Origin: Halarcobacter mediterraneus | Lineage (GTDB): Bacteria; Campylobacterota; Campylobacteria; Campylobacterales; Arcobacteraceae | Length of the DNA stretch: 64,000 nt | Assembly (NCBI RefSeq): GCF_004116625.1 | Contig: NZ_NXIE01000001.1 | Span: forward strand, 496,001 to 560,000 | Direction: 5' to 3' | Part shown: positions 1 through 64,000 of the stretch, piece after piece | Position numbering within the stretch: the stretch's first letter is position 1 | How the letters are laid out: the number at the start of each line of letters is the position of its first letter | Position numbers and translations under genes: made by a program | The notes under the pieces: model-generated | Told to the model about the DNA's origin: nothing | Databases searched by the model: none | What the model saw: the letters and a program-made list of their open reading frames with translations, nothing else

Positions 1-377
1 TTTTCTAACAATTCAACACTATTTTTTAAAAGATCTTCCATATCAAAAGGTTTTGAAACATATTTACAAATACCAATACTATTCGCCATTTCAACTAAAT
101 CCATATCAACAGAAGAAGTTACAATGCAAGGTAAAGTAGGATTTAATAATTTTATATCTCTTAACATTGAAAAACCATCTTTTAAAGGCATATTAATGTC
201 AGTAATAACTAAATCAATATTTTCGTTGTTAAATTTTTCTAAACCTTCTTGCCCGTTTTTAGCAATAACTACATTAAAAAGAAATTTTAAACAACGTTCA
301 ACATTATCTCTTATTATATGTTCATCTTCAACATATAAAACTGTAAAATTTTTATAGCTTTTTGATGTATTTAACAT
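1..377 (-). CDS. Response regulator receiver domain protein (partial)
   Basis: The gene starts at the ATG at 375-377, preceded by a strong Shine-Dalgarno (AGGTG/GGAGG region at 381-388), and runs off the left edge, so only the first ~125 residues are visible. These form a CheY-like receiver: acidic pair in 'YVEDE' (about residues 15-19), phospho-acceptor Asp60 in 'LVITDINMP', and the conserved Lys109 in 'YVSKPF'. An output domain (DNA-binding, GGDEF or other) may lie beyond the window. It is codirectional with the OmpR-type regulator 50 bp upstream, so the two may be cotranscribed. Receiver assignment is secure; the output is unknown. Confidence 0.9.
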   Translation of the reverse strand, partial: MLNTSKSYKNFTVLYVEDEHIIRDNVERCLKFLFNVVIAKNGQEGLEKFNNENIDLVITDINMPLKDGFSMLRDIKLLNPTLPCIVTSSVDMDLVEMANSIGICKYVSKPFDMEDLLKNSVELLE

Positions 378-427
378 GATACACCTCCACTAAAATAATT
401 ATAATGGAAAAGAGTATCGTAATAGTA

Positions 428-1174
428 TCATTTTAAGTTTATTCTATAGCCAAAACCATATACATTTTCAAGATCTAATTCTGGAATTTTTCTTCTTAAT
501 CTTGAAATTATATTTTTTAGATTTGCTATATTTGAAGTATCTTCATCCTCTTCAGCCCACAGTACAGTGAGGATTTCCTCTATTGTATGCGTTTTCTCTG
601 AATATTTTAAAAGTAATTCTATAAGAAGAATTTCTTTTTTTGTTAACTTTATATTTTCTTCATTTTTATATAATTGTTTATTTTCTTTATTCCAAGAAAG
701 AGTATCATTTATAGTTAAAATAGTATCATTAATAGTATCATTTTCATTTCTATTTTCATGTAACTCTTTTAATTTTGTATATAAAACATGTACAAAAGAA
801 TCATAATTTAAAGGTTTTGAAATAAAATGTGAAATACCAATATTAACAAGCTCAAGTAAATAATTAGATTCACTATGGGCAGAAAGAATAACTAAAAGTT
901 GATCTTTATTTATTTTATAAATTTCTTTTGTTAATTCAATACCATCCATCTTAGGCATTTTTATATCACTAATAACTAAATCATAATGTTTATTAGTTAA
1001 GTTATAATGTTTTTTATACTTATCTAGTCCTTCTTCTCCATTTGAAGCCACATCTACCTTTGCAAATATTAACTCCAAAAGTTCACTAGTCTCTTCTAAT
1101 ATATCTCCATCATCTTCAACAAAAAGAACATCTTTGTCTTTTGCATACTCCTCTAATAAAATATAATCAACCAT
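428..1174 (-). CDS. Response regulator, OmpR/PhoB-type
   Basis: A 248-residue two-domain regulator. The receiver has Asp21/Asp22, phospho-acceptor Asp70 in 'VISDIKMPKMDG', Ser98 and Lys120 ('ISKP'). The C-terminal ~100 residues are a winged-helix DNA-binding domain ('LTKKEILLIELLL' through 'RLRRKI...YGFGYRINLK'). The linker (about residues 145-159) contains the unusual tandem N-D-T-I repeat. The ATG at 1174 follows AGGAG at a good distance. It is divergent from the sensor kinase at 1239 across 64 bp, so the two probably form a cognate pair (inference from context). Target genes are not apparent. Confidence 0.93.
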   Translation of the reverse strand: MVDYILLEEYAKDKDVLFVEDDGDILEETSELLELIFAKVDVASNGEEGLDKYKKHYNLTNKHYDLVISDIKMPKMDGIELTKEIYKINKDQLLVILSAHSESNYLLELVNIGISHFISKPLNYDSFVHVLYTKLKELHENRNENDTINDTILTINDTLSWNKENKQLYKNEENIKLTKKEILLIELLLKYSEKTHTIEEILTVLWAEEDEDTSNIANLKNIISRLRRKIPELDLENVYGFGYRINLK

Positions 1175-1238
1175 TTTAGCTCCTAAAAAGTATTATTAAA
1201 TTATACTAAAAAGATATTTTATTTTTATTAGGAAAAGT

Positions 1239-2279
1239 GTGAAAGATAATATTTTTAGAAACTTTTTTGATCATACAATAGAAGGTATATTAATAATTGA
1301 AGATGGTTTTATTTTAAATTTAAATAAAGCAATGCTTGAAATATTAAAATATGATTCAAAAGAAGAACTAATAGGTAACCTAGCAACAGGTATTTTAATA
1401 CCTAACATACAACAAAAACTTTTGGAATATAATAATACTATTTTTGAAGAAATATCTTTATTGACAAAAGAGGGGAAAATCATTCCTGCAGTTATTAAAA
1501 TAAAGGATTTCAAAGAAGATAATAAAAACTACAAAGTTGTTTTTATCCATAACTTATCAGATTTAAAAGAAAAAGAAAGTTTATTAATTGAACAATCAAG
1601 AATGGCTGCAATGGGAGAAATGATTTCTATGATTGCTCATCAATGGAAACAACCACTTTCATCAATAGGTACAGCTATTTCAAATCTAAAACTTCGTATT
1701 AATATGAAAAGATATGAAGAGAATATTTTTGAGAAAAAATTAGATGATATAGAAAGATATTTAAAATATATGTCAACAACTATTGATGATTTCAGAAACT
1801 TCTTTAAAAAAGATAGAGAAAAAGAGCTAAGTAATATATATTATATTGTTGATATTGCTCTAGAAATGTTTGAAGAAGTATTTGAAAGGCATGGTATTTC
1901 TATAATAAATAAAGATACCAAAAAACTAGAAAATGTTTTTTTATATAAAAATGAACTCTTACAAGTAATAATAAATATATTAAATAACTCAAAAGATGCA
2001 TTTTTGGAAAAAGAAGTTACTCCTTTAAATAAAATTACTTTAGAGTATAAAGAATTAAAAAAAGTACAAAAAATTATAATTTCTGATAATGCAGGAGGAA
2101 TAAAAAAAGAAATACTTGATAAAATCTTTGATCCTTATTTTTCAACAAAAAATAAACAAAATGGAACAGGTTTAGGTTTATATATGAGTAAAACAATTAT
2201 AGAAAAACATTTTGATGGTAAAATAAAAGTATCAAATAAAAAAGATGGTGCTTGTTTTGAAATAACTATTTCAAAGTAA
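1239..2279 (+). CDS. PAS-domain sensor histidine kinase, cytoplasmic
   Basis: A 346-residue kinase starting at GTG (1239) after an AGGAA Shine-Dalgarno. There is no membrane segment or signal peptide, so it should sense an internal cue. Residues ~1-110 look like a PAS domain. The phospho-acceptor His134 lies in 'GEMISMIAHQWKQPL', the H-box type frequent in Campylobacterota. The ATPase domain shows the N-box 'IINILNNSKDAF', G1 'ISDNAGGI' and G2 'GTGLGLYMS'. Its divergent neighbour at 428-1174 is the likely response regulator. The ligand or cofactor of the PAS domain cannot be deduced. Confidence 0.93.
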   Translation: MKDNIFRNFFDHTIEGILIIEDGFILNLNKAMLEILKYDSKEELIGNLATGILIPNIQQKLLEYNNTIFEEISLLTKEGKIIPAVIKIKDFKEDNKNYKVVFIHNLSDLKEKESLLIEQSRMAAMGEMISMIAHQWKQPLSSIGTAISNLKLRINMKRYEENIFEKKLDDIERYLKYMSTTIDDFRNFFKKDREKELSNIYYIVDIALEMFEEVFERHGISIINKDTKKLENVFLYKNELLQVIINILNNSKDAFLEKEVTPLNKITLEYKELKKVQKIIISDNAGGIKKEILDKIFDPYFSTKNKQNGTGLGLYMSKTIIEKHFDGKIKVSNKKDGACFEITISK

Positions 2280-2297
2280 AGAATAAATCTTTACTTT
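2273..2297. terminator. Bidirectional hairpin terminator
   Basis: Ten-bp perfect stem AAAGTAAAGA (2273-2282) / TCTTTACTTT (2288-2297) with a 5-nt loop. It overlaps the 3' ends of the kinase gene and the convergent dUTPase gene; T-rich sequence follows on the plus strand. Confidence 0.6.
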
Positions 2298-3217
2298 TAT
2301 TTTGAAGGATAGTTTTCTTCTAACTTGTTATATAAATCTTGAAACCCAACATTTTCCATAGTTTCAAGGATAGAAACCATAACTTCATTATCTTCTTTTT
2401 TATTCCAAGATTTTATATATGTTCCTTCTTTATATCCATGATCTTGTCTAAATTTATTTAAACAATTTTTCCCGATATAAAGTTTTTGTAGCCAAGTAAA
2501 TGATAATCCTGAAATTTTACAACATCTGAAAAACTGGTCAATAAATCTCTCTATTCCACTAAATGTTGGCATATTACCAGTCTCTATTGCTAAGGAAATA
2601 TATGATAGTTTTTCTGCCTCTTTAACCATTGCTTTAGAATCTATATCTTCTAAAGCTTCATAAATACAATGAGTATTAACTAAAGATACGGCTTTTGGAA
2701 CATTTGTTTCTTGTAAAATATAAGACATAAGAAAATGCCAAATATCTACTAATTCTACATGAATATTATTCATATCAGGTTGAGCATTAATATTTTTCCA
2801 ATGTTTCCAAGGAGTAGAATCAATTAGTTCAGCAACCTCCATATGTATACATCTAAGCCAATTTATCTCTTTACCAAATTTATTTCTTCCTAATTCCCAA
2901 TTCTTACCATTAGTTGAGTCATTTAACTCTTTTTGTAATAAAAACATTTCTTCTAATTTATGAGGGAAAGAAGAAGCTTCTTCTAGTAATTCTGCTAAAG
3001 GTAAACACTCTTCAACTAAATTATCCAATGTAATATTGTTGGGTAGCCCTTTATCTCCTTTTAATAAATGAATTATTAGTGAAATAGTATAAGGAACTTC
3101 ATCTTTTTCTTCCCATTCTAAAATATCAGAAGGAGTAACACCAATATAGTGCACAAAATCTTCAATTGTAAGAAAACCAAGAGATTTAATACTATCTTTT
3201 AAATCTTTATATAACAA
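2297..3217 (-). CDS. dut: dUTP diphosphatase, dimeric MazG-type, with N-terminal HTH-like extension
   Basis: The 306-residue protein should hydrolyse dUTP to dUMP and PPi, limiting uracil in DNA and supplying dTMP synthesis. Residues ~95-306 match the all-alpha dimeric dUTPase family (as in Campylobacter and trypanosomatids): 'INWLRCIHMEVAELIDSTPW' has the EVAELIDS metal-binding motif, and 'HVELVDIWHFLMS' is the second E..D motif. Residues 1-~80 are an extra part that resembles a helix-turn-helix ('TIEDFVHYIGVTPSDILEWE'); the Campylobacter enzyme is only about 230 residues long. Start is TTG at 3217, supported by AGGAG upstream; no in-frame ATG fits. Whether the extension binds DNA is unknown. 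Confidence 0.85.
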   Translation of the reverse strand: MLYKDLKDSIKSLGFLTIEDFVHYIGVTPSDILEWEEKDEVPYTISLIIHLLKGDKGLPNNITLDNLVEECLPLAELLEEASSFPHKLEEMFLLQKELNDSTNGKNWELGRNKFGKEINWLRCIHMEVAELIDSTPWKHWKNINAQPDMNNIHVELVDIWHFLMSYILQETNVPKAVSLVNTHCIYEALEDIDSKAMVKEAEKLSYISLAIETGNMPTFSGIERFIDQFFRCCKISGLSFTWLQKLYIGKNCLNKFRQDHGYKEGTYIKSWNKKEDNEVMVSILETMENVGFQDLYNKLEENYPSK

Positions 3218-3279
3218 ATTTTTCTCCTAAATATGTACTCTTGTTTTTATATAATCAAATATTATACTCAAAAAAATCT

Positions 3280-3459
3280 TTACTTATTGTGAGGCTTTTT
3301 AAACTGAAAAAAAGAACAAGGGAAACCACTACTATTTTTTACAACTATTGAAGGTAACATTTTTGATTTGAATCCATATGCTTTACAACCATGTGGTTTT
3401 GCAGGTTGCCAAGTAACAAAATAAAATTTACATTTTTGACAAATAATTCTTTCTTCCAT
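3280..3459 (-). CDS. Small four-cysteine protein (zinc-ribbon-like), function unknown
   Basis: A 59-residue basic protein with paired cysteines near the start ('ICQKCKFY'), then 'PHGC' and 'GFPCSFF', which could together bind a metal. I chose the ATG at 3457-3459 because AGGGT lies seven bases upstream; a TTG 18 bases earlier would place the start inside recR and has poorer support. It lies directly downstream of recR (gap 7 bp) in the same direction, so it is likely cotranscribed and may relate to DNA or nucleotide metabolism (inference only). Confidence 0.7.
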   Translation of the reverse strand: MEERIICQKCKFYFVTWQPAKPHGCKAYGFKSKMLPSIVVKNSSGFPCSFFQFKKPHNK

Positions 3460-3466
3460 ATTTACC

Positions 3467-4039
3467 CTAAATATCAACTTTGCTCTGTATTGCTTTTGCT
3501 AAAGACAACATATCAACATTTTCTAAACTAACTCCAGTAGGAACTCCTTGAGCTATTTTTGAAAATGATATTTTAAAATTTTTTAATTTATCTTCTATAA
3601 AAAGCATAAATGCATCATTTGATAAAGAAGGAGTTATTGCAAATATAATTTCATTTATAGAGTTTTCTTCTATAAAAGAGCTAAGTCTTTCCATACTTTC
3701 AATATCTAATTCTTCAATAACAAAATATAAACCATCAAACTGCTTTGATTCTTCTATAAGAAAAATATCTTTTGCACTTTGTACTAAACAGGCTTTATTT
3801 CTTACTCTTCTATCATCTAAACAAATTTCACAGATTTCATGCTCGCTCATTGAACCACATTTAACACATCTCTTTATATTTTTTAATGCATTTTCTATAC
3901 TATGGGCTATTTTTATTCCTGTATAATTATCATTCATTACAATATGATAAGCCAAACGTAATGCTGATTTTTTACCTATAGTTGGTAAAGACTCAAACGC
4001 TTCAACTAAATCATAAAATTTTTCTAAACCTTTTTTCAT
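3467..4039 (-). CDS. recR: Recombination mediator protein RecR
   Basis: A 190-residue protein with the RecR architecture: N-terminal helix-hairpin-helix ('ESLPTIGKKSALRLAYHI'), C4 zinc finger ('CVKCGSMSEHEICEIC', residues ~58-73) and a Toprim domain ('IFLIEESKQFD', 'ITPSLSNDAF') ending in the family C-terminus 'GVPTGVSLENVDMLSLAKAI'. RecR acts in RecF-pathway loading of RecA at single-strand gaps. It is followed by a small Cys protein and the dUTPase, forming a likely DNA-maintenance transcription unit. Start ATG 4039 agrees with the family N-terminus; the Shine-Dalgarno is weak. Confidence 0.96.
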   Translation of the reverse strand: MKKGLEKFYDLVEAFESLPTIGKKSALRLAYHIVMNDNYTGIKIAHSIENALKNIKRCVKCGSMSEHEICEICLDDRRVRNKACLVQSAKDIFLIEESKQFDGLYFVIEELDIESMERLSSFIEENSINEIIFAITPSLSNDAFMLFIEDKLKNFKISFSKIAQGVPTGVSLENVDMLSLAKAIQSKVDI

Positions 4040-4161
4040 AAACTATTTTATATTCTCTTTTTTGTATTATATTTCATTAAATAGTATATCAAATTTTTAT
4101 AAAAAATTAGATATACTCGCGTCGATTACATATAAACAACTCTACAAAAGGAGAATTCTAA

Positions 4162-5289
4162 TTGACTGAAATAGATTATTATGAATTATTAGAAATTAGT
4201 AAAGATGCTGAAAAAAGTACAATAAAAAAAGCTTATAGAAAAATGGCCATGAAATATCATCCAGATAAAAATCCTGATGATACAGAAGCAGAAGAAAAAT
4301 TCAAAGCTGTAAATGAGGCTTACCAAGTTCTTAGTGATGATGAAAAAAGATCTATTTATGATAGATATGGGAAAGCAGGACTTGAAGGACATGGTCAAGG
4401 TGGTGGATTTTCAGGAGGCTTTGATGACTTAAGTTCAATTTTTGAAGAAATGTTTGGTGGTTCTGGCTTTGGCGGATTTGGTGGTAGTTCAAGAAGACAA
4501 AGAAAAACATACAACTACAATCTAGATATTGCTGTAGAAATAGAAATTGAATTTAACGAAGCAATTTTTGGATGTAAAAAAGATATAAAGTACTCTTATA
4601 AAGTTGCCTGTGATGATTGTAAAGGAACAGGAGCAAAAGATGGAAAACTAAGTACTTGTCCTCATTGTAATGGTCATGGACAAATACATATGAAACAAGG
4701 TTTTATGACTTTTGCTCAAACTTGTCCACACTGTCAAGGAACAGGACAAGCAGCAACAAATAAATGTAATACTTGTTCTGGAACTGGATATCAGGAAAAG
4801 AAAGACACTTTTGAAGTAAATATACCAGAAGGTGTTAATGATGGGAATAGAATTAGAGTTTCAAATAAAGGAAATATTGCACCTGATGGAACTAGAGGAG
4901 ATTTATATTTACAAATCAAAGTAAAAGAAGATTCTCATTATGTAAGACATGAAGATGATATTTATATTGAGGTTCCTATTTTCTTTACACAAGTTGCATT
5001 AGGAGCAACTATTAAAATTCCTGGACTTAGAGGAGAACTTGAATTAAATATTCCTGCAGGAACAAAAGATAAAGAACAATTTAAATTTAGAGGAGAAGGC
5101 GTTAATTCTGTTCAAGGTTATGGAAAAGGTGATTTAATTGTACAGATAAAAATAAATTATCCTACTTCTTTAAATACAGAACAAAAAGAATTACTAGAAA
5201 AACTTCAAGAAAGCTTTGGAGTAGAAAGCAAACCACATGAATCAAACCTAGAAGGAATGTTTGATAAAGTTAAAAAGTGGTTTTCTTAA
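4162..5289 (+). CDS. dnaJ: Chaperone protein DnaJ
   Basis: A 375-residue Hsp40 co-chaperone. It has an N-terminal J domain with 'HPDKNP' (His34), a Gly/Phe-rich segment (~75-110), four zinc-binding CxxCxGxG-type repeats ('CDDCKGTG', 'CPHCNGHG', 'CPHCQGTG', 'CNTCSGTG', ~150-215) and the C-terminal substrate-binding beta domains. Start is TTG at 4162, seven bases after AGGAG; no better start exists. It stimulates DnaK ATPase and delivers unfolded clients. dnaK and grpE are not adjacent. No CIRCE element was seen upstream; a TATACT hexamer occurs about 50 bases upstream. Confidence 0.97.
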
Positions 5290-5292
5290 AAT

Positions 5293-5318
5293 CTTATTTG
5301 GTATAATTACCAAATAAG
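5293..5318. promoter_or_regulatory. Perfect inverted repeat with TATAAT at its centre
   Basis: CTTATTTGGTA (5293-5303) and TACCAAATAAG (5308-5318) form an 11-bp perfect dyad around TAAT; the central part reads TATAAT (5302-5307), a consensus -10 hexamer. It lies 8 bp before the ATG of the triple-sensor kinase and has no T-run after it, so it looks more like a promoter with an overlapping operator than a terminator of dnaJ. That reading is inference. Confidence 0.5.
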
Positions 5319-5326
5319 GTTGTAAA

Positions 5327-8300
5327 ATGAAGGAAATAATTAGTTTTTTTCTTTTTTTTCTTTTTTCTACTACATATTTATTTTGTAGTGAAACTTTCAC
5401 CCAAAAAGAAAAAGAGTATCTTAAAAACAACCCAACTATCAAAGTAGGCATTGAAAAGGATTGGCCTCCTTTTGATTTCGTTAATGACAATATTCACAAA
5501 GGCTTAGTTAATGATTACTTGAAAATCATTAGCAAAAAAACAAACTTAGATATTGAGTATGTAACAGATACTTGGACTAACTTACTACAAAAAGCTAAAG
5601 ACAAAGAGCTTGATTTACTTCCAGTAATAGCAAAAACAGAAGAAAGAAAAAATTTTTTACTTTTTACAAATAGATATTTAGAAATAAGAGACTACTTGTT
5701 CTCAAACTCAATGACTTTTAATAGCTTAGAAGATTTAAAGAATAAAACTATAGCTATACCCAAAGATTATGCATATGGCATATATATAAAAAACAATTAT
5801 CCTGAAATAAAAATTTATGAGGTAAAAAATGTTTTAGAAGCATTAACTGCTGTTTTAGAAAATAAAGCTGACGCTCTTATCTCAAATCCTGCTGTAGTAA
5901 ACTATCTAACAAAAAAACATAATATAAAAAATATTATTGGTAACTTTAATTTTGACTATAATAAAAACAGTTTATATATGGCTACAACTAAAGAAAACAC
6001 TACTTTAAACAATATCATAAACAAAGTACTTAATAGTATTTCAAAAGAAGAGAAACAAAATATATATTATAAATGGGTATTTTCCACAAGTAAAGAAATG
6101 AATATAAATTCTACTCTTACTTTAACAGAAGAAGAAAAAGAGTTTATTTTAAATAAAAAAAGAGTAACAATAGCAAATGAATTTGATTGGGTTCCATATG
6201 ATTATAATGAAAATGGCATTGCAAAAGGTTATATCATTGATTATATAAAACTTCTATCAAATAAGTTAGGTCTTAAACCTGTATTTATTACTGACAAATG
6301 GTCAAATTTACAAAATAGAGCAAAAAACAAAGAAATTGATATCCTTCCTGTTCTTGCTAAGAATAAAAAAAGAGAGGAATATTTAAACTTTACAACAAAA
6401 ATTTTAACTCAAGAATTAACTATAGTTACAAAAATTTCAAAAAATGAAATAATAAACCTTGATGACTTAGCAAATAAAAAAATTGGTATGATAAAAAAAT
6501 GGAATTTAACTGAACTAATAAAAAAGAATTATCCTTTAATCAAAGTTATAGAGTTTGATTCAATTGATGATATTTTAGATGCAATAAAACATAACTTTAT
6601 TGATGCAACAATCCAAAATGAATTACTTGCTAGATATTATATAAATCAGAAAAAATATGAATCTGATTTAAAAACTGTAGGTATAATAGAAGTAAATGGT
6701 TTTAAAAAAGATCTTTTTATAGGAGTTAGAAAAGATTTAAAGATTCTTCAAACTCTTTATAATAAGGCATTAAAAAGTACAACAGATGCAGAAAAACTAA
6801 TCCTAAAAAATAAATGGCATAATAGTTCTAAAGGCTTAATTCTTTCAGATGAAGAAAAAGAATTTATACAAAATAACGTAATAAATATCTCATTCACTTC
6901 AAATTGGAGACCTTTTAGCTACGTAAAAGATAATCAACCTCTAGGCTTAGCCTATGATTATTGGAACCTTATAAGTAATAAAGTTAATTTAAAAACAAAC
7001 TATATTTTTGAAGATAAATTTACAAAATCATTAGATTTAATTAAAAAGAAAAAAAGAGATATTCTTTTATTAACATCAAACACTAAAGAAAGAGAAGAAT
7101 ACTCAATTTTTACTGATACAATATTTAAAACGCCAATTGGTATCGCAACTTTAAAAGATGAAAACTATATACCTAATGCTTCATATCTAGAAGGGAAAAA
7201 AGTTGCGGTAGGGAAAAACTACACTGCAGAAAAACTATTAAAAGAGAAATATCCAAAAATAATTTTTGTAGAAACAAAAAACTTAAAAGAAGCCCTTGAA
7301 TTATTATCAGAAAATAAAGTTTATGCAGTAGTTGATAGTATGCCAGCATTATCTGATCAAATAAAAGAGTTTGCCTTTACTAATATTAAGATATCGGGAA
7401 GTACTAAAATTGTTTTTAATATGAAAATGATGATTAGAGATGATTATACTATTTTAAAATCTATCATTAATAAAGTACTTTTAAATATCACAGAAGAAGA
7501 CAAAAAAATTATTAAAAACAAATGGATAAACTTAGAATATGAAGAAAACTTCAATTACTCATTAATTTGGAAGATTGTTTTAGGATTTACTATTATATTG
7601 ATATTTGTAATTTATAAAAATAGACAACTTTTACAATACCAAGAAGAGTTAAATAAAACTAAAACAAATCTAGAAAACTCTATAAAAAACTTTAGATTAT
7701 TACTTGATGTAAATATTGCAGGAATTGTAATAATAAATGAGAATAAAATCAAATATATAAATGATGAACTAACGAATATTTTAAAAATAAATTCTAAGGA
7801 TGATTTATTAGGAAATGATTTTCAAGCATTATTTCAAAACTACAAAATAGAAGACTTATTACTAAAAACAAAAGATAATGAATCCTTTGAACTAGAATTA
7901 ACATATGATAGTAAAATAACAATACCAGTGCTAATAAAAGTAAAAGATATTATATATGATAATAAAAAATCATACATTATTTCAATCATTGATTTAACTG
8001 ATATAAAAAATAAAGAAGAGTTGCTTTTACAACAATCTAAAATGGCAAGTTTAGGTGAAATGATTGGAAATATTGCACATCAATGGAGGCAACCTTTATC
8101 TACTATTTCAACAGCAGCTTCGGGACTAAAGATACAAAAAGAGTTTGAAACATTATCAGATGAAATGCTTATATCTAGCCTTGATACAATAACCCAAACT
8201 ACGCAATTTTTATCTCAAACAATCAATGATTTCCAAAATTATATTAAAGATGATAAGAAAAAAGTTTTATTTTCTATAAATGAGAGTATAGAAAAAGTAT

Positions 8301-8728
8301 TATCTATTTTAAATACTTCTTTTATAAACCATAATATTGAAGTACAAAAAGATATAGAAGAATTAGAAGTTTACAGTTATCCAAATGAATTAAATCAAGT
8401 ATTATTAAATATTTTTGCAAATTCAAAAGATGCATTAAAAGAACAAAAAAATAAAGATAAATATATTTTTATAAAAACTTATAAAAAAGATGATAATGCT
8501 TGTTTAGAAATAATTGACAATGGTGGTGGAATAAAAAAAGAGATTATAGAAAAAGTATTTGAACCATATTTTACTACAAAACATAAGTCACAAGGAACAG
8601 GTTTAGGCTTATATATGACACACAAAATTATTACTGAAAGTATGATGGGTAAAATTCAAATAGAAAACTGCAAGTATAAAGATTTTGATAATTGTACAAA
8701 AGTTATAATTTCACTTCCAATGAAATAA
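5327..8728 (+). CDS. Sensor histidine kinase with three extracellular SBP_bac_3 domains and a PAS domain
   Basis: A 1133-residue membrane kinase. Signal peptide (1-~18), then three consecutive amino-acid-binding-type modules (~25-250, ~265-500, ~515-735). Each begins with a 'vtI...W.PF/Y.Y' strand-turn and repeats 'A(K)..E.D.LPV.AK..ERK..L.FT'; the third is the most divergent. One membrane helix at ~745-765, a coiled linker, a PAS domain (~785-890), His918 in 'GEMIGNIAHQWRQPL', N-box 'LLNIFANSKDAL', and G boxes 'IIDNGGGI' and 'GTGLGLYMT'. It resembles a BvgS/EvgS-like sensor but with three modules and no receiver or HPt domain. No response regulator is adjacent, so it is an orphan kinase. Ligands are probably small organic solutes (inference). 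Confidence 0.93.
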   Translation: MKEIISFFLFFLFSTTYLFCSETFTQKEKEYLKNNPTIKVGIEKDWPPFDFVNDNIHKGLVNDYLKIISKKTNLDIEYVTDTWTNLLQKAKDKELDLLPVIAKTEERKNFLLFTNRYLEIRDYLFSNSMTFNSLEDLKNKTIAIPKDYAYGIYIKNNYPEIKIYEVKNVLEALTAVLENKADALISNPAVVNYLTKKHNIKNIIGNFNFDYNKNSLYMATTKENTTLNNIINKVLNSISKEEKQNIYYKWVFSTSKEMNINSTLTLTEEEKEFILNKKRVTIANEFDWVPYDYNENGIAKGYIIDYIKLLSNKLGLKPVFITDKWSNLQNRAKNKEIDILPVLAKNKKREEYLNFTTKILTQELTIVTKISKNEIINLDDLANKKIGMIKKWNLTELIKKNYPLIKVIEFDSIDDILDAIKHNFIDATIQNELLARYYINQKKYESDLKTVGIIEVNGFKKDLFIGVRKDLKILQTLYNKALKSTTDAEKLILKNKWHNSSKGLILSDEEKEFIQNNVINISFTSNWRPFSYVKDNQPLGLAYDYWNLISNKVNLKTNYIFEDKFTKSLDLIKKKKRDILLLTSNTKEREEYSIFTDTIFKTPIGIATLKDENYIPNASYLEGKKVAVGKNYTAEKLLKEKYPKIIFVETKNLKEALELLSENKVYAVVDSMPALSDQIKEFAFTNIKISGSTKIVFNMKMMIRDDYTILKSIINKVLLNITEEDKKIIKNKWINLEYEENFNYSLIWKIVLGFTIILIFVIYKNRQLLQYQEELNKTKTNLENSIKNFRLLLDVNIAGIVIINENKIKYINDELTNILKINSKDDLLGNDFQALFQNYKIEDLLLKTKDNESFELELTYDSKITIPVLIKVKDIIYDNKKSYIISIIDLTDIKNKEELLLQQSKMASLGEMIGNIAHQWRQPLSTISTAASGLKIQKEFETLSDEMLISSLDTITQTTQFLSQTINDFQNYIKDDKKKVLFSINESIEKVLSILNTSFINHNIEVQKDIEELEVYSYPNELNQVLLNIFANSKDALKEQKNKDKYIFIKTYKKDDNACLEIIDNGGGIKKEIIEKVFEPYFTTKHKSQGTGLGLYMTHKIITESMMGKIQIENCKYKDFDNCTKVIISLPMK

Positions 8729-8734
8729 AACTCC

Positions 8735-8764
8735 TTAAATAGCCATATATAAAGGGCTATTTAA
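8735..8764. terminator. Stem-loop after the triple-sensor kinase gene
   Basis: Ten-bp perfect stem TTAAATAGCC (8735-8744) / GGCTATTTAA (8755-8764), loop 10 nt. It follows the stop at 8728, but the plus-strand 3' flank is A-rich rather than T-rich, so termination efficiency is uncertain; it may also be part of the trpB leader. Confidence 0.4.
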
Positions 8765-8825
8765 AAAAATATAAATATAATAATCAAAATAAAAAATTAG
8801 TTAATTACACATACGAAGGAAAATA

Positions 8826-10034
8826 ATGTCTAGTTATTTAGAGAATACACCTGATAAAAATGGTTATTTTGGAAAATTTGGAGGTTCTTTTATTCCTCCT
8901 GTTTTAGAAAAACCATTTGAAGATATTAAAAATGCATATGAAAAAATAAAAAAAGACCCACAATTTATTGAAGACTTAAAGTATGTAAGAAAACACTATC
9001 AAGGAAGACCTACTCCCATTAGTTTCGCAAAAAATTTAACACAACATTGTGCTGGAGCAAAAATTTATCTTAAAAGAGAAGATTTAAATCATACTGGTGC
9101 TCATAAACTAAATCACTGTATGGCAGAAGTAATTCTTGCAAAACATATGGGTTTTAAAAAAGTTATTGCTGAAACAGGAGCAGGACAACATGGTGTTGCC
9201 CTTGCAACTGCTGCAGCATATTTTGGTTTAGAGTGTGAAATACATATGGGTGAAGTAGATATAAAAAAAGAACATCCAAATGTAACTAGAATGAAAATTC
9301 TTGGAGCAAAGGTAATTCCAGCAACACATGGTCTAAAAACTTTAAAAGAAGCAGTTGATTCAGCTTTTGAATCATATATTAATCAAGTTGATACTGCAAT
9401 TTATTGTATTGGTTCTGTAGTTGGTCCACATCCTTTTCCAATGATGGTAAGAGATTTTCAAAGTATTATGAGTCTTGAAGCAAAAGAACAGTTTTTAGAG
9501 CATGAAAAGAAATTACCTGATAATGTAATTGCTTGTATTGGTGGTGGTTCAAATGCTATGGGAATTTTTGCACATTTTATAGATGAAGAAGATATTGAAC
9601 TTTATGGTGTGGAACCTATGGGTAAAGGTGAGAATATAGGAGAACACTCTGCAACATTAAGTTATGGAGAAGAAGGGATTATGCATGGATTTAATTCTAT
9701 CATGTTAAAAGACGCAAAGGGAGAACCTGCACCTGTACACTCAATTGGTTCAGGAATTGATTATCCTTCAGTTGGACCAGAACATGCTTATTTAAAAGAA
9801 ATAGGTAGAACTAAAGTAGGACTTTGTACTGATGAAGAAGCAATAACTGCTTTTTATAAGTTGTCTCAATTAGAAGGAATAATCCCCGCACTTGAATCAG
9901 CCCATGCTGTAGCCTTTGCAATGAAATTAGCAAAAACATTGCCTAAAGATAAAACCATCTTAGTCAATTTAAGTGGTAGAGGGGATAAAGATATAGATTT
10001 TGTAATTGAAAATTATCCTTTAGAAAAACTATAG
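8826..10034 (+). CDS. trpB: Tryptophan synthase beta chain
   Basis: A 402-residue PLP enzyme that condenses indole with serine to tryptophan. The PLP lysine is Lys94 in 'HTGAHKLNH'; the catalytic Glu in 'AETGAGQHG', the phosphate-binding loop 'GGGSNAMG' and the C-terminal 'SGRGDKD' are all present, and the length is normal for TrpB1. ATG 8826 follows AAGGAAA. There is no trpA or other trp gene beside it: neighbours are a sensor kinase and a ferritin-like protein. It could be the only beta chain, with trpA elsewhere, or a second copy that salvages indole; the window cannot decide. Confidence 0.93.
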
Positions 10035-10057
10035 ACAATTTTTAGTCTATAGTTTTT
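10024..10057. terminator. Bidirectional terminator between trpB and the convergent ferritin-like gene
   Basis: Thirteen-bp perfect stem AAAAACTATAGAC (10024-10036) / GTCTATAGTTTTT (10045-10057) with an 8-nt loop, A-run 5' and T-run 3', spanning both stop codons. This is a typical factor-independent terminator for both directions. Confidence 0.85.
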
Positions 10058-10874
10058 ATTTACAATCTTCTTTTTTAGAAAGGAATTTCAACTCATCGCA
10101 AGAAAATCCTGCTTTTTTCCTTGCTTCAAAATTTAATTGTTGTTTCTTTAATGTACTTCCAGGATAAATTCGTTCTAATATTTCAAAATATGTTTTTTCA
10201 GGGCTTAAATTTTGTCTGTTACATTCAAACTTAAACCACCTATCACCTTTTGTAACATGATCAACTTCTTCTTCTAAAATTATTTCTAAAGTTTTTAATA
10301 TTTTTTTATTAAACTCATCAGGGTTAGAATTTAACTTTTCCATAATTTTTGGATTTTGTTCCAAACCATTTGCTTCTAAAAACCTTGGAACAATTGCCAT
10401 ACGTGACAATAAGTCAGGTGTATTTTTCATAGCTTCAAATAAGTTTGTATGAACTTCTAGTTCTCCATAATAAGACCCAATTTCTTCAAGTAAATCTCTT
10501 AGCATTTCAAAATGTCTTACTTCATCATTTGCTACTTCTAACCAATCATCATAATATTTTTTTGGTAAACCTTTAAACCTAAGTGCAGCATCTAAAGCTA
10601 AGTCAATTGCAGAATATTCTATATGTGCAATTGTATGAAGTAATATTATTTTTCCCTCTTTTGTATTTACATATTTTGTTTTCTTTACATTCTTAGGTAA
10701 AACTATCTTTAAAATATTAAAATACGAAGGTTTATTTATTTCATATACTTTATGATTGTAATTAAATTGTAAAGCTCCCGATATATAGTCTTTATAGAAG
10801 ATTTTAAAAGCTTTAATTTTTTCATCAATATTGGCTTCAAGTACGATACCTTCAAGCCTTTTATAATATTCCAT
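10056..10874 (-). CDS. DUF455 ferritin-like protein
   Basis: A 272-residue, mostly helical protein of the DUF455 ferritin-like family. Candidate diiron ligands are arranged as in four-helix carboxylate proteins: 'HIEYSAIDLALDA' (~88-100), 'DEVRHFEML' and 'EEEVDHVTKG' give repeated E..H pairs. The family is related in fold to tRNA-hydroxylase MiaE and ferritins, but its substrate is not established. Start ATG 10874 has AAGGA at good spacing. It is convergent with trpB and divergent from the metallo-hydrolase at 10942, so it is a single-gene unit. Confidence 0.85.
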   Translation of the reverse strand: MEYYKRLEGIVLEANIDEKIKAFKIFYKDYISGALQFNYNHKVYEINKPSYFNILKIVLPKNVKKTKYVNTKEGKIILLHTIAHIEYSAIDLALDAALRFKGLPKKYYDDWLEVANDEVRHFEMLRDLLEEIGSYYGELEVHTNLFEAMKNTPDLLSRMAIVPRFLEANGLEQNPKIMEKLNSNPDEFNKKILKTLEIILEEEVDHVTKGDRWFKFECNRQNLSPEKTYFEILERIYPGSTLKKQQLNFEARKKAGFSCDELKFLSKKEDCK

Positions 10875-10941
10875 AATCTTCCTTACAGTTATTTTTTTAT
10901 ATACTATAAATAAATTTTATCTAAGTAAGGATTAAAAAAGC

Positions 10942-11535
10942 ATGTCATTAAAAATCCAACCAATGGGTGATTACCAAACAAACTGTTATATACTTACGGT
11001 AAATGGGAAAGATTTTATTATTGATCCAGGAGTAAATGCAACAAAATGGGTTTTACAAAATGTAAATAATCCTATTGCAATTTTAAATACTCATGGTCAT
11101 TTTGATCATGTTTGGTCAAATAAAGAAGTTAGTGATAAGTTAAATTTAAAAATTTATACTCCAAAAGATGATGCCTTTATGCTGAAAAAAGACCCTTATG
11201 GTTTTGGTATGACCCCCTCTTCAGCAGACGTTTTAGTTGAACATGATGAAGAGTTTGATTTTGAGGGAGTGAAAGTAAAATTTCATTATTTTCCTGGGCA
11301 TACACCAGGATGTTCTGCTATAGAAATAGATAATCATCTTTTTTCAGGAGATTTTATTTTTAATAACTCTATAGGGAGAACTGATTTTCCTTTCTCTAGT
11401 CCAGAGCAAATGAAAAGTAGTATTGATAAGATTTTAAAATGGGAAAGAGATATAAGAATTTATCCAGGTCATGGTTCTTCAACTACTTTAAATAGTGAAA
11501 GAGCTTCTTTAATTAACTGGAAAAACTATTTATAA
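10942..11535 (+). CDS. MBL-fold metallo-hydrolase (glyoxalase II-like, YcbL type)
   Basis: A 197-residue metallo-beta-lactamase-fold protein with the complete binuclear metal motif: 'THGHFDH' (HxHxDH), 'PGHTPG', 'SGDFIF' and C-terminal 'YPGHGSST'. Its length matches the single-domain YcbL group, which hydrolyses S-lactoylglutathione-like thioesters, and not the two-domain GloB. The true substrate cannot be read from sequence. ATG 10942 is preceded by AAGGA. It lies 16 bp upstream of the first GGDEF gene and may share its transcript. Confidence 0.88.
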   Translation: MSLKIQPMGDYQTNCYILTVNGKDFIIDPGVNATKWVLQNVNNPIAILNTHGHFDHVWSNKEVSDKLNLKIYTPKDDAFMLKKDPYGFGMTPSSADVLVEHDEEFDFEGVKVKFHYFPGHTPGCSAIEIDNHLFSGDFIFNNSIGRTDFPFSSPEQMKSSIDKILKWERDIRIYPGHGSSTTLNSERASLINWKNYL

Positions 11536-11551
11536 AAGATAGGAAAAGCTT

Positions 11552-12463
11552 ATGAACAATAACTTTAACTCATATAATTTTCAAACAATTATTGCTTTAA
11601 ATGATCATTTAAAGAATTTAAAAAAATTAGATGATATTTTCCAGTATTTATCTACTTATATAAGTAAAGATTTTGGAATAAATAGATTTCAATCTTATAT
11701 AAATGATAAAATGATTTACTCTAATTTTAAAGAAAATGAAGAAACATTAAAAAGTAAACAGTTTTTAATAAAACTAAACTATAATGATAATTTAGAAGTT
11801 GCTTTATTCTACAAAAATGAGTATGAACTAGAAAATATTGCAAATGTTTTTAATATTTTAAAAACAACTTTTAATTTAGTTTCACAAACTATTTATAACA
11901 AATATTTAGAATTTAAAATAAAAGAACTAAGTTTAAGAGACTCATTAACAGGTCTTTATAACAGGCAATATATAGATGAATATTTAAAAACAATATTACC
12001 TTTATCTTCAAGAGAAAAGAAAAAAATAGCTTTTTTAAAAGTTGGTATTGACCATTTTAAAGCTGTTATTGATGAATTTGATTATACTATTGGAGATAAA
12101 GTATTAAAAGAACTTGCAATTAGTTTAGAAAACTCTGTAAGAGAATCTGACCTTGTTGCAAGAATAGACTCAGATGAGTTTTTAGTTATTTTACATAATG
12201 TAATGAATGAAGAAAACGCAATTATGGTTGCACAGAAAGTTATAGAAAACTTTAAGAAGAAAAAAGTTATTGTTAACGAAGTTACAAATCAAACATTAAT
12301 GAAAACCATTTGTACTGGTATTTCTATGTTTCCAGATGACGCTAAAAAAGTTGAAGATATTTTTAGATCTTCTGATATTGCTTTATATGAAGCAAGAAAT
12401 AAAGGAAGAAGCCAATTGTTTAAATTTAAAAAAGAAGAATCAAATATAATAGAGCTATTTTAA
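11552..12463 (+). CDS. GGDEF-domain protein with degenerate active site but intact I-site
   Basis: A 303-residue protein. Residues 1-~125 are an uncharacterised N-terminal domain (possible GAF-like sensor); ~130-300 are a GGDEF domain starting at 'LRDSLTGLYNRQY'. The catalytic signature reads D-S-D-E-F where both glycines of GG(D/E)EF are replaced, which probably abolishes or lowers diguanylate cyclase activity. The inhibitory RxxD motif ('RESD') lies exactly five residues before it and is intact. There are no membrane segments. It is followed after 8 bp by a paralogue with the opposite pattern, suggesting a working pair (inference). Confidence 0.9.
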   Translation: MNNNFNSYNFQTIIALNDHLKNLKKLDDIFQYLSTYISKDFGINRFQSYINDKMIYSNFKENEETLKSKQFLIKLNYNDNLEVALFYKNEYELENIANVFNILKTTFNLVSQTIYNKYLEFKIKELSLRDSLTGLYNRQYIDEYLKTILPLSSREKKKIAFLKVGIDHFKAVIDEFDYTIGDKVLKELAISLENSVRESDLVARIDSDEFLVILHNVMNEENAIMVAQKVIENFKKKKVIVNEVTNQTLMKTICTGISMFPDDAKKVEDIFRSSDIALYEARNKGRSQLFKFKKEESNIIELF

Positions 12464-12471
12464 GGGATAAT

Positions 12472-13446
12472 ATGAAGAACAATATTTTAAAATTAGTAAA
12501 GTCAGCAAGAACAAATGAAGAAGATTTTAAAGCATTAGAGAATATTTATAAACTTTATGATCAACTTCAATACTCTTCAAATTTGAAACAAATGGCTGAA
12601 GATATTTATTTATGGCTACATACAAATTTTGAAGTAGATAATGTTACTTTTGCTCTTTTTGATATTGAAAGAAACAGTAGGGAAAACATATTTATAGAAG
12701 GGGAAGAGTTTTTTTTAGATGACTCTTTATCTTTTTTCTTTATTATTAATACCCATACTAATTTAAATGCAATTGTATCTTTTAGTGCATCATCTAAAAC
12801 ACATCATCAAATTCTTTCAAAACAGTATAATACTATAGAGTCTGCCTTTTTTCAAATTTCACCAATTATTCAAAATGGTATTATAAAGAAAAACTTTATT
12901 GAGTCTCTATCTTTAGATTCAGTAACGAAGGTTTATAATAGACATTACTTAATAGAAAATCTAAATAAACAAATTTCACTATCTAAAAAAGAATATAAAA
13001 GAATTTATTTCCTAATGGTGGGAGTAGATCATTTCAAAGCTGTAATTGATGAATTTGACCATGAACTTGCAGACCAAGTATTAGTTGAATTAGCAAGAGT
13101 AATTCACTCAAATATTTCTGAATTTGATATGGTTGCAAGACTTAGTGGAGATGAATTCTTAATTTCTGTACTAAGTACAACAAATGAATCTGAAATATAT
13201 AAAATGGCAGATAATATTATAAAAGATTTTTCAAAAATTAAAGTTGTTGTAAATGATTTAGGACATACCTTACAAAAAACTGTATGCATAGGATATGATG
13301 TTTATGAAACTTTAGATGAAAATGATAATATTGATAAAACAATAAAAAATGCAGATATTGCACTTTATGAAGCAAAAAATAGAGGAAGAAGTCAACTTTT
13401 TAAATATGAAGACTTAACTCCTGATGATACAATAGATTTATTTTAA
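12472..13446 (+). CDS. Diguanylate cyclase (GGDEF), lacking the I-site
   Basis: A 324-residue paralogue of the preceding protein: the two share 'GVDHFKAVIDEFD' and the C-terminal 'DIALYEA(K/R)N(R/K)GRSQLFK'. Its signature is S-G-D-E-F, a variant known to be active in other diguanylate cyclases, so it should make c-di-GMP from two GTP. The inhibitory position five residues upstream is 'SEFD', lacking the Arg of RxxD, so product inhibition would need another route. The N-terminal ~140 residues are a soluble sensor-like domain. Tandem placement suggests recent duplication and divergence. Confidence 0.9.
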   Translation: MKNNILKLVKSARTNEEDFKALENIYKLYDQLQYSSNLKQMAEDIYLWLHTNFEVDNVTFALFDIERNSRENIFIEGEEFFLDDSLSFFFIINTHTNLNAIVSFSASSKTHHQILSKQYNTIESAFFQISPIIQNGIIKKNFIESLSLDSVTKVYNRHYLIENLNKQISLSKKEYKRIYFLMVGVDHFKAVIDEFDHELADQVLVELARVIHSNISEFDMVARLSGDEFLISVLSTTNESEIYKMADNIIKDFSKIKVVVNDLGHTLQKTVCIGYDVYETLDENDNIDKTIKNADIALYEAKNRGRSQLFKYEDLTPDDTIDLF

Positions 13447-13459
13447 AATCTATTGTATC
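13426..13459. terminator. Bidirectional terminator between GGDEF gene and cmoB
   Basis: Fourteen-bp perfect stem GATACAATAGATTT (13426-13439) / AAATCTATTGTATC (13446-13459), loop 6 nt. It includes the last codons of both convergent genes, whose stops are only 3 bp apart. Confidence 0.75.
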
Positions 13460-14364
13460 TTTCTTGCTTTCATATAAACTCTTTTAGGAGCAGGATATCC
13501 TTCAACAGTTTTTGAGGGGTCATTTTTATCTAAAAAATCTTCTAAACTTTGATCAAAAGACCATTTTGTTTTTCTTTGTTCTCCACTTGTAGTGGTTGTT
13601 GTAGCTATTACTTCTATATTTTCAAAACCTGCTCGTTTTAACCAGTTTTTTAAAGCAGGAATAGTTGGAATAAAATAAATATTGGGGATTTTTGAATACC
13701 GTCTATCAGGAGTTAAACAAATTTCCTCATCTCCATCTATCATAAAAGTATCAATTAAGATTTCACCTTTTGAGTTTAAACCACGTGCTAAAGATTTCAA
13801 AGTTCCAACAGGATCTGGTCTATGATATAAAACACCTAACATAAAAATAAAATCAAATTTGTGATTATAGTATTCAAGATGCTCTACACCTAACATCTCA
13901 TAAACTATATCTGATTTTACAAAATGATTTATAAATTCAAATTGATGTAAAGTTAAAGCACTAGGATCAAAACCAATTAATCTTTTAGGTTTATCCTCTA
14001 ACATTCTAAACATATAATAACCATTGTTACAACCTATATCTGCAACTACCTTATCTTTTAGATTAAAATATGGTCTTATTAAATTATATTTAATATTACT
14101 TTGCCATTCACTATCAATGTCTAAACCAAAAATATTAAATGGTCCTTTTCTCCAAGGAATAAGTTTTTTTGCAGTTTCTTCAAGTAAGGCAAATTCACTA
14201 TCACTTAAATTTTCTCTTTTTCCAACTGTAAACCAATCAGAATAACTTATATCTGGATTTTTAATATTTAAATCAAAAACCTTTAGTAGTTGAGTATACC
14301 AAGGTTCAACATTTTTCCATTTTCTGCACTCTATTTTTTTCTTTTTTAATTCTTCTAATTCCAT
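13450..14364 (-). CDS. cmoB: tRNA U34 carboxymethyltransferase CmoB
   Basis: A 304-residue Rossmann-fold transferase that uses carboxy-S-adenosylmethionine to turn 5-hydroxyuridine at tRNA position 34 into 5-carboxymethoxyuridine. Family marks are 'WRKGPFNIFGLDIDSEWQS', the cofactor motif 'VVADIGCNNGYYMFRM', 'LGVLYHRPDP' and 'FDQSLEDFLD'. The Campylobacterota form is about the usual length. The partner cmoA is not in the window. The ATG at 14364 has no clear Shine-Dalgarno; a TATAAT hexamer sits only six bases upstream, which suggests leaderless transcription. Confidence 0.93.
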   Translation of the reverse strand: MELEELKKKKIECRKWKNVEPWYTQLLKVFDLNIKNPDISYSDWFTVGKRENLSDSEFALLEETAKKLIPWRKGPFNIFGLDIDSEWQSNIKYNLIRPYFNLKDKVVADIGCNNGYYMFRMLEDKPKRLIGFDPSALTLHQFEFINHFVKSDIVYEMLGVEHLEYYNHKFDFIFMLGVLYHRPDPVGTLKSLARGLNSKGEILIDTFMIDGDEEICLTPDRRYSKIPNIYFIPTIPALKNWLKRAGFENIEVIATTTTTSGEQRKTKWSFDQSLEDFLDKNDPSKTVEGYPAPKRVYMKARKIQ

Positions 14365-14536
14365 TCTTGGATTATAATATTAATTTATTAAAAACTTGTT
14401 TTAAAAACTACAAATCAAGTCAAGGTAAAGTTTTTTCGTTATAATTATCCGATTTTAGAAAATTTTTTCTACACGTAGATTATATGAAAAAAACATATAA
14501 TTACAACAAATTTTCATTTACTAAAAAGGATTGATA

Positions 14537-17302
14537 TTGAAACAACTAACTGACGTCTTATTCTCCTTTAAGACAACACTTGTATTGTTAGCTATTCTAG
14601 CCATTGGAGCTGGTGTAGCTACATTTATAGAGAATGATTTTGGAACCTCTTCTGCTAGGGTTTTAGTTTATAATCATATCTGGTATGAAGCCGCTTTAGT
14701 TTTAACAACAATAAATCTAACAGGAATAATTTTTAAATATAAAATGTGGAGAAATAAAGCAAGATTTATTTTTCATTCTTCTTTTGTTGTAATCTTAATT
14801 GGTGCAGCAGTAACAAGATATGTTGGATATGAAGGTATTATGCAAATAAGAGAAGGAGAAATTCAAAATAGAATGATTTCTTTAGAACCTTATTTACAAA
14901 TAAAAATAAAACAAACAGATGCTACTTATTATAAAGAGTATCCTATGGAGTTTACAGCTTTAGGTAATAATGATTTTTCTCATTCAATTGCTTTTGCAGA
15001 CAAAGAATTAAAAATAGATTTTAATGATTATATGTATGCAAAAAAAGGGAAAAATGATATGGGAATTTTGACAGTTGATGCAACATTAAATGGTGAAACA
15101 AAAACTATTAAACTTCCAGGAAAAAGAGGAATGAAAGGAATCACAAAAATAGAAGATTTTGGTGATACTGTTGTGACTTTAGAATACGGTTCAAAAGTTT
15201 TAGAGCTTCCTTTTGCAATAAAACTTAGAGACTTTGAACTTCAAAGATATCCAGGGAGTATGTCACCATCTTCATATGCTTCTGAAGTTACTGTTATAAA
15301 AAAAGATGGACAAAAGTATGATTATAGGATTTTTATGAATAGAACTCTACATGAAGGAAACTTCTTATTTTTTCAAAGTTCTTATGACCCAGATGAAAAA
15401 GGAACTGTTTTATCTGTAAATAATGATCCAGGGAAATGGCCTACTTATTTAGGATACTTTTTACTAACATTAGGACTTATTTGGAACTTATTTGACAAAA
15501 AATCTAGATTTTGGAAATTAACAAAATATGTTAGTAATAAAAATCTTGCTTCAATTGCTGTAGCCTGTATAGTTTCATTTGGAACAGTAAGTTTAAATGC
15601 TCAAGTAGATTTCCAAAAAACTCAATTGTCTAAAGAAGAAATTCAAACTTATATGGAAAGTTTCAAAAATAATTCTCTTGAAGCAGCTGAAAAGTTTTCT
15701 AAAATTGTAGTTCAAAGTAATGGAGGAAGAATGAAACCTCTAAATACTTTAAATCATGAAATTTTAAGCAAGTTAACTGGTAAAGTTACAATGTTTGGAA
15801 TGAATGCTGATCAAATTGTTTTAGGAATGCTTACAAGACCAGAAATTTGGCGAAACATGAGAATGATAAAAGTGAGAACTCCTAAATTAAAAGAATTTTT
15901 ACAAGTAGAACCAGATAGAAAATATATTGCTTTTACAGAAGTTTTCAAAGATAATAAATATATTTTACAAGAAGAAACACAAAGAATTTCAATGATAGAC
16001 CCTAGTCAAAGAGGAACTTATGAAAAAGATATTATTAGATTAGATGAAAGATTAAGTATTTCATATTTAGTATATAACGGAAACTTATTTAAGATATTTC
16101 CTCGAACAAATGCAACAAAAGAAGAAAACAATAGATGGTACTCTCCTTTGGAAGCAATTCAAAATTTTCAAGGAGAAAATCAAAAAGCAATTGAGACTTT
16201 AGTAAGAGGTTTCTTAAACTCTGTTATTTCAGAACAATGGGAGCTTTCTAATAAATTTCTTGATATGATTCAACAATATCAAGCTCAAGTAGGTTCTGAA
16301 GTTATGCCTTCACAGTCACATATTGATAGAGAAATAGCTTTTAATAAACTTGAAATTTTTGAAAAACTTACTGTTGCTTATCTTTTAGTAGGTTTTATTA
16401 TGCTTGTTGTTGCATTTATCGTAGTATTCAATCCAAAAATTCAACCAAGAAAGACAACTTTATTTTTCTTTTTAATGCTTTCACTTTTATTTGCAGCACA
16501 TACTTTTGGAATGGGCTTTAGATGGATTCTATCAGGGCATGCACCATGGTCTGATACTTATGAATCATTATTATATATTTCATGGTCAGCAGTATTTGCA
16601 GGAGTTGTCTTCTTTAGAAGATCTTTACTTGCTTTAAGTGCAGCTATTATTGTTGCAGCTATATTTATGTTTACTGCACACCTAACAAGTATTGACCCAC
16701 AAATTACAAATTTAGTACCTGTATTAAAATCTTACTGGTTGACAATACACGTTTCAATATTAACTGCATCATATGGCTTCTTTGGATTAAGTGCTATTTT
16801 AGGATTCTTAACTTTAATCTTATTTATTTTTAGAAAAAGAAAACCCCATTTAGATGAAACAATTAAACATATAACAGCAATAAATGAAATATCATTAATA
16901 ATAGGTCTTACAGCCATTACAATAGGAAACTTCCTTGGTGGTGTTTGGGCAAATGAGTCTTGGGGAAGATATTGGGGATGGGACCCTAAAGAAACATGGG
17001 CTTATGTTTCAATTGTAATTTATGTATTTGTTTTACATATGAGGTTTGTAAAAAGACTTAATACACCTTATGCTCTTTCAGTAGCATCACTTTTAGCTTT
17101 TTCTTCAATTTTAATGACTTACTTTGGAGTAAATTTCTATTTATCAGGACTTCACTCTTATGCAACAGGAGACCCTGTGCCTATTCCTATGTGGGTTTAT
17201 TATGTAACTGCACTTGTATTTATTACTATTGCTTTAGCTTATAAAAATAGAAACTTAAAAGATGAAATCTGTCATACAAAAAATCAAAACCCTAAGAAAT
17301 AA
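14537..17302 (+). CDS. ccsBA: Cytochrome c biogenesis protein CcsBA (fused ResB-CcsA)
   Basis: A ~921-residue System II cytochrome c synthase that moves heme across the membrane and attaches it to CxxCH apocytochromes. The ResB/CcsB part occupies ~1-340, with N-terminal membrane helices and a large periplasmic region. A long periplasmic stretch (~360-610) follows, then the CcsA part with about eight helices and the heme-handling WWD motif 'WGRYWGWDPKETWA'. I place the start at the TTG at 14537, six bases after AAGGA; the TTG at 14531 touches that site. The synthase should serve the CxxCH proteins of the nos operon. Single-gene unit ending in a strong terminator. Confidence 0.95.
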   Translation: MKQLTDVLFSFKTTLVLLAILAIGAGVATFIENDFGTSSARVLVYNHIWYEAALVLTTINLTGIIFKYKMWRNKARFIFHSSFVVILIGAAVTRYVGYEGIMQIREGEIQNRMISLEPYLQIKIKQTDATYYKEYPMEFTALGNNDFSHSIAFADKELKIDFNDYMYAKKGKNDMGILTVDATLNGETKTIKLPGKRGMKGITKIEDFGDTVVTLEYGSKVLELPFAIKLRDFELQRYPGSMSPSSYASEVTVIKKDGQKYDYRIFMNRTLHEGNFLFFQSSYDPDEKGTVLSVNNDPGKWPTYLGYFLLTLGLIWNLFDKKSRFWKLTKYVSNKNLASIAVACIVSFGTVSLNAQVDFQKTQLSKEEIQTYMESFKNNSLEAAEKFSKIVVQSNGGRMKPLNTLNHEILSKLTGKVTMFGMNADQIVLGMLTRPEIWRNMRMIKVRTPKLKEFLQVEPDRKYIAFTEVFKDNKYILQEETQRISMIDPSQRGTYEKDIIRLDERLSISYLVYNGNLFKIFPRTNATKEENNRWYSPLEAIQNFQGENQKAIETLVRGFLNSVISEQWELSNKFLDMIQQYQAQVGSEVMPSQSHIDREIAFNKLEIFEKLTVAYLLVGFIMLVVAFIVVFNPKIQPRKTTLFFFLMLSLLFAAHTFGMGFRWILSGHAPWSDTYESLLYISWSAVFAGVVFFRRSLLALSAAIIVAAIFMFTAHLTSIDPQITNLVPVLKSYWLTIHVSILTASYGFFGLSAILGFLTLILFIFRKRKPHLDETIKHITAINEISLIIGLTAITIGNFLGGVWANESWGRYWGWDPKETWAYVSIVIYVFVLHMRFVKRLNTPYALSVASLLAFSSILMTYFGVNFYLSGLHSYATGDPVPIPMWVYYVTALVFITIALAYKNRNLKDEICHTKNQNPKK

Positions 17303-17316
17303 TTTCTTAGGGTTTT
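17286..17316 (+). terminator. Terminator of ccsBA
   Basis: Fourteen-bp perfect stem AAAACCCTAAGAAA (17286-17299) / TTTCTTAGGGTTTT (17303-17316) closed by a 3-nt loop that is the stop codon TAA; pyrimidine-rich sequence follows. Confidence 0.85.
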
Positions 17317-17390
17317 CCCTTTATAAAATCTCTTAATCAATTTAAAACTATAAATTAACTATAATACTTTTATATCAAGGAAAAGTTATA

Positions 17391-18128
17391 ATGAATCAGG
17401 AAATTCTTCAGAATATTATAAAATCTACCAAAAACCTTCATTTATTGTATATAGAAGATAATGAAGATGTAAGAGAACAAACTTTAAAAATGCTTCAAAT
17501 CTTTTTTGATAATATTTCTATCGCAAAAGATGGAGAGCAAGGACTTGAAGAGTTCAAAAAAAATAATAAATTTGAATCTACTTCTTTTGATTTAATTATT
17601 ACAGATATTGAAATGCCTAATAAAGACGGTATTTCAATGATTAATTCAATAAGAGAATATAATGCAGAAATACCTATTTTAATTTTTTCTGCCCATAGTA
17701 ATACTGATTATTTTTTAAAATCAATAAATGCAGGAATTGATGGATATATTTTAAAACCATACAACATAGAACAAATTTCTAACTCTTTAATGAATATTAT
17801 TGAAAAAAACAGACTTCTTCCTTCAAATGAACATATCATACATTTAGCAGATGGTTATATTTGGAATAATCAAGAACAAATTCTATATAAAGATGAGAAG
17901 GCAATAAAACTTACAAAGAATGAAACTAAACTTTTTATTTTATTTATAAAATCAAAAGGCGCATTAAAAACTTATGATGAAATTGATACTTTTATTTTTT
18001 CAGATTTTAGTGAAACAAATAAAAGAGTAAGAAATCTAGTATCAAGATTAAAAAGTAAATTAGAGTATGACCTTTTTGAATCAATTTATGGACATGGATA
18101 TAAACTTAAATATAAAAAATTTATTTAG
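17391..18128 (+). CDS. Response regulator, OmpR/PhoB-type
   Basis: A 245-residue regulator. Receiver: 'LYIEDNEDV' (acidic pair at 22-23), phospho-acceptor Asp72 in 'LIITDIEMPNKDG', 'FSAHS' and 'ILKPYN'. The C-terminal winged helix runs from 'LTKNETKLFILF' to 'IYGHGYKLKYK'. It resembles the regulator at 428-1174 in layout and in the 'LF.(I/L)Y..D.EDVRE' start. No kinase is next to it; the HAD phosphatase follows after 12 bp and may be cotranscribed. An orphan kinase such as that at 5327 could be its partner, but nothing here shows this. Confidence 0.92.
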   Translation: MNQEILQNIIKSTKNLHLLYIEDNEDVREQTLKMLQIFFDNISIAKDGEQGLEEFKKNNKFESTSFDLIITDIEMPNKDGISMINSIREYNAEIPILIFSAHSNTDYFLKSINAGIDGYILKPYNIEQISNSLMNIIEKNRLLPSNEHIIHLADGYIWNNQEQILYKDEKAIKLTKNETKLFILFIKSKGALKTYDEIDTFIFSDFSETNKRVRNLVSRLKSKLEYDLFESIYGHGYKLKYKKFI

Positions 18129-18140
18129 ATTGGAAAAAAT

Positions 18141-18767
18141 ATGGCATTAATTATGTTTGATATGGATGGAACTTTAATAAATAGTAGTCATTCTATTGTA
18201 AATACAATAAATTATGTAAGACAAAATTTAGGATTTGAAGAACTTGAAAAGAACCATATTTTAGAAAAAGTTAACGACCCAAATATAAATGCTGCACAAT
18301 ATTTTTATGGTACAAATGATTTTACAATACAACAAAAAGAATTATTTGAAAACCATTACAATGCAACTTGTTTAGATAATTTAGAACTTTATGAAGGAAT
18401 TAAAAAACTTATTGATGATTTAAGTTCAGATTTTACTCTAAGTGTCGCTACAAATGCAAACTCGACTTTTGCAAGAAAAATGTTGGAACATTTAGAAATT
18501 GAGCATTATTTTAAAAGCATTTTAGGATATAACGATGTTCAAAAGCCTAAGCCACACCCAGAAATGGTATATAAAATATTAGATACACATAATATAAAGA
18601 AAGAGAAAGCTCAATTAATTGGTGATTCACATAAAGATATAATGGCAGCTTCAAAAGCAGGAGTTGACTCAGTTTTAGTAAATTGGGGTTTTTCAAATCA
18701 TGAAAAAGATGCTATTGAAACTATAGAAGAATTAGAACAAAAAATCCTTCAAAAATTTAAAGAATAA
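18141..18767 (+). CDS. HAD-superfamily hydrolase, phosphoglycolate phosphatase-like
   Basis: A 208-residue haloacid-dehalogenase-type phosphatase. Motif I is 'MFDMDGTLINS' (nucleophile Asp8), motif II 'SVATNAN', motif III Lys in 'QKPKPHPEM', and motif IV 'LIGDSHKDIMAA'. The alpha-helical cap after motif I places it in subfamily I near Gph/PGP. The exact phosphoester is not predictable. It lies 12 bp after a response-regulator gene; such small phosphatases are often housekeeping and the linkage may be only transcriptional. Confidence 0.88.
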   Translation: MALIMFDMDGTLINSSHSIVNTINYVRQNLGFEELEKNHILEKVNDPNINAAQYFYGTNDFTIQQKELFENHYNATCLDNLELYEGIKKLIDDLSSDFTLSVATNANSTFARKMLEHLEIEHYFKSILGYNDVQKPKPHPEMVYKILDTHNIKKEKAQLIGDSHKDIMAASKAGVDSVLVNWGFSNHEKDAIETIEELEQKILQKFKE

Positions 18768-18790
18768 GAAGAGAAAATCTCTCCTTATTT

Positions 18791-19129
18791 TTAAAAGCCT
18801 CTATTTCCTTGTCCCTTCATTTTTCTATTATTAAATCTTTTTTCTTGATGTTTTTGTAGTTCTTCTTTATTGATTGAACCATCATTATTAAGATCTAAAT
18901 CAGAAAAAGCAGGAGATTGTCCTACATTCTTCATTAATCTTCCACTATTTGCTTTTTGAGTCATTCTTTCTTCTTTTATTGAATTAAACTCTTTTTCTGA
19001 AATAAGGTTATTATTATCCTTATCATAAGTAGAAAATAATATAGGACCTCTAACTGGCAAAGTTTCTGCAGTTAATAAAACCCCACCAATAAAACATAAA
19101 CATGCTGTGATAAGTTTAATTTTTTTCAT
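18791..19129 (-). CDS. Exported EF-hand calcium-binding protein
   Basis: A 112-residue protein with a Sec signal peptide (1-~22). It has two textbook EF-hand loops: residues 36-47 (D36, D38, N40, I43, E47) and 79-90 (D79, N81, D83, G84, I86, E90). The rest is basic and Gln/Asn-rich. It probably binds Ca2+ in the periplasm. It lies 57 bp downstream of a two-component pair in the same direction; similar small EF-hand genes accompany two-component systems in other proteobacteria, so a regulatory link is plausible. ATG 19129 follows AGGAG, which abuts a perfect 24-bp palindrome. Confidence 0.85.
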   Translation of the reverse strand: MKKIKLITACLCFIGGVLLTAETLPVRGPILFSTYDKDNNNLISEKEFNSIKEERMTQKANSGRLMKNVGQSPAFSDLDLNNDGSINKEELQKHQEKRFNNRKMKGQGNRGF

Positions 19130-19140
19130 AAATTACTCCT

Positions 19141-19164
19141 TTTGATATACTTAAGTATATCAAA
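19141..19164. promoter_or_regulatory. Perfect palindrome at the EF-hand gene start
   Basis: TTTGATATACTTAAGTATATCAAA is self-complementary over its full 24 bases and ends directly next to the AGGAG of the EF-hand gene (minus strand). It lies between the kinase stop (19187) and the EF-hand start (19129). It could be an operator, an RNA hairpin beside the ribosome site, or an intercistronic processing or attenuation element. Confidence 0.5.
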
Positions 19165-19186
19165 TATTTTTTTAATTTATAGGTCT

Positions 19187-20056
19187 TTAAAGATTTCTAC
19201 TTTTTAATACTATATTTTTTAAGTCAAGAATAAATTTGTTTCCTTTTTTATTTGACTCAATTTGAATTAATATATTGTTTTGATCACAAAACTCTTTAAC
19301 CATAGAAAGACCTAAACCAAAACCATCATTTGCACTATTTTCTTGAAAATATTTATCAAAAATTATAAAAAGATTTTTTGTATCAATCTCTTTTCCTGTA
19401 TTAAAAAATATTAATTTTTCTTTTTCAAAACTTATATTTACAATTCCATTTTCTTTTAAGTTATATTTTATAGCATTTGCAAGAAGGTTATCAAGAACTT
19501 TTCCAAAACCATTGATATCAGTTTTAAGTTCTACTTCTTTATCTAAATTTACACTAATTTCAATATCTTTCTTAATATCTTCTACTTTTTCTAAACTATT
19601 TTCAATAAGATGCTTTAAACTAAATACTGTATTATCAATTTTATCTATCTCTTTTTTTATTTGATACTCCATATTTTCATATAGTTTTAATAATTCATTA
19701 GAAGCTTTTTTTATTCTATTTAATCTTTTTAAAGCCTTTTCATCTGTAATTTTTTTTTCAAGCATTTGAGTATTTAAATTAATTGTAGAAATAGGAATGT
19801 TTAATTCATGTAAAGTTTCTTTTACTGTTTTTTGTAAATTCTCATCACTTTTAAATAAAGGTTGAAAAATAGACTTACTAAGAGACAAATACAAAATTAG
19901 GCCAAATATCAAGACTGAAATAGTAATAAAAATAAAAGTATTTTGATTGAAACCAAAAAAAGAAGTTAAATAGAAGTTTAATAGTAAAGATAGCAATAAT
20001 ACAAATAATACAACAATAGAATTACTTATTAAAAAGTTTCTCTTTTTATAATTCAA
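19187..20056 (-). CDS. Membrane sensor histidine kinase
   Basis: A 289-residue kinase with two membrane helices (~8-33 and ~40-60) separated by only about eight residues, so there is almost no periplasmic sensor; it probably senses within the membrane or through partners. The phospho-acceptor His83 is in 'TLHELNIPIS'; the ATPase domain has 'VLDNLLANAIKYN' and 'GFGLGLSMVKEF'. Its start overlaps the stop of the upstream response regulator by 11 bp, showing translational coupling. HAMP and PAS domains are absent. It is the likely partner of the regulator at 20046. Confidence 0.92.
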   Translation of the reverse strand: MNYKKRNFLISNSIVVLFVLLLSLLLNFYLTSFFGFNQNTFIFITISVLIFGLILYLSLSKSIFQPLFKSDENLQKTVKETLHELNIPISTINLNTQMLEKKITDEKALKRLNRIKKASNELLKLYENMEYQIKKEIDKIDNTVFSLKHLIENSLEKVEDIKKDIEISVNLDKEVELKTDINGFGKVLDNLLANAIKYNLKENGIVNISFEKEKLIFFNTGKEIDTKNLFIIFDKYFQENSANDGFGLGLSMVKEFCDQNNILIQIESNKKGNKFILDLKNIVLKSRNL

Positions 20057-20705
20057 ATTTATACCCTATTCCCTTTAGATTTTTAATAGTATCTTTACCA
20101 AAAATCTTTTTTAAGTTATTAATATAAACTCTTATAGAACCTTCACTATAATCTTCACCATATCCCCATAAGCTGTTTATAATCATCTCTTTTGTAACTA
20201 CAGAATCTTTTTTTTCTAAGAATAATTCTAATAAATCAATCACTTTATTTGTTAAATTTAAATCATCATTACCTTTTAATAATCTTCTATTTTTTAGATC
20301 AAAGACTAAATCATCTTTTAATATTAATTGTTCTTTAAATTTGCCAGTTCTTTTTAATAAAGAATTAATTCGTAATAATAATTCATCTAAATCAACTGGT
20401 TTTTTTAAATAATCATCACATCCTGTTAAAAAACCTTTTGTAAGCATCTCTTTATCTTTATAAGAAGTTAAATATATTGTAGGAGTATTATCATTGGCTG
20501 CCCTTAAAGTCTTTAATAACTCAATACCATTTAGTTTTGGAACATTAATATCAAATAAGTATAGATCATACTTTTCTTCAAAACAATAATCAATGACTTC
20601 TTCACCATTTGTGCTACATTTAACCTCAAATCCCTCATCAAGTAAAAAGTCTTCTAAAGTTTCTAAAAAAAGTTCATCATCTTCTAGTAACAAAATTTTT
20701 AACAA
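20046..20705 (-). CDS. Response regulator, OmpR/PhoB-type
   Basis: A 219-residue regulator with acidic residues 'LLEDDE' (~7-11), phospho-acceptor Asp52 in 'LFDINVPKLNG', Thr80 and Lys102 in 'LKKPVD'. The C-terminal winged helix ('LTNKVIDLLELFL' to 'LKGIGYKFEL') is complete. Start is TTG at 20705 with AGGA upstream. It is translated in an overlapping unit with the kinase at 19187. It is divergent from the Na/Pi transporter (49 bp apart), so it could control that gene, the EF-hand gene, or both (inference). Confidence 0.93.
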   Translation of the reverse strand: MLKILLLEDDELFLETLEDFLLDEGFEVKCSTNGEEVIDYCFEEKYDLYLFDINVPKLNGIELLKTLRAANDNTPTIYLTSYKDKEMLTKGFLTGCDDYLKKPVDLDELLLRINSLLKRTGKFKEQLILKDDLVFDLKNRRLLKGNDDLNLTNKVIDLLELFLEKKDSVVTKEMIINSLWGYGEDYSEGSIRVYINNLKKIFGKDTIKNLKGIGYKFEL

Positions 20706-20754
20706 ATATAATCCTAATTCTTTATTTTTGAAAGAAAATATATTATAATATTAA

Positions 20755-22530
20755 ATGATTAAAAAAATGTTAATTCTCTTACTTCTTCTTATAATTGGTT
20801 TCTTTGTTGTTTCACAAGAAAATATTAAAATAATATTTTCTGGTATTGCTATATTTCTAATTGGTATGTATTTTATGGAACATGGATTTAAACTATTTTC
20901 TGGAGGAGCACTACAAAGAGTTCTTGAAGAATTTACAAATAACAATATGAGATCTCTTATTACTGGTTTCATTACAACAACTATAGTTCAAAGTTCTTCT
21001 TTAATTTCAATAATTGTAATCTCTTTTTTATCAGTTGAATTAATAAGTCTAGCTAGAGGCATAGCCATAATATTTGGAGCAAATTTAGGTAGCACAACAA
21101 CCGCTTGGATTATTTCATCTATAGGCTTTGATATTAAAATCTCACTTTTCGCCATGCCAATGCTTATTTTTGGAGTAATATTTAGATTTTCAAAAAACAA
21201 TACATATATAGGCTTAGGAAATGTTCTTTTAGGTCTAGGTTTTATTTTCCTAGGTATTTCCTATATGAAAGATGGCTTTGATACTTTAAAAGATTCTATT
21301 GATTTAGCTTCTTATTCAATAGGCGGGTATTTAGGGATATTTATATATATTTTAATTGGAGCAATTTCAACTATTGTAATTCAATCAAGTGCTGCAACAA
21401 TGGCAATAATTATTACAGCTTTAGCAGGTGGAAATATTTTATATATTGATGCTTTGGCTTTAGCCATAGGAGCAAATGTTGGAACAACTGTAACAGCAGT
21501 ACTTGCATCATTAAGCTCAAATGAAAATGGTAAAAGATTAGCCTTTGGACATTTTATTTTTAATATTTCAACTGGACTTATTGCTGTTTTTCTAATTTAT
21601 ACTTTAAGAGATTTAGTGGAATTCATCTCACCTTTTATAGGAATATCTAAAGATAACTATACTATGAAACTAGCTTTATTTCATACCATATTTAATCTTT
21701 TAGGAATAATTATTTTATATCCATTTATTTCTCAAATAGTAAAACTTGCCGAAAAATTTATTACTGATAAATATCAAAAGAAATCAAAGCCTTTATATCT
21801 TGCTCAAGCAAATATAAAAATACCGTATAATGCTATGGTTTCAATACAAAAAGAAACTATTAGACTTTATCAATTTGCTCAAAAAGCTATATTACATGCA
21901 TTATCTGTTCACACAAGTCAATTAAATAATAAAGAAGATATAATTAAGGTTGTTAATCAAAATATTAAAATAGATACAAATTTAGATAATATTTACCAGA
22001 AAGAATTAAAATCTTTATATAGTGATATAATTGAATATGCATTAATATCTCAACAGAATATGAATTCTGAACAAAGTCAATATGTAACTGATTTAAAACA
22101 TGCCTCAAATCTCGTAATAAAAATTTTAAAAGATACAAGAGATATTCAAAAGAATATTAACTTTTATTTAAATAGCAAAAATGAATTTATAAAAGAAGAA
22201 TATAAATTTATAAAAACAGAATTAGTCACTTTTATTTTTGAAATTAATCAATTAAGAAAACAATTTGACAATGATATAGATGAAATAGAAGTTTCTACTA
22301 TAATTCAAGTTGATAAAGATAGATTACAAAATCTAGATGTAATAGGAAATGGAAGAATAGACTCTTTAATAAAAGAAGAAAAAATCACTTCTAAAATGGC
22401 AACTTCTGTTATAAATGATACTTCAAATGCATATGAAATTTGTGCAAATCTACTCAATGTTGCAAATATTCTTTTTATTAAAGATAAAAAGTTAAGAGAA
22501 CTAGGAGAATTAGAAGATGAAACTAAATGA
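20755..22530 (+). CDS. Na/Pi cotransporter family protein with PhoU-like tail
   Basis: A 591-residue membrane protein of the PNaS (NptA/YjbB) family, which moves phosphate with sodium. About nine helices fill residues 1-~340 and contain the two inverted QSS repeats ('TTIVQSSSLISI' and 'VIQSSAATMAI'). Residues ~360-591 are a helical PhoU-like cytoplasmic domain. The family may export or import Pi; direction is not evident. The ATG at 20755 lacks a Shine-Dalgarno and lies five bases after TATAAT, suggesting a leaderless mRNA. The next gene starts inside its last codons. Confidence 0.9.
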   Translation: MIKKMLILLLLLIIGFFVVSQENIKIIFSGIAIFLIGMYFMEHGFKLFSGGALQRVLEEFTNNNMRSLITGFITTTIVQSSSLISIIVISFLSVELISLARGIAIIFGANLGSTTTAWIISSIGFDIKISLFAMPMLIFGVIFRFSKNNTYIGLGNVLLGLGFIFLGISYMKDGFDTLKDSIDLASYSIGGYLGIFIYILIGAISTIVIQSSAATMAIIITALAGGNILYIDALALAIGANVGTTVTAVLASLSSNENGKRLAFGHFIFNISTGLIAVFLIYTLRDLVEFISPFIGISKDNYTMKLALFHTIFNLLGIIILYPFISQIVKLAEKFITDKYQKKSKPLYLAQANIKIPYNAMVSIQKETIRLYQFAQKAILHALSVHTSQLNNKEDIIKVVNQNIKIDTNLDNIYQKELKSLYSDIIEYALISQQNMNSEQSQYVTDLKHASNLVIKILKDTRDIQKNINFYLNSKNEFIKEEYKFIKTELVTFIFEINQLRKQFDNDIDEIEVSTIIQVDKDRLQNLDVIGNGRIDSLIKEEKITSKMATSVINDTSNAYEICANLLNVANILFIKDKKLRELGELEDETK

Positions 22531-22738
22531 AATAATAAAAAGTTTAAATAAAGTTTTTTCAGAAAGTGAAAATAATGATGAGCAAACAGAAGAGTTACTT
22601 CAAAAGCTTTGTGAAAAACGTAAAAAATTAAATAAAAAAGTCAAAAGAATAAAAAATGAAAGAGCTTTAAAAGAGAATAAAAAAAAATTAAAAGCAGTAA
22701 AAAAACTTATAAAAAAGCTTAAGAAAAATTTTTCTTAA
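22517..22738 (+). CDS. Small lysine-rich coiled-coil protein, unknown function
   Basis: A 73-residue, highly charged, helix-rich protein (many Lys, heptad-like Leu/Ile spacing) without a signal peptide. It starts at an ATG that overlaps the Na/Pi transporter stop by 14 bp, so translation is likely coupled. I do not recognise a family. Its last seven residues, KLKKNFS, are specified by a perfect palindrome shared with the convergent trmL gene, whose product ends with the same seven residues. Confidence 0.65.
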   Translation: MKLNEIIKSLNKVFSESENNDEQTEELLQKLCEKRKKLNKKVKRIKNERALKENKKKLKAVKKLIKKLKKNFS

Positions 22739-22742
22739 GCTT
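22715..22742. terminator. 28-bp perfect palindrome: shared gene ends and bidirectional terminator
   Basis: AAGCTTAAGAAAAA followed by TTTTTCTTAAGCTT, centre at 22728/22729. Both convergent genes stop inside it (22738 plus, 22719 minus), overlapping by 20 bp. As RNA it would fold as a long stem in either direction, although the A/T centre means only a small loop forms by opening. Confidence 0.7.
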
Positions 22743-23195
22743 CGTGAAGTTTTGTCTTAAAGCTTCATAAGCTACAATTGAAACAGAGTTTGCAATATTT
22801 AGACTTCTTGCATTATTTGTCATTGGAATAGTGATACAACCTTCTTTATTAAGATTTAAAATTTCTTCAGGTAATCCAGCATCTTCTCTACCAAAATAAA
22901 AAAAATCTTCTTCTTGATAATCTGCTTCAAAATATGTATTTGTAGTTTTTGTAGTAGCAAAAAAATGTCTTGAATTTAAGGGATGTTTTTCCCAGAATTT
23001 TTCAATATTTTCATATTCATAGACTTCTAAATCAAACCAATAATCAAGCCCTGCTCTTCGAACTTCTTTTTCTGTGATTTCTCCAAAACCATATGGTTTT
23101 ATAAGATGTAGTTTACAATTTAAAGCAAAACAAAGTCTTCCAATTGTTCCTACATTTCCAGGGATTCTTGGTTCGTGTAATACAATATTAAACAT
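22719..23195 (-). CDS. trmL: tRNA (cytidine/uridine-34 2'-O)-methyltransferase TrmL
   Basis: A 158-residue SPOUT (trefoil-knot) methyltransferase that 2'-O-methylates the wobble nucleotide of tRNA-Leu in characterised members. Marks are the N-terminal 'VLHEPRIPGNVGTIGRLC' region, 'FGREDAGLPEEIL' and 'IPMTNNARSLNIANSVSI' at the knot. Length is normal for the single-domain TrmL. Its ATG overlaps the stop of purU by one base, so the two are translationally coupled. Its C-terminus is written in a palindrome shared with the convergent gene. Confidence 0.94.
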   Translation of the reverse strand: MFNIVLHEPRIPGNVGTIGRLCFALNCKLHLIKPYGFGEITEKEVRRAGLDYWFDLEVYEYENIEKFWEKHPLNSRHFFATTKTTNTYFEADYQEEDFFYFGREDAGLPEEILNLNKEGCITIPMTNNARSLNIANSVSIVAYEALRQNFTKLKKNFS

Positions 23196-24028
23196 TATAA
23201 AATTACCGTTTTATTTTCATATACAAATACTCTATCTTCTAATAAATATTGTAAAGCATTTGATAAAACAACTTTTTCAACATTTCTTCCTGCTCTTCGC
23301 ATATCTTGCCACGAATAAGTATGGTCAACATTTACAACATCTTGAAAAATAATTGGACCTTCATCTAAATCATCAGTTACATAATGAGCTGTTGCTCCAA
23401 TAATTTTCACACCTCTATGATGGGCTTGTTTATATGGATTTGCTCCAATAAAAGCAGGTAAAAAAGAGTGATGAATATTTAATACTTTTTTAGGAAAAGC
23501 TTTCACAAATTTTGGAGTTAATATTCTCATATATTTAGCTAAAACGATTAACTCAGGATTATACTCTTGAATCTTTTCAATAATTAAATCTTCATGAGCT
23601 TCTCTTTCCATATTTTCTGCACTGATACAGTAAAATGGAATATCAAATTTTTCAACTAAATCTTTTAAATAGTCATGATTTGCAATTACAGCTTTAATAT
23701 TTGCATCAAGTTCACCATCAATATATCTAATTAATAAGTCCCCTAAAACATGAGATTCTTTAGTTGCTAAAATAACTATATCTTTTTTCGATTTTTGATT
23801 TAACTTTATTGTAGATTCTTTTGGTAAAGCTTCTTTTAGCTCTTTTAAAAGTAAATCACAATTTACATCTCCTGAGATAACTGTTCTCATAAAAAATTTA
23901 TTTGTATCTTTATCAACAAACTCTGCATTTTGTTCTATATTCAAATGGTTTGCAAAAAGAATTTTAGAAACATTGTAAACAAGCCCAGTTGAATCGTAAG
24001 TATCAATTAAAAGTATATATTCTTTCAT
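23195..24028 (-). CDS. purU: Formyltetrahydrofolate deformylase
   Basis: A 277-residue enzyme that hydrolyses 10-formyl-THF to formate and THF, balancing one-carbon pools and supplying formate. N-terminal ACT domain (~1-80, 'LLIDTYDSTGLVYNVSKIL') and formyl-transfer catalytic domain (~85-277) with 'LNIHHSFLPAFIGANPY' and 'TAHYVTDDLDEGPI', which hold the catalytic Asn/His/Asp set. ATG 24028 follows AGGA. An 11-bp inverted repeat lies immediately upstream in the leader. It is downstream of the malic enzyme (57 bp) and coupled to trmL. Confidence 0.95.
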   Translation of the reverse strand: MKEYILLIDTYDSTGLVYNVSKILFANHLNIEQNAEFVDKDTNKFFMRTVISGDVNCDLLLKELKEALPKESTIKLNQKSKKDIVILATKESHVLGDLLIRYIDGELDANIKAVIANHDYLKDLVEKFDIPFYCISAENMEREAHEDLIIEKIQEYNPELIVLAKYMRILTPKFVKAFPKKVLNIHHSFLPAFIGANPYKQAHHRGVKIIGATAHYVTDDLDEGPIIFQDVVNVDHTYSWQDMRRAGRNVEKVVLSNALQYLLEDRVFVYENKTVIL

Positions 24029-24039
24029 TTTATTCCTAA

Positions 24040-24073
24040 GTATTATTCCAATTTATTAAGACTGGAATAATAC
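24040..24073. promoter_or_regulatory. Inverted repeat in the purU leader
   Basis: GTATTATTCCA (24040-24050) and TGGAATAATAC (24063-24073) form an 11-bp perfect dyad with a 12-nt loop between the malic-enzyme stop and the purU ATG. No T-run follows on the minus strand, so operator or leader hairpin is as likely as terminator. Confidence 0.45.
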
Positions 24074-24085
24074 CAAAAAATAGAT

Positions 24086-25342
24086 TTAAATCATTTTAGA
24101 TAGTTTATTTTTGTAAGTTTCTAAATCAAATTCTTTTATTCTTGCAACACCTGTTTGTACAGCAGCATTTGCAACGGCACTAGAAACTTCTACAAAAAGC
24201 CTTTTATCAAATGGAACAGGAATAATATACTCTCTTCCAAAAGTTAAGTCACCAAACTCTTTTTTAAGGTCATCACTTAATGGCTCTTTTGCTAAATTAG
24301 CAATTGCTTTAGCAGCTGCCATTTTCATAGTCATATTTATTTTTCTAGTTTGTACATCAAGTGCACCTCTAAAAATAAATGGAAAACCTAGCACATTGTT
24401 TACTTGATTAGGAAAATCACTTCTTCCAGTACCAACTATTGCTTTTGGTTTAACTTCCTTTACTTCTTCGGGGAACAATTCAGGTGTTGGATTTGCTAAG
24501 GCAAAAACAATAGGTTCTTCACTCATAAGTGAGATATGCTCTTTTGTAAATGTTCCAGGTCTTGATAATCCTAAAACCATATCAGCATCAGTAAATGCCT
24601 CTTCAACAGTCATTGCAGTTTCAGCCATAAATGCTTTTTTATATTTATTTAAATCAGTTCTTCCTTTATGAATAACTCCTTTAGAGTCACACATAATTAA
24701 GTTTTTTACACCAAACTCTTTATACATAGTAGAACAAGCAATAGCAGAAGCCCCTGCTCCCACAACTACAACTTTCATATCTTCTGCTTTTTTATTCATC
24801 ATTTCACTTGCATTCATTAATGCAGCAGTAGTAATTATTGCTGTTCCATGTTGGTCATCATGCATCACAGGAATATTTAATTCTTCAATAAGTCTTTTTT
24901 CTATATCAAAACATTCAGGTGCTTTAATATCTTCTAAATTTATTCCTCCAAAAGTAGGAGAAATAGCTTTAACAGCCTCACAAAACTTATCTACATCTGT
25001 TGCATCTATTTCAATATCAAAAGAATCAACTGCTGCAAACTTTTTAAATAATACAGCTTTACCTTCCATTACTGGTTTAGAAGCAAGTGCTCCAATATCA
25101 CCTAGTCCAAGTACAGCTGTACCATTTGAAATAACAGCAACAAGATTTCTTTTTGAAGTATAATCGTATGCCAATTCTGGATCTTTTTTTATTTCTTCAC
25201 AAGGATATGCTACACCTGGTGAATATGCTAAAGATAAATCTCTTTGTGTTATTAGTTTTGTAGTTGTAGAAATTGCAACTTTACCCGGATTGGGTCCTTT
25301 ATGATAATTTAAAGCTTCTTCCCTAGTCACTTTTACACTCAT
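24086..25342 (-). CDS. maeB: Malic enzyme, short NADP-type without phosphotransacetylase domain
   Basis: A 418-residue malate dehydrogenase (oxaloacetate-decarboxylating), making pyruvate, CO2 and NAD(P)H. Marks are 'SLAYSPGVAYPCEEI', catalytic Lys in 'GKAVLFKKFA', metal-binding 'INLEDIKAPECF' and 'VMHDDQHGTA', and the nucleotide fold 'VVVGAGASAIA'. E. coli MaeB is about 760 residues because of a fused phosphotransacetylase-like tail, absent here as in many bacteria. Cofactor preference is not certain from sequence. ATG 25342 follows AAAGG. The 149 bp upstream hold its promoter region; no clear motif was recognised. Confidence 0.93.
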   Translation of the reverse strand: MSVKVTREEALNYHKGPNPGKVAISTTTKLITQRDLSLAYSPGVAYPCEEIKKDPELAYDYTSKRNLVAVISNGTAVLGLGDIGALASKPVMEGKAVLFKKFAAVDSFDIEIDATDVDKFCEAVKAISPTFGGINLEDIKAPECFDIEKRLIEELNIPVMHDDQHGTAIITTAALMNASEMMNKKAEDMKVVVVGAGASAIACSTMYKEFGVKNLIMCDSKGVIHKGRTDLNKYKKAFMAETAMTVEEAFTDADMVLGLSRPGTFTKEHISLMSEEPIVFALANPTPELFPEEVKEVKPKAIVGTGRSDFPNQVNNVLGFPFIFRGALDVQTRKINMTMKMAAAKAIANLAKEPLSDDLKKEFGDLTFGREYIIPVPFDKRLFVEVSSAVANAAVQTGVARIKEFDLETYKNKLSKMI

Positions 25343-25491
25343 TTTATAACCTTTCTTAATAAAATTTGTTAAAATTGTAACTAATCGAAACTTAATATTT
25401 ATAGAATTATATAACTTCTACTTATAAAATTTTACTTTAAGTTAAATAATACATTATTCATACATATTCTTTACATTTTTCCTACATAATA

Positions 25492-26163
25492 CTATTTTAT
25501 GGTAATTAAACCACTAAACCTCCCACAGGTTTTATCTTCTCTAAAAGAGAAATATGCTTCACCTGAACACTTTGTACAAGTATTAGATATACTTATATTT
25601 CTAACATTTTGTTCATTTAGTAACATTTTATTTATTCCTTGTAAATCAATATTGTTACCATTTATAAACTCTTCTGAAAAACTATTTTTAACTACTGATT
25701 TCAATTCTTCATTTACTTCATAACAACACTTTTGAATAGAAGGTCCCATTATTACTTCTATATCAAGAGGATTACAAGAAAACTCTTCAATCATTTTTTT
25801 AACTGTAACTTGAACAATTTTTAAAAAAGTAGAATTTCTCCCAGCATGAACAGCTGCAATTACACCTTTTTTTTCATCTTTCATCAAAATTGGAATGCAA
25901 TCAGCAACCATAACCATCAAAGTTAAATTTTTAGAAGAAGTAATTAAACCATCACAATTATCTATCAATCTTGGAGAACTTTCATTTACTACTTCCACAT
26001 TATTTCCATGCACTTGATTCATATAAATTAAATTATCTAACTTTATTGAATATTTCCTAACTAATTTTCTTCGATTTTCATCTACATTCTCTTTTTTATC
26101 ATTTACATGATATGCTAAATTTCCATCATTTTTATTTGTAAAAAAGTACTCTATTTTTTTCAT
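25492..26163 (-). CDS. pgeF: PgeF-type laccase-domain protein (peptidoglycan editing factor)
   Basis: A 223-residue member of the DUF152/YfiH family. The metal-site residues are present: His in 'MNQVHGNNV', Cys in 'MVADCIPIL' and His in 'AAVHAGRNS'. Older annotation calls these polyphenol oxidases; E. coli YfiH (PgeF) prevents misincorporation of serine for alanine in peptidoglycan stem peptides, and related proteins act on purine nucleosides. ATG 26163 follows AGGTC. It is divergent from aroE. The exact activity here is inferred from family only. Confidence 0.88.
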   Translation of the reverse strand: MKKIEYFFTNKNDGNLAYHVNDKKENVDENRRKLVRKYSIKLDNLIYMNQVHGNNVEVVNESSPRLIDNCDGLITSSKNLTLMVMVADCIPILMKDEKKGVIAAVHAGRNSTFLKIVQVTVKKMIEEFSCNPLDIEVIMGPSIQKCCYEVNEELKSVVKNSFSEEFINGNNIDLQGINKMLLNEQNVRNISISNTCTKCSGEAYFSFREDKTCGRFSGLITIK

Positions 26164-26268
26164 TTTTTGACCTATTAATCTTTTCTATATTTATTTTACT
26201 ATTTGAAAATTAAACTTTAATCTATTCTAATTATACTTTTGATAAAATCGCCCAAATAAAGGATTAAA

Positions 26269-27066
26269 ATGAGTAAAGAAACATTTGTAATATTTGGTAA
26301 CCCTGTTGAACATTCAAAGTCTCCACAAATGCAAAATGCAGGTTTAAAAGAATTGAATTTTAATGGAATATATAAAAAACATCTTTTAGAAAATGGAAAT
26401 GAAATAAAAAATGTTTTTTTAGAAAATAATTACAAAGGTGCAAATATAACTGTTCCCCATAAAGAGTTTGCATATACAAATGCTGATGAAGTAAGAGGTA
26501 TTGCAAAAAAAATTCATGCAGTAAATACTTATATAAATGAAAATGGAAAAGTTATAGCTTATAATACTGATGCTCCAGGATTTTTAAAAGCAATTGAAAG
26601 TTTTGGCGAAGTAAAAAATGTCCTACTTCTAGGAGCTGGAGGTACGGCAAAAGCTATTTCACTTGCTTTACAAGAATCAAATATAAAAGTCACAGTTTTA
26701 AATAGAAGTGCAGAAAAATTAGAATTTTTCAAAAATGAAAATATCAAATGCTCAACTTGGGATGAATTTAAACCTGAAGAGTTTGATTTAATAGTAAATT
26801 CAACAAGTGCAGGACTAAAAGATGAATATTTACCAGCTCCAATTGAAATTTTAGAACCTATTTTAAAAAATGCTTCTTTTGCTTTTGATTGTGTATATGG
26901 GAAAGAAACACCATTTTTAGCCTTGGCACGTGAAAATAATTGTAAAATAAAAGATGGGGAAGATATGCTTCTTTATCAAGGTGTTTTAGCATTTGAATTA
27001 TTTACAAATACAAAGGCAAATAAAGAAACTATAGAAGCTATGAGACAAGGTTTAAAAGGAGAATAA
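26269..27066 (+). CDS. aroE: Shikimate dehydrogenase
   Basis: A 265-residue enzyme reducing 3-dehydroshikimate to shikimate with NADPH in the aromatic amino-acid pathway. The substrate site 'NPVEHSKSPQMQN', catalytic Lys in 'NITVPHKEFA', the cofactor loop 'LLLGAGGTAKAI' and 'NTSTSAGL'-like segment ('VNSTSAGLKD') and 'YQGVLAFELFT' are all present. ATG 26269 has AAAGGA upstream. It is followed by a stem-loop terminator and the convergent end of the nos region. Confidence 0.96.
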   Translation: MSKETFVIFGNPVEHSKSPQMQNAGLKELNFNGIYKKHLLENGNEIKNVFLENNYKGANITVPHKEFAYTNADEVRGIAKKIHAVNTYINENGKVIAYNTDAPGFLKAIESFGEVKNVLLLGAGGTAKAISLALQESNIKVTVLNRSAEKLEFFKNENIKCSTWDEFKPEEFDLIVNSTSAGLKDEYLPAPIEILEPILKNASFAFDCVYGKETPFLALARENNCKIKDGEDMLLYQGVLAFELFTNTKANKETIEAMRQGLKGE

Positions 27067-27075
27067 ATTCTCCTT
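27056..27075 (+). terminator. Terminator of aroE
   Basis: Nine-bp perfect stem AAGGAGAAT (27056-27064) / ATTCTCCTT (27067-27075) spanning the aroE stop; only two bases separate the arms, so the closing pairs must open. It also lies at the end of the convergent nos operon (stop 27077). Confidence 0.5.
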
Positions 27076-27076
27076 A

Positions 27077-27568
27077 TTAAATATCTCCATTTAATAGATC
27101 AATTAAACCTTTTTTTACTTCATGAAATTTAAATATTCTTCTTCCATTATTTTTTTTAGCGAATTCCTGTGCATGAGAGTATAACTTAAATGCAGGTAAA
27201 TCATCTCCAGCTAAAGATACTTTATTACTACCATAAACAAAATATGCTTCTTTTGCTTTTATTGGTTTAAGAGTAGAATAATCAGTAACAACTATACTCT
27301 TAAGATTTTCAATATCTTTCACTTTAGTTATAGGCCATTTACTAGGATTAAAATAAAATTCAAACATAGATTTAGGACTTAAAAAATAGTACTCTTTAGA
27401 TTCTTTCGTAGTAATTTTACAGACCCAAGAAGGATCTTTATAAACCAACATTTTTCTTACTAAACTTTTTGTTTTTTTATCATAATTTAGTGAAATCTCA
27501 TTAGCACTTAATGTAGAACTAATAAAAAAACAACTAAAGATACTAAAAACTAAAACTTTTTTTAACAT
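27077..27568 (-). CDS. NosL-like accessory protein (second copy)
   Basis: A 163-residue exported protein with a Sec signal peptide (1-~22) and no lipobox. The segments 'YYFLSPKSMFEFYFNP' and 'TDYSTLKPIKAKEAYFVYGS' match the NosL pattern, in which a substrate-facing beta domain handles copper for NosZ assembly. It lacks the 'MCERCKM' copper-binding motif of the lipoprotein NosL at 28446, retaining one Cys in 'SWVCKI'. It is the last gene of the nos operon, 10 bp after nosY. A role in copper delivery is inferred from family and position. Confidence 0.75.
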   Translation of the reverse strand: MLKKVLVFSIFSCFFISSTLSANEISLNYDKKTKSLVRKMLVYKDPSWVCKITTKESKEYYFLSPKSMFEFYFNPSKWPITKVKDIENLKSIVVTDYSTLKPIKAKEAYFVYGSNKVSLAGDDLPAFKLYSHAQEFAKKNNGRRIFKFHEVKKGLIDLLNGDI

Positions 27569-27578
27569 AAAAACTCCT

Positions 27579-28406
27579 TTATACTAAATCTTTTTTTGAA
27601 AAAATTGAAAACCCTAAAAGGGCAAAAACTAAACCTAGAATCATTGGATATAATATTGAAAGTAAAACAAATAGTTTTTGATTAATATTATCTAAAATGT
27701 AAAATGCAACTGGTCCCATTACTGTTAAAGAAGGATCAAATAAAGAAATAGCTGCAACTCTGAAAATTTCCATTGGGTTTAAAAGTGCAATTGTTATAAT
27801 TAAATTTTCATCTAGTCTATTTTGTAACATTAAGGAAATAAGAGCTATATCAATAAAAGCTAATAAAAATATCCAAATAAAAAAAGATACTCCTAATGCA
27901 ATTTCACTTGTTTTTACAAAAGATGAAATAAAAAATGCAATTCCTAAAAAAGAAGAAGAAAGTGAAAATAACAATCCAGTATATAATAAAAAAATATTCC
28001 AAGGAACAGAAGCACCAATAAATACACCATAAATAGTTGCAACTATCATTGCAAAAAAGACAGGCAAAAAAACAGTAACAAATCTACCAAGAATTTTTCC
28101 CCAATAGTATTGTTTCAAGGAAATAGGAAAAGAAAGCATATATTCCAAAATATGGGTATCTCTATCTCCTGAAATTGAACGAACAGTTGATATAAGAATA
28201 AAAATTGGTAATATTACAATTGTTACTTGTATATACATTAAAAGTAGTCTACTTAAACCACTAAAGCCCATAACTTGTGACTGAGTTACTCCAGCCACAA
28301 AAAATAAGGCTATCATTCCTCCAAAAACTAAAGAATAAACTATAAACCAGTTTGCTCTTATTGATTCTTTTAAATCAAGATATGCTATTAAAAATAAATT
28401 TTTCAT
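27579..28406 (-). CDS. nosY: ABC transporter permease NosY
   Basis: About 275 residues with six predicted membrane helices and the ABC-2-type pattern 'SGDRDTHILEYMLSFPISLKQYYWGKIL', typical of NosY. With ATPase NosF and periplasmic NosD it forms the NosDFY complex needed for CuZ assembly in NosZ, probably through a sulfur species or copper transfer. I prefer the ATG at 28406 ('MKNLFLIAYLDLK') since it matches relatives and has GGA upstream; an ATG at 28421 would add five residues. It is separated from nosF by a nosL gene, unlike the Wolinella order. Confidence 0.88.
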   Translation of the reverse strand: MKNLFLIAYLDLKESIRANWFIVYSLVFGGMIALFFVAGVTQSQVMGFSGLSRLLLMYIQVTIVILPIFILISTVRSISGDRDTHILEYMLSFPISLKQYYWGKILGRFVTVFLPVFFAMIVATIYGVFIGASVPWNIFLLYTGLLFSLSSSFLGIAFFISSFVKTSEIALGVSFFIWIFLLAFIDIALISLMLQNRLDENLIITIALLNPMEIFRVAAISLFDPSLTVMGPVAFYILDNINQKLFVLLSILYPMILGLVFALLGFSIFSKKDLV

Positions 28407-28445
28407 AACTTTTATTTCCATTATATATTTTAAGTAAAATATTTA

Positions 28446-28901
28446 TTACCTATTTCTTTTTAAAATTCTTTTTTCAACTTCTTCAAAATTGATTATTTCT
28501 GAATTTTCATCATTTATTGCTTCTTTTGTTTTATTTGCAGAGAAACCATATCCCATAGGAGTTTTATGTGAAGTATCAAAATATGCTGTTCTTACATCAA
28601 TCCATTTACCAGTGTTAACATCAGTAATCAAAATTTTGGCCTCATTTTTCCATGTAATATCATTTTCTTTAAACCACATTATTGTACAACCAATGTCATC
28701 AAATTTATACACTTCTTCATCCTTTGGATTTATAACTTGTACAGCATGATTTCTGACACTTACTACCATTTTACATCTTTCACACATATCTCTATCCCAA
28801 TGCATTTTATGTGCTTCACCGTTATTACTATTATCATCACAAGCAATAAAACTCATTGCTATTATAAAAATAGTACTAATATTTAAGATTATCTTTTTCA
28901 T
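28446..28901 (-). CDS. nosL: Copper chaperone lipoprotein NosL
   Basis: A 151-residue lipoprotein: signal peptide with lipobox 'MSFIAC' (Cys ~21). The NosL copper site is 'RDMCERCKMVVS', and 'FDDIGCTIMWF' carries the second conserved part. NosL binds Cu(I) and feeds NosDFY and NosZ maturation in other denitrifiers. The ATG overlaps the nosF stop by 4 bp (ATGA), so translation is coupled. Its place between nosF and nosY is unusual relative to the Wolinella nosFYL order. Confidence 0.93.
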   Translation of the reverse strand: MKKIILNISTIFIIAMSFIACDDNSNNGEAHKMHWDRDMCERCKMVVSVRNHAVQVINPKDEEVYKFDDIGCTIMWFKENDITWKNEAKILITDVNTGKWIDVRTAYFDTSHKTPMGYGFSANKTKEAINDENSEIINFEEVEKRILKRNR

Positions 28902-29548
28902 TCTAAACCTTTCATTTTTTCATCAGTAATAATTTTTCCTAAATCCATATAGATTTGCCTATTTACGATATCTTTTACTTCTTCAAGTCTATGTGTTACA
29001 AATATTGAAACTTTTCCATTTTCATTATCTTTAATTAATCGATAAAAATCATCTCTAGCTTTTGGGTCAAGATTTGCTGTAGGTTCATCATAAATGATAA
29101 TACTGCTTTTTTTTGCTAGACTAATTGCTATCAACATTTTTTGCTTCATACCTCCACTTAGTTTAAAAAAAGATTTTTTTAAATTACTTTTTATATCTAA
29201 CTTTAACTCATTTGCATAATAGAAAATCAATTCTTTTTCTACATTTGAACTTACCTCTATATACTTAATTAATTCTTCAAGGTTAAGTTTTATAGGTGGT
29301 GGTAATTGAGGAACAAAAGAGACTAAACTTAAAACCTCTGTTCTTTTTTTAATTGGGTTTTTCCCATCTATTAAAACTTTTCCATAAGTAGGATGATAAT
29401 ATCCCATAATAGTACGAATCAAGGTTGTTTTCCCTGCTCCATTAGGTCCCATCAAAGCGATATAATCATCTTTATTAAAATCTACATTTACATTATCAAG
29501 CGATTTATGTGAAGCAAATTTTTTTGTTAAATTTAATACTTTTATCAT
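28898..29548 (-). CDS. nosF: ABC transporter ATP-binding protein NosF
   Basis: A 216-residue ATPase with Walker A 'GPNGAGKTT', Q-loop 'VSFVPQLPPPIKL', signature 'LSGGMKQKM', Walker B 'IIYDEPTANLD' and H-loop 'VTHRLEEV'. It is shorter than E. coli-type NosF (~300 residues), as usual in Campylobacterota. It powers the NosDFY complex required for the CuZ centre of NosZ. It lies 1 bp after nosH and overlaps nosL. Confidence 0.93.
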   Translation of the reverse strand: MIKVLNLTKKFASHKSLDNVNVDFNKDDYIALMGPNGAGKTTLIRTIMGYYHPTYGKVLIDGKNPIKKRTEVLSLVSFVPQLPPPIKLNLEELIKYIEVSSNVEKELIFYYANELKLDIKSNLKKSFFKLSGGMKQKMLIAISLAKKSSIIIYDEPTANLDPKARDDFYRLIKDNENGKVSIFVTHRLEEVKDIVNRQIYMDLGKIITDEKMKGLE

Positions 29549-29549
29549 T

Positions 29550-30455
29550 TTATATTAAACCTTTTAATCTAAAATCAAATTTCAAAGCATCTGAATGACA
29601 AACATCAATGCACCTTCCACAAAGAGTACAGTCAGCTCCTGTGATATATTGTGTTTTTATTCCTTTTTCTTTTCTTTCTTTGTCATATTTACCTTTTGTT
29701 AATTCTAAAACTTGATTTTCAAAACATACATCATGGCAAACCATACAATGATCACAATTATCATTCCATTGCACTCTAAGGGCACTAACTTTTCCTATAT
29801 ATCCATAAGTAGTTCCAATTGGACATATATAAGTACACCAAGCTCTTCTTGAATAAAAAACCTCTATAAGAAAAACAATTAATACCCAAGAGATAGCTAA
29901 ACTCCATCCATAAGTAATAAATCTACTCATTATTCCTACTATATTAAAAGTTTCAAAAACCAAATATCCACTTGTAATTGCTAATATCATAAATATAATC
30001 CAAAAAACATGTCTTATTCTATGATTAAATTTTCTTTCTTTAATTATTTTTTTATTTACTAAAAAGTTATGTATTTTTTCACCAACTTCACTTAAAATAC
30101 CGTATGGACAGACCCAAGAACAATATGTTCTTCCTCCAACAAGTAAATAGAAGACTATTATAGTAGTAGTACCTATTATTATATTAACTGGCATATGATA
30201 AGTTGCCAAAAACATTTGAATTGTTGTAAAAGGATCAATTAAATGAAAACCTAAAAATCTAGATCCATTTAATGTTCCTTCTAAGGTCTGAATATCAATT
30301 GCAAATGATAAGAAAAAAAGTAAATGTATTGAAATAACTACTATCCATCTTTTCATTCTATAAGAAAAATATACTTTTCCTTCTCTTGTTTTATCAAAAA
30401 AAGTAGAAAAGAAAGTTGAGTTTTTTATAGTTTCTCTATTGTTCCATTTATCCAT
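29550..30455 (-). CDS. nosH: NapH-like membrane ferredoxin NosH
   Basis: A 301-residue membrane protein with about five helices. It carries 'CSWVCPYG' and 'CTYICPIG' motifs facing the cytoplasm and two C-terminal [4Fe-4S] ferredoxin motifs ('CDHCMVCHDVC' and 'CTLCGRCIDVCHSDA'). In Wolinella the nos cluster encodes NosG and NosH in place of NosR, proposed to pass menaquinol electrons toward the cytochromes c. This gene occupies the same operon position, between the cytochromes and nosF. Confidence 0.9.
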   Translation of the reverse strand: MDKWNNRETIKNSTFFSTFFDKTREGKVYFSYRMKRWIVVISIHLLFFLSFAIDIQTLEGTLNGSRFLGFHLIDPFTTIQMFLATYHMPVNIIIGTTTIIVFYLLVGGRTYCSWVCPYGILSEVGEKIHNFLVNKKIIKERKFNHRIRHVFWIIFMILAITSGYLVFETFNIVGIMSRFITYGWSLAISWVLIVFLIEVFYSRRAWCTYICPIGTTYGYIGKVSALRVQWNDNCDHCMVCHDVCFENQVLELTKGKYDKERKEKGIKTQYITGADCTLCGRCIDVCHSDALKFDFRLKGLI

Positions 30456-30479
30456 TATTGCTTCCTATTTACTTTATAA

Positions 30480-30968
30480 CTATTTATCTAAAGCTTTTTT
30501 TCTTGATTTAAACTGTGCTATTTCTTTAGCAAAACTTTTCAAATCATCATCAGAAAGATTCATTAATAAACCTTTCATAATAAGATTTTCTCTTCGTCCA
30601 TTTTTAAACTCCACTAAACTTTTATATAAACTTTCTTCCGATTGTCCTATAAGTTTAGAACCCATTAATTTCTTACCATTTTGCATTCCTGAAGCATCAA
30701 GCCCATGACAAGATGCACATTTACTTTTATAGGCATTACTTACTTCAAATGAAGCTGTATTACCTGCTTTATCCCTTAAAGCTTTTAATTTTTCACCTTC
30801 TATATCTTTTTCTTTTATTGGTTCAATTTTTGTTTTCTGCTGAATTGTTTTAATATCTTCTATTACTCGACCTGCTTCACCACCTTGGAAGGCTCTTCCA
30901 TTAATAAAAGTTAATATCATTAACCCAAAAACAACTATTGTTGAAATTACTGCAATTATATTTTTCAT
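30480..30968 (-). CDS. nosC2: Membrane-anchored monoheme cytochrome c (NosC2-like)
   Basis: A 162-residue cytochrome c with an N-terminal membrane anchor (~1-25) and one heme site 'CASCHGLDASG' (~76-80). A Met ligand is probably in 'ENLIMKGLLMNLSDDDLK'. It overlaps the preceding cytochrome gene by 4 bp (ATGA), as do many genes in this operon. Two small cytochromes c between nosG and nosH are the hallmark of the Campylobacterota nos cluster; they probably carry electrons to the cytochrome tail of NosZ. The C1/C2 label rests on gene order. Confidence 0.85.
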   Translation of the reverse strand: MKNIIAVISTIVVFGLMILTFINGRAFQGGEAGRVIEDIKTIQQKTKIEPIKEKDIEGEKLKALRDKAGNTASFEVSNAYKSKCASCHGLDASGMQNGKKLMGSKLIGQSEESLYKSLVEFKNGRRENLIMKGLLMNLSDDDLKSFAKEIAQFKSRKKALDK

Positions 30969-31558
30969 TTTAATTTCCTAACTTTTTTATTGAACTCATA
31001 TATTTCATCAGCTATTTTTCTTATTTCTTTTTCATTCATATTATTAACAAGTTCTGTCATCAAGACATTTAAACTTTTATCTTTTTTAAATTTCATTATG
31101 CTATTAAATATTGAATCTGAATCTTTATCAAGAAGAGAAGGTCCAATTATTCCATTTGCATAATCATTGTGACATGCTGAACATCTAGTAATAAAATCTT
31201 TACTAAGTTTCTTCACTAACAATGAAATTTTAACTTTTTCATAAGGACTTCGTATATGCATATTTGCATCTATTGAAGTTCTTGGTTTTACTCTAATTGA
31301 AGCATCTTTATTTGCTGGTTGAGAATTTTGAGAGTATTCACTTTTTACATTATAATCAAGATAATATGAGTTTTGTTTATTCTCAACTTTTATTTTTTCT
31401 TCGACTTTTAGCTCTCTTGCATTTTTATTTTCTTCCACTTCAATGTTCAAAGGTTCAGCAATTTTTTCATTAGTTTTTATTGTCTCATCTTCTTTATTAT
31501 CACCACAACCTACTATAAAAAGTGATATTAATAACATTCCTAATAAATTTTTAAACAT
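30965..31558 (-). CDS. nosC1: Lipoprotein monoheme cytochrome c (NosC1-like)
   Basis: A 197-residue lipoprotein with lipobox 'LFIVGC' (Cys ~18), a long charged linker (~20-110) and a C-terminal cytochrome c fold with 'CSACHNDYANG' and 'NVLMTELVNNM' as the probable Met ligand segment. The tether would let the heme domain reach between the membrane ferredoxins and NosZ. It overlaps nosG by 8 bp upstream and the next cytochrome by 4 bp downstream. Confidence 0.85.
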   Translation of the reverse strand: MFKNLLGMLLISLFIVGCGDNKEDETIKTNEKIAEPLNIEVEENKNARELKVEEKIKVENKQNSYYLDYNVKSEYSQNSQPANKDASIRVKPRTSIDANMHIRSPYEKVKISLLVKKLSKDFITRCSACHNDYANGIIGPSLLDKDSDSIFNSIMKFKKDKSLNVLMTELVNNMNEKEIRKIADEIYEFNKKVRKLK

Positions 31559-32297
31559 GATCTAAACCTTTTTTATAATAATCTTCAAAAGATAATCTTG
31601 GTTTTATAACAATTGCACTCTCATTCACTGGACATAATTCTTCACAGACTCCACAACCAATACAGCCTTCATAAATCTCAGGTTTTTTGCCATTTCCTTC
31701 TCTTATCATAGTAATAGCACTTAATGGATTAGGAATAGGACACATATCTGCACAAATAGTGCATTGTTTCCCTTCAAATTCATTTAATTTATTTAACATA
31801 TCTAATTCTAATTGGGTAACATTGTTTTGTTTGTTTATAAAATCTTGAACCCTTTTAGAATGACCTTTTGGAACAATTGTATTAGTAGTTGCTAAACATT
31901 TATTTGGAAATTCTAAAACTGCAATTCCCATCTTTATATCACTTGGTTTTTCAACTTTATGATCTAAAGCTCCACTGGGACAGGCAAGGACACAAGGAAC
32001 TGCTGTACAGGCATAACATCCTCTTTCTCTTGCATCAATATATGGTGTTCCTACACCATGACCTTTTACCATATCAGATAATTTTATTGAATGATAAGGA
32101 CACACTTGCAAGCATTGACCACACTTTATGCATAATGCTAAAAATTCTTTTTCAGAAACTGCACCAGGAGGTCTCAATCTCATTTCAGCACTTAAAGCAT
32201 AAGGACTAATAACTACACCTGTACCAAGCACTGCTCCTAATATACCTAAGGTTGAAAATTTAATAAACTTTCTTCTATTTTCTTTCATTTCTTTCAT
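31551..32297 (-). CDS. nosG: NapG-like periplasmic ferredoxin NosG
   Basis: A 248-residue iron-sulfur protein with an N-terminal twin-arginine-like signal ('NRRKFIKFSTLGILGAVLG'), implying folded export by Tat. Four cysteine clusters for [4Fe-4S] centres are visible: 'CIKCGQCLQVCP', 'CYACTAVPCVLACP', 'CTICADMCPIP' and 'CIGCGVCEELCP'. It pairs with NosH as a quinol-to-cytochrome electron route in place of NosR. tatB and tatC for its export are encoded at 48367-49517. Confidence 0.9.
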   Translation of the reverse strand: MKEMKENRRKFIKFSTLGILGAVLGTGVVISPYALSAEMRLRPPGAVSEKEFLALCIKCGQCLQVCPYHSIKLSDMVKGHGVGTPYIDARERGCYACTAVPCVLACPSGALDHKVEKPSDIKMGIAVLEFPNKCLATTNTIVPKGHSKRVQDFINKQNNVTQLELDMLNKLNEFEGKQCTICADMCPIPNPLSAITMIREGNGKKPEIYEGCIGCGVCEELCPVNESAIVIKPRLSFEDYYKKGLDHV

Positions 32298-32307
32298 TTC
32301 AAAATCC

Positions 32308-33519
32308 TTACAACTTCAACTTTGGTTTTTTATCTTGCATTAAAAATATTGGTTCACTAAATGGAGCTAATTTTGCAAGAAAATTAAGTAAAGAGATTAC
32401 AGGAGAACCATAAAAAAATTTAACATCAGGATTATAGACCCAAAGTTGGTCTGCATACTGATAAACCTTATGAGCAGTATCTCCTATATTATCTTTGTTA
32501 TCATCGAAGCCTTCATAATTATCCCAATAATTACCTTCTATTATATTTTTATCTGTTTTTGAGCCTCTACTATCATTGATTATATCTTCAATATTTCCTA
32601 ATATTGTGTTATTTTTTATAATATTATTTTCACTTAGTGAATGAAAATGCATAGCTTCTGAATTATATAAAATCTTATTATTTTCTAACCAGTTATTTGT
32701 GTCAGGTTCAAAAGGTGATCTATCGATATAAATACCTTGTGCACAATAAATTATAGTATTATCTTTTATTTCAAAATTTGAAACATCTTTTAATCCTATT
32801 CCCATGCCTGTTGCACCCAGAGAACTTTGTATTATATTTCCAGTTGCTATGGTATCTTTACTATACATAAAAAAAATACCTACTGAATTAAATTTATATG
32901 TATTATTTCGAACATAATTCTTCCCAGCATACATAAAATGTAATGAATATCTATTATACTCTCCATAGTTTTCAACTATTTCATTTCCATGGGAATACCA
33001 TACAACCATATCTCTTGATTTAATCAATTTATTTTTTTTTATAATATTATCATTTGAATACCATAACCTAAGACCATCACCTCTTAATCCTAAAGCTAGT
33101 TTTTTTGAAGTAATATAATTATTTGATATGATAGAATTATTTGTCATTGATAAATCAATACCAAATAAAGAGTCTTTGATAATACAATCAGATATTTCAG
33201 ATTGTTTAGAGTTATTTACTTTAATTCCCGCATCAAGTCTTTCATGTCTATCTCCACTACCTTGAATAGTCAAATTTTTTAATGTAACATAAGGACTATT
33301 AACTTGAACAACAGTACCTTTTCCTTCACCATCAATTATTACTCCATCTTCTTTACCTATTATTGACAATGGTTTATTTATTGTTATTCCACCAGAATAT
33401 AAACCTTTTGAAAGTCTAAGTATTGATCCTTCTGGAGCTTTATCTATTGCTTCTTGTAAAATATTAGCAAATGACATAACAGTTAAAATTAAATATAAAG
33501 TAATAATTCTTTGTAACAT
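32308..33519 (-). CDS. nosD: Periplasmic copper-processing protein NosD
   Basis: A 403-residue exported protein (signal peptide 1-~17) composed of repeated right-handed beta-helix turns of the carbohydrate-binding/sugar-hydrolase (CASH) type, with many N-N-x-I repeats such as 'NSIISNNYITSKK' and 'ENNKILYNSEAM'. NosD is the periplasmic part of NosDFY and is essential for CuZ assembly in NosZ. Length fits the family. It lies 1 bp after nosB and 10 bp before nosG. Confidence 0.93.
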   Translation of the reverse strand: MLQRIITLYLILTVMSFANILQEAIDKAPEGSILRLSKGLYSGGITINKPLSIIGKEDGVIIDGEGKGTVVQVNSPYVTLKNLTIQGSGDRHERLDAGIKVNNSKQSEISDCIIKDSLFGIDLSMTNNSIISNNYITSKKLALGLRGDGLRLWYSNDNIIKKNKLIKSRDMVVWYSHGNEIVENYGEYNRYSLHFMYAGKNYVRNNTYKFNSVGIFFMYSKDTIATGNIIQSSLGATGMGIGLKDVSNFEIKDNTIIYCAQGIYIDRSPFEPDTNNWLENNKILYNSEAMHFHSLSENNIIKNNTILGNIEDIINDSRGSKTDKNIIEGNYWDNYEGFDDNKDNIGDTAHKVYQYADQLWVYNPDVKFFYGSPVISLLNFLAKLAPFSEPIFLMQDKKPKLKL

Positions 33520-33520
33520 G

Positions 33521-34315
33521 CTAATCCTTATTATTTATCTTTGTTTCTCTCATTGCTTTATTTCTAGACAATATTGCTAAAAGACTAAAAACACCTATAA
33601 TTAACAACATATAAAAACCTATTGTAGGATAAGAATGAGTAGTAAATTGAGCAATTTTTCCATCACCAAAAACTGTAGGCATAAAAGGTTTAATCTTAAA
33701 AGCACCCCAATCATGTAAATTATGTCCAAACCAATATAACCAATATGAATAATCAGCTATAAAAAGTAAAGGTAATGAGGCAGGAATAATCATTATATAT
33801 GTTAATATTTTTTTATGAAATAAAATGAAATAAATCATAAATAAAGATAAGCCTAGAAGAGCATATATTCCTATTTCTCTTTCAAGTTTTCCACCAGTCC
33901 ACATAGGGTCCATTCCTACATAATGATTGATAGTATTCATTTCATGGACTTCACCTGAAAAACCATCAAAGTGAAAAAATACAGGTATTCCTTCTGGAAA
34001 AGCTTTTTTAGGATAGTTAGGTGCTTCTAAAGAACATGTCCAAATAGGAAAAGAAGCCACACCTATCTCAGAAGAACTTTTTATCATTTTCTTCAAATCA
34101 TTATGAGCTTCCTTAGGAGTTGTTGTACTTTTATATCTTCCTTGATTATAAAAATTCCAAACTTTTATAGCTAAAGGAGATATTTCATCTACTTTATTAT
34201 CATAAATTTTATTTAATGTTCCATGAAAAGTCACCATAGGAAATGTAAAAGCAATTGTCATTACAAATAATGCTATAGCTGCATAGATTTTTGATTTAAT
34301 AAAACTTGAATCCAT
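33521..34315 (-). CDS. nosB: Nos-cluster membrane protein NosB
   Basis: A 264-residue protein with an N-terminal helix, a periplasmic stretch (~35-140) containing 'FPIWTCSLEAPNYP' and 'HFDGFSGEVHEMN', and about four helices toward the C-terminus. In the Wolinella-type nos operon the gene just after nosZ encodes a membrane protein of this kind, named NosB, with no proven biochemical role. Start ATG 34315 follows AAGGA. It is separated from nosZ by a 95-bp gap with a stem-loop. Confidence 0.82.
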   Translation of the reverse strand: MDSSFIKSKIYAAIALFVMTIAFTFPMVTFHGTLNKIYDNKVDEISPLAIKVWNFYNQGRYKSTTTPKEAHNDLKKMIKSSSEIGVASFPIWTCSLEAPNYPKKAFPEGIPVFFHFDGFSGEVHEMNTINHYVGMDPMWTGGKLEREIGIYALLGLSLFMIYFILFHKKILTYIMIIPASLPLLFIADYSYWLYWFGHNLHDWGAFKIKPFMPTVFGDGKIAQFTTHSYPTIGFYMLLIIGVFSLLAILSRNKAMRETKINNKD

Positions 34316-34363
34316 TTTTATCCTTCTTTATAAACTTACAATATAAGTTGACTTACTTATAAT

Positions 34364-34392
34364 AAAAAGAAAGAGAAAAACTCTTTCTTTTT
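34364..34392 (-). terminator. Intercistronic stem-loop between nosZ and nosB
   Basis: Twelve-bp perfect stem AAAAAGAAAGAG (34364-34375) / CTCTTTCTTTTT (34381-34392) with a 5-nt loop, 19 bp after the nosZ stop. It may attenuate transcription so that nosZ is made in excess of the maturation genes, or stabilise the nosZ mRNA. Confidence 0.6.
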
Positions 34393-34410
34393 ATTTCAAA
34401 ACTTTAGATT

Positions 34411-37008
34411 TTAGAAAAGATTCGCATTTTCATCAACCCATTTAAGATATTCAATAATATCATCCACTTCTTCTTCACTCATATGTTGATTAGGCATTTT
34501 TAAATTAAAATAATCAATCATTGCTTTAACATATGGATCTTTATACATTGATTCAGGAGATAAAATAAATCTACTAACCCAATCTACACCATTTTCATGT
34601 CTCATTAATACCCCAGTTAAATCAGGACCTGAAGATACTTTTCCTATAACGTGACAACCATTACAACCACCTTCAGCAAATGCTGTTTCTCCTCTTACAG
34701 CAGAACTGCTTTGTTTTGTTGCAATAACTCTAACTAAGGCATCTTTTGCTCTAATTCCAACATCTGCTGTTTTAACCATCAATTGCCAAATCATATTTTC
34801 AAATAAAATTGCTTTTTCTACATCACCTTCTTTTAAGGCAGCATTAGCTTTTTTCTTTTGTTCTGGTATTTGATTATATTGATCAAAAGCATCTGTTACT
34901 AAGTCTGATACTACTTTATGTTCTTGATATTTATTATCTTTTAAAAATTTAACAACTGATTGAATAACTGCATCTGTCGAATTATTAACTGCAACTGTTT
35001 TGTCATACTCAGCTTTTAACTCTTCAGGAGTCATTGATTTCATTTTTAATTTTTGTGCACTTTCATATTTTTTATTAGGATCTTTAACCAATAAATAACC
35101 CATCATTTCTAAATGAAGTGCCGAACAAAATTCTGTACAGTAATAAGGGAACACACCTTCTATATCAGCTTCAAATTTTAAAGTCGCTGTTTTCCCTGGT
35201 TCTAGAGAACTATGTAAATCATAATTATCTATTGTAAACCCATGTGTTTCATCTTGAGCTCTTTCTAGATTTGTCATATATATTGTTACTTTATCACCTT
35301 TATTAACAGTGATTCTTTCAGGATTAATATGAGATCTAACTAGTGTTGCATATACAGTTACATTTTTTCCATCTCTTTCTATTCTTTCTTCTCCAGCTAA
35401 TGTTTTACCAATATGTTGTTCCCCTGTTCTTGTATTTGTACCCATTTCATATCTTACATGGGGATGAAGTTTACTAGCTCTAATTGCAACTGCTTGATGT
35501 GGTTCACCCAAAGGAAGAGGCATATCAACTAATAAATCCATAGTCTTTCCACTAATATCAATTAATTGATGATTTTGGGGATGCAATGGACCAACATTTT
35601 GAAATCTGTCAATTGATAATTTATTTAAAGCAATAATATAATCACCTTGAGGATCTGCTGTTTTACCTTCCATTCCAGCTAAGTGACCAATGTTATAATG
35701 AACATTTTCTTTATCAATTACTTTTAATTTTTTAAAATTCCATTTTACAACTTGTGAATCAACATATAAAGAAGTATAAACTTCACCATCTACAGGAGAG
35801 TATTGGTTGTGTAGAGGTCCAAGTCCCAACTCAACTTGACCATGAAGAGACTTTTTCATATCTAAAATTGGTATACCATATGGATCTTTTCCTACATACT
35901 CTTTATTTTTAATTAATTTTTTAATTTTTTTGAAATCATAAACTGAAGCATGTGTATCTAATTTACCACATACAATTAAATACTGACCTGTTGGATCAAC
36001 ATCTACTCCATGAGGTGACTTTGGTTCAGGAATTAAAAATAATGCATCATTTTTAACTGCAATATCCATAGGAATGACTTTATGGTCATTTATTATCTTA
36101 ACATTTTTTGCGTCTTTTGATAATTCATAAAGCTTTTTCCAATTATATACATGTAAAAAATCTGTATCATTTCTTGACATTCCTGCCTCATTTGGTGGCA
36201 TTCCTATCTCTATTCCTCCTGTATACATTTCTGTATTAAAAGAGTTAGTAAATCCCCAACCATCACTAATTCCTTTACCTGAGTCTGATAAATCTTGCAT
36301 ATAAGGAGGCATTTCTATAGTAAAAGAGTCTTTTGGTTTAATTCTTCCAATTTTTGGATCAAACTTCCAGACTGTAACACCTCCTCTATAAGCTTCTTTA
36401 TACTCTTCAATTGGATGGTAGTTATTATCAAAAGGTGCAGCATATTGTGCAGCTTCTAAAATATGTTCTGAGTTTTGAGTAAAAAAAGAACCACCATGCT
36501 CAGATTTAAAAACTGGATTAACAACAATTTGCTTTGTTTCAAAATCTGCTAAATCAATAACTGCAATTCTTGGGTTTGCTTTATCATTAATTACAAGCCA
36601 TTTACCATCATATTTTCCATCTGTTTCAGAAAGTGCTGGGTGGTGTGTATCTCCCCAGTTAATTTCTCTTCCTCTAATATTTCCTTGTCTTAGTACTTTT
36701 TTACTCTCTTCATCAAAGCCATATCCTTGCCAAGGTTCAGGAGTAAAAACTCCAATATATTTTAAAAGTCTCATTGATGGCACGCCATATACAATCATTT
36801 GTCCTGATTGCCCACCAGAAGAAAATACTACATATTTATCTTTAACCCCAGTAGGATTATAAGTTTTAGCAGCACGAACTACGTCTATTTCAGATAGACC
36901 TCTTTCTTTCATAACTTTAGATAACTCATTAGTTGCACTTGATGCAATTGTAGCACCTACAGCTGTACCTAAAAGAACTGAAAGAAATTTACTAGGAAAC
37001 CTTTTCAT
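34411..37008 (-). CDS. nosZ: Nitrous-oxide reductase NosZ, clade II, with C-terminal cytochrome c domain
   Basis: An 865-residue periplasmic enzyme reducing N2O to N2. The signal peptide ('MKRFPSKFLSVLLGTAVGA') lacks twin arginines, so export is by Sec, the mark of clade II enzymes. A beta-propeller fills ~50-530 with the CuZ His motifs ('DTHHPALSE', 'HGGSFFTQNSEH', 'SPHGVDVDP', 'LGPLHNQY', 'EPHQAV'). The cupredoxin CuA site is 'CTEFCSALHLEMMG' (Cys624, Cys628, His632, Met635). Residues ~770-865 are a monoheme cytochrome c ('GCNGCH', ~781-786), as in Wolinella cNosZ. It is first in the operon and has a predicted Crp/Fnr-type promoter. Confidence 0.97.
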   Translation of the reverse strand: MKRFPSKFLSVLLGTAVGATIASSATNELSKVMKERGLSEIDVVRAAKTYNPTGVKDKYVVFSSGGQSGQMIVYGVPSMRLLKYIGVFTPEPWQGYGFDEESKKVLRQGNIRGREINWGDTHHPALSETDGKYDGKWLVINDKANPRIAVIDLADFETKQIVVNPVFKSEHGGSFFTQNSEHILEAAQYAAPFDNNYHPIEEYKEAYRGGVTVWKFDPKIGRIKPKDSFTIEMPPYMQDLSDSGKGISDGWGFTNSFNTEMYTGGIEIGMPPNEAGMSRNDTDFLHVYNWKKLYELSKDAKNVKIINDHKVIPMDIAVKNDALFLIPEPKSPHGVDVDPTGQYLIVCGKLDTHASVYDFKKIKKLIKNKEYVGKDPYGIPILDMKKSLHGQVELGLGPLHNQYSPVDGEVYTSLYVDSQVVKWNFKKLKVIDKENVHYNIGHLAGMEGKTADPQGDYIIALNKLSIDRFQNVGPLHPQNHQLIDISGKTMDLLVDMPLPLGEPHQAVAIRASKLHPHVRYEMGTNTRTGEQHIGKTLAGEERIERDGKNVTVYATLVRSHINPERITVNKGDKVTIYMTNLERAQDETHGFTIDNYDLHSSLEPGKTATLKFEADIEGVFPYYCTEFCSALHLEMMGYLLVKDPNKKYESAQKLKMKSMTPEELKAEYDKTVAVNNSTDAVIQSVVKFLKDNKYQEHKVVSDLVTDAFDQYNQIPEQKKKANAALKEGDVEKAILFENMIWQLMVKTADVGIRAKDALVRVIATKQSSSAVRGETAFAEGGCNGCHVIGKVSSGPDLTGVLMRHENGVDWVSRFILSPESMYKDPYVKAMIDYFNLKMPNQHMSEEEVDDIIEYLKWVDENANLF

Positions 37009-37036
37009 TTAATCTTCTCCTTTTTTTGCTAGTGTA

Positions 37037-37078
37037 ATTATACTATTACAAAGAACTATACAAATTGATCAATATCAA
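37037..37078 (-). promoter_or_regulatory. nosZ promoter with Crp/Fnr-type box
   Basis: TTGATCAATATCAA (37065-37078) is a perfect match to the Fnr consensus TTGAT-N4-ATCAA. On the minus strand TATAAT (37042-37037) follows. If transcription starts about 7 nt after the -10, the box centre falls near -41.5, the standard class II activator position. The nosZ ATG (37008) and its AGGAG lie just beyond. Geometry is read from the sequence; the regulator is unknown. Confidence 0.75.
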
Positions 37079-37199
37079 CTTTATAAATTTAATCTTTAAT
37101 TATAAAGTTAATATTTAATCTTAAAAGAAGTTTACAATAGGTCAGGTATCTTTTGGGTCGCTGTTAATATTTTTTTAGATATTTTATTTAAGTTTTTAT

Positions 37200-37886
37200 T
37201 TATTCTATCATATAACCATGTTTTGATATTGTTTTGATAATATCAACTTTTATTTTTTTTCTTAACTTAAAAACAAGGTTCTTAAGAGCACTTGGAGGAA
37301 CTTCATCATAAATATATAATTTATCCTCTATATCATTTTTTGTAACTAAATCTCCTCTATGGGCTAAAAGTATTTCAAAAAACTCTGCTTCTTTATTTGT
37401 TAAGAGGACTTTTTCATTTTCTAAAATAAAACTTTTATTATCATAATCATAAAATTGATTATTTGCAAATGTTATAATAGTTTTAGAACTTTTTAATAAA
37501 ACCTTTGCACAGCGTTCAAGCAACTCTGATAAATTTACTTCACTAATTGGTTTTACTACATATTCAACCAATGATAGCTTAATAGACTCTAATAAGAACT
37601 CTTGATCTGTATATGCACTAGTCACTATAATTGGTATATCTTCATTTTTCTTTCTTATTATTTTTATTAAATCTAAACCATTTAATTTTGGCATCTTTAA
37701 ATCAGTGATTAATATATTTGGATTATATTTTTTATAAAGCTCCAAAGCCTCTTCCCCATCTGAAGCACAATAAACAGTTCCAACATATAATAATAGAATT
37801 CTTTTAAAACTATTTCTTAAGTTTTCCTCATCATCAACTAAAAGGATAGAAGACTTTTTTAATCTAATCTCGTAATTTTCTGTCAT
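37200..37886 (-). CDS. Response regulator, OmpR/PhoB-type, next to nosZ
   Basis: A 228-residue regulator: acidic residues 'LLVDDEE' (~16-21), phospho-acceptor Asp62 in 'LITDLKMPKLNG', Ser90, Lys112 in 'YVVKPI', and a C-terminal winged helix ('LLTNKEAEFFEIL' to 'ISKHGYMIE'). It is divergent from the kinase at 37960 (73 bp) and is transcribed toward nosZ, ending 191 bp upstream of the nosZ start. Control of nos by this pair is possible but the nosZ promoter carries a Crp/Fnr-type site, so the two may act together or not at all. Confidence 0.93.
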   Translation of the reverse strand: MTENYEIRLKKSSILLVDDEENLRNSFKRILLLYVGTVYCASDGEEALELYKKYNPNILITDLKMPKLNGLDLIKIIRKKNEDIPIIVTSAYTDQEFLLESIKLSLVEYVVKPISEVNLSELLERCAKVLLKSSKTIITFANNQFYDYDNKSFILENEKVLLTNKEAEFFEILLAHRGDLVTKNDIEDKLYIYDEVPPSALKNLVFKLRKKIKVDIIKTISKHGYMIE

Positions 37887-37959
37887 TTTTACTCTTTCAT
37901 TAAATATTCTTTAAAATATTATGATAACATTATATCTTTAAAAAATATTTAGGATCACT

Positions 37960-39558
37960 ATGTTTGAAAGTTTCAGCTTTACAAAAAGATATGTTTTAGC
38001 TTTAACACTTATTGCTTTCTTATCTCTTTTAGCATTTTTCAATTTAAGTAAATTATTATCAATTCAATCAAATGATGCAAAACTTGTAAATATGAGTGGT
38101 AATCAAAAAATAATTACTAGAGAAATAGCTTTTTTTGCAATATATTACAAAATTGATAAATTAAAACCAAAAATTTATGAAATGGAAGAAACACATAAAA
38201 AATTAACATCTTTAAAATCATCAAATCAATTAAAAGCAATATATTATGGGAAAGAAGTAAATTTAGATGAAAAAGTAAAAAAATACTTATTTCATGCAAA
38301 GAGATTTTATGTTAATAGAGATGGTCGTAGCCAAAACTATGTATTAAAGAATTCTGAAAGTTTATTATCTGATTTACAAAAAGCCGTAGAAGTTTATTTA
38401 AAAGAAGCACAAGATAATACAAAAAAAATACAAAAAATTGAGACCTATATATTACTTTTAACTTTAACAACACTATTTTTCGAAGCTATATTTATTTTTA
38501 TGCCAGCTAATAGAAAAATTAATAAACGTACTAATGAATTAATAAAAGAAAAAGAGTTTTCAAATGCAGTAATAGAATCAAGTACTAATGCAATTATTAC
38601 TTTAGATAGTGAATTGAAAATTAGAACATTTAATAAAGAAGCAGAAAATATATTTAAATATACTAAAAATGAAATGTTAAATAAGTCGAGATTTCATGAA
38701 TTAGTTCTAGGAGAGTATAGTATTTTTGACTCTGATAAATTAAATAAAACTCAAGAACTAAAAGGGAAAAATAAAAAAGGTGATATTTTTCCTATTCGTA
38801 TATCATTTGGAAAAAGTGGAGAAAATAAAGATGTTGCAATAGTCACAAATATTCAAGATATTTCAAAAGAAAAACTAAATGAGAAGATACTTGAACAACA
38901 ATCTAAATTTGCAGCTTTAGGAGAAATGATTGCAATTATAGCCCATCAATGGAGACAACCTCTAGCACAATTAAGTTTTAATTGTATTTATATTAGAAAA
39001 AAATCAAAAGATAAAGAGATTATTAAAGAAACACTTGATAATGAAGAGATAATACAATTTATGTCTAAAACTATTACTAACTTTCAAGATTTTTATAAAA
39101 AAACTGATAATACAATATTCAATCCTATTATATCAATAAATCAAGCATTAAAAATTTTAGACTCAGTACTTAAGTCAACTCAAGTAAAACTTATAAAAGA
39201 AATAGATTCAGAAATAACAATTTATGGAAACGCAAATAGCCTTGCACATATAATATTATCAATCATCCAAAATAGTATTGATATTATAAAATTAAATAAA
39301 ATTCAAGAACCTTCTCTTACAATAAGTTTAAAAGACTCACCCAAATATATAATTTTAAATATAATTGATAATGCAGGAGGCATAAAAATTCATCCAATTG
39401 AAGATATTTTCAAACCTTTAAATACTAAAAAAGAAAAATCCTCTACAGGAATGGGACTATATATGTCTAAAATTATTATAAAAAATCAATTTAAAGGAAC
39501 AATAAAAGCTAAAAATACTAAAGATGGGGCAAATTTTACTATCTTATTACCCCATTAA
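37960..39558 (+). CDS. Sensor histidine kinase with PilJ/NarX-like periplasmic domain and PAS
   Basis: A 532-residue kinase. Membrane helix 1 (~10-30), periplasmic helical domain (~35-155) opening with 'LVNMSGNQKIITREIAFFA', which resembles the PilJ-type module and the P-box region of nitrate/nitrite sensors NarX/NarQ, helix 2 (~160-180), PAS (~205-300), His329 in 'GEMIAIIAHQWRQPL', and ATPase boxes 'IIQNSIDII', 'IIDNAGGI' and 'GMGLYMS'. The ATG has AGGATC upstream. The divergent regulator at 37200 is the likely partner. Sensing of a nitrogen oxyanion is an inference from the domain and the nearby nos genes. Confidence 0.9.
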   Translation: MFESFSFTKRYVLALTLIAFLSLLAFFNLSKLLSIQSNDAKLVNMSGNQKIITREIAFFAIYYKIDKLKPKIYEMEETHKKLTSLKSSNQLKAIYYGKEVNLDEKVKKYLFHAKRFYVNRDGRSQNYVLKNSESLLSDLQKAVEVYLKEAQDNTKKIQKIETYILLLTLTTLFFEAIFIFMPANRKINKRTNELIKEKEFSNAVIESSTNAIITLDSELKIRTFNKEAENIFKYTKNEMLNKSRFHELVLGEYSIFDSDKLNKTQELKGKNKKGDIFPIRISFGKSGENKDVAIVTNIQDISKEKLNEKILEQQSKFAALGEMIAIIAHQWRQPLAQLSFNCIYIRKKSKDKEIIKETLDNEEIIQFMSKTITNFQDFYKKTDNTIFNPIISINQALKILDSVLKSTQVKLIKEIDSEITIYGNANSLAHIILSIIQNSIDIIKLNKIQEPSLTISLKDSPKYIILNIIDNAGGIKIHPIEDIFKPLNTKKEKSSTGMGLYMSKIIIKNQFKGTIKAKNTKDGANFTILLPH

Positions 39559-39561
39559 TTT

Positions 39562-40422
39562 TTATTCTGGTATATAAATTAGGACATCACTTTTTAGATT
39601 TTCCATCAAATAAGAAGCAGTAGAACCATAAAAAAATGAACCTGTATAATTTACACCATTTGAACCAATTACTACTAAATCATTATTATTTTTTGTACTA
39701 TAAGATAATAAAGCATCATTTAATCCAAAAGACTCTTCTATCAACTCATTATCTTTAAAATGATGTTCATTTGTGAACTTTTTGAACTTTTCTTCTTCTT
39801 TTTTCTTAATTCCTAATTGAATTTTATCTTTGTTTTCAAACTCATTGTAATATCTAAAAGCTATTTCACTTATTTGTTTATAAATATATACAACTTTTAT
39901 TTCTTGCTTAAAAAATTTCCTTGAAAAGTTTATACTCTTTAAAGAAACTTCTGATAAATCAGTAAAAGCAACTGGTTTTTTATAATTTTCATTTTCACAA
40001 GGATTTTTAACTATCAAAAGAGGAAGTTTAAAGTTTTGCGCTATTTTATGTGCAGTAGACCCTAAAAGTGAAATTTTTCTATCATCTTTTTCATTAGCAC
40101 CAATTATAATTAAATCAGCACCAATATTTACTGCTGTATCAACTACATAAGTTGAGGCTGCTTCTTTATCAACTTCAATTGAATATTCAATACCCTTTGT
40201 ATCTATTAACTCAATTTGCTCTTTTATATTAATTAAAGCTTGTTCTTTTAATTCATCTAAATTTGAATCAGAAAAAAGTTCACTAAACCAATTTGTGTCT
40301 ATTGCATGTACAATAGTTACTTTAGAGTTATTATTCTTTGCAAGTAGAAATGCTCTTTTTAAAACAAAAAGACTACTTTTTGAGATATCTAATCCAACTA
40401 CAATATTTTTAAAACTATTCAT
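39562..40422 (-). CDS. Universal stress protein, tandem UspA domains
   Basis: A 286-residue protein with two UspA folds (~3-140 and ~150-286). The first starts 'NIVVGLDISKSSLFVLKRA' and ends with a nucleotide-binding pattern near 'LIIIGANEKDDRKISLLGSTAHKI'; the second ends 'VVIGSNGVNYTGSFFYGSTA', matching G-x2-G-x9-G-S/T, so ATP binding is likely. ATG 40422 follows AGGAG. It is convergent with the kinase (3 bp) and downstream of gdhA, though 56 bp separate them in opposite order of transcription (gdhA ends at 40479). Confidence 0.88.
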   Translation of the reverse strand: MNSFKNIVVGLDISKSSLFVLKRAFLLAKNNNSKVTIVHAIDTNWFSELFSDSNLDELKEQALINIKEQIELIDTKGIEYSIEVDKEAASTYVVDTAVNIGADLIIIGANEKDDRKISLLGSTAHKIAQNFKLPLLIVKNPCENENYKKPVAFTDLSEVSLKSINFSRKFFKQEIKVVYIYKQISEIAFRYYNEFENKDKIQLGIKKKEEEKFKKFTNEHHFKDNELIEESFGLNDALLSYSTKNNNDLVVIGSNGVNYTGSFFYGSTASYLMENLKSDVLIYIPE

Positions 40423-40478
40423 ATTTTACTCCTACAAAGATTTGTAATATAATAACTCTAATTATCTAAAAACTATCT

Positions 40479-42119
<1,641 letters not shown>

Positions 42120-42770
42120 TTGAATAAAAACAAACAAATTAAGAAATTTTCAAATTATGCAATGGTAGGTGGACTTAGTGCTTTTTTAGTCACTGGTCTT
42201 ACTGGTTGTTTTGATTCAGGTTCAAATAATAATCAACAAGGGCAAAGTGATGCCTTTACAAATGCTTCACAAAAACAAGGTGCTTTTGTAGTTATTGAAG
42301 AGTCTACAGATGGTAGATATGCAATTGCTGATGAATTCCCAGCTTCTAAAACAACAATCGTTTTAAGAAAACCTGATGGAAGTGAAAGAATTCTTTCTCA
42401 AGCTGAAATTGATGCTTTAGTTAAAAAAGAAGCAGAAAAAATTGATGCAGGGACATCTGCTCTTACAAATCCTGATCAAGCTCAAGTTTCAAATGGAGGA
42501 ATGGGTCTTGGTGGAGTATTACTTTCTTCTATTGCAGGGGCAATGATTGGTTCTTGGATTGGAAATAAACTATTTAATAATCAAAACTATCAAAATCAAA
42601 GAAAAGCACAATACAAATCTCCACAAACATATAGTAGATCACAAAGTTCATTTAAAAATGCTTCAAAAGCAACAACAAGTTCTTCTAAAAAAAGTGGTTT
42701 TTTTGGAAACAAATCTTCTTCAAGTAAATCAAGAAGTTCATTTGGTTCTTCAAGATCATTTGGTGGCTGA
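42120..42770 (+). CDS. UPF0323 family lipoprotein
   Basis: A 216-residue lipoprotein of the Campylobacterota-specific UPF0323 family. Signal peptide with lipobox 'VTGLTGC' (Cys ~30), a conserved domain (~55-115, 'GAFVVIEES..GRYAIADEFPASKTTIVLRKPDG'), a Gly-rich hydrophobic patch ('GGVLLSSIAGAMIGSWIGNKL', ~128-147) and a C-terminal Ser/Lys/Gly low-complexity tail. Start is TTG at 42120 after AAAGGA. It precedes the GSP-synthase-like gene by 2 bp, an order conserved in Campylobacter and Helicobacter. Function is unknown. Confidence 0.9.
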   Translation: MNKNKQIKKFSNYAMVGGLSAFLVTGLTGCFDSGSNNNQQGQSDAFTNASQKQGAFVVIEESTDGRYAIADEFPASKTTIVLRKPDGSERILSQAEIDALVKKEAEKIDAGTSALTNPDQAQVSNGGMGLGGVLLSSIAGAMIGSWIGNKLFNNQNYQNQRKAQYKSPQTYSRSQSSFKNASKATTSSSKKSGFFGNKSSSSKSRSSFGSSRSFGG

Positions 42771-42772
42771 AA

Positions 42773-43951
42773 ATGAAACTACAAAAATTACAACCATTAA
42801 CAAATGAATACTTAGAATCAATTGGTTTTGTATGGCATACAGATGAAGACAATACTTCATATATTGCAAATGAAGTTGTTGAAATATCAGAAGAAGAAGC
42901 TAATGCTTATTATGAAGCAACAAATGAACTTTATGATATGTTTTGTGAAGCTGGAGAATATGTAATAGAAAATGACTTATTCCATGAATTGAATATCCCT
43001 TTTAACCTAGTAGAGATGATTAAAGAATCATGGGAAAATGATGTACACTGGCATCTTTATTCAAGATTTGACTTAGCTGGAGGAATTGATGGAAAACCAA
43101 TTAAACTTATTGAATTTAATGCAGATACACCAACTTCACTTTTTGAAACAGCTATTATTCAATGGGCTTTATTAAAAGCTAATAATCTTAATGAAGCAAG
43201 CCAATTTAATAATTTATATGATGCGCTAAAGGATAATTTCAAAAGAATAATTACTTTAGATAGTGATATTGAAAAATTTGAAGAATACTACTCAAAACTA
43301 GGCTGGAAGATTTTATTCTCTTCTATTTCTGGACTCCCAGAAGATGAGAATACAACAAAACTTTTACAGCACCTTGCAAATGAAGCTGGATTTGATACAG
43401 ACTTTGAATTTATAGATAAAGTTGATTTTAGTGATGATGGAATATTTAAAGAGGACAAAAATTTTGAGTTTTGGTTTAAACTTATTCCTTGGGAAGATAT
43501 TGCAATTGATGAAAGCGAACTAGCATTACTTTTGACTGAAATTGTAAAAGAAAAAAAAGCAATTATTTTTAATCCTGCTTATACTTTAATGTTTCAATCA
43601 AAAGGTTTTATGAAAATACTTTGGGATCTATATCCAAATCATCCCCTTCTACTTGAAACTTCTTTTGAACCTTTAGAAAATAAAAAACAAGTTGAGAAAA
43701 GATGTTTTGGAAGAGAAGGAGCAAATACAAAAATTATAAATGCTGATGGCTCAATTGATGTTGAGACTGATGGAGAATATGAAGGACATAAAGCTATTTA
43801 CCAAGAGTTTGTAGAGCTTCCAAGAGATGAAGAAGGCAACTACTATCAAGCAGGAGTTTTTTATGCTTATGAAGCATCAGGTCTTGGATTTAGAAGAGGT
43901 GAAAAGATTTTAAATAATATGTCAAAATTTGTAGGTCATATTATTAAATAA
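42773..43951 (+). CDS. Glutathionylspermidine synthase-like ATP-grasp protein
   Basis: A 392-residue protein of the GSP_synth family (the C-terminal ligase domain of E. coli Gss and YgiC/YjfC). Marks are 'HLYSRFDLAGGIDGKPIKLIEFNADTPT' near ~90-120 and 'EKRCFGREGANTKII' with 'AIYQEFVELPRDEEGNYYQAGVFY' near the C-terminus, the ATP-grasp nucleotide and peptide sites. It would form an amide bond, but the substrate of the stand-alone family is not known. It is cotranscribed with the UPF0323 lipoprotein. Confidence 0.9.
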   Translation: MKLQKLQPLTNEYLESIGFVWHTDEDNTSYIANEVVEISEEEANAYYEATNELYDMFCEAGEYVIENDLFHELNIPFNLVEMIKESWENDVHWHLYSRFDLAGGIDGKPIKLIEFNADTPTSLFETAIIQWALLKANNLNEASQFNNLYDALKDNFKRIITLDSDIEKFEEYYSKLGWKILFSSISGLPEDENTTKLLQHLANEAGFDTDFEFIDKVDFSDDGIFKEDKNFEFWFKLIPWEDIAIDESELALLLTEIVKEKKAIIFNPAYTLMFQSKGFMKILWDLYPNHPLLLETSFEPLENKKQVEKRCFGREGANTKIINADGSIDVETDGEYEGHKAIYQEFVELPRDEEGNYYQAGVFYAYEASGLGFRRGEKILNNMSKFVGHIIK

Positions 43952-43974
43952 CTAAAGGAAATTCCTTTAGTTAT
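43948..43974. terminator. Bidirectional terminator between GSP-synthase-like gene and lpxK
   Basis: Thirteen-bp perfect stem ATAACTAAAGGAA (43948-43960) / TTCCTTTAGTTAT (43962-43974) around one base; in practice the inner pairs open to form the loop. Both convergent stops lie at or within the arms. Confidence 0.7.
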
Positions 43975-44921
43975 AAATCATAATTTTTTATATAATCATC
44001 AATTTTTATTATCTTATTTTCATCTTCTATTTGTAATTCAAGATTCATTAAATATACATCTTTTAAATCAAATTTTTGTAATTTTACATAATCTTTTTCT
44101 GTTGTAATTATTGAATAATCTTTATAATAAGCTTTTATTCTATTTATATCATCCTTAGAAAAAGTATGATGATCTTCAAATGCTTCCATTTTAATATTCT
44201 CTGGTAAGAAAGTTAAAAGTCTTTTTGGCTTTGATATCGCAGTTAGTAAAAGTAATTTTGAAGGCAAAATATCTATATATTTTCCATCTTTTGAAAAAGA
44301 AACTATTCTCTTAAAGTCTTTTCCTTCTTTTAATACTAAATCAGCATAAGAATATGCCATTTTAGGCTCTCTATATCCCCCACTAGGAAGACAAAAAAGA
44401 TTTGAAGGTTCTTTATTGGGTCGAATTAAAATATCAAATTTTCTAATATCATATTTAGAAAAACCATCATCTAAAAAAATAATTTGACTACCTAATTCTT
44501 TTGCTTTTAAAATAGCTTTTTTTCTATCTTCACTTACAATTATAGTTGCATTAGGTAAAGAGTTTGATAGAAGCATTGCTTCATCTCCACTTACTTTCAC
44601 ATCTTCTAAAATTTTACCTTTATTTGATACAACATAAAGCCCTTTTGAATCTCTACCAAAACCTCTTAGAATTACACATACATTAGAATATCTTCTTGCT
44701 AAATAAATTGTCAGAGGTGTTTTTCCACTTCCTCCTACAATAATATTTCCTATTGAAATAATAGGTAATCCAAAATCAACTACTTTTGCATTTGCTCTTT
44801 TTAAAGCAATTATTAACATATATATAAAAGTAAAAGGTAGAAATAAAAAAGAGATAAATTGTTGAAAAATATTCGGGAAGAAGAGATAATCTTCAACCCA
44901 TAAAAATATTTTTTGTTTCAA
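43971..44921 (-). CDS. lpxK: Tetraacyldisaccharide 4'-kinase
   Basis: A 316-residue membrane-associated kinase that phosphorylates the 4' position of the lipid A disaccharide precursor. N-terminal hydrophobic segment (~20-42), P-loop 'GNIIVGGSGKTPLTIYLAR' (~58-75), 'VILRGFGRDSKG' and 'IIFLDDGFSKYDI' match LpxK. It is the last gene of the minus-strand operon, 3 bp after the DegT aminotransferase gene. Normal length for the family. Confidence 0.95.
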   Translation of the reverse strand: MKQKIFLWVEDYLFFPNIFQQFISFLFLPFTFIYMLIIALKRANAKVVDFGLPIISIGNIIVGGSGKTPLTIYLARRYSNVCVILRGFGRDSKGLYVVSNKGKILEDVKVSGDEAMLLSNSLPNATIIVSEDRKKAILKAKELGSQIIFLDDGFSKYDIRKFDILIRPNKEPSNLFCLPSGGYREPKMAYSYADLVLKEGKDFKRIVSFSKDGKYIDILPSKLLLLTAISKPKRLLTFLPENIKMEAFEDHHTFSKDDINRIKAYYKDYSIITTEKDYVKLQKFDLKDVYLMNLELQIEDENKIIKIDDYIKNYDL

Positions 44922-44924
44922 ATA

Positions 44925-46061
44925 TTATATCCATTCAGAAGCTACATCAATTATTTGATCACAAATATAATTAACTTCTTCATCTGTTAAACCTGGATAC
45001 ATTGGTATTGATAAAATTTGTTGATATGAAGTAAGAGCTGAACTAAATTCAGTAATTTTTATAGAGTACTTGTTTTTATAATAAGATAAAAGATGTAAAG
45101 GAATATAGTTTAATCCTGTTGATATCCCTCTTTCTTTTAATGCTCTTGCAAAAGCATCTCTATTTCTTGAAATTTTAATTATAAAGTGTGTAAAGATATG
45201 CTCTTCTTTATGTTTAGGAATAGTAACATGTTTTATATCACTTAATCTTTCTTTATAAATTTTTGCAATCTCTTTTCTTCTTTTTATAAATTTATTTGTC
45301 TTTTTTAATTGAGCTAAAGAAAAAGCAGCATCTAATTCTGAAATATCATATTTATGACCAATATCAACAACATCATAAATATAATCTAGGTTTCCAAAAT
45401 CATCATAAGTTGTTGTAATAGCATGTGTTCTTAAAAGTTTTGCTCTTTCTGCTATTTCTTCATCATTTGTTACGATAATTCCTGATCTACTAACAGAATA
45501 TTTACTATTAGATGGATTTGTAGAAAAAATAGTCATATCAGCACGTAAAGATCCTACAGTTTCATCATTATAAGTAACTCCTAAAGCACAAGTTGCATCT
45601 TCAATAAGAATAATTCCATATTTTTGTGCAATCTCATAAATTCTATTTAAATCAGGAGTTTGTCCGGCTACAAATGTTATAATTGCACCTCTTAATTTTT
45701 TTGTTTTATTTTCAGAAAGTGCTTTTTCAAATTTATTAATATCAATATTCATATCATCAGTATTTATATCAATAAAAATAGGTTCTGCATCAAAATGTCT
45801 TACAACTTCAGGAACATTTACAAAAGAGTTAACTGACATTAATATCTTATCACCTCTTTTTAATTTTATTGCACTTAAAGCTAAATGAATTGCAGATGTT
45901 GCATTACATGTTGCTACTGCATATTTAGCTCCAACAAAGTTTGCAACATTTTCTTCTAACTCTAAAACTTTGTTATTATCTTTGTCTTGTTCTAAAACTA
46001 TTTTTATTTGTTCTAATTCTTCATCTGCAATTGATGGTTGATAAAAAGGTATTTCTTGCAT
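44925..46061 (-). CDS. DegT/DnrJ/EryC1/StrS-family aminotransferase
   Basis: A 378-residue PLP-dependent sugar aminotransferase-like protein. 'CNATSAIHLALSAI' (phosphate loop), Asp155 in 'LIEDATCALG' (pyridine nitrogen) and 'GHKYDISELDAAFSLAQL' fit the family. The lysine that normally follows the 'FS' motif at +5 is Asn185 here; the nearest lysine is Lys187 in 'PSNSKY', so the active site is shifted or altered. Between nadE and lpxK, it might modify a nucleotide-sugar for the envelope (inference). ATG 46061 is 1 bp from the nadE stop. Confidence 0.87.
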   Translation of the reverse strand: MQEIPFYQPSIADEELEQIKIVLEQDKDNNKVLELEENVANFVGAKYAVATCNATSAIHLALSAIKLKRGDKILMSVNSFVNVPEVVRHFDAEPIFIDINTDDMNIDINKFEKALSENKTKKLRGAIITFVAGQTPDLNRIYEIAQKYGIILIEDATCALGVTYNDETVGSLRADMTIFSTNPSNSKYSVSRSGIIVTNDEEIAERAKLLRTHAITTTYDDFGNLDYIYDVVDIGHKYDISELDAAFSLAQLKKTNKFIKRRKEIAKIYKERLSDIKHVTIPKHKEEHIFTHFIIKISRNRDAFARALKERGISTGLNYIPLHLLSYYKNKYSIKITEFSSALTSYQQILSIPMYPGLTDEEVNYICDQIIDVASEWI

Positions 46062-46062
46062 T

Positions 46063-46824
46063 TTAACTCCATTTTATATTTGCTATTACAGGTAACTTAC
46101 CTTTAAAAGCATTTGTTTTCATTTTATGTTCTAAAAGATTTATTAGTTCTTCATTATATCCCAAATTAGCTACTTCTTTTCTTGTTTTCTTTTCATCTAC
46201 AAGTAGTTTTAAAACTTCATCCATTTCTTTATATGAATATCCTAATTCCTCTTCATCACTTTGACCTTCCCATAGGTCAGCACTTGGTTTTTTATTTATA
46301 ATTGCTTCTGTTACATCTAAATACTTTGCAAACTCAAATTCATCACTTTTATAAATTTGTCCTATTGGATTTATTGCACATGCTATATCTCCAAAAATTG
46401 TTCCATATCCTAATAAAAGTTCACTTTTATTTGAAGTTCCAACTACAATTGAAGAATCCCTTGAAGAAATATCGTATAAAACAGACATTCTCATTCTTGC
46501 AGAGAAGTTACCTATTCTAAGTCTATCTTCATCCATATTTTCAATATATGACTCCACCATAGGAGCAATAGATTTTATTTCATATTTTATATTAAATTTT
46601 TCACAAAGTTCAATTGCATCATCGATACTTTCTTTTGAAGAAAATTGTGAAGGCATTAATACACAACTCATATTTTCACCGAAAGTTTCCTTGCAAAGAA
46701 TAGCAACTACAGCAGAATCTAAACCACCTGAAAGACCTACAGTAACTCTTTTTAATCCAGTTTTTTCTAATTCACTTTTTAAAAAGTTTTGTAATTGTTC
46801 TTTTATATTTTTCCAGTTAATCAA
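46063..46824 (-). CDS. nadE: NAD+ synthetase
   Basis: A 253-residue amidotransferase-type synthetase converting deamido-NAD to NAD+. The PP-loop is 'VGLSGGLDSAVVAILCKE' (~29-46), with 'GTSNKSELLLGYGTIFGD' and 'KKPSADLWEGQSDEEELG' as further NadE marks. There is no glutaminase domain, so it uses ammonia directly, like the Helicobacter and E. coli enzymes. It is in the middle of the seven-gene operon. Confidence 0.96.
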   Translation of the reverse strand: MINWKNIKEQLQNFLKSELEKTGLKRVTVGLSGGLDSAVVAILCKETFGENMSCVLMPSQFSSKESIDDAIELCEKFNIKYEIKSIAPMVESYIENMDEDRLRIGNFSARMRMSVLYDISSRDSSIVVGTSNKSELLLGYGTIFGDIACAINPIGQIYKSDEFEFAKYLDVTEAIINKKPSADLWEGQSDEEELGYSYKEMDEVLKLLVDEKKTRKEVANLGYNEELINLLEHKMKTNAFKGKLPVIANIKWS

Positions 46825-46847
46825 TTTTAATCCTTTGATAATTTTTA

Positions 46848-47069
46848 TTATATAGAATCTTCCTTTGTTTTTTCATAAATTTCATCTAAATAATCAAAAG
46901 TATTTTTCCTAATATTATTTTTCTTTTCTATTAATTGTTCTTTTATTGAAGTTAACTCTTCTATTTGAAAATAGTCCAAAAAATTTGGATTAATATCTAT
47001 AACATCATTTTTGTTACTAGATATTAATATTTTTATCTCATCTATTAATTTTTCTTTTTCATTCTTCAT
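46848..47069 (-). CDS. Small helical protein, unknown function
   Basis: A 73-residue acidic-basic mixed, helix-rich protein with no cysteines, membrane segment or signal peptide. Its ATG overlaps the stop of the upstream [2Fe-2S] protein by 4 bp (ATGA), and nadE follows after 23 bp, so it is clearly inside an operon. The segment 'QIEELTSIKEQLIEKKNNI' suggests a coiled coil. I do not recognise a family. Confidence 0.65.
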   Translation of the reverse strand: MKNEKEKLIDEIKILISSNKNDVIDINPNFLDYFQIEELTSIKEQLIEKKNNIRKNTFDYLDEIYEKTKEDSI

Positions 47070-47293
47070 TTTACAAACTTCTTAATAATATCATCTATAT
47101 ATAATTCCATTTTTTCACTACCAAAATCTTCATCAGCACTTTTACAACATCTACAACAGGTTCCTGCATCAGTAATTTCACCTATATCTTCAACTGTTTT
47201 AGCACCTTTTTCTTTAATTGCATAAATTATTTCACCTAAAGTAACATGTTTACATTTGCAAACTTCAAAAGAATGGGGAAAACTTTTAGCCAT
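47066..47293 (-). CDS. BFD-like [2Fe-2S]-binding protein (second of a pair)
   Basis: A 75-residue protein with the bacterioferritin-associated-ferredoxin-like fold signature: Cys12 and Cys14 ('VCKCKHVT') and Cys47 and Cys50 within 'GTCCRCC', enough to bind one [2Fe-2S] cluster. An additional Cys occurs next to each distal ligand. It is a paralogue of the gene just upstream, with identical ligand spacing, and overlaps it by 8 bp. It has a basic patch less rich than typical Bfd; no bacterioferritin gene is nearby. Its redox partner is unknown. Confidence 0.8.
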   Translation of the reverse strand: MAKSFPHSFEVCKCKHVTLGEIIYAIKEKGAKTVEDIGEITDAGTCCRCCKSADEDFGSEKMELYIDDIIKKFVK

Positions 47294-47516
47294 TTAATAC
47301 CTCGTTTAATATTGTTTTACAGTAAATTTTTTTCTTTATTTTTCCAAAATCACCTTCAGGGAAAATACAATGTCTACATTCAGTACCTGCTTTTGTAATT
47401 TCTTGTAATTCTCTTAAAGACTTTATTTCTTTTTCTTTTACACTTTTTATAATATCTTCAATAGTAACTTTAACACAATTACAAACTTCATAATCTAAAT
47501 TTATCTCTTTAAGCAC
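47286..47516 (-). CDS. BFD-like [2Fe-2S]-binding protein (first of a pair)
   Basis: A 76-residue protein with Cys12 and Cys14 ('VCNCVKVT') and Cys47 and Cys50 ('TECRHC'), the C-x-C...C-x2-C arrangement of BFD-like [2Fe-2S] domains. 'VTIEDIIKSVKEKEIKSLRELQEIT' is the helical middle. It starts directly after the DjlA-like gene (adjacent bases) and overlaps the second copy by 8 bp. The tandem arrangement suggests duplication; the pair could hand over electrons or iron, but no partner is evident. Confidence 0.8.
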   Translation of the reverse strand: MLKEINLDYEVCNCVKVTIEDIIKSVKEKEIKSLRELQEITKAGTECRHCIFPEGDFGKIKKKIYCKTILNEVLNG

Positions 47517-48272
47517 TTAAATCCCTCTATCTTTTTTAATTAATTCATATGCTTCATTTATTTCTTGAAGTTTCTTAGTAGCATCATCTATAATACTCTG
47601 ACTAGCACCTTGCCCTGATACAATATCAGGATGATATTGTTTTACAAGTTTTCTATAATTTTTCTTTAAAGTATTATTATCATCATCTTTATTTGATTCT
47701 AAAACTTCATATGCTTTATCTAATGATAAAGCTTTATTTTCTTTTTGCTCTCTATAGAAGTTTTCAAAAGCATTAATAAGATTCTCAAAATCTGTTCTTT
47801 TTATTTTTAAAGCATTTGCAATATCTTCAGCAATCATAAACTCAGTTTGGGAAAACTCTTTATCAATAAATGCTAAATTTAAAAGATATTCTATAATTTT
47901 AACTCTCTTTTGGTAGTGATTTTTTGTTATTTTATATAATTTTTCACAAATTTCTAAAGTATTATCAAAACTCTCTTTCTCTTTTGAATAAATCACTTTT
48001 AATTTTTCTCTTATTTCATCACTATTTTCAAAATGTCGTGAAATATCTGTAAAAGTATGTTTCAGCATTTCAGCTTCCAAATCACAAACTTGCCCATCTG
48101 CTTTTGCAACTTTAGCCATTAAAGCAACTAAAAGACCTGCTTCATGATTCATTAAATCTCCATCAAATTTCTCTTTTACATTTAATTTAATATTTTCAAA
48201 TTTTTCAGTTTTATAACCTTTTGCAATTAAGTATAATACAATTCCTACAAATAGTAAAAAAAGTAATTTCAT
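47517..48272 (-). CDS. DjlA-like membrane co-chaperone (TerB + J domain)
   Basis: A 251-residue protein: N-terminal membrane helix (1-~18, 'LLFLLFVGIVLYLIAKG'), a TerB-like helical domain (~45-165, 'LLVALMAKVAKADGQVCDLE' resembles the TerB start), and a C-terminal J domain (~185-251) with 'KQYHPD'. This is the DjlA layout, an inner-membrane DnaK co-chaperone in E. coli. It is the first gene of the operon running to lpxK, although the link between a co-chaperone and NAD or lipid A synthesis may be only positional. Confidence 0.87.
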   Translation of the reverse strand: MKLLFLLFVGIVLYLIAKGYKTEKFENIKLNVKEKFDGDLMNHEAGLLVALMAKVAKADGQVCDLEAEMLKHTFTDISRHFENSDEIREKLKVIYSKEKESFDNTLEICEKLYKITKNHYQKRVKIIEYLLNLAFIDKEFSQTEFMIAEDIANALKIKRTDFENLINAFENFYREQKENKALSLDKAYEVLESNKDDDNNTLKKNYRKLVKQYHPDIVSGQGASQSIIDDATKKLQEINEAYELIKKDRGI

Positions 48273-48366
48273 AGTTTTTCCTTATATATATTTTTTTAAT
48301 AATAGAGAGATTTTATCAAAAATAAGGTAAAATCTCTACCTTTAAATAGATTGTGGAGTGTTATAA

Positions 48367-48783
48367 ATGTTTGGAATGGGTTTTATGGAAATACTTTTAA
48401 TTGCAATTGTTGCAATTATAGCTTTAGGTCCAGAAAAATTGCCTGGGGCAATGGTTGAAATAGCTAAATTTTTGAAAAAGTTTAAAGCAGGTGTTGAAGA
48501 TGCAAAGTCTACACTTGATAATGAACTAAATATAAGTGAGATGAAAGAAGAAGCTGCCAGATACAAAGCTCAAATTGAAAATGCAAAAAATACTCTAAAT
48601 GTAAAAGAAAATCTTGATTTAGGATTAAATAATATTATAAACGATGATGAAACTTCTTTAGAAAATAATACGGATACAAGTAAAGAGAAAAAAGAGCAAG
48701 TATCCTTAAAAGAATCAAAATCAAAAAAGCAAAAAGAAAATACTAAAGTAGATTCTAATGTAGAAGTTAAGGAAAAAGAATAA
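48367..48783 (+). CDS. tatB: Sec-independent protein translocase TatB
   Basis: A 138-residue protein with an N-terminal membrane helix, 'FGMGFMEILLIAIVAIIALGPEKLP' in two overlapping parts: Glu8-type helix start and the GPEKLP hinge, followed by an amphipathic helix (~25-65) and a charged, low-complexity tail. It works with TatC as the receptor for twin-arginine signal peptides. ATG 48367 is nine bases after GGAG. Its stop overlaps the tatC start by one base. A tatA homologue is not in the window. Confidence 0.93.
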   Translation: MFGMGFMEILLIAIVAIIALGPEKLPGAMVEIAKFLKKFKAGVEDAKSTLDNELNISEMKEEAARYKAQIENAKNTLNVKENLDLGLNNIINDDETSLENNTDTSKEKKEQVSLKESKSKKQKENTKVDSNVEVKEKE

Positions 48784-49517
48784 TGCTTGATGATTTAAAA
48801 CCCCATATAGCTGATTTAAGAAAAAGACTAATAAATTCAGCATTAATGCTCATTGTGGCATTTTTTGCTTGTTTTTTCTTTTATGAACCAATTTTGCAAT
48901 GGATGATGATTCCAGTAGAAGCTGTACTTCCACCAAATTCTCAAATGGTTGCAGTTGAAATTCAAGAAACATTTTTTACAGCACTTAAAGTTGCTTTCTT
49001 TTCTGGTTTTATTCTTTCATTACCAGTAATTTTTTGGCAATTATGGCTTTTCTTAGCTCCAGGACTTTATGAGCATGAGAAAAAACTTGTTATACCTTTT
49101 GTTTTCTTTGCAACTTTAATGTTCTTAATTGGTGCAGCATTTGCATATTATATAGTTATTCCTTTTGGTTTCGAATTTTTAATTAACTTTGGTTCTGCTG
49201 TTGTAACTATATTACCAAGTATTGGTAAATATGTTGGTTTTTTTACAAAACTTTTATTTGGTTTTGGTGTTTCATTTGAATTACCAGTTATTACTTTCTT
49301 CTTAGCAAAAATCGGACTTGTTGATGATAAAACATTAAAAGATTTTTTTAAATATGCAGTTGTATTAATTTTTATTTTTGCATCATTATTAACACCTCCT
49401 GATGTATTAACACAATTCTTAATGGCTGGACCACTAATTTTTCTTTATATAGTTTCAATCTATATTGCCAAAGTATTTAACCCTCATAAACCAATTAATG
49501 ACGATGATGAAGAGTAA
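48783..49517 (+). CDS. tatC: Sec-independent protein translocase TatC
   Basis: A 244-residue membrane protein with six helices and TatC landmarks: 'HIADLRKRLINSALMLIV' at the N-terminus, 'PVIFWQLWLFLAPGLYEHEKK' area (~78-98), and 'FGVSFELPVITFFLAK'. It forms the twin-arginine receptor with TatB; NosG in this window is a candidate substrate. It overlaps tatB by one base and the queA start by about 14 bases. Confidence 0.96.
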   Translation: MLDDLKPHIADLRKRLINSALMLIVAFFACFFFYEPILQWMMIPVEAVLPPNSQMVAVEIQETFFTALKVAFFSGFILSLPVIFWQLWLFLAPGLYEHEKKLVIPFVFFATLMFLIGAAFAYYIVIPFGFEFLINFGSAVVTILPSIGKYVGFFTKLLFGFGVSFELPVITFFLAKIGLVDDKTLKDFFKYAVVLIFIFASLLTPPDVLTQFLMAGPLIFLYIVSIYIAKVFNPHKPINDDDEE

Positions 49518-50538
49518 TTTAGACCCACTTAAAACTTCTAGCTATGATTATAATTTGCCAAAAGAACTCATAGCTACGAAGCCAGTTTACCCAGCAGATA
49601 GTGCAAAGCTTTTAGTTTATAATAGAGAAACTGACACCATAACTCATACAACTTTTAAGTCTTTAATGCATGTACTTCCTGATAACTTATCTGTATTTTT
49701 AAATGATACAAAAGTTATAAAAGCAAGAATCTTTGGAGAAAAAGAATCAGGTGGGAAAGTTGAATTACTATTTAACAAACCTCTATTTATGGATAGATAT
49801 TTAGTGATGATTAGAGGGAAAGTAAAAATAGGAACAAAGCTATTTTTTCCAATGAACTTACAAGCTGAAGTTTTAGAAGTAAATGATGATGGTAGTAGAG
49901 TTGTAAACTTTATACAAAATGATAAAAAGCTAGATTTTTTATCTTTAGTTGAAATTTTAAATGAAATAGGACACTTACCTCTTCCACCTTATATGAATAG
50001 AGAAGATGAAGAAAAAGACAATGAAGATTACCAAACTTTATTTGCTAAAAACTATGGTGCAGTTGCAGCTCCAACAGCTTCTTTACACTTTACAGAGGAA
50101 CTATTAGAAAAAATCAATAATAAATATGATGTAAACTATTTAACACTTCATGTAGGAGCTGGAACATTTAAACCAGTAGATAGTGAAGATATTTTATCTC
50201 ATCCTATGCATAGTGAATACTTTGAGATAGGAAGTGAAGCTAAAAAATCTTTAGATGAAGCACAAAAAGTTCTTGCAGTTGGTACTACTGTTACTAGAAC
50301 AGTTGAATACTATGCAAGAACAAATAAAATACAAGGTGAATGTGATTTATTTTTGAATCCTGCAAATAAGCCTATAAAAGTAGATCATTTGCTTACTAAT
50401 TTTCACCTTCCTAAGTCAACATTAATTATGCTTATTGCATCATTCGTTGGTTTAGAAAAAACACTAGAAATATATGAAGAAGCCATCAAAGAGAAATATA
50501 GATTTTACTCTTATGGTGATGGTATGCTTATTATCTAA
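49504..50538 (+). CDS. queA: S-adenosylmethionine:tRNA ribosyltransferase-isomerase
   Basis: A ~344-residue enzyme that adds the ribosyl part of SAM to preQ1 in tRNA to give epoxyqueuosine. Marks are 'YDYNLPKELIATKPVYPAD', 'DNLSVFLNDTKVIKARIFG', 'LGAGTFKPV'-like 'HVGAGTFKPVDSEDI' and 'NFHLPKSTLIMLIASFVG'. ATG codons at 49498, 49504 and 49507 all lie inside the tatC end; relatives begin close to 'MKSNLDPLKTSSYDY', so 49504 or 49507 is most likely. No good Shine-Dalgarno is seen, consistent with coupling to tatC. Confidence 0.94.
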   Translation: MMKSNLDPLKTSSYDYNLPKELIATKPVYPADSAKLLVYNRETDTITHTTFKSLMHVLPDNLSVFLNDTKVIKARIFGEKESGGKVELLFNKPLFMDRYLVMIRGKVKIGTKLFFPMNLQAEVLEVNDDGSRVVNFIQNDKKLDFLSLVEILNEIGHLPLPPYMNREDEEKDNEDYQTLFAKNYGAVAAPTASLHFTEELLEKINNKYDVNYLTLHVGAGTFKPVDSEDILSHPMHSEYFEIGSEAKKSLDEAQKVLAVGTTVTRTVEYYARTNKIQGECDLFLNPANKPIKVDHLLTNFHLPKSTLIMLIASFVGLEKTLEIYEEAIKEKYRFYSYGDGMLII

Positions 50539-50574
50539 ATCAAAAATAATTTATACAACTTTAACACGAAAAAC

Positions 50575-50597
50575 GGTTCCCCTTTCAAGTGGGAACC
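50575..50597 (+). promoter_or_regulatory. G/C-rich stem-loop before the ExoX-like gene
   Basis: Stem GGTTCCC (50575-50581) / GGGAACC (50591-50597) with a 9-nt loop, 16 bases before the ATG at 50614. It stands out in AT-rich surroundings. No T-run follows, so it is not a standard terminator; it may end queA transcripts after processing or structure the next leader. Confidence 0.4.
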
Positions 50598-50613
50598 AAT
50601 TTAAAGGAATACA

Positions 50614-51351
50614 ATGCCACACTACGTACTATTTGATACAGAAACAACAGGAAATCAAGAAGAAGATAGAGTAATCCAATTTGGAGCAATGATTGTTGAC
50701 CAAAAAGGTAAAATAGAAGCATATGATGAATTTTGTTATTCAGATGTTGAAATAAAAATTGAAGCAATGGAAGTTCATAATATAACTCCTGGTTTAATCG
50801 AAGGAAAACCAAAAGCTACAGAAACTACTTTTTATAAAAGACTAGAAGAATTAAACAGTAATGAAAACTTTCTAATTGCTCACAATATCTCTTTTGATAT
50901 GGGGATGATAGAAAAAGAAGGATTTATTAACAGTTATCAGATTATTGATACTTTAAGATGTGCAAAACATCTATTCCCTGAAATGCCTTATCATAGACTA
51001 CAATATTTAAGATATGCTCTTGAATTATATAAAGTAGAAGAAGCTGAAGCAGCTAAACACAATATCACAATAAAAGCCCATGATGCTATTGGTGATGTTT
51101 TAGTTATGAAATTATTTTTAACTAAACTTGTAGGAAAATGTAGAGAAATTTATCCAGATTATAATCCTATGGAAAAATTAGTAGAACTAACAAAAACACC
51201 TGTTTTACTAAAAAGTTTTAGATTTGGAAAATACAAAAATAAAGAGATTGCTAAAGTTGCACAAGAAGACCCTGGATATTTAAATTGGATGAGAACAAAT
51301 ATGGACTTAGATGAAGATTTAAAATATACTTTAGATAAAGTACTTGGATAA
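50614..51351 (+). CDS. DnaQ-fold 3'-5' exonuclease with ExoX-like C-terminal domain
   Basis: A 245-residue DEDD exonuclease. Exo I 'LFDTETTGNQEEDRVI' (Asp8, Glu10), Exo II 'LIAHNISFDMGMIE' and Exo III 'HDAIGDVLV' (HxxxxD) are complete, so it should be active. The tail 'LLKSFRFGKYKNKEIAKVA...PGYLNWM' (~200-235) is the module found at the end of exonuclease X-type proteins. It probably trims DNA 3' ends in repair. ATG 50614 follows AAAGGA. It stands 75 bp after queA, with a stem-loop between. Confidence 0.88.
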   Translation: MPHYVLFDTETTGNQEEDRVIQFGAMIVDQKGKIEAYDEFCYSDVEIKIEAMEVHNITPGLIEGKPKATETTFYKRLEELNSNENFLIAHNISFDMGMIEKEGFINSYQIIDTLRCAKHLFPEMPYHRLQYLRYALELYKVEEAEAAKHNITIKAHDAIGDVLVMKLFLTKLVGKCREIYPDYNPMEKLVELTKTPVLLKSFRFGKYKNKEIAKVAQEDPGYLNWMRTNMDLDEDLKYTLDKVLG

Positions 51352-51425
51352 ATTAAAGTTTTATTAAAATTTCATAATAGTTTCATTTTGAATTCATTAT
51401 AATTTCAAAAAATCAAAGGATTATA

Positions 51426-52766
51426 GTGAAGATTAATAAATTCTCAAGAATTGGATTTATACTCGCTGCTGCTGGTTCAGCTGTTGGTTTAGGTAATGTA
51501 TGGAAATTTCCATATGTTACAGGAGAATATGGTGGTGGAGCTTTTGTTTTAATTTATTTATTAGCTATTTTATTTATTGGACTTACAGTATTTATTGCTG
51601 AAACAATTATTGGACAAAATGGACAAGCTGATGTTTCATCTTCTTTCATAAATTTATCAAAAACAAAAAATGAAAACTGGAAATTTGCTGGCTTTATGAT
51701 TATTACTGCTTTAATAATCCTTTCTTTTTATTCTGTAGTATTAGGATGGATTTTAAACTATATTATTACTTCATTTTCTTCTCTTCCAACTGAAGCAAAA
51801 ATTGCAGGAGCTAATTTTGAAAAATTAATATCAAATGATATTTTTTTATTAGTTATATATCATACGATAATAGCTGGTTCTGTAATTTTCATTGTAATAA
51901 AAGGAATAAAAGAAGGAATAGAAAAAGTTAATTTTATTTTAATGCCATTATTAGCTCTCATATTAATTGGTTTATTAATATACTCATTTAGTCTTGATTC
52001 TTTTTCTAAAGCTATTTCTTTTATGTTTACACCTGATTTTAGTAAAATTGATGGGAATGCTCTACTTGCAGCTTTAGGACAAGCTTTTTTCACCCTTTCT
52101 TTAGGAGTAGGTACAATTTTAACTTATTCTGCTTCACTTCCAAAAGAAACAAATTTCTTTAAATCTTCAATATATGTAGCTATTTTGGATACTGCAATTG
52201 CACTTATAGCTGGGTTAATTATTTTTTCTTTCCTTTTTGAAGCAGGAGCTCCTAGTACAGCTGGACCAGGACTTGTTTTCATTTCATTACCTGTAATATT
52301 TTCTGCTTGGGGAGTATGGGGACAAGTTATTGCTATTTCATTTTTTATAGCTTTGATTTTTGCAGGAATAACGTCAGCAGTTTCAATGATAGAACCATCA
52401 TTAAGATTCTTTATTGAGAGATTTAAAATGACAAGAATAAAAGCAACAATTCTTTGTGGTAGTATTTTTTATATTCTTGGAATTATTGCCCTACTTTCTA
52501 TGAGCAAAACTTTTGGTACAGAACTTACTTTTTTTGATAAAAGTGTATTTGACTTAATGGACTTTATGACTTCCACTATTATGATGCCTATTGCTGCTAT
52601 TCTAACTTGTATTTTTCTAGGTTTCTTTGTAGATAAAGAATTTTTAAAAGGAAAGTTTATAAAACATACTAATATATTTGTATTTAACTCTTGGTATTTT
52701 TTAGTAAGATTTATAGTACCTATTGCAATTACAATATTACTACTAAATAAACTTGGAGTAATCTAA
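51426..52766 (+). CDS. Sodium-dependent transporter (NSS/SNF family)
   Basis: A 446-residue neurotransmitter:sodium symporter-family protein, about 11 helices, with the N-terminal substrate and sodium site 'FILAAAGSAVGLGNVWKFPY' and 'SLGVGTILTYSASLPKE' in helix 6-7. Bacterial relatives (LeuT, Tyt1) import amino acids with Na+. The substrate is not predictable. Start is GTG at 51426 after CAAAGGA; a TATAAT at 51398-51403 could be the -10. A strong stem-loop follows the stop. Confidence 0.9.
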   Translation: MKINKFSRIGFILAAAGSAVGLGNVWKFPYVTGEYGGGAFVLIYLLAILFIGLTVFIAETIIGQNGQADVSSSFINLSKTKNENWKFAGFMIITALIILSFYSVVLGWILNYIITSFSSLPTEAKIAGANFEKLISNDIFLLVIYHTIIAGSVIFIVIKGIKEGIEKVNFILMPLLALILIGLLIYSFSLDSFSKAISFMFTPDFSKIDGNALLAALGQAFFTLSLGVGTILTYSASLPKETNFFKSSIYVAILDTAIALIAGLIIFSFLFEAGAPSTAGPGLVFISLPVIFSAWGVWGQVIAISFFIALIFAGITSAVSMIEPSLRFFIERFKMTRIKATILCGSIFYILGIIALLSMSKTFGTELTFFDKSVFDLMDFMTSTIMMPIAAILTCIFLGFFVDKEFLKGKFIKHTNIFVFNSWYFLVRFIVPIAITILLLNKLGVI

Positions 52767-52791
52767 TAGTTTAGGATAATCCTAAACTATT
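52765..52791. terminator. Bidirectional terminator between the sodium symporter and helicase genes
   Basis: Twelve-bp perfect stem AATAGTTTAGGA (52765-52776) / TCCTAAACTATT (52780-52791) with a 3-nt loop, spanning both convergent gene ends. Confidence 0.75.
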
Positions 52792-54074
52792 TACTTTCTT
52801 CTAAAACTTCTATTAGAGTCTCTTTTAGTAGTTTTTTTAGATTTTGCCCCTGTTTTTTTAGGTTCACTTGAAGAAGTTTTTCTTCCTTTTTTTTCACTAA
52901 GCTTTTTCTTTGTTTGGATTCTTTGTCTTGGTTGTCTATCTTTTAAAGGAAAATCTTCATGTATTTCTCTTTTGATATTTAGTCTTAAGTTTCTTTCTAT
53001 TTTTGTAAAATGATTATAATCTTCAACTGTTAAAATTGTAATTACTTCACCCCTATTACCTGCCCTACCTGTTCTTCCCACTCTATGAGTAAAGTCATCA
53101 GTTGATTCAGGTAAATTATAATTAATTACTAAAGGAAGTTTTTCAATATCTAATCCTCTTCCTGCAATATCAGTTGCAATTAATACTTGAATCTTTCTAT
53201 TTCTAAAATCTTTTATTGCTTGAACTCTTTGTTTATATTCTATTTCTCCGTGAATTGTTGCTGCTTTAACTCCATGGGTATTAAAATGTTCTAAAGCAGC
53301 ATCAGCACTCTCTTTTTTATTTACAAATAAAAGTATTTGATTATAAGCTGAATCTTTAATAAGCTTAGTAACTAATTCTTTTTTCTTTTTTATATCAATT
53401 TTATATGCTTTATGATCAATTAGACTAACAGTATCTCTTCTATCATGAATTTGTACAGTTACGGGCTCTTTCATAAATTGTTTAGCTAATTTTTGTATAT
53501 TTTGAGAAATAGTTGCAGAACACATTACAATCTGTTTATAAGGAGAGCAGTAAGAAAAAATTTCTTCAACTTCTTCTAAGAATCCCATTTCTAGCATAGT
53601 ATCTGCTTCATCTAAAACAAGGTAATTTACACTACTTAAATCTAATATTTCACTTTCAACTAAATCTTTTAATCTTCCAGGAGTAGCAACAATAATATCA
53701 ATTCCACCTTCTATTATTTGCTCTTGTTTTGATTTGCTTATTCCTCCCATGATTTTTGTATGTTTTACTTTTAAAAACTTTCCATAATCATTTAAAGATT
53801 TAGAAACTTGTTCTACAAGTTCCCTTGTAGGAACTAAAATCAATCCTCTTAAAACTCTATTATTATAATTTAATTTTGAGTTTACTTTATTTAATAAAGG
53901 CAATACATACGCAGCTGTTTTACCTGTACCAGATTTTGAAGCGGCAATTACATCTATATTCTTATTAATAAGCGGTATTACTTTTTTTTGAACCTTAGTA
54001 GGAATTGTGTAAGCTTTCTCTTCAATAGCCGCATTTATTGACTTATGAAAATTAAATTCTAAAAACTTTTCTAT
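52791..54074 (-). CDS. DEAD-box RNA helicase with apparent non-AUG start
   Basis: The frame encodes a complete ~427-residue DEAD-box helicase: 'FNFHKSINAAIEEKAYTIP' with Q motif ('PTKVQ'), Walker A 'AASKSGTGKTAAYVLPLL', 'PTRELV', 'TPGR', 'VLDEADTML', 'CSATI', 'ATDIAGRGLD', 'HRVGRTGRAG', and a basic C-terminal tail. Upstream of the Walker A there is no ATG, GTG or TTG in frame before the stop at 54078-54080; the only candidates are ATT (54077-54075) or ATA (54074-54072), the latter six bases after AAAAGGA. The first canonical start (TTG 53903) would remove motifs Q and I. So initiation is at a non-AUG codon, or the start was mutated. Confidence 0.85.
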   Translation of the reverse strand: MEKFLEFNFHKSINAAIEEKAYTIPTKVQKKVIPLINKNIDVIAASKSGTGKTAAYVLPLLNKVNSKLNYNNRVLRGLILVPTRELVEQVSKSLNDYGKFLKVKHTKIMGGISKSKQEQIIEGGIDIIVATPGRLKDLVESEILDLSSVNYLVLDEADTMLEMGFLEEVEEIFSYCSPYKQIVMCSATISQNIQKLAKQFMKEPVTVQIHDRRDTVSLIDHKAYKIDIKKKKELVTKLIKDSAYNQILLFVNKKESADAALEHFNTHGVKAATIHGEIEYKQRVQAIKDFRNRKIQVLIATDIAGRGLDIEKLPLVINYNLPESTDDFTHRVGRTGRAGNRGEVITILTVEDYNHFTKIERNLRLNIKREIHEDFPLKDRQPRQRIQTKKKLSEKKGRKTSSSEPKKTGAKSKKTTKRDSNRSFRRK

Positions 54075-54085
54075 AATTTATCCTT

Positions 54086-54412
54086 TTAATAAACATTTGC
54101 TAATTCATCATCTAAATATGAATCAATTTTTTCAACTAAAGTTTCATAGGAAATCTTACCTTTTTTGTTAAAAAGTACCATTTCTTCACCAAACTCATCT
54201 TTAATATAATGATTTTCATCACTTTTTATTTTATTATATAACTCTTTTATATCTTCAGCTGAATCAATTGCATTATATAAAAACCAATTTGCAGTTGTAT
54301 TTTCATATCTAATTAAACCATAAGTTTGTGCTTCATCAATATAATCTTGAATTGTTCCATTTTCAAACTTTGCACCAACTACTATATCATATTCATTTAA
54401 TACCATTTCCAT
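54086..54412 (-). CDS. Small acidic protein, unknown function
   Basis: A 108-residue, acidic, soluble protein with no cysteines, signal or membrane segment. The pattern 'MEMVLNEYDIVVGAKFENGTIQDYIDEAQTYGLIRY' is split by a predicted beta-helix mix but no family is recognised. It lies 11 bp upstream of the DEAD-box helicase frame in the same direction and probably shares its mRNA; ribosomes ending here could help start the helicase, whose own start codon is unusual. ATG 54412 has weak ribosome-site support. Confidence 0.65.
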   Translation of the reverse strand: MEMVLNEYDIVVGAKFENGTIQDYIDEAQTYGLIRYENTTANWFLYNAIDSAEDIKELYNKIKSDENHYIKDEFGEEMVLFNKKGKISYETLVEKIDSYLDDELANVY

Positions 54413-54536
54413 AAAAATAAACCTTAACTACTATATTTATTACGCAATCATATCTAAATAGTAGTTACTTATTTCTTTAAGAGTAAAGTTTACAATTCTA
54501 ATATTGTTTTTAAAAGATTTTTTGTATGATTAAGTA

Positions 54537-55691
54537 ATGAAAAAGTTTATCTTAATAACTCCTCTTATTTTTTTTACAGCTTGTAGTGTAAGTGATTTCC
54601 AAACTATAACAAATGCTGCTTTAAGTAAAGACCCTTCACAAGCTTTACAATCCTTAGCAAAAACAAGGGTTACAAGTTATGCTACAAATCCAAATAAACT
54701 TGTAAGTGATATTAAATTTCTTTCTTCTTTGATAAAAAATATTGATAAAAACTGGGGTAAAGATAATAGAAAAGTTCCTCAACCTAAAGAGTATGTTAAA
54801 TATTTACAAAACTATAAAAGTAGAGCTTACATTGATTTTGATAAGGGTATTGTAACTGTTGAAACACTTGATGAAAAAAATACAAAAAAGAGCTTAAAGA
54901 ATGCTATTATAACTACTTTATTACTTCCTGAAGATCCTAGATCTTTTGATTTATTTGGAACAAAAGAAGTTAAATTAGGTAAAACTCCTTATTTATTAGG
55001 AGAAGTTAAAGATGATCAAAATAAAAATATAAGATGGCAGTGGAGAGCAAATAGATATGCTGATATTTTATTAAAAAATAAGTTAAGAACAAAAAATATA
55101 AAAAGAAATAATAAAACACTTAAAGTATCTTATGTACAAATACCTATGTCAAAAGACCATACTGATACAAGAATTGAAAAAGTTAAACCTTATGTAAAAG
55201 AGTTTGCAAGAAAATATAAAATAAGTGAAACTCTTGTTTATGCAATTATAAGAACAGAAAGTAATTTTAACCAATTTGCAGTAAGTCATGCAGGAGCTAT
55301 AGGCTTAATGCAAATTGTTCCAAGTAGTGCAGGAATTGATGCTTACTCTCATATAAAGGGTAAAAAATGGAAACCTACTAACTCTTATTTATTTGATGCT
55401 AAAAATAATATTGAATTAGGTACTGCTTATATTGATATTTTAAATTCTAAATATTTAAAAGGTATATCAAACAATATTTCAAAAGAGTATTGTGTAATAA
55501 GTGCCTATAATACTGGTTCAGGAAATGTTTTGAAAACTTTTTCTTCCAATAGAGCAACAGCTATAAACAAGATTAATTCAAAAAATCCTAGAGAGGTTTA
55601 TAATACCTTAAGAAGTGACTTACCTTATGAAGAAACAAGAAATTACTTAAAAAAGGTAATTACTTATAAAAAAGAGTTTACAAACATATAA
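54537..55691 (+). CDS. mltC: Membrane-bound lytic murein transglycosylase MltC-like
   Basis: A 384-residue lipoprotein: lipobox 'IFFTACS' (Cys16), an N-terminal DUF3393-type domain (~30-200) and a C-terminal SLT domain (~220-384). SLT marks are catalytic Glu in 'AIIRTESNFNQFAVSHAGAI', 'GLMQIVPS' and 'AYNTGSGNV'. It cleaves peptidoglycan to give 1,6-anhydroMurNAc ends. The ATG at 54537 lacks a Shine-Dalgarno and lies six bases after TATGAT, so the mRNA may be leaderless. Its 3' end overlaps the convergent comEC gene by 28 bp. Confidence 0.9.
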   Translation: MKKFILITPLIFFTACSVSDFQTITNAALSKDPSQALQSLAKTRVTSYATNPNKLVSDIKFLSSLIKNIDKNWGKDNRKVPQPKEYVKYLQNYKSRAYIDFDKGIVTVETLDEKNTKKSLKNAIITTLLLPEDPRSFDLFGTKEVKLGKTPYLLGEVKDDQNKNIRWQWRANRYADILLKNKLRTKNIKRNNKTLKVSYVQIPMSKDHTDTRIEKVKPYVKEFARKYKISETLVYAIIRTESNFNQFAVSHAGAIGLMQIVPSSAGIDAYSHIKGKKWKPTNSYLFDAKNNIELGTAYIDILNSKYLKGISNNISKEYCVISAYNTGSGNVLKTFSSNRATAINKINSKNPREVYNTLRSDLPYEETRNYLKKVITYKKEFTNI

Positions 55692-56914
55692 ATATTATAA
55701 ATTATCATTAAAAAATTTAAGATAATAAAAGCTTTTTTACTAAAAATACTTAGTAAAGAAAATAAAATATAAATTATAAAAAACCAAATAGATGTCGAAA
55801 ACTCAAAAACACTCATTTTATAGTTTAAAAATAGCAAAATATATTTATCAAAATAGTCTGCAAAACCAAAAAGATGTAAAAAAGCTTCGAGAGGATAAAA
55901 AAAAGTAAAAAATATTGTTAAAAATGGAGAAAATAATTGTTCATAAGAAATATTATAAAAAAAGAAATGAACAATAGGATTAAAAACAAAAAATATCCAG
56001 AAGTTAAATAAAAAAATTGCAAAGATCTTAGATATATTTTTAAAATAATGAATATATAAAAAGATATAAAACACTCCTATAATAGAAAACCATAAAGAAA
56101 TAGAAAAAAGATATTTAGGGAAAATAGCGATAATTATAAGTAAAGTTATAGCTAGTGTCTCAAAAGATAAGACTTTAATATTAGTTCTTAAATAAATAAA
56201 AGCTAAAAAAAACATAATAAATGAACGAAGTAATGAAGGAACGATATTTGTTAAATATAGATAATAAAGTAAAATAACTATAGTAATAATCATTACATCT
56301 ACTTTTATATTTCTATAGGGAAAGTATCTTTTTTGAAAATAAGAATAAGGATAGTAAAAAACAACAAAAATAATAAAAGAAATAATAGATAAATGAAAAC
56401 CAGATATAGCTATTAAATGGCTAATTCCAAAATCTGTATAGATTTGTCTATTATCTTTAGAAATAGGAATCGCTAAAAAAAGAGCATTAAAAAGTTCTTG
56501 TATTCTTTCATCATTATGGCTTTCATTGATTTTATTAAAAATACTTCTTTTAAAACTTTTATTAGTTTTTATTTCTTCATAAAAAATTGATTTACTATAA
56601 AAACCTTTTAGAAATTTATAAAAAGATACACCTTTAGATAAAACTGCAATTGTTATTATATCTAGTTTATTAATTTCTTCTTGTTTACTAATTGAAGTAA
56701 AAAAGCTCAATTTATCATTTTGTAATTTTAATATATAAAAGTCTTCTTTATCATAAATATTTATTATTTCAAATTTATCTAAATAAAGCTCTTCTTTTTT
56801 AAAGTCTTTGTATTTAAAATATTCATAAAATATATTAAATATAAAAATACATATAAGAATTGAAAAAAAACTAATTAATTGTTTTTTATTGGAGATCAAT
56901 TGTAAACTATCCAT
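55664..56914 (-). CDS. comEC: ComEC/Rec2-family DNA uptake channel (short form)
   Basis: A 416-residue inner-membrane protein with about ten helices. The Competence-domain signature is 'IAISGFHLSIISFI' followed by 'VPSLLRSFIMFFLA'. It should move single-stranded DNA into the cytoplasm in natural transformation. It ends without the C-terminal metallo-beta-lactamase-like domain found in Bacillus ComEC (~770 residues), a short form also typical of Helicobacter and Campylobacter. An N-terminal OB-like stretch (~35-110) precedes the channel. It overlaps mltC tail-to-tail. Confidence 0.88.
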   Translation of the reverse strand: MDSLQLISNKKQLISFFSILICIFIFNIFYEYFKYKDFKKEELYLDKFEIINIYDKEDFYILKLQNDKLSFFTSISKQEEINKLDIITIAVLSKGVSFYKFLKGFYSKSIFYEEIKTNKSFKRSIFNKINESHNDERIQELFNALFLAIPISKDNRQIYTDFGISHLIAISGFHLSIISFIIFVVFYYPYSYFQKRYFPYRNIKVDVMIITIVILLYYLYLTNIVPSLLRSFIMFFLAFIYLRTNIKVLSFETLAITLLIIIAIFPKYLFSISLWFSIIGVFYIFLYIHYFKNISKIFAIFLFNFWIFFVFNPIVHFFFYNISYEQLFSPFLTIFFTFFYPLEAFLHLFGFADYFDKYILLFLNYKMSVFEFSTSIWFFIIYILFSLLSIFSKKAFIILNFLMIIYNIYMFVNSFL

Positions 56915-56954
56915 AAAGAGTAGTTTACAATTTTTTATTTTATAATCTAATTTA

Positions 56955-59048
56955 TTATTTAAACTTCTTCCAAATACTCATTTGTGAAACAGTGTGTTGA
57001 TGTTTTCTTGCTGTTTCTCGTATAACAAAAGGAACATCAATAGTTTGAATTAATTCAAATCTATCTTTAAGCTTCTCTTTTAAAGTATCTAAAGTTTTTA
57101 TTTCCTTATTATCTTTAATATAACCACCTAGCCAATTCTCTTTGGGAGTATAATCTTCAAGCCAAGTATAAGGAGATAAAAGTACAAGTAAGCCATCTTT
57201 ATTTACTCTATTAGGGATATCATCTAAAAACTTTTGAGGATAATATAATCTATCAATCAAGTTTGAACAAAAGATTAAATCATAAGCAGAATATAACTCT
57301 TTTAAATTGCAGGCATCTCCTTGCATAAAACTTACTTTTTCTTTTGTATTTTCTAAATCAAAGTCTTTTAAAGAAATTATTTTTTCTTCAAAAAGTTCTC
57401 CTTCTGTTGCAACTTTGTAAGTTAAAGTATCATATTTTTTAAGTTTAACCCCTACATTAATAAAGTTTGCACTAAAGTCTATTCCTAATACTTCATCAAA
57501 ATATTTTGCTAATTCAAAAGTACTTCGACCAACTGAGCATCCTAAATCAAGTGCTTTTTTTGTTTTAATATTCTCAAAATAAGGTTTTAATAACTCAACA
57601 CTTTGTTTTGGAAAATTTTTAACTCCAAAATTTTCTTCTCCATAGTGAAATTCACAGTATTGAGAAATTTGCTCATCTGTTTCATATACATTATCATTAA
57701 GCTCTGTTCTATAATCATTAGAACTTTGAACATATCTAAAACCTGCATGTTGAAAAAAATGTTTTCTAAAAGCATACCTTGCACTTCTTAAAACTTCATT
57801 TCCCAAAGAAATGAAAGAACCACCTTTCATAAGAGCATGTCTATCATCAAAAGTAGGAGTAGTAAAATCGTCATACACAGGATGTGTTTTAAAACCATCA
57901 AAAGGATAAGTTGGAGTAAGACTCCACTGCCAAACATTTCCAACTACATCATAAAAATCATCCATTTTATATTTATCAACAGGAGTTTGATTAAAGTATT
58001 TAAGACCAATATTTGCTTCTTGTTCTTGGGCTTTTACAAAATCATTTAATCTATAAAATTCATCTTCACTAGGAAGTCTTACTTCAAACCCTAACTTTTC
58101 ACTTTTATATTTACAAAAAGCTTCTGCTTCATATACATTTATATCTACAGGAAAGTTTAAAGGTAAAGGAACAACTCGATTTATTTCCCTTAAATAATAC
58201 CTTCCTTCTTTTTTTATCCAAAAAACTGGATGTTTTGCTTGTGAAACCTCTAACCATTCTTTTCCATCTTCTGTAAAATATTCAGGTTTAGAATAAGCAC
58301 CATCTTTAACAAACTCTAAAAATTCTCCATTTGAAACAAGATATTTTGAAGCTTTGAAGTCTTTTATTGAAGCTTTATGAAAAGAAAATTCATTATCCCA
58401 ACCATAATAAATAGGATTATCAAAATCTTTTTCTAAAATTACTTCACCACCTTTTACTTCCACTAATTCATTTTGAGGGAAAGTACTTGAAAAATCATTA
58501 CAGTAAGGAAATATCTCTTTTTCATCTAAATATTTTATATTTAATTCTCTAAGTAAAACAGATGATGTTTCAATATGAATATTTTCATGCTCAATTCCCA
58601 TTAAAATAACCCACATAGGACTATCCCAATTTATTGGCATAGTAAACTCCAAAGTTTCAATAAGTTCTAATACTAAATTTTTAACTTCATCTCTATATGC
58701 TTTTGTCTCTTCAAAACTTGGCCAAGTATAATGCTTATTATTTAAATCATCCCAACTCATTTCATCAACACCAATCGCAAATATAGCCTCATAAGTTTTA
58801 TTAATTCTTTTATCAATAATATTTGCAATATTCAATTTATTTATAAAAAAAGTAGCTGTATGTCCAAAATAAAAAATTAAAGGATGTCTTAATCTATTTG
58901 GTTGTTTAAAGATATGTTTTTTATCTTTTAATATTTCAAATAATTTTTCATCTAGTTCATATGTTTGTAAAAAATATTTTTTAATTTCTTCTCTTTTTTC
59001 TTCAACTGTACCCTCATATAAATTTATTGTACTTTTTTTATAATTCAT
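56955..59048 (-). CDS. ovoA: OvoA: 5-histidylcysteine sulfoxide synthase / 4-mercaptohistidine methyltransferase
   Basis: A 697-residue three-domain enzyme for ovothiol synthesis. N-terminal DinB-like domain (~40-195) with the iron-binding HX3HXE motif His154, His158, Glu160 ('HENIHIE'); FGE-sulfatase-type domain (~200-465, ending 'RSARYAFRKHFFQHAGFRYV'); C-terminal SAM methyltransferase (~480-697, 'ALDLGCSVGRSTFELAK'). The first two join cysteine to histidine C5 with O2; the third N-methylates the product. The domain order and length fit OvoA, not EgtB/EgtD. The C-S lyase OvoB is not in the window. Ovothiol would protect against peroxide stress. Confidence 0.93.
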   Translation of the reverse strand: MNYKKSTINLYEGTVEEKREEIKKYFLQTYELDEKLFEILKDKKHIFKQPNRLRHPLIFYFGHTATFFINKLNIANIIDKRINKTYEAIFAIGVDEMSWDDLNNKHYTWPSFEETKAYRDEVKNLVLELIETLEFTMPINWDSPMWVILMGIEHENIHIETSSVLLRELNIKYLDEKEIFPYCNDFSSTFPQNELVEVKGGEVILEKDFDNPIYYGWDNEFSFHKASIKDFKASKYLVSNGEFLEFVKDGAYSKPEYFTEDGKEWLEVSQAKHPVFWIKKEGRYYLREINRVVPLPLNFPVDINVYEAEAFCKYKSEKLGFEVRLPSEDEFYRLNDFVKAQEQEANIGLKYFNQTPVDKYKMDDFYDVVGNVWQWSLTPTYPFDGFKTHPVYDDFTTPTFDDRHALMKGGSFISLGNEVLRSARYAFRKHFFQHAGFRYVQSSNDYRTELNDNVYETDEQISQYCEFHYGEENFGVKNFPKQSVELLKPYFENIKTKKALDLGCSVGRSTFELAKYFDEVLGIDFSANFINVGVKLKKYDTLTYKVATEGELFEEKIISLKDFDLENTKEKVSFMQGDACNLKELYSAYDLIFCSNLIDRLYYPQKFLDDIPNRVNKDGLLVLLSPYTWLEDYTPKENWLGGYIKDNKEIKTLDTLKEKLKDRFELIQTIDVPFVIRETARKHQHTVSQMSIWKKFK

Positions 59049-59155
59049 TAATTCCCTTTATCATTTCAAAAATCAGTAATTGACATTTTATTAGTTTTTT
59101 TTAACTTTTTGTATTAGATTAATAGTCATCTTAACTTCTTTTTTATTTACTTTAT

Positions 59156-59635
59156 TTATAGAAGCTTCCCTTTAGAAAGTATGATTCCATCTACATCAGC
59201 ATATACAAAATCCCCATTATTAAATTGTACTCCACAAAATGAAAGTTCAAGATCTCTTTCCCCTTTAGTTTCAGGAATATATTTTCTAGGGCAAGTTCCC
59301 CTTGCATAAAGAGCTACAGGAATATCTTTGATTTGTTCTGTATCCCTTACATAACCATTTACAAGTATAGCTTCATAGTTATTCGAATAAGCAAACTTCA
59401 TTAAATTTTCACCAACTACAGCAAAATACTCATCATCTACATCAACAACTACTATTTTCCCTATTCCATCTTCATCTCTTAAAATTTTAATAAGTTCACT
59501 ATTATTTTTATCAAGTTTTACAGTTATAACCTGTGCACAAACTTTATCTTTTGCTCCATAATTTTTAAATTCATTATCAAGAACATGAACTTTGTCAGGA
59601 TATTCATCACATAAATCAGCAGTAAAAAAACTCAT
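59156..59635 (-). CDS. RraA-like protein (RNase E regulator fold / HMG-aldolase family)
   Basis: A 159-residue protein of the RraA fold: 'TADLCDEYPDKVHVLD', 'VVVDVDDEYFAVVGENLM', 'NGYVRDTEQI' and 'YADVDGIILS'. Standard annotation calls it RNase E inhibitor RraA, but Campylobacterota normally use RNase J/Y rather than RNase E. The family also contains 4-hydroxy-4-methyl-2-oxoglutarate aldolases, which need RD-x2-(E/D); here the sequence is R-D-T-E-Q, so the acidic residue is missing. The real function is open. ATG 59635 follows AAGGA. It lies downstream of no other gene in its direction; ovoA follows 107 bp later. Confidence 0.85.
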   Translation of the reverse strand: MSFFTADLCDEYPDKVHVLDNEFKNYGAKDKVCAQVITVKLDKNNSELIKILRDEDGIGKIVVVDVDDEYFAVVGENLMKFAYSNNYEAILVNGYVRDTEQIKDIPVALYARGTCPRKYIPETKGERDLELSFCGVQFNNGDFVYADVDGIILSKGKLL

Positions 59636-59740
59636 TGTATTCCTTTTTTATTTTATTTTTATATTATCTCAAAATAATTTTAAGTTAGTCTTATTTTATT
59701 TTGCAAAAATTAATATAAAATAATATATAATGAAATCATT

Positions 59741-62557
59741 ATGGTGAAACTACTTATTTTATTATTACTTCTTTTAAATGCTCAACTATTTGCCCAAAAT
59801 AAAATTATATTAACCAACGAAGAGAAAGACTTTTTAAAAAAAAATACACCTTTAAGATTACATAATGAACTAAACTGGCCTCCTTACAATTTTTATGAAA
59901 ATAATGAAGCAAAAGGTTTTTCTGTAGACTACATAAATCTTTTAGCCAAAAAACTAAATATCAAAATAAAATATATTACAGGTCCTTCATGGGATGAGTT
60001 TATGGAAATGCTACAAAATGATGAACTTGATGTAATAATTAATATATCAAAAAATAATAAGAGAAATAAAGACATAGCCTTTACCTCTGTTTTTCATACG
60101 GCAGCTAATGCAATTTATGTAAAAGTAGGTAATGAAAAAATTGATTCACTAGAAAAACTTGAAGGCAAAACAATTATAATGCCTAAGGGTTTTTTTGCTC
60201 AAAAAGCTATTGAAAAATACTACCCTAAAATAAATCAAATTCATGTAAAAGACTCTTTAGAAGCATTAATGCAATTATCTCTAGGGAAAGCAGATGCAAC
60301 CATTGGAAAGAAAAATGTTCTTGATTATATAATTGCTCAAAATAATATTTCAGGAGTTATACCTACAAACTATATTGATGATAATAGAATTGTAAGCTTA
60401 ATAAGAATTGGAACCTCAAAAAATAAAGTTATTTTAAGGGATATATTAGAAAAAGCCCAAAGAAGTATCTCAGATGAAGAGTTATTAAGTTTAAAAAGAA
60501 AATGGTTTGGAAGTCATAGTAATATAAATAATTCATTAAAAAAAGAGTTTTTAAATGAAAAAGAATTAAATTATATTTCTAAAAGGAATATAATTAGAAT
60601 GTGCAATATAAATGACTTAACTCCTATTTCTTTTAAAGAAAATGGACAAATAAAAGGAATTTCAATTGATCTTATAAGAAAAATAGAAAATCTTATACAT
60701 GTAAAATTTCTTCCTATTGATACTGTTTCTTGGGAACAAGCAAAAGAGTTTTTAAAAATAAAACAGTGTGATTTAATCCCTACAATAACAAATAGTACAG
60801 AACTCATTGATTTTGCAAATTTTACTAAGCCTTATTTAAATTATAAACAAGCAATAATAACTCAAAAAGATGAATCTGTAGTTTCAAGTTTAGAAGATAT
60901 TCTTGATAAAACTATGGCAGTAAAATATAATTCACAATTAATTAAAATATTAAAATCTACACATCCTGATTTAGATGTTTTACTTACAAAATCAAATAGA
61001 GAAACTTTAGAGATGGTAAGTAAAGGAAAAGCATATTTTACTGTACAACCCTTACCAATAGCTTCTTATTATATTTCCAACTACGCTTTAAAAAACCTAT
61101 ACATTTCCCGATATACAAATATGAACTATACTGTAAATATGGCTATTCATAAAGATAATGAAATTTTACTTAATATTCTAAATAAAACTTTAAGTCAAAT
61201 AAGTCCCCATGAACATAGAGAGATATTTAATAAATGGACTGCTGTATCTTTTGAAGAAGGCTTTGATTATACTTTAATGTGGCAAATTATAATTATAGTA
61301 TTAATTGTTTTTATTATTGTATCTTATAGACAAAATATCCTTAATAAACATAATAATAAATTACAAGAAGCCAATAATAAAATAGAAGAAAAAACTCTTG
61401 AACTTGCAAAACAAAAACTTCTTTTTGAAACTTTATATAACAAATCCTCTGACGGAGTATTTTTAATAAAAGAAAAAAAAATTATTGATTGTAATGAAGC
61501 TAGTTCTAAAATATTAGGTTTTCATAAAATAGAATTACTTGATAAACATTTATATGAATTAGCTCCAGAATATCAACCTGATAATACATCTTCTCATAGA
61601 TTATTTGAAAATAAAATTGAAAAAGCACTAATTTTTGGAATGAGTACATTTGAAGCAGTTCTTAAAGGAATTGCAGATAAAAAAATTTGGGTTGAACTTG
61701 TATTAACAGCAATTGAGATAGAAAACCAGAGAGTTATCCATACCGTAATCAGAGACATTTCAAAAAGAAAAGTCTTAGAAAAACGACTTGAAGACTTAAA
61801 CACTAATCTAGAAGAAAAAATCAAAAAAGAAGTAAGAAAAAATGAAAACAGTACAAAACAGTTAATTCAACAAAGTAGATTAGCCCAAATGGGAGAAATG
61901 ATTTCCATGATTGCTCACCAATGGAGACAGCCTTTATCAGCGATATCTGCAACAACAAATAATCTTTTAATAAAATTAATGATAGAAAATAAAATTGAGA
62001 AAGAAACCCTTGAGAAAGAATTGAATTTAATAACAGACTATTCTCAACATCTGTCCTCAACAATAGATGATTTTAGAAACTTCTTTAAAAGTGATAAAGG
62101 AAAAGAAAAATTTAATATAGAAGAAATGATTCTAAAATCAATTAATATTATAAAAACATCTATTGAAGCAAAAAATATAAAACTGGAAATATACTTTGAA
62201 AAAGATTTAGAAATTTATTCTTATCCCACAGAAATACAACAAGTTGTTTTAAATATTTTAAAAAATGCTGAAGATGTTTTATCTGAAAAAGACTTAGATG
62301 AAAAAAAGATTTCTCTAAGTACTTATAAAAACAAAGAAAATATAATAATAGAAATACATGATAACGGTGGAGGAATAGATAAAAAAATTATAAAGAATAT
62401 ATTCGATCCATATTTCTCTACAAAAAGTGCACAAGATGGAACAGGATTAGGTCTTTATATGAGTAGAATCATTATAAATGACCATTGTAATGGAGATTTA
62501 AAAGTTTTAAATGAAAAAGATGGAGCAACATTTTTTATTCAATTACCCATTAAATAA
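59741..62557 (+). CDS. Sensor histidine kinase with two extracellular SBP_bac_3 domains and PAS
   Basis: A 938-residue membrane kinase. Signal peptide (1-~19, ends 'LFAQ'), two solute-binding modules (~25-250 and ~265-500), one membrane helix (~510-530), coiled coil (~535-565), PAS (~565-685), second coil, His726 in 'GEMISMIAHQWRQPL', N-box 'VLNILKNAEDVL', and 'IHDNGGGI' and 'GTGLGLYMS'. A smaller relative of the three-module kinase at 5327. The ATG has no Shine-Dalgarno; TATAAT lies nine bases upstream (59726-59731) with TTGCAA as possible -35, so the mRNA may be leaderless or nearly so. A receiver gene follows after 16 bp. Confidence 0.93.
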   Translation: MVKLLILLLLLLNAQLFAQNKIILTNEEKDFLKKNTPLRLHNELNWPPYNFYENNEAKGFSVDYINLLAKKLNIKIKYITGPSWDEFMEMLQNDELDVIINISKNNKRNKDIAFTSVFHTAANAIYVKVGNEKIDSLEKLEGKTIIMPKGFFAQKAIEKYYPKINQIHVKDSLEALMQLSLGKADATIGKKNVLDYIIAQNNISGVIPTNYIDDNRIVSLIRIGTSKNKVILRDILEKAQRSISDEELLSLKRKWFGSHSNINNSLKKEFLNEKELNYISKRNIIRMCNINDLTPISFKENGQIKGISIDLIRKIENLIHVKFLPIDTVSWEQAKEFLKIKQCDLIPTITNSTELIDFANFTKPYLNYKQAIITQKDESVVSSLEDILDKTMAVKYNSQLIKILKSTHPDLDVLLTKSNRETLEMVSKGKAYFTVQPLPIASYYISNYALKNLYISRYTNMNYTVNMAIHKDNEILLNILNKTLSQISPHEHREIFNKWTAVSFEEGFDYTLMWQIIIIVLIVFIIVSYRQNILNKHNNKLQEANNKIEEKTLELAKQKLLFETLYNKSSDGVFLIKEKKIIDCNEASSKILGFHKIELLDKHLYELAPEYQPDNTSSHRLFENKIEKALIFGMSTFEAVLKGIADKKIWVELVLTAIEIENQRVIHTVIRDISKRKVLEKRLEDLNTNLEEKIKKEVRKNENSTKQLIQQSRLAQMGEMISMIAHQWRQPLSAISATTNNLLIKLMIENKIEKETLEKELNLITDYSQHLSSTIDDFRNFFKSDKGKEKFNIEEMILKSINIIKTSIEAKNIKLEIYFEKDLEIYSYPTEIQQVVLNILKNAEDVLSEKDLDEKKISLSTYKNKENIIIEIHDNGGGIDKKIIKNIFDPYFSTKSAQDGTGLGLYMSRIIINDHCNGDLKVLNEKDGATFFIQLPIK

Positions 62558-62573
62558 TAAGAAAGGAAAATAA

Positions 62574-63005
62574 ATGAGTTCTAACTTAAAAGAATTAGTA
62601 GAATATAGTAAAAAACTTAACATACTTTTTATTGAAGACAATAATGAAGTAAGAGAACAATTATATAAATTATTTAAAAATTTTTTTGAAAATATTGATA
62701 AATGTTTTAATGGAGATGAAGCATTAGAAAAATATAAAAAAAAAGAAAAAAACTATTATGATTTAATTATTAGTGATATTAGTATGCCAAAACTTGATGG
62801 AATTCAATTATGTAAAGAAATTATAAAAATAAATAAAAAACAAGAAATATTAATTGTATCTGCCCATACAGAAAAAGAAAAATTATCACAGTTAGAAGAA
62901 ATTGGGATTGAAAACATTCTTCAAAAACCAGTTGAGCATATAAGTTTAATTAATACTCTAAGTAAAATTATAAACAATATAAAAAGAAATAAAGAAGAGA
63001 GTTAG
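62574..63005 (+). CDS. Stand-alone response regulator receiver
   Basis: A 143-residue CheY-like protein: acidic residues 'LFIEDNNEV' (~20-23), phospho-acceptor Asp68 in 'LIISDISMPKLDG', 'VSAHTE' and Lys118 in 'ILQKPV'. It has no output domain, so it signals by protein contact or as a phosphorelay intermediate. AAGGAAA precedes the ATG. It lies 16 bp after the dual-sensor kinase, its clear partner. The stop overlaps the convergent ABC-F gene by 4 bp. Confidence 0.92.
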   Translation: MSSNLKELVEYSKKLNILFIEDNNEVREQLYKLFKNFFENIDKCFNGDEALEKYKKKEKNYYDLIISDISMPKLDGIQLCKEIIKINKKQEILIVSAHTEKEKLSQLEEIGIENILQKPVEHISLINTLSKIINNIKRNKEES

Positions 63006-63018
63006 AGTTCCTCTAACT
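63000..63018. terminator. Short stem-loop at convergent gene ends
   Basis: Eight-bp perfect stem AGTTAGAG (63000-63007) / CTCTAACT (63011-63018), 3-nt loop, over the overlapping stops of the receiver and ABC-F genes. Confidence 0.55.
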
Positions 63019-64000
63019 TCTTATCATATAAAGCCATTAGCTCATCTAATTTAAGTTGATTCTCTTCTAAAGACTCAAACATCTGCTCAACTTCATCTTC
63101 ATGTTTTTTGATTATTTGAGACAGTTCTATAATCTTACTATTATCACCTTGATTTGAAGCTTGTATAAGTTCTGCTTGATATTTTTCAATATCGTCTTCT
63201 ACTTCCATAATAGAATTTTCAAGCTTTTCAATCTTCTTTTTTAAAGGATTTGTTTCTTTACTTCTTTCTTGGATTATTGAAGCTCTTAATTTTTTATTCT
63301 CTTTTTTGTTTACTTTTGCTTGTTTTGGTTTCTCTTTTTGCTCTTCACCTTCTTCATCTTCCCAACCAATTTTTTCTAAAAACTCATCATATGTTCCATC
63401 AAAATAATCAGCTCCATCTTTTGCAAAAACAATAAGTCTATCACATACTTGTCTTAATAACTCTTCTGAGTGAGTTACTATAATACAAGAACCCTCAAAG
63501 TTTTTAATAGCTTTTGTAAGTGAATCAATTGATTGCATATCTAAGTGGTTTGTTGGCTCATCAAGAAATAATAGGTTTACATCTTTTGCTAAGATTTGTC
63601 CTAGCATTACCCTACTTTTTTCTCCCCCCGATAATAAAGAGATTTTCTTTTTAACATCATCTCCACTAAACATCATAGAACCACAAATACCTCTTACTGT
63701 AGATTCAGAAAGTTTTGCATTAGAAACATAGATTTCATCCATTATTGTATTGTTTGGATTAAGATGGGAAATATTTGTTTGCCCAAAGTGTCCAAAGGTA
63801 GTAGTTCCATGATAATCTATAGTTCCACTAAGTGGTTTTAGCTCTTTTGCAATATTATTTAGAAGTGTAGACTTACCCTTACCATTTTTACCGATAATTC
63901 CTAAAGTCTCACCCTTTTTTAAAGTAAAAGAGATATCTTTAAAAAGTATTTCATTTTCTTTGTATCCAAAACTTAAATCTTTTACATCAAGTAAAACTTT
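63002..64000 (-). CDS. ABC-F family ATPase (partial, 5' end outside the window)
   Basis: The open frame continues to the right edge; the visible ~332 residues are the second half of a duplicated ATPase. Seen are Walker A 'IIGKNGKGKSTLL', 'GQTNISHLNPNNTIMDE', signature 'LSGGEKSRVMLG', Walker B 'LLFLDEPTNHLDM', 'IVTHSEELL' and a C-terminal coiled coil (~last 100 residues). ABC-F proteins act on the ribosome as translation factors or antibiotic protection proteins and have no membrane part. The C-terminal coil and 'DEPTNHLD' fit the Uup/EttA-like housekeeping group; which subfamily is not decidable without the N-terminal half. Confidence 0.92.
   Translation of the reverse strand, partial: KVLLDVKDLSFGYKENEILFKDISFTLKKGETLGIIGKNGKGKSTLLNNIAKELKPLSGTIDYHGTTTFGHFGQTNISHLNPNNTIMDEIYVSNAKLSESTVRGICGSMMFSGDDVKKKISLLSGGEKSRVMLGQILAKDVNLLFLDEPTNHLDMQSIDSLTKAIKNFEGSCIIVTHSEELLRQVCDRLIVFAKDGADYFDGTYDEFLEKIGWEDEEGEEQKEKPKQAKVNKKENKKLRASIIQERSKETNPLKKKIEKLENSIMEVEDDIEKYQAELIQASNQGDNSKIIELSQIIKKHEDEVEQMFESLEENQLKLDELMALYDKKLEEL

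Follow-up and report, generated by a model that had tools for sequence, protein, structure and literature searches.

Introduction

Genes that start with a codon other than ATG, GTG or TTG are a kind already known in bacteria, infC, pcnB, ccpN, cvfC1 and sigR being the described examples closest to the one reported here. In Staphylococcus aureus, according to the available sections of PMC13009471, the AUU and AUA starts of ccpN, cvfC1 and citZ give an output of about 10% of that of AUG in poor medium, and the start of ccpN gives up to 30% of it in rich medium. In Streptomyces, the portion of PMC5472188 at hand describes a GTC start in sigR that is repressed by initiation factor 3 (IF3), and of 34 species 32 have GTC and 2 have GTT as the sigR start. 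In vitro, IF3 disfavours the weaker third-base pairs, and expression is extremely low, as stated in the accessible part of PMC10158994. For Escherichia coli, the excerpt of PMC9410913 credits only two genes with an AUU start, and pcnB is described as limited by its inefficient AUU start (Binns and Masters 2002, as cited in the available text of PMC13009471 and PMC9410913).

The window studied here is a 64-kb stretch of DNA from Halarcobacter mediterraneus, and it contains a DEAD-box RNA helicase gene that appears to begin with AUA. Throughout this paper, ATH stands for ATA, ATC or ATT, and AUH for the RNA form of the same, whereas canonical start codons are ATG, GTG and TTG. The literature matches listed, whose coverage lacks most subscription journals, contained no description of AUH starts for this group; in the main text of a Campylobacter jejuni ribosome-profiling paper, as far as that text was available (PMC11955535), the strings 'auu' and 'aua' are absent.

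Results

The helicase frame and its start region

On the minus strand of the window, the helicase frame is open for 428 codons (52791-54077), with no ATG, GTG or TTG before the TTG at 53903. Read along that strand, the start region consists of AAGGA (54085-54081), TAA (54080-54078), ATT (54077-54075) and ATA (54074-54072), after which come GAA AAG TTT TTA. An earlier note on this DNA had described just such an arrangement, and its coordinates proved to be correct: back to the stop at 54078-54080 the frame offers only ATT and ATA, the ribosome-binding site that it placed six bases before ATA is indeed found exactly 6 nt away, and motifs Q and I are located upstream of TTG 53903 (Q codon at 53990, GTGKT at 53930-53916). 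Its expectation that gene finders would truncate the protein and lose the Walker A motif also holds, as this first canonical codon is past the motif. In the window, three of the 56 stop-to-stop frames of at least 150 codons are without a canonical start in their first 30 codons; the two besides the helicase sit antisense to longer frames. All features are collected in Table 1.

Table 1 Features of the helicase locus (window positions) and of the other genes of the same genome with proposed AUH starts (locus positions)
Feature	Position	Strand	Basis or remark
DEAD-box RNA helicase CDS from the proposed AUA start, 427 aa + stop	52791..54074	-	Open frame, Pfam, present in 81/104 genomes
Predicted ATA start codon	54072..54074	-	Same column ATC 36, ATA 26, ATT 19 in 81 orthologues
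Shine-Dalgarno AAGGA, 6 nt before ATA	54081..54085	-	AAGGA at 5-7 nt in 81/81; background 0.11% at 6 nt
In-frame TAA closing the frame on the upstream side	54078..54080	-	Sequence
ATT before the start, not taken as start	54075..54077	-	3 nt from AAGGA; ATH in 26/81
Q-motif glutamine, upstream of the first canonical start here	53988..53990	-	Identical in 81/81
Walker A / motif I GTGKT	53916..53930	-	Both G and K identical in 81/81; two T positions T or S
TTG, first in-frame canonical start; its use would delete Q motif and Walker A	53901..53903	-	
108-aa ORF, no Pfam or NCBIfam match	54086..54412	-	Ends directly before AAGGA; not needed for ATH
Inverted repeat, terminator-like, between helicase end and convergent transporter gene	52765..52791	.	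Sequence
FtsK gene	L271:13385-15652	+	ATH start
TatD nuclease gene	L270:11768-12571	+	ATH start
Histidine kinase gene	L354:9410-11266	+	ATH start
Aat-like transferase gene	L362:8851-9561	-	ATH start
DbpA-type helicase gene (L005)	G000:C4:157591-158676		PF03880 present; lies outside the 864-kb sample

The encoded protein is a member of the DEAD-box family, with Pfam matches to PF00270 (DEAD, 1.9e-44) and PF00271 (Helicase_C, 6.6e-33), and with the Q motif, GTGKT, VLDEAD, SAT and HRVGRTGR all present in its translation. It resembles the RhlE-type helicases in that its best NCBIfam profiles were RhlE1 (344.3 bits) and RhlE (342.6 bits), but these scores are far below the curated equivalog cut-offs of 750 and 743, respectively. 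In a wider tree that included 20 of the 81 orthologues described below, these 20 formed one separate clade (100/100), sister to the RhlE-like helicases. PF03880, the domain of the DbpA type, was not among the domains that Pfam recognised in the window helicase. In the same genome, the close DEAD-box genes besides this one (L002-L004) start with ATG.

Conservation of the proposed AUH start among orthologues

Of the 104 family genomes searched, 81 yielded one orthologue each at E ≤ 1e-100, and the other 23 yielded none. The 81 orthologues span 15 genera, and the start was read in every one of them after alignment and tabulation of the codons. The start column contained ATC in 36, ATA in 26 and ATT in 19, and no ATG, GTG or TTG at all; on a quick tree of all 81, at least 14 changes among the three ATH codons were required. 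AAGGA was located upstream of the ATH in each orthologue, the distance being 6 nt for 74 of them, 5 nt for four and 7 nt for three, while in 864 kb of the window's genome, read on both strands, it was found exactly 6 nt upstream of 183 of 167403 ATH triplets (0.11%). The window helicase, in other words, has at Shine-Dalgarno spacing a codon that is accompanied by no usable canonical start, and this non-canonical start is kept across species (81/81). Since this column is ATH in all orthologues, whereas the codon preceding it is ATH in merely 26 of 81 and is only 3 nt away from AAGGA, it is the ATA and not the ATT at which ribosomes would be predicted to start; the earlier note had left the choice between the two.

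In many orthologues the upstream in-frame stop is close to the start, and in the window it directly precedes the ATT-ATA pair. In 44 of the 81, no canonical codon exists between this stop and Walker A, and in 36 there is one before Walker A, but it is without a Shine-Dalgarno sequence of four matches. The one orthologue left (L078) has a TTG 17 codons into the frame with AAGG at a short distance, and is the sole case with a Shine-Dalgarno of at least four matches. When the region between the upstream stop and start+15 was considered, 24 orthologues were seen to have some canonical codon, which was an ATG 6 codons in for 19 of them and an ATG 9 codons in for one; in the remaining four (L040, L041, L042 and L082), it was located 6-16 codons upstream of the ATH. 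None of these 24 codons had a Shine-Dalgarno of four or more matches.

Selection on the N-terminal region

The residues of the Q motif and Walker A that lie before the TTG (Q30, G50, G52 and K53) are identical in 81/81 orthologues. In comparisons with eight relatives, pN/pS was 0.20-0.33 for residues 3-58, i.e., those ahead of TTG 53903, while residues 59-360 gave 0.13-0.30; because the ratio is low in both, both parts of the helicase are constrained. For seven of the eight relatives, it was higher in the first of these two parts than in the second. By these ratios, the N-terminus of the helicase is under purifying selection, which in seven of the eight comparisons is somewhat less than that on the rest of the protein. 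It is to be noted that a higher pN/pS is usual for an N-terminus, yet it provides no extra support for the AUH start.

Base composition and strength of the start signals

Fourfold sites in these helicase genes contain 3.7% G and 2.5% C. As G is this infrequent, the lack of G at the third base of the start codon is not significant by itself (15 draws without G, P 0.57), and its use as proof of selection was dropped. ATC is another matter, as it makes up 44% of the starts (36/81) against 10.5% of the internal Ile codons, a figure that carries no correction for kinship; the excess is not the product of one event, since at least 10 changes between ATC and the rest are needed on the tree. The Shine-Dalgarno sequences had a median strength of -4.7 kcal/mol, compared to -4.4 kcal/mol in 53 control frames, which is hardly above ordinary genes; an extended Shine-Dalgarno as compensation for the poor codon was thus not found. 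No stable RNA structure was found over the start of the window helicase (z 0.22).

Promoter and neighbouring genes

The hexamer TATAAT was present within 60 nt upstream of the start in 51 of the 81 orthologues, mostly 35-44 nt before it; 200 shuffles gave 15.5 on average and 27 at most. The position of this hexamer suggests that many orthologues have their own promoter, with leaders of roughly 20-30 nt. For the window helicase gene itself, promoter-like matches numbered 10, with 10.6 in the shuffles, and thus no excess was seen. At the other end of the gene, the inverted repeat at 52765-52791 is near-perfect, and is likely a terminator common to the convergent helicase and transporter genes.

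A relative of the 108-aa ORF was found beside the helicase in 22 loci. It is directly upstream in all 15 loci of the window's genus, where it ends, as aligned, 12-24 nt before the ATH, and also in L026; it is farther away on the upstream side in L027, L040 and L041, and on the downstream side in L029, L032 and, in fragment form, L060. In 44 of the 81 loci, the flank was about 400 nt or less, which limited the detection of this ORF, and hence its absence means little in these loci. The 108-aa protein swaps its side of the helicase between genera, and is a possible functional partner.

infC and the initiator tRNA

The gene for IF3, infC, was found in 60/60 genomes, and in the 30 loci that were read (L146-L175) an in-frame TTG was located at the expected start in every one; an AUU start in infC was not found in these 30 loci across the order. 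The earlier note had invoked the AUU start of infC itself, which stands as a precedent elsewhere but seems not to apply to this order, with TTG in 30/30 loci read of 60. Thus, IF3 seems not to be AUU-started in this order, and the classical IF3 loop on infC is absent in the same form. Three tRNAs with a CAU anticodon were present in the 864-kb sample, two of which have an anticodon stem of the GGG/CCC type, as read by eye. An odd initiator tRNA was therefore rejected as a candidate, given that a CAU tRNA of initiator type and usual stem form is present.

Other genes with proposed AUH starts

The screen for similar genes was performed on the window plus 40 stretches of 20 kb, which together cover 864 kb, or about 30%, of the 2.83-Mb genome, and from which 763 non-overlapping frames of at least 100 codons (410 + 353) were taken. 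In 34 of these, more than 25 codons pass after the stop before a canonical one is reached, and in seven of the 34 a Shine-Dalgarno precedes an ATH codon by 5-7 nt. L273 and L365, two of these seven, were discarded as ordinary, having an ATG directly after the ATH, and five of 763 remained: the helicase, TatD (L270), FtsK (L271), a histidine kinase (L354) and an Aat-like transferase (L362). Scaled up, this number suggests about 16 AUH-start genes per genome, probably a lower bound, because genes with a chance canonical codon nearby escape the screen. Two further frames deserve mention. One (L361:17852-18721, plus strand) is of 289 codons, has no canonical start in its first 53 codons but possible ATT starts, and has no Pfam match. 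The other (L284:2213-3919, plus strand) is ABC-transporter-like and is preceded by an in-frame stretch that begins with ATG and runs into a TAG about 14 codons later, giving it the appearance of an interrupted gene.

The starts of these genes were then compared among relatives. For TatD, read in 30 of the 37 genomes with a match, ATH, mostly ATA, was found in 22/30 loci, all 22 inside the family. In the eight loci that belong to other families, the column of the family's ATH holds ATG, GTG or TTG (8/8); scored overall, five of these eight are canonical and three have both kinds of codon. For FtsK, read in 30 of 35, ATT, ATA or ATC after AAGG(A) was seen in 26/30 loci, five of which (L340, L341, L343, L346 and L347) belong to other families of the order; the remainder comprised two canonical starts (L342 being inside the family), one locus with both kinds and one without 5' cover. 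Counted as ATH here is L337, which has a further TTG 11 codons upstream, beyond the scan, and counted as both kinds is L344, which in one search gave no match with the N-terminal part. The histidine kinase has ATH in 13/13 loci, these being the ones read as orthologues out of 30 returned. The 17 loci of the Aat-like gene were divided into 12 with ATH, three with ATG, one with both kinds and one without 5' cover; in L408 and L409, ATG occupies the codon that is ATH elsewhere.

A sixth gene is that of the DbpA-type helicase, which is present in 94 of the 104 family genomes; 89 loci were read, including L089-L116 and L208-L267, and five of the 94 were left out. Its start is ATH in 43, canonical in 38 and ambiguous in 8, AUH and canonical starts having replaced each other at least 10 times. 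The Shine-Dalgarno was stronger in the ATH genes (P 0.0005, uncorrected), but independent pairs gave no support to such a difference, and the idea of a trade-off between start codon and Shine-Dalgarno in DbpA was abandoned. Taken together, these alignments point to AUH starts being common to at least six genes of the clade, namely those of the helicase, FtsK, TatD, the DbpA-type helicase, the histidine kinase and the Aat-like protein. As a control, RhlE-like helicases were read in 30 loci of another family, in which 44 of 61 genomes had a match, and a canonical start was obtained in 28/30 loci by the same reading; the method is therefore not the source of the ATH starts. In L119 and L179, two RhlE-like loci of that family, ATT is the earliest plausible start, and no canonical codon comes until 47 and 113 codons after the stop, respectively.

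Discussion

The AUA of the helicase is very probably a selected AUH start of low efficiency that keeps synthesis low across the family. In the mechanism that we propose, the ordinary initiator tRNA would be placed at AUA 54074 by AAGGA at the usual spacing, and the third base of AUH would mismatch the CAU anticodon, making initiation inefficient; the conservation described above suggests that this weak start is kept by selection family-wide. By analogy with the known genes, low synthesis is the probable benefit of the AUH start, in that the cell would make a small amount of a potent RNA-remodelling enzyme. Since IF3 rejects AUH codons, synthesis would probably also follow the stringency of initiation, i.e., the amount of IF3 per 30S subunit, as extrapolated from other genes, although for the helicase start itself we lean only slightly towards such IF3 dependence. 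An ordinary Shine-Dalgarno, an AUH codon, in many cases a probable short leader, and no structure together make the start codon the plain control point. The same device probably serves at least five further genes of the clade, those for FtsK, TatD, the DbpA-type helicase, the histidine kinase and the Aat-like protein.

Several other explanations have to be weighed against this one. The earlier note had offered, besides a deliberate non-AUG start, a lone G-to-A change or a sequencing error that turned ATG into ATA and left the helicase disabled in this genome only, and ATA is indeed one base from ATG, in a frame that has no other early start. Both the mutation and the error are refuted by the 81 orthologues, as alignment of the start region with relatives, the check proposed in that note, showed ATG at the start column in 0/81, with ATA, ATC or ATT there in all and with several of these in one-contig genomes that agree; moreover, ATC and ATT cannot be one common error, and the protein is still under purifying selection. 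Practically no chance is left to this explanation, and the deliberate start gains the support of an ATH fixed in every orthologue found. Translation could, on the other hand, begin downstream at the canonical TTG 53903, the codon that gene finders restricted to ATG, GTG and TTG would pick, which would yield a product without the Q motif and Walker A. The invariance of Q30, G50, G52 and K53 and the low pN/pS upstream of that TTG lead us to reject this, and it is also opposed by the AAGGA directed at ATH in 81/81 and by first canonical codons that are up to 160 codons into the frame in the orthologues, so that we regard a downstream start as extremely improbable.

Coupling to the 108-aa ORF, or re-initiation from it, would make the start codon hardly matter, and re-initiation may tolerate poor start codons; the end of this ORF shortly before the ATH in 15/15 loci of the window's genus fits such a scheme. 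The ATH is nonetheless still there where the ORF is downstream, farther upstream or undetected, and therefore coupling is at most a local addition; the excess of TATAAT likewise suggests that many orthologues have a promoter of their own with a short leader. As the driver of initiation, coupling is highly improbable. It could also be that AUH initiation is efficient in these bacteria and the codon neutral, without any regulation, which agrees with the recurrence of AUH in six or more genes of the clade, with a third base that varies among A, C and T, and with the non-significant no-G test. Against such neutrality are the rarity of AUH genes (5/763 ORFs) and their retention gene by gene in relatives, the greater frequency of ATC at the start than among internal Ile codons, and the presence of a CAU initiator-type tRNA of usual stem form, and we consider it improbable. 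More elaborate is the idea that AUH on ribosome-assembly helicases senses immature 30S subunits, a failure of assembly lowering stringency and thereby raising the helicase. AUH is common to the RhlE-like and the DbpA-type (PF03880) helicases, which we take to be types linked to ribosome assembly, and, with leaders that are probably short, control in many orthologues would fall mainly to the Shine-Dalgarno and the start codon. But ftsK, tatD, the histidine kinase and the Aat-like gene have AUH and are not assembly factors, and DbpA is canonical in 38/89; a sensor of this sort is unlikely, though it retains some appeal in that two AUH helicases belong to types linked to assembly. The occurrence of AUH starts on several unrelated enzymes favours a general 'low gear' over a circuit specific to the helicase, and this agrees with the selected, inefficient AUH start that we prefer.

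An extension of this selected-start reading, which we put forward only speculatively, is that the six named genes, and probably ten or more besides, constitute an 'AUH regulon' in the order, a fixed set of genes of low copy whose synthesis is tied jointly to initiation stringency. If so, a drop in the IF3 available to each 30S, or an excess of 30S subunits that are still immature, would raise all the genes together, and the ribosome-assembly helicases would close a feedback loop. In practical terms, annotation pipelines limited to ATG, GTG and TTG would shorten the window helicase by 57 codons, with loss of its ATPase motif, and could take at least 40 codons off TatD and FtsK, here and in other genomes. 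The gene set, DbpA with its switching at least 10 times included, offers a ready comparative test of the purpose of weak start codons.

What appears new here, as judged by alignment, is the helicase gene itself, with three interchangeable AUH codons fixed across a family, as well as AUH in at least six genes, one of which (ftsK) reaches other families of the order, where infC has UUG. The nearest relatives among known systems differ in various ways. The infC gene, with AUU, AUA or AUC, is alike in having an AUH start within a clade and in being discriminated against by IF3, as described in the available parts of PMC5472188 and PMC13009471; it differs from the helicase in product and in its start in this order (TTG in 30/30 loci read), and, because the helicase is not an initiation factor, a direct autoregulatory loop is absent. 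The poly(A) polymerase gene pcnB is, according to the excerpts cited above, likewise one for an RNA-metabolism enzyme with an AUU start in E. coli, but the protein is unrelated, and here three AUH codons interchange family-wide and at least five more genes are involved. The AUU of cvfC1 and AUA of ccpN in S. aureus are also conserved non-canonical starts, and in the sections of PMC13009471 at hand they are accompanied by an extended Shine-Dalgarno, whereas the AAGGA of the helicase is of ordinary strength. Finally, sigR of Streptomyces shares with the helicase a conserved non-canonical start, as reported in the portion of PMC5472188 available, but its GTC or GTT belongs to a sigma factor, while the helicase start has AT at its first two bases in 81/81 orthologues.
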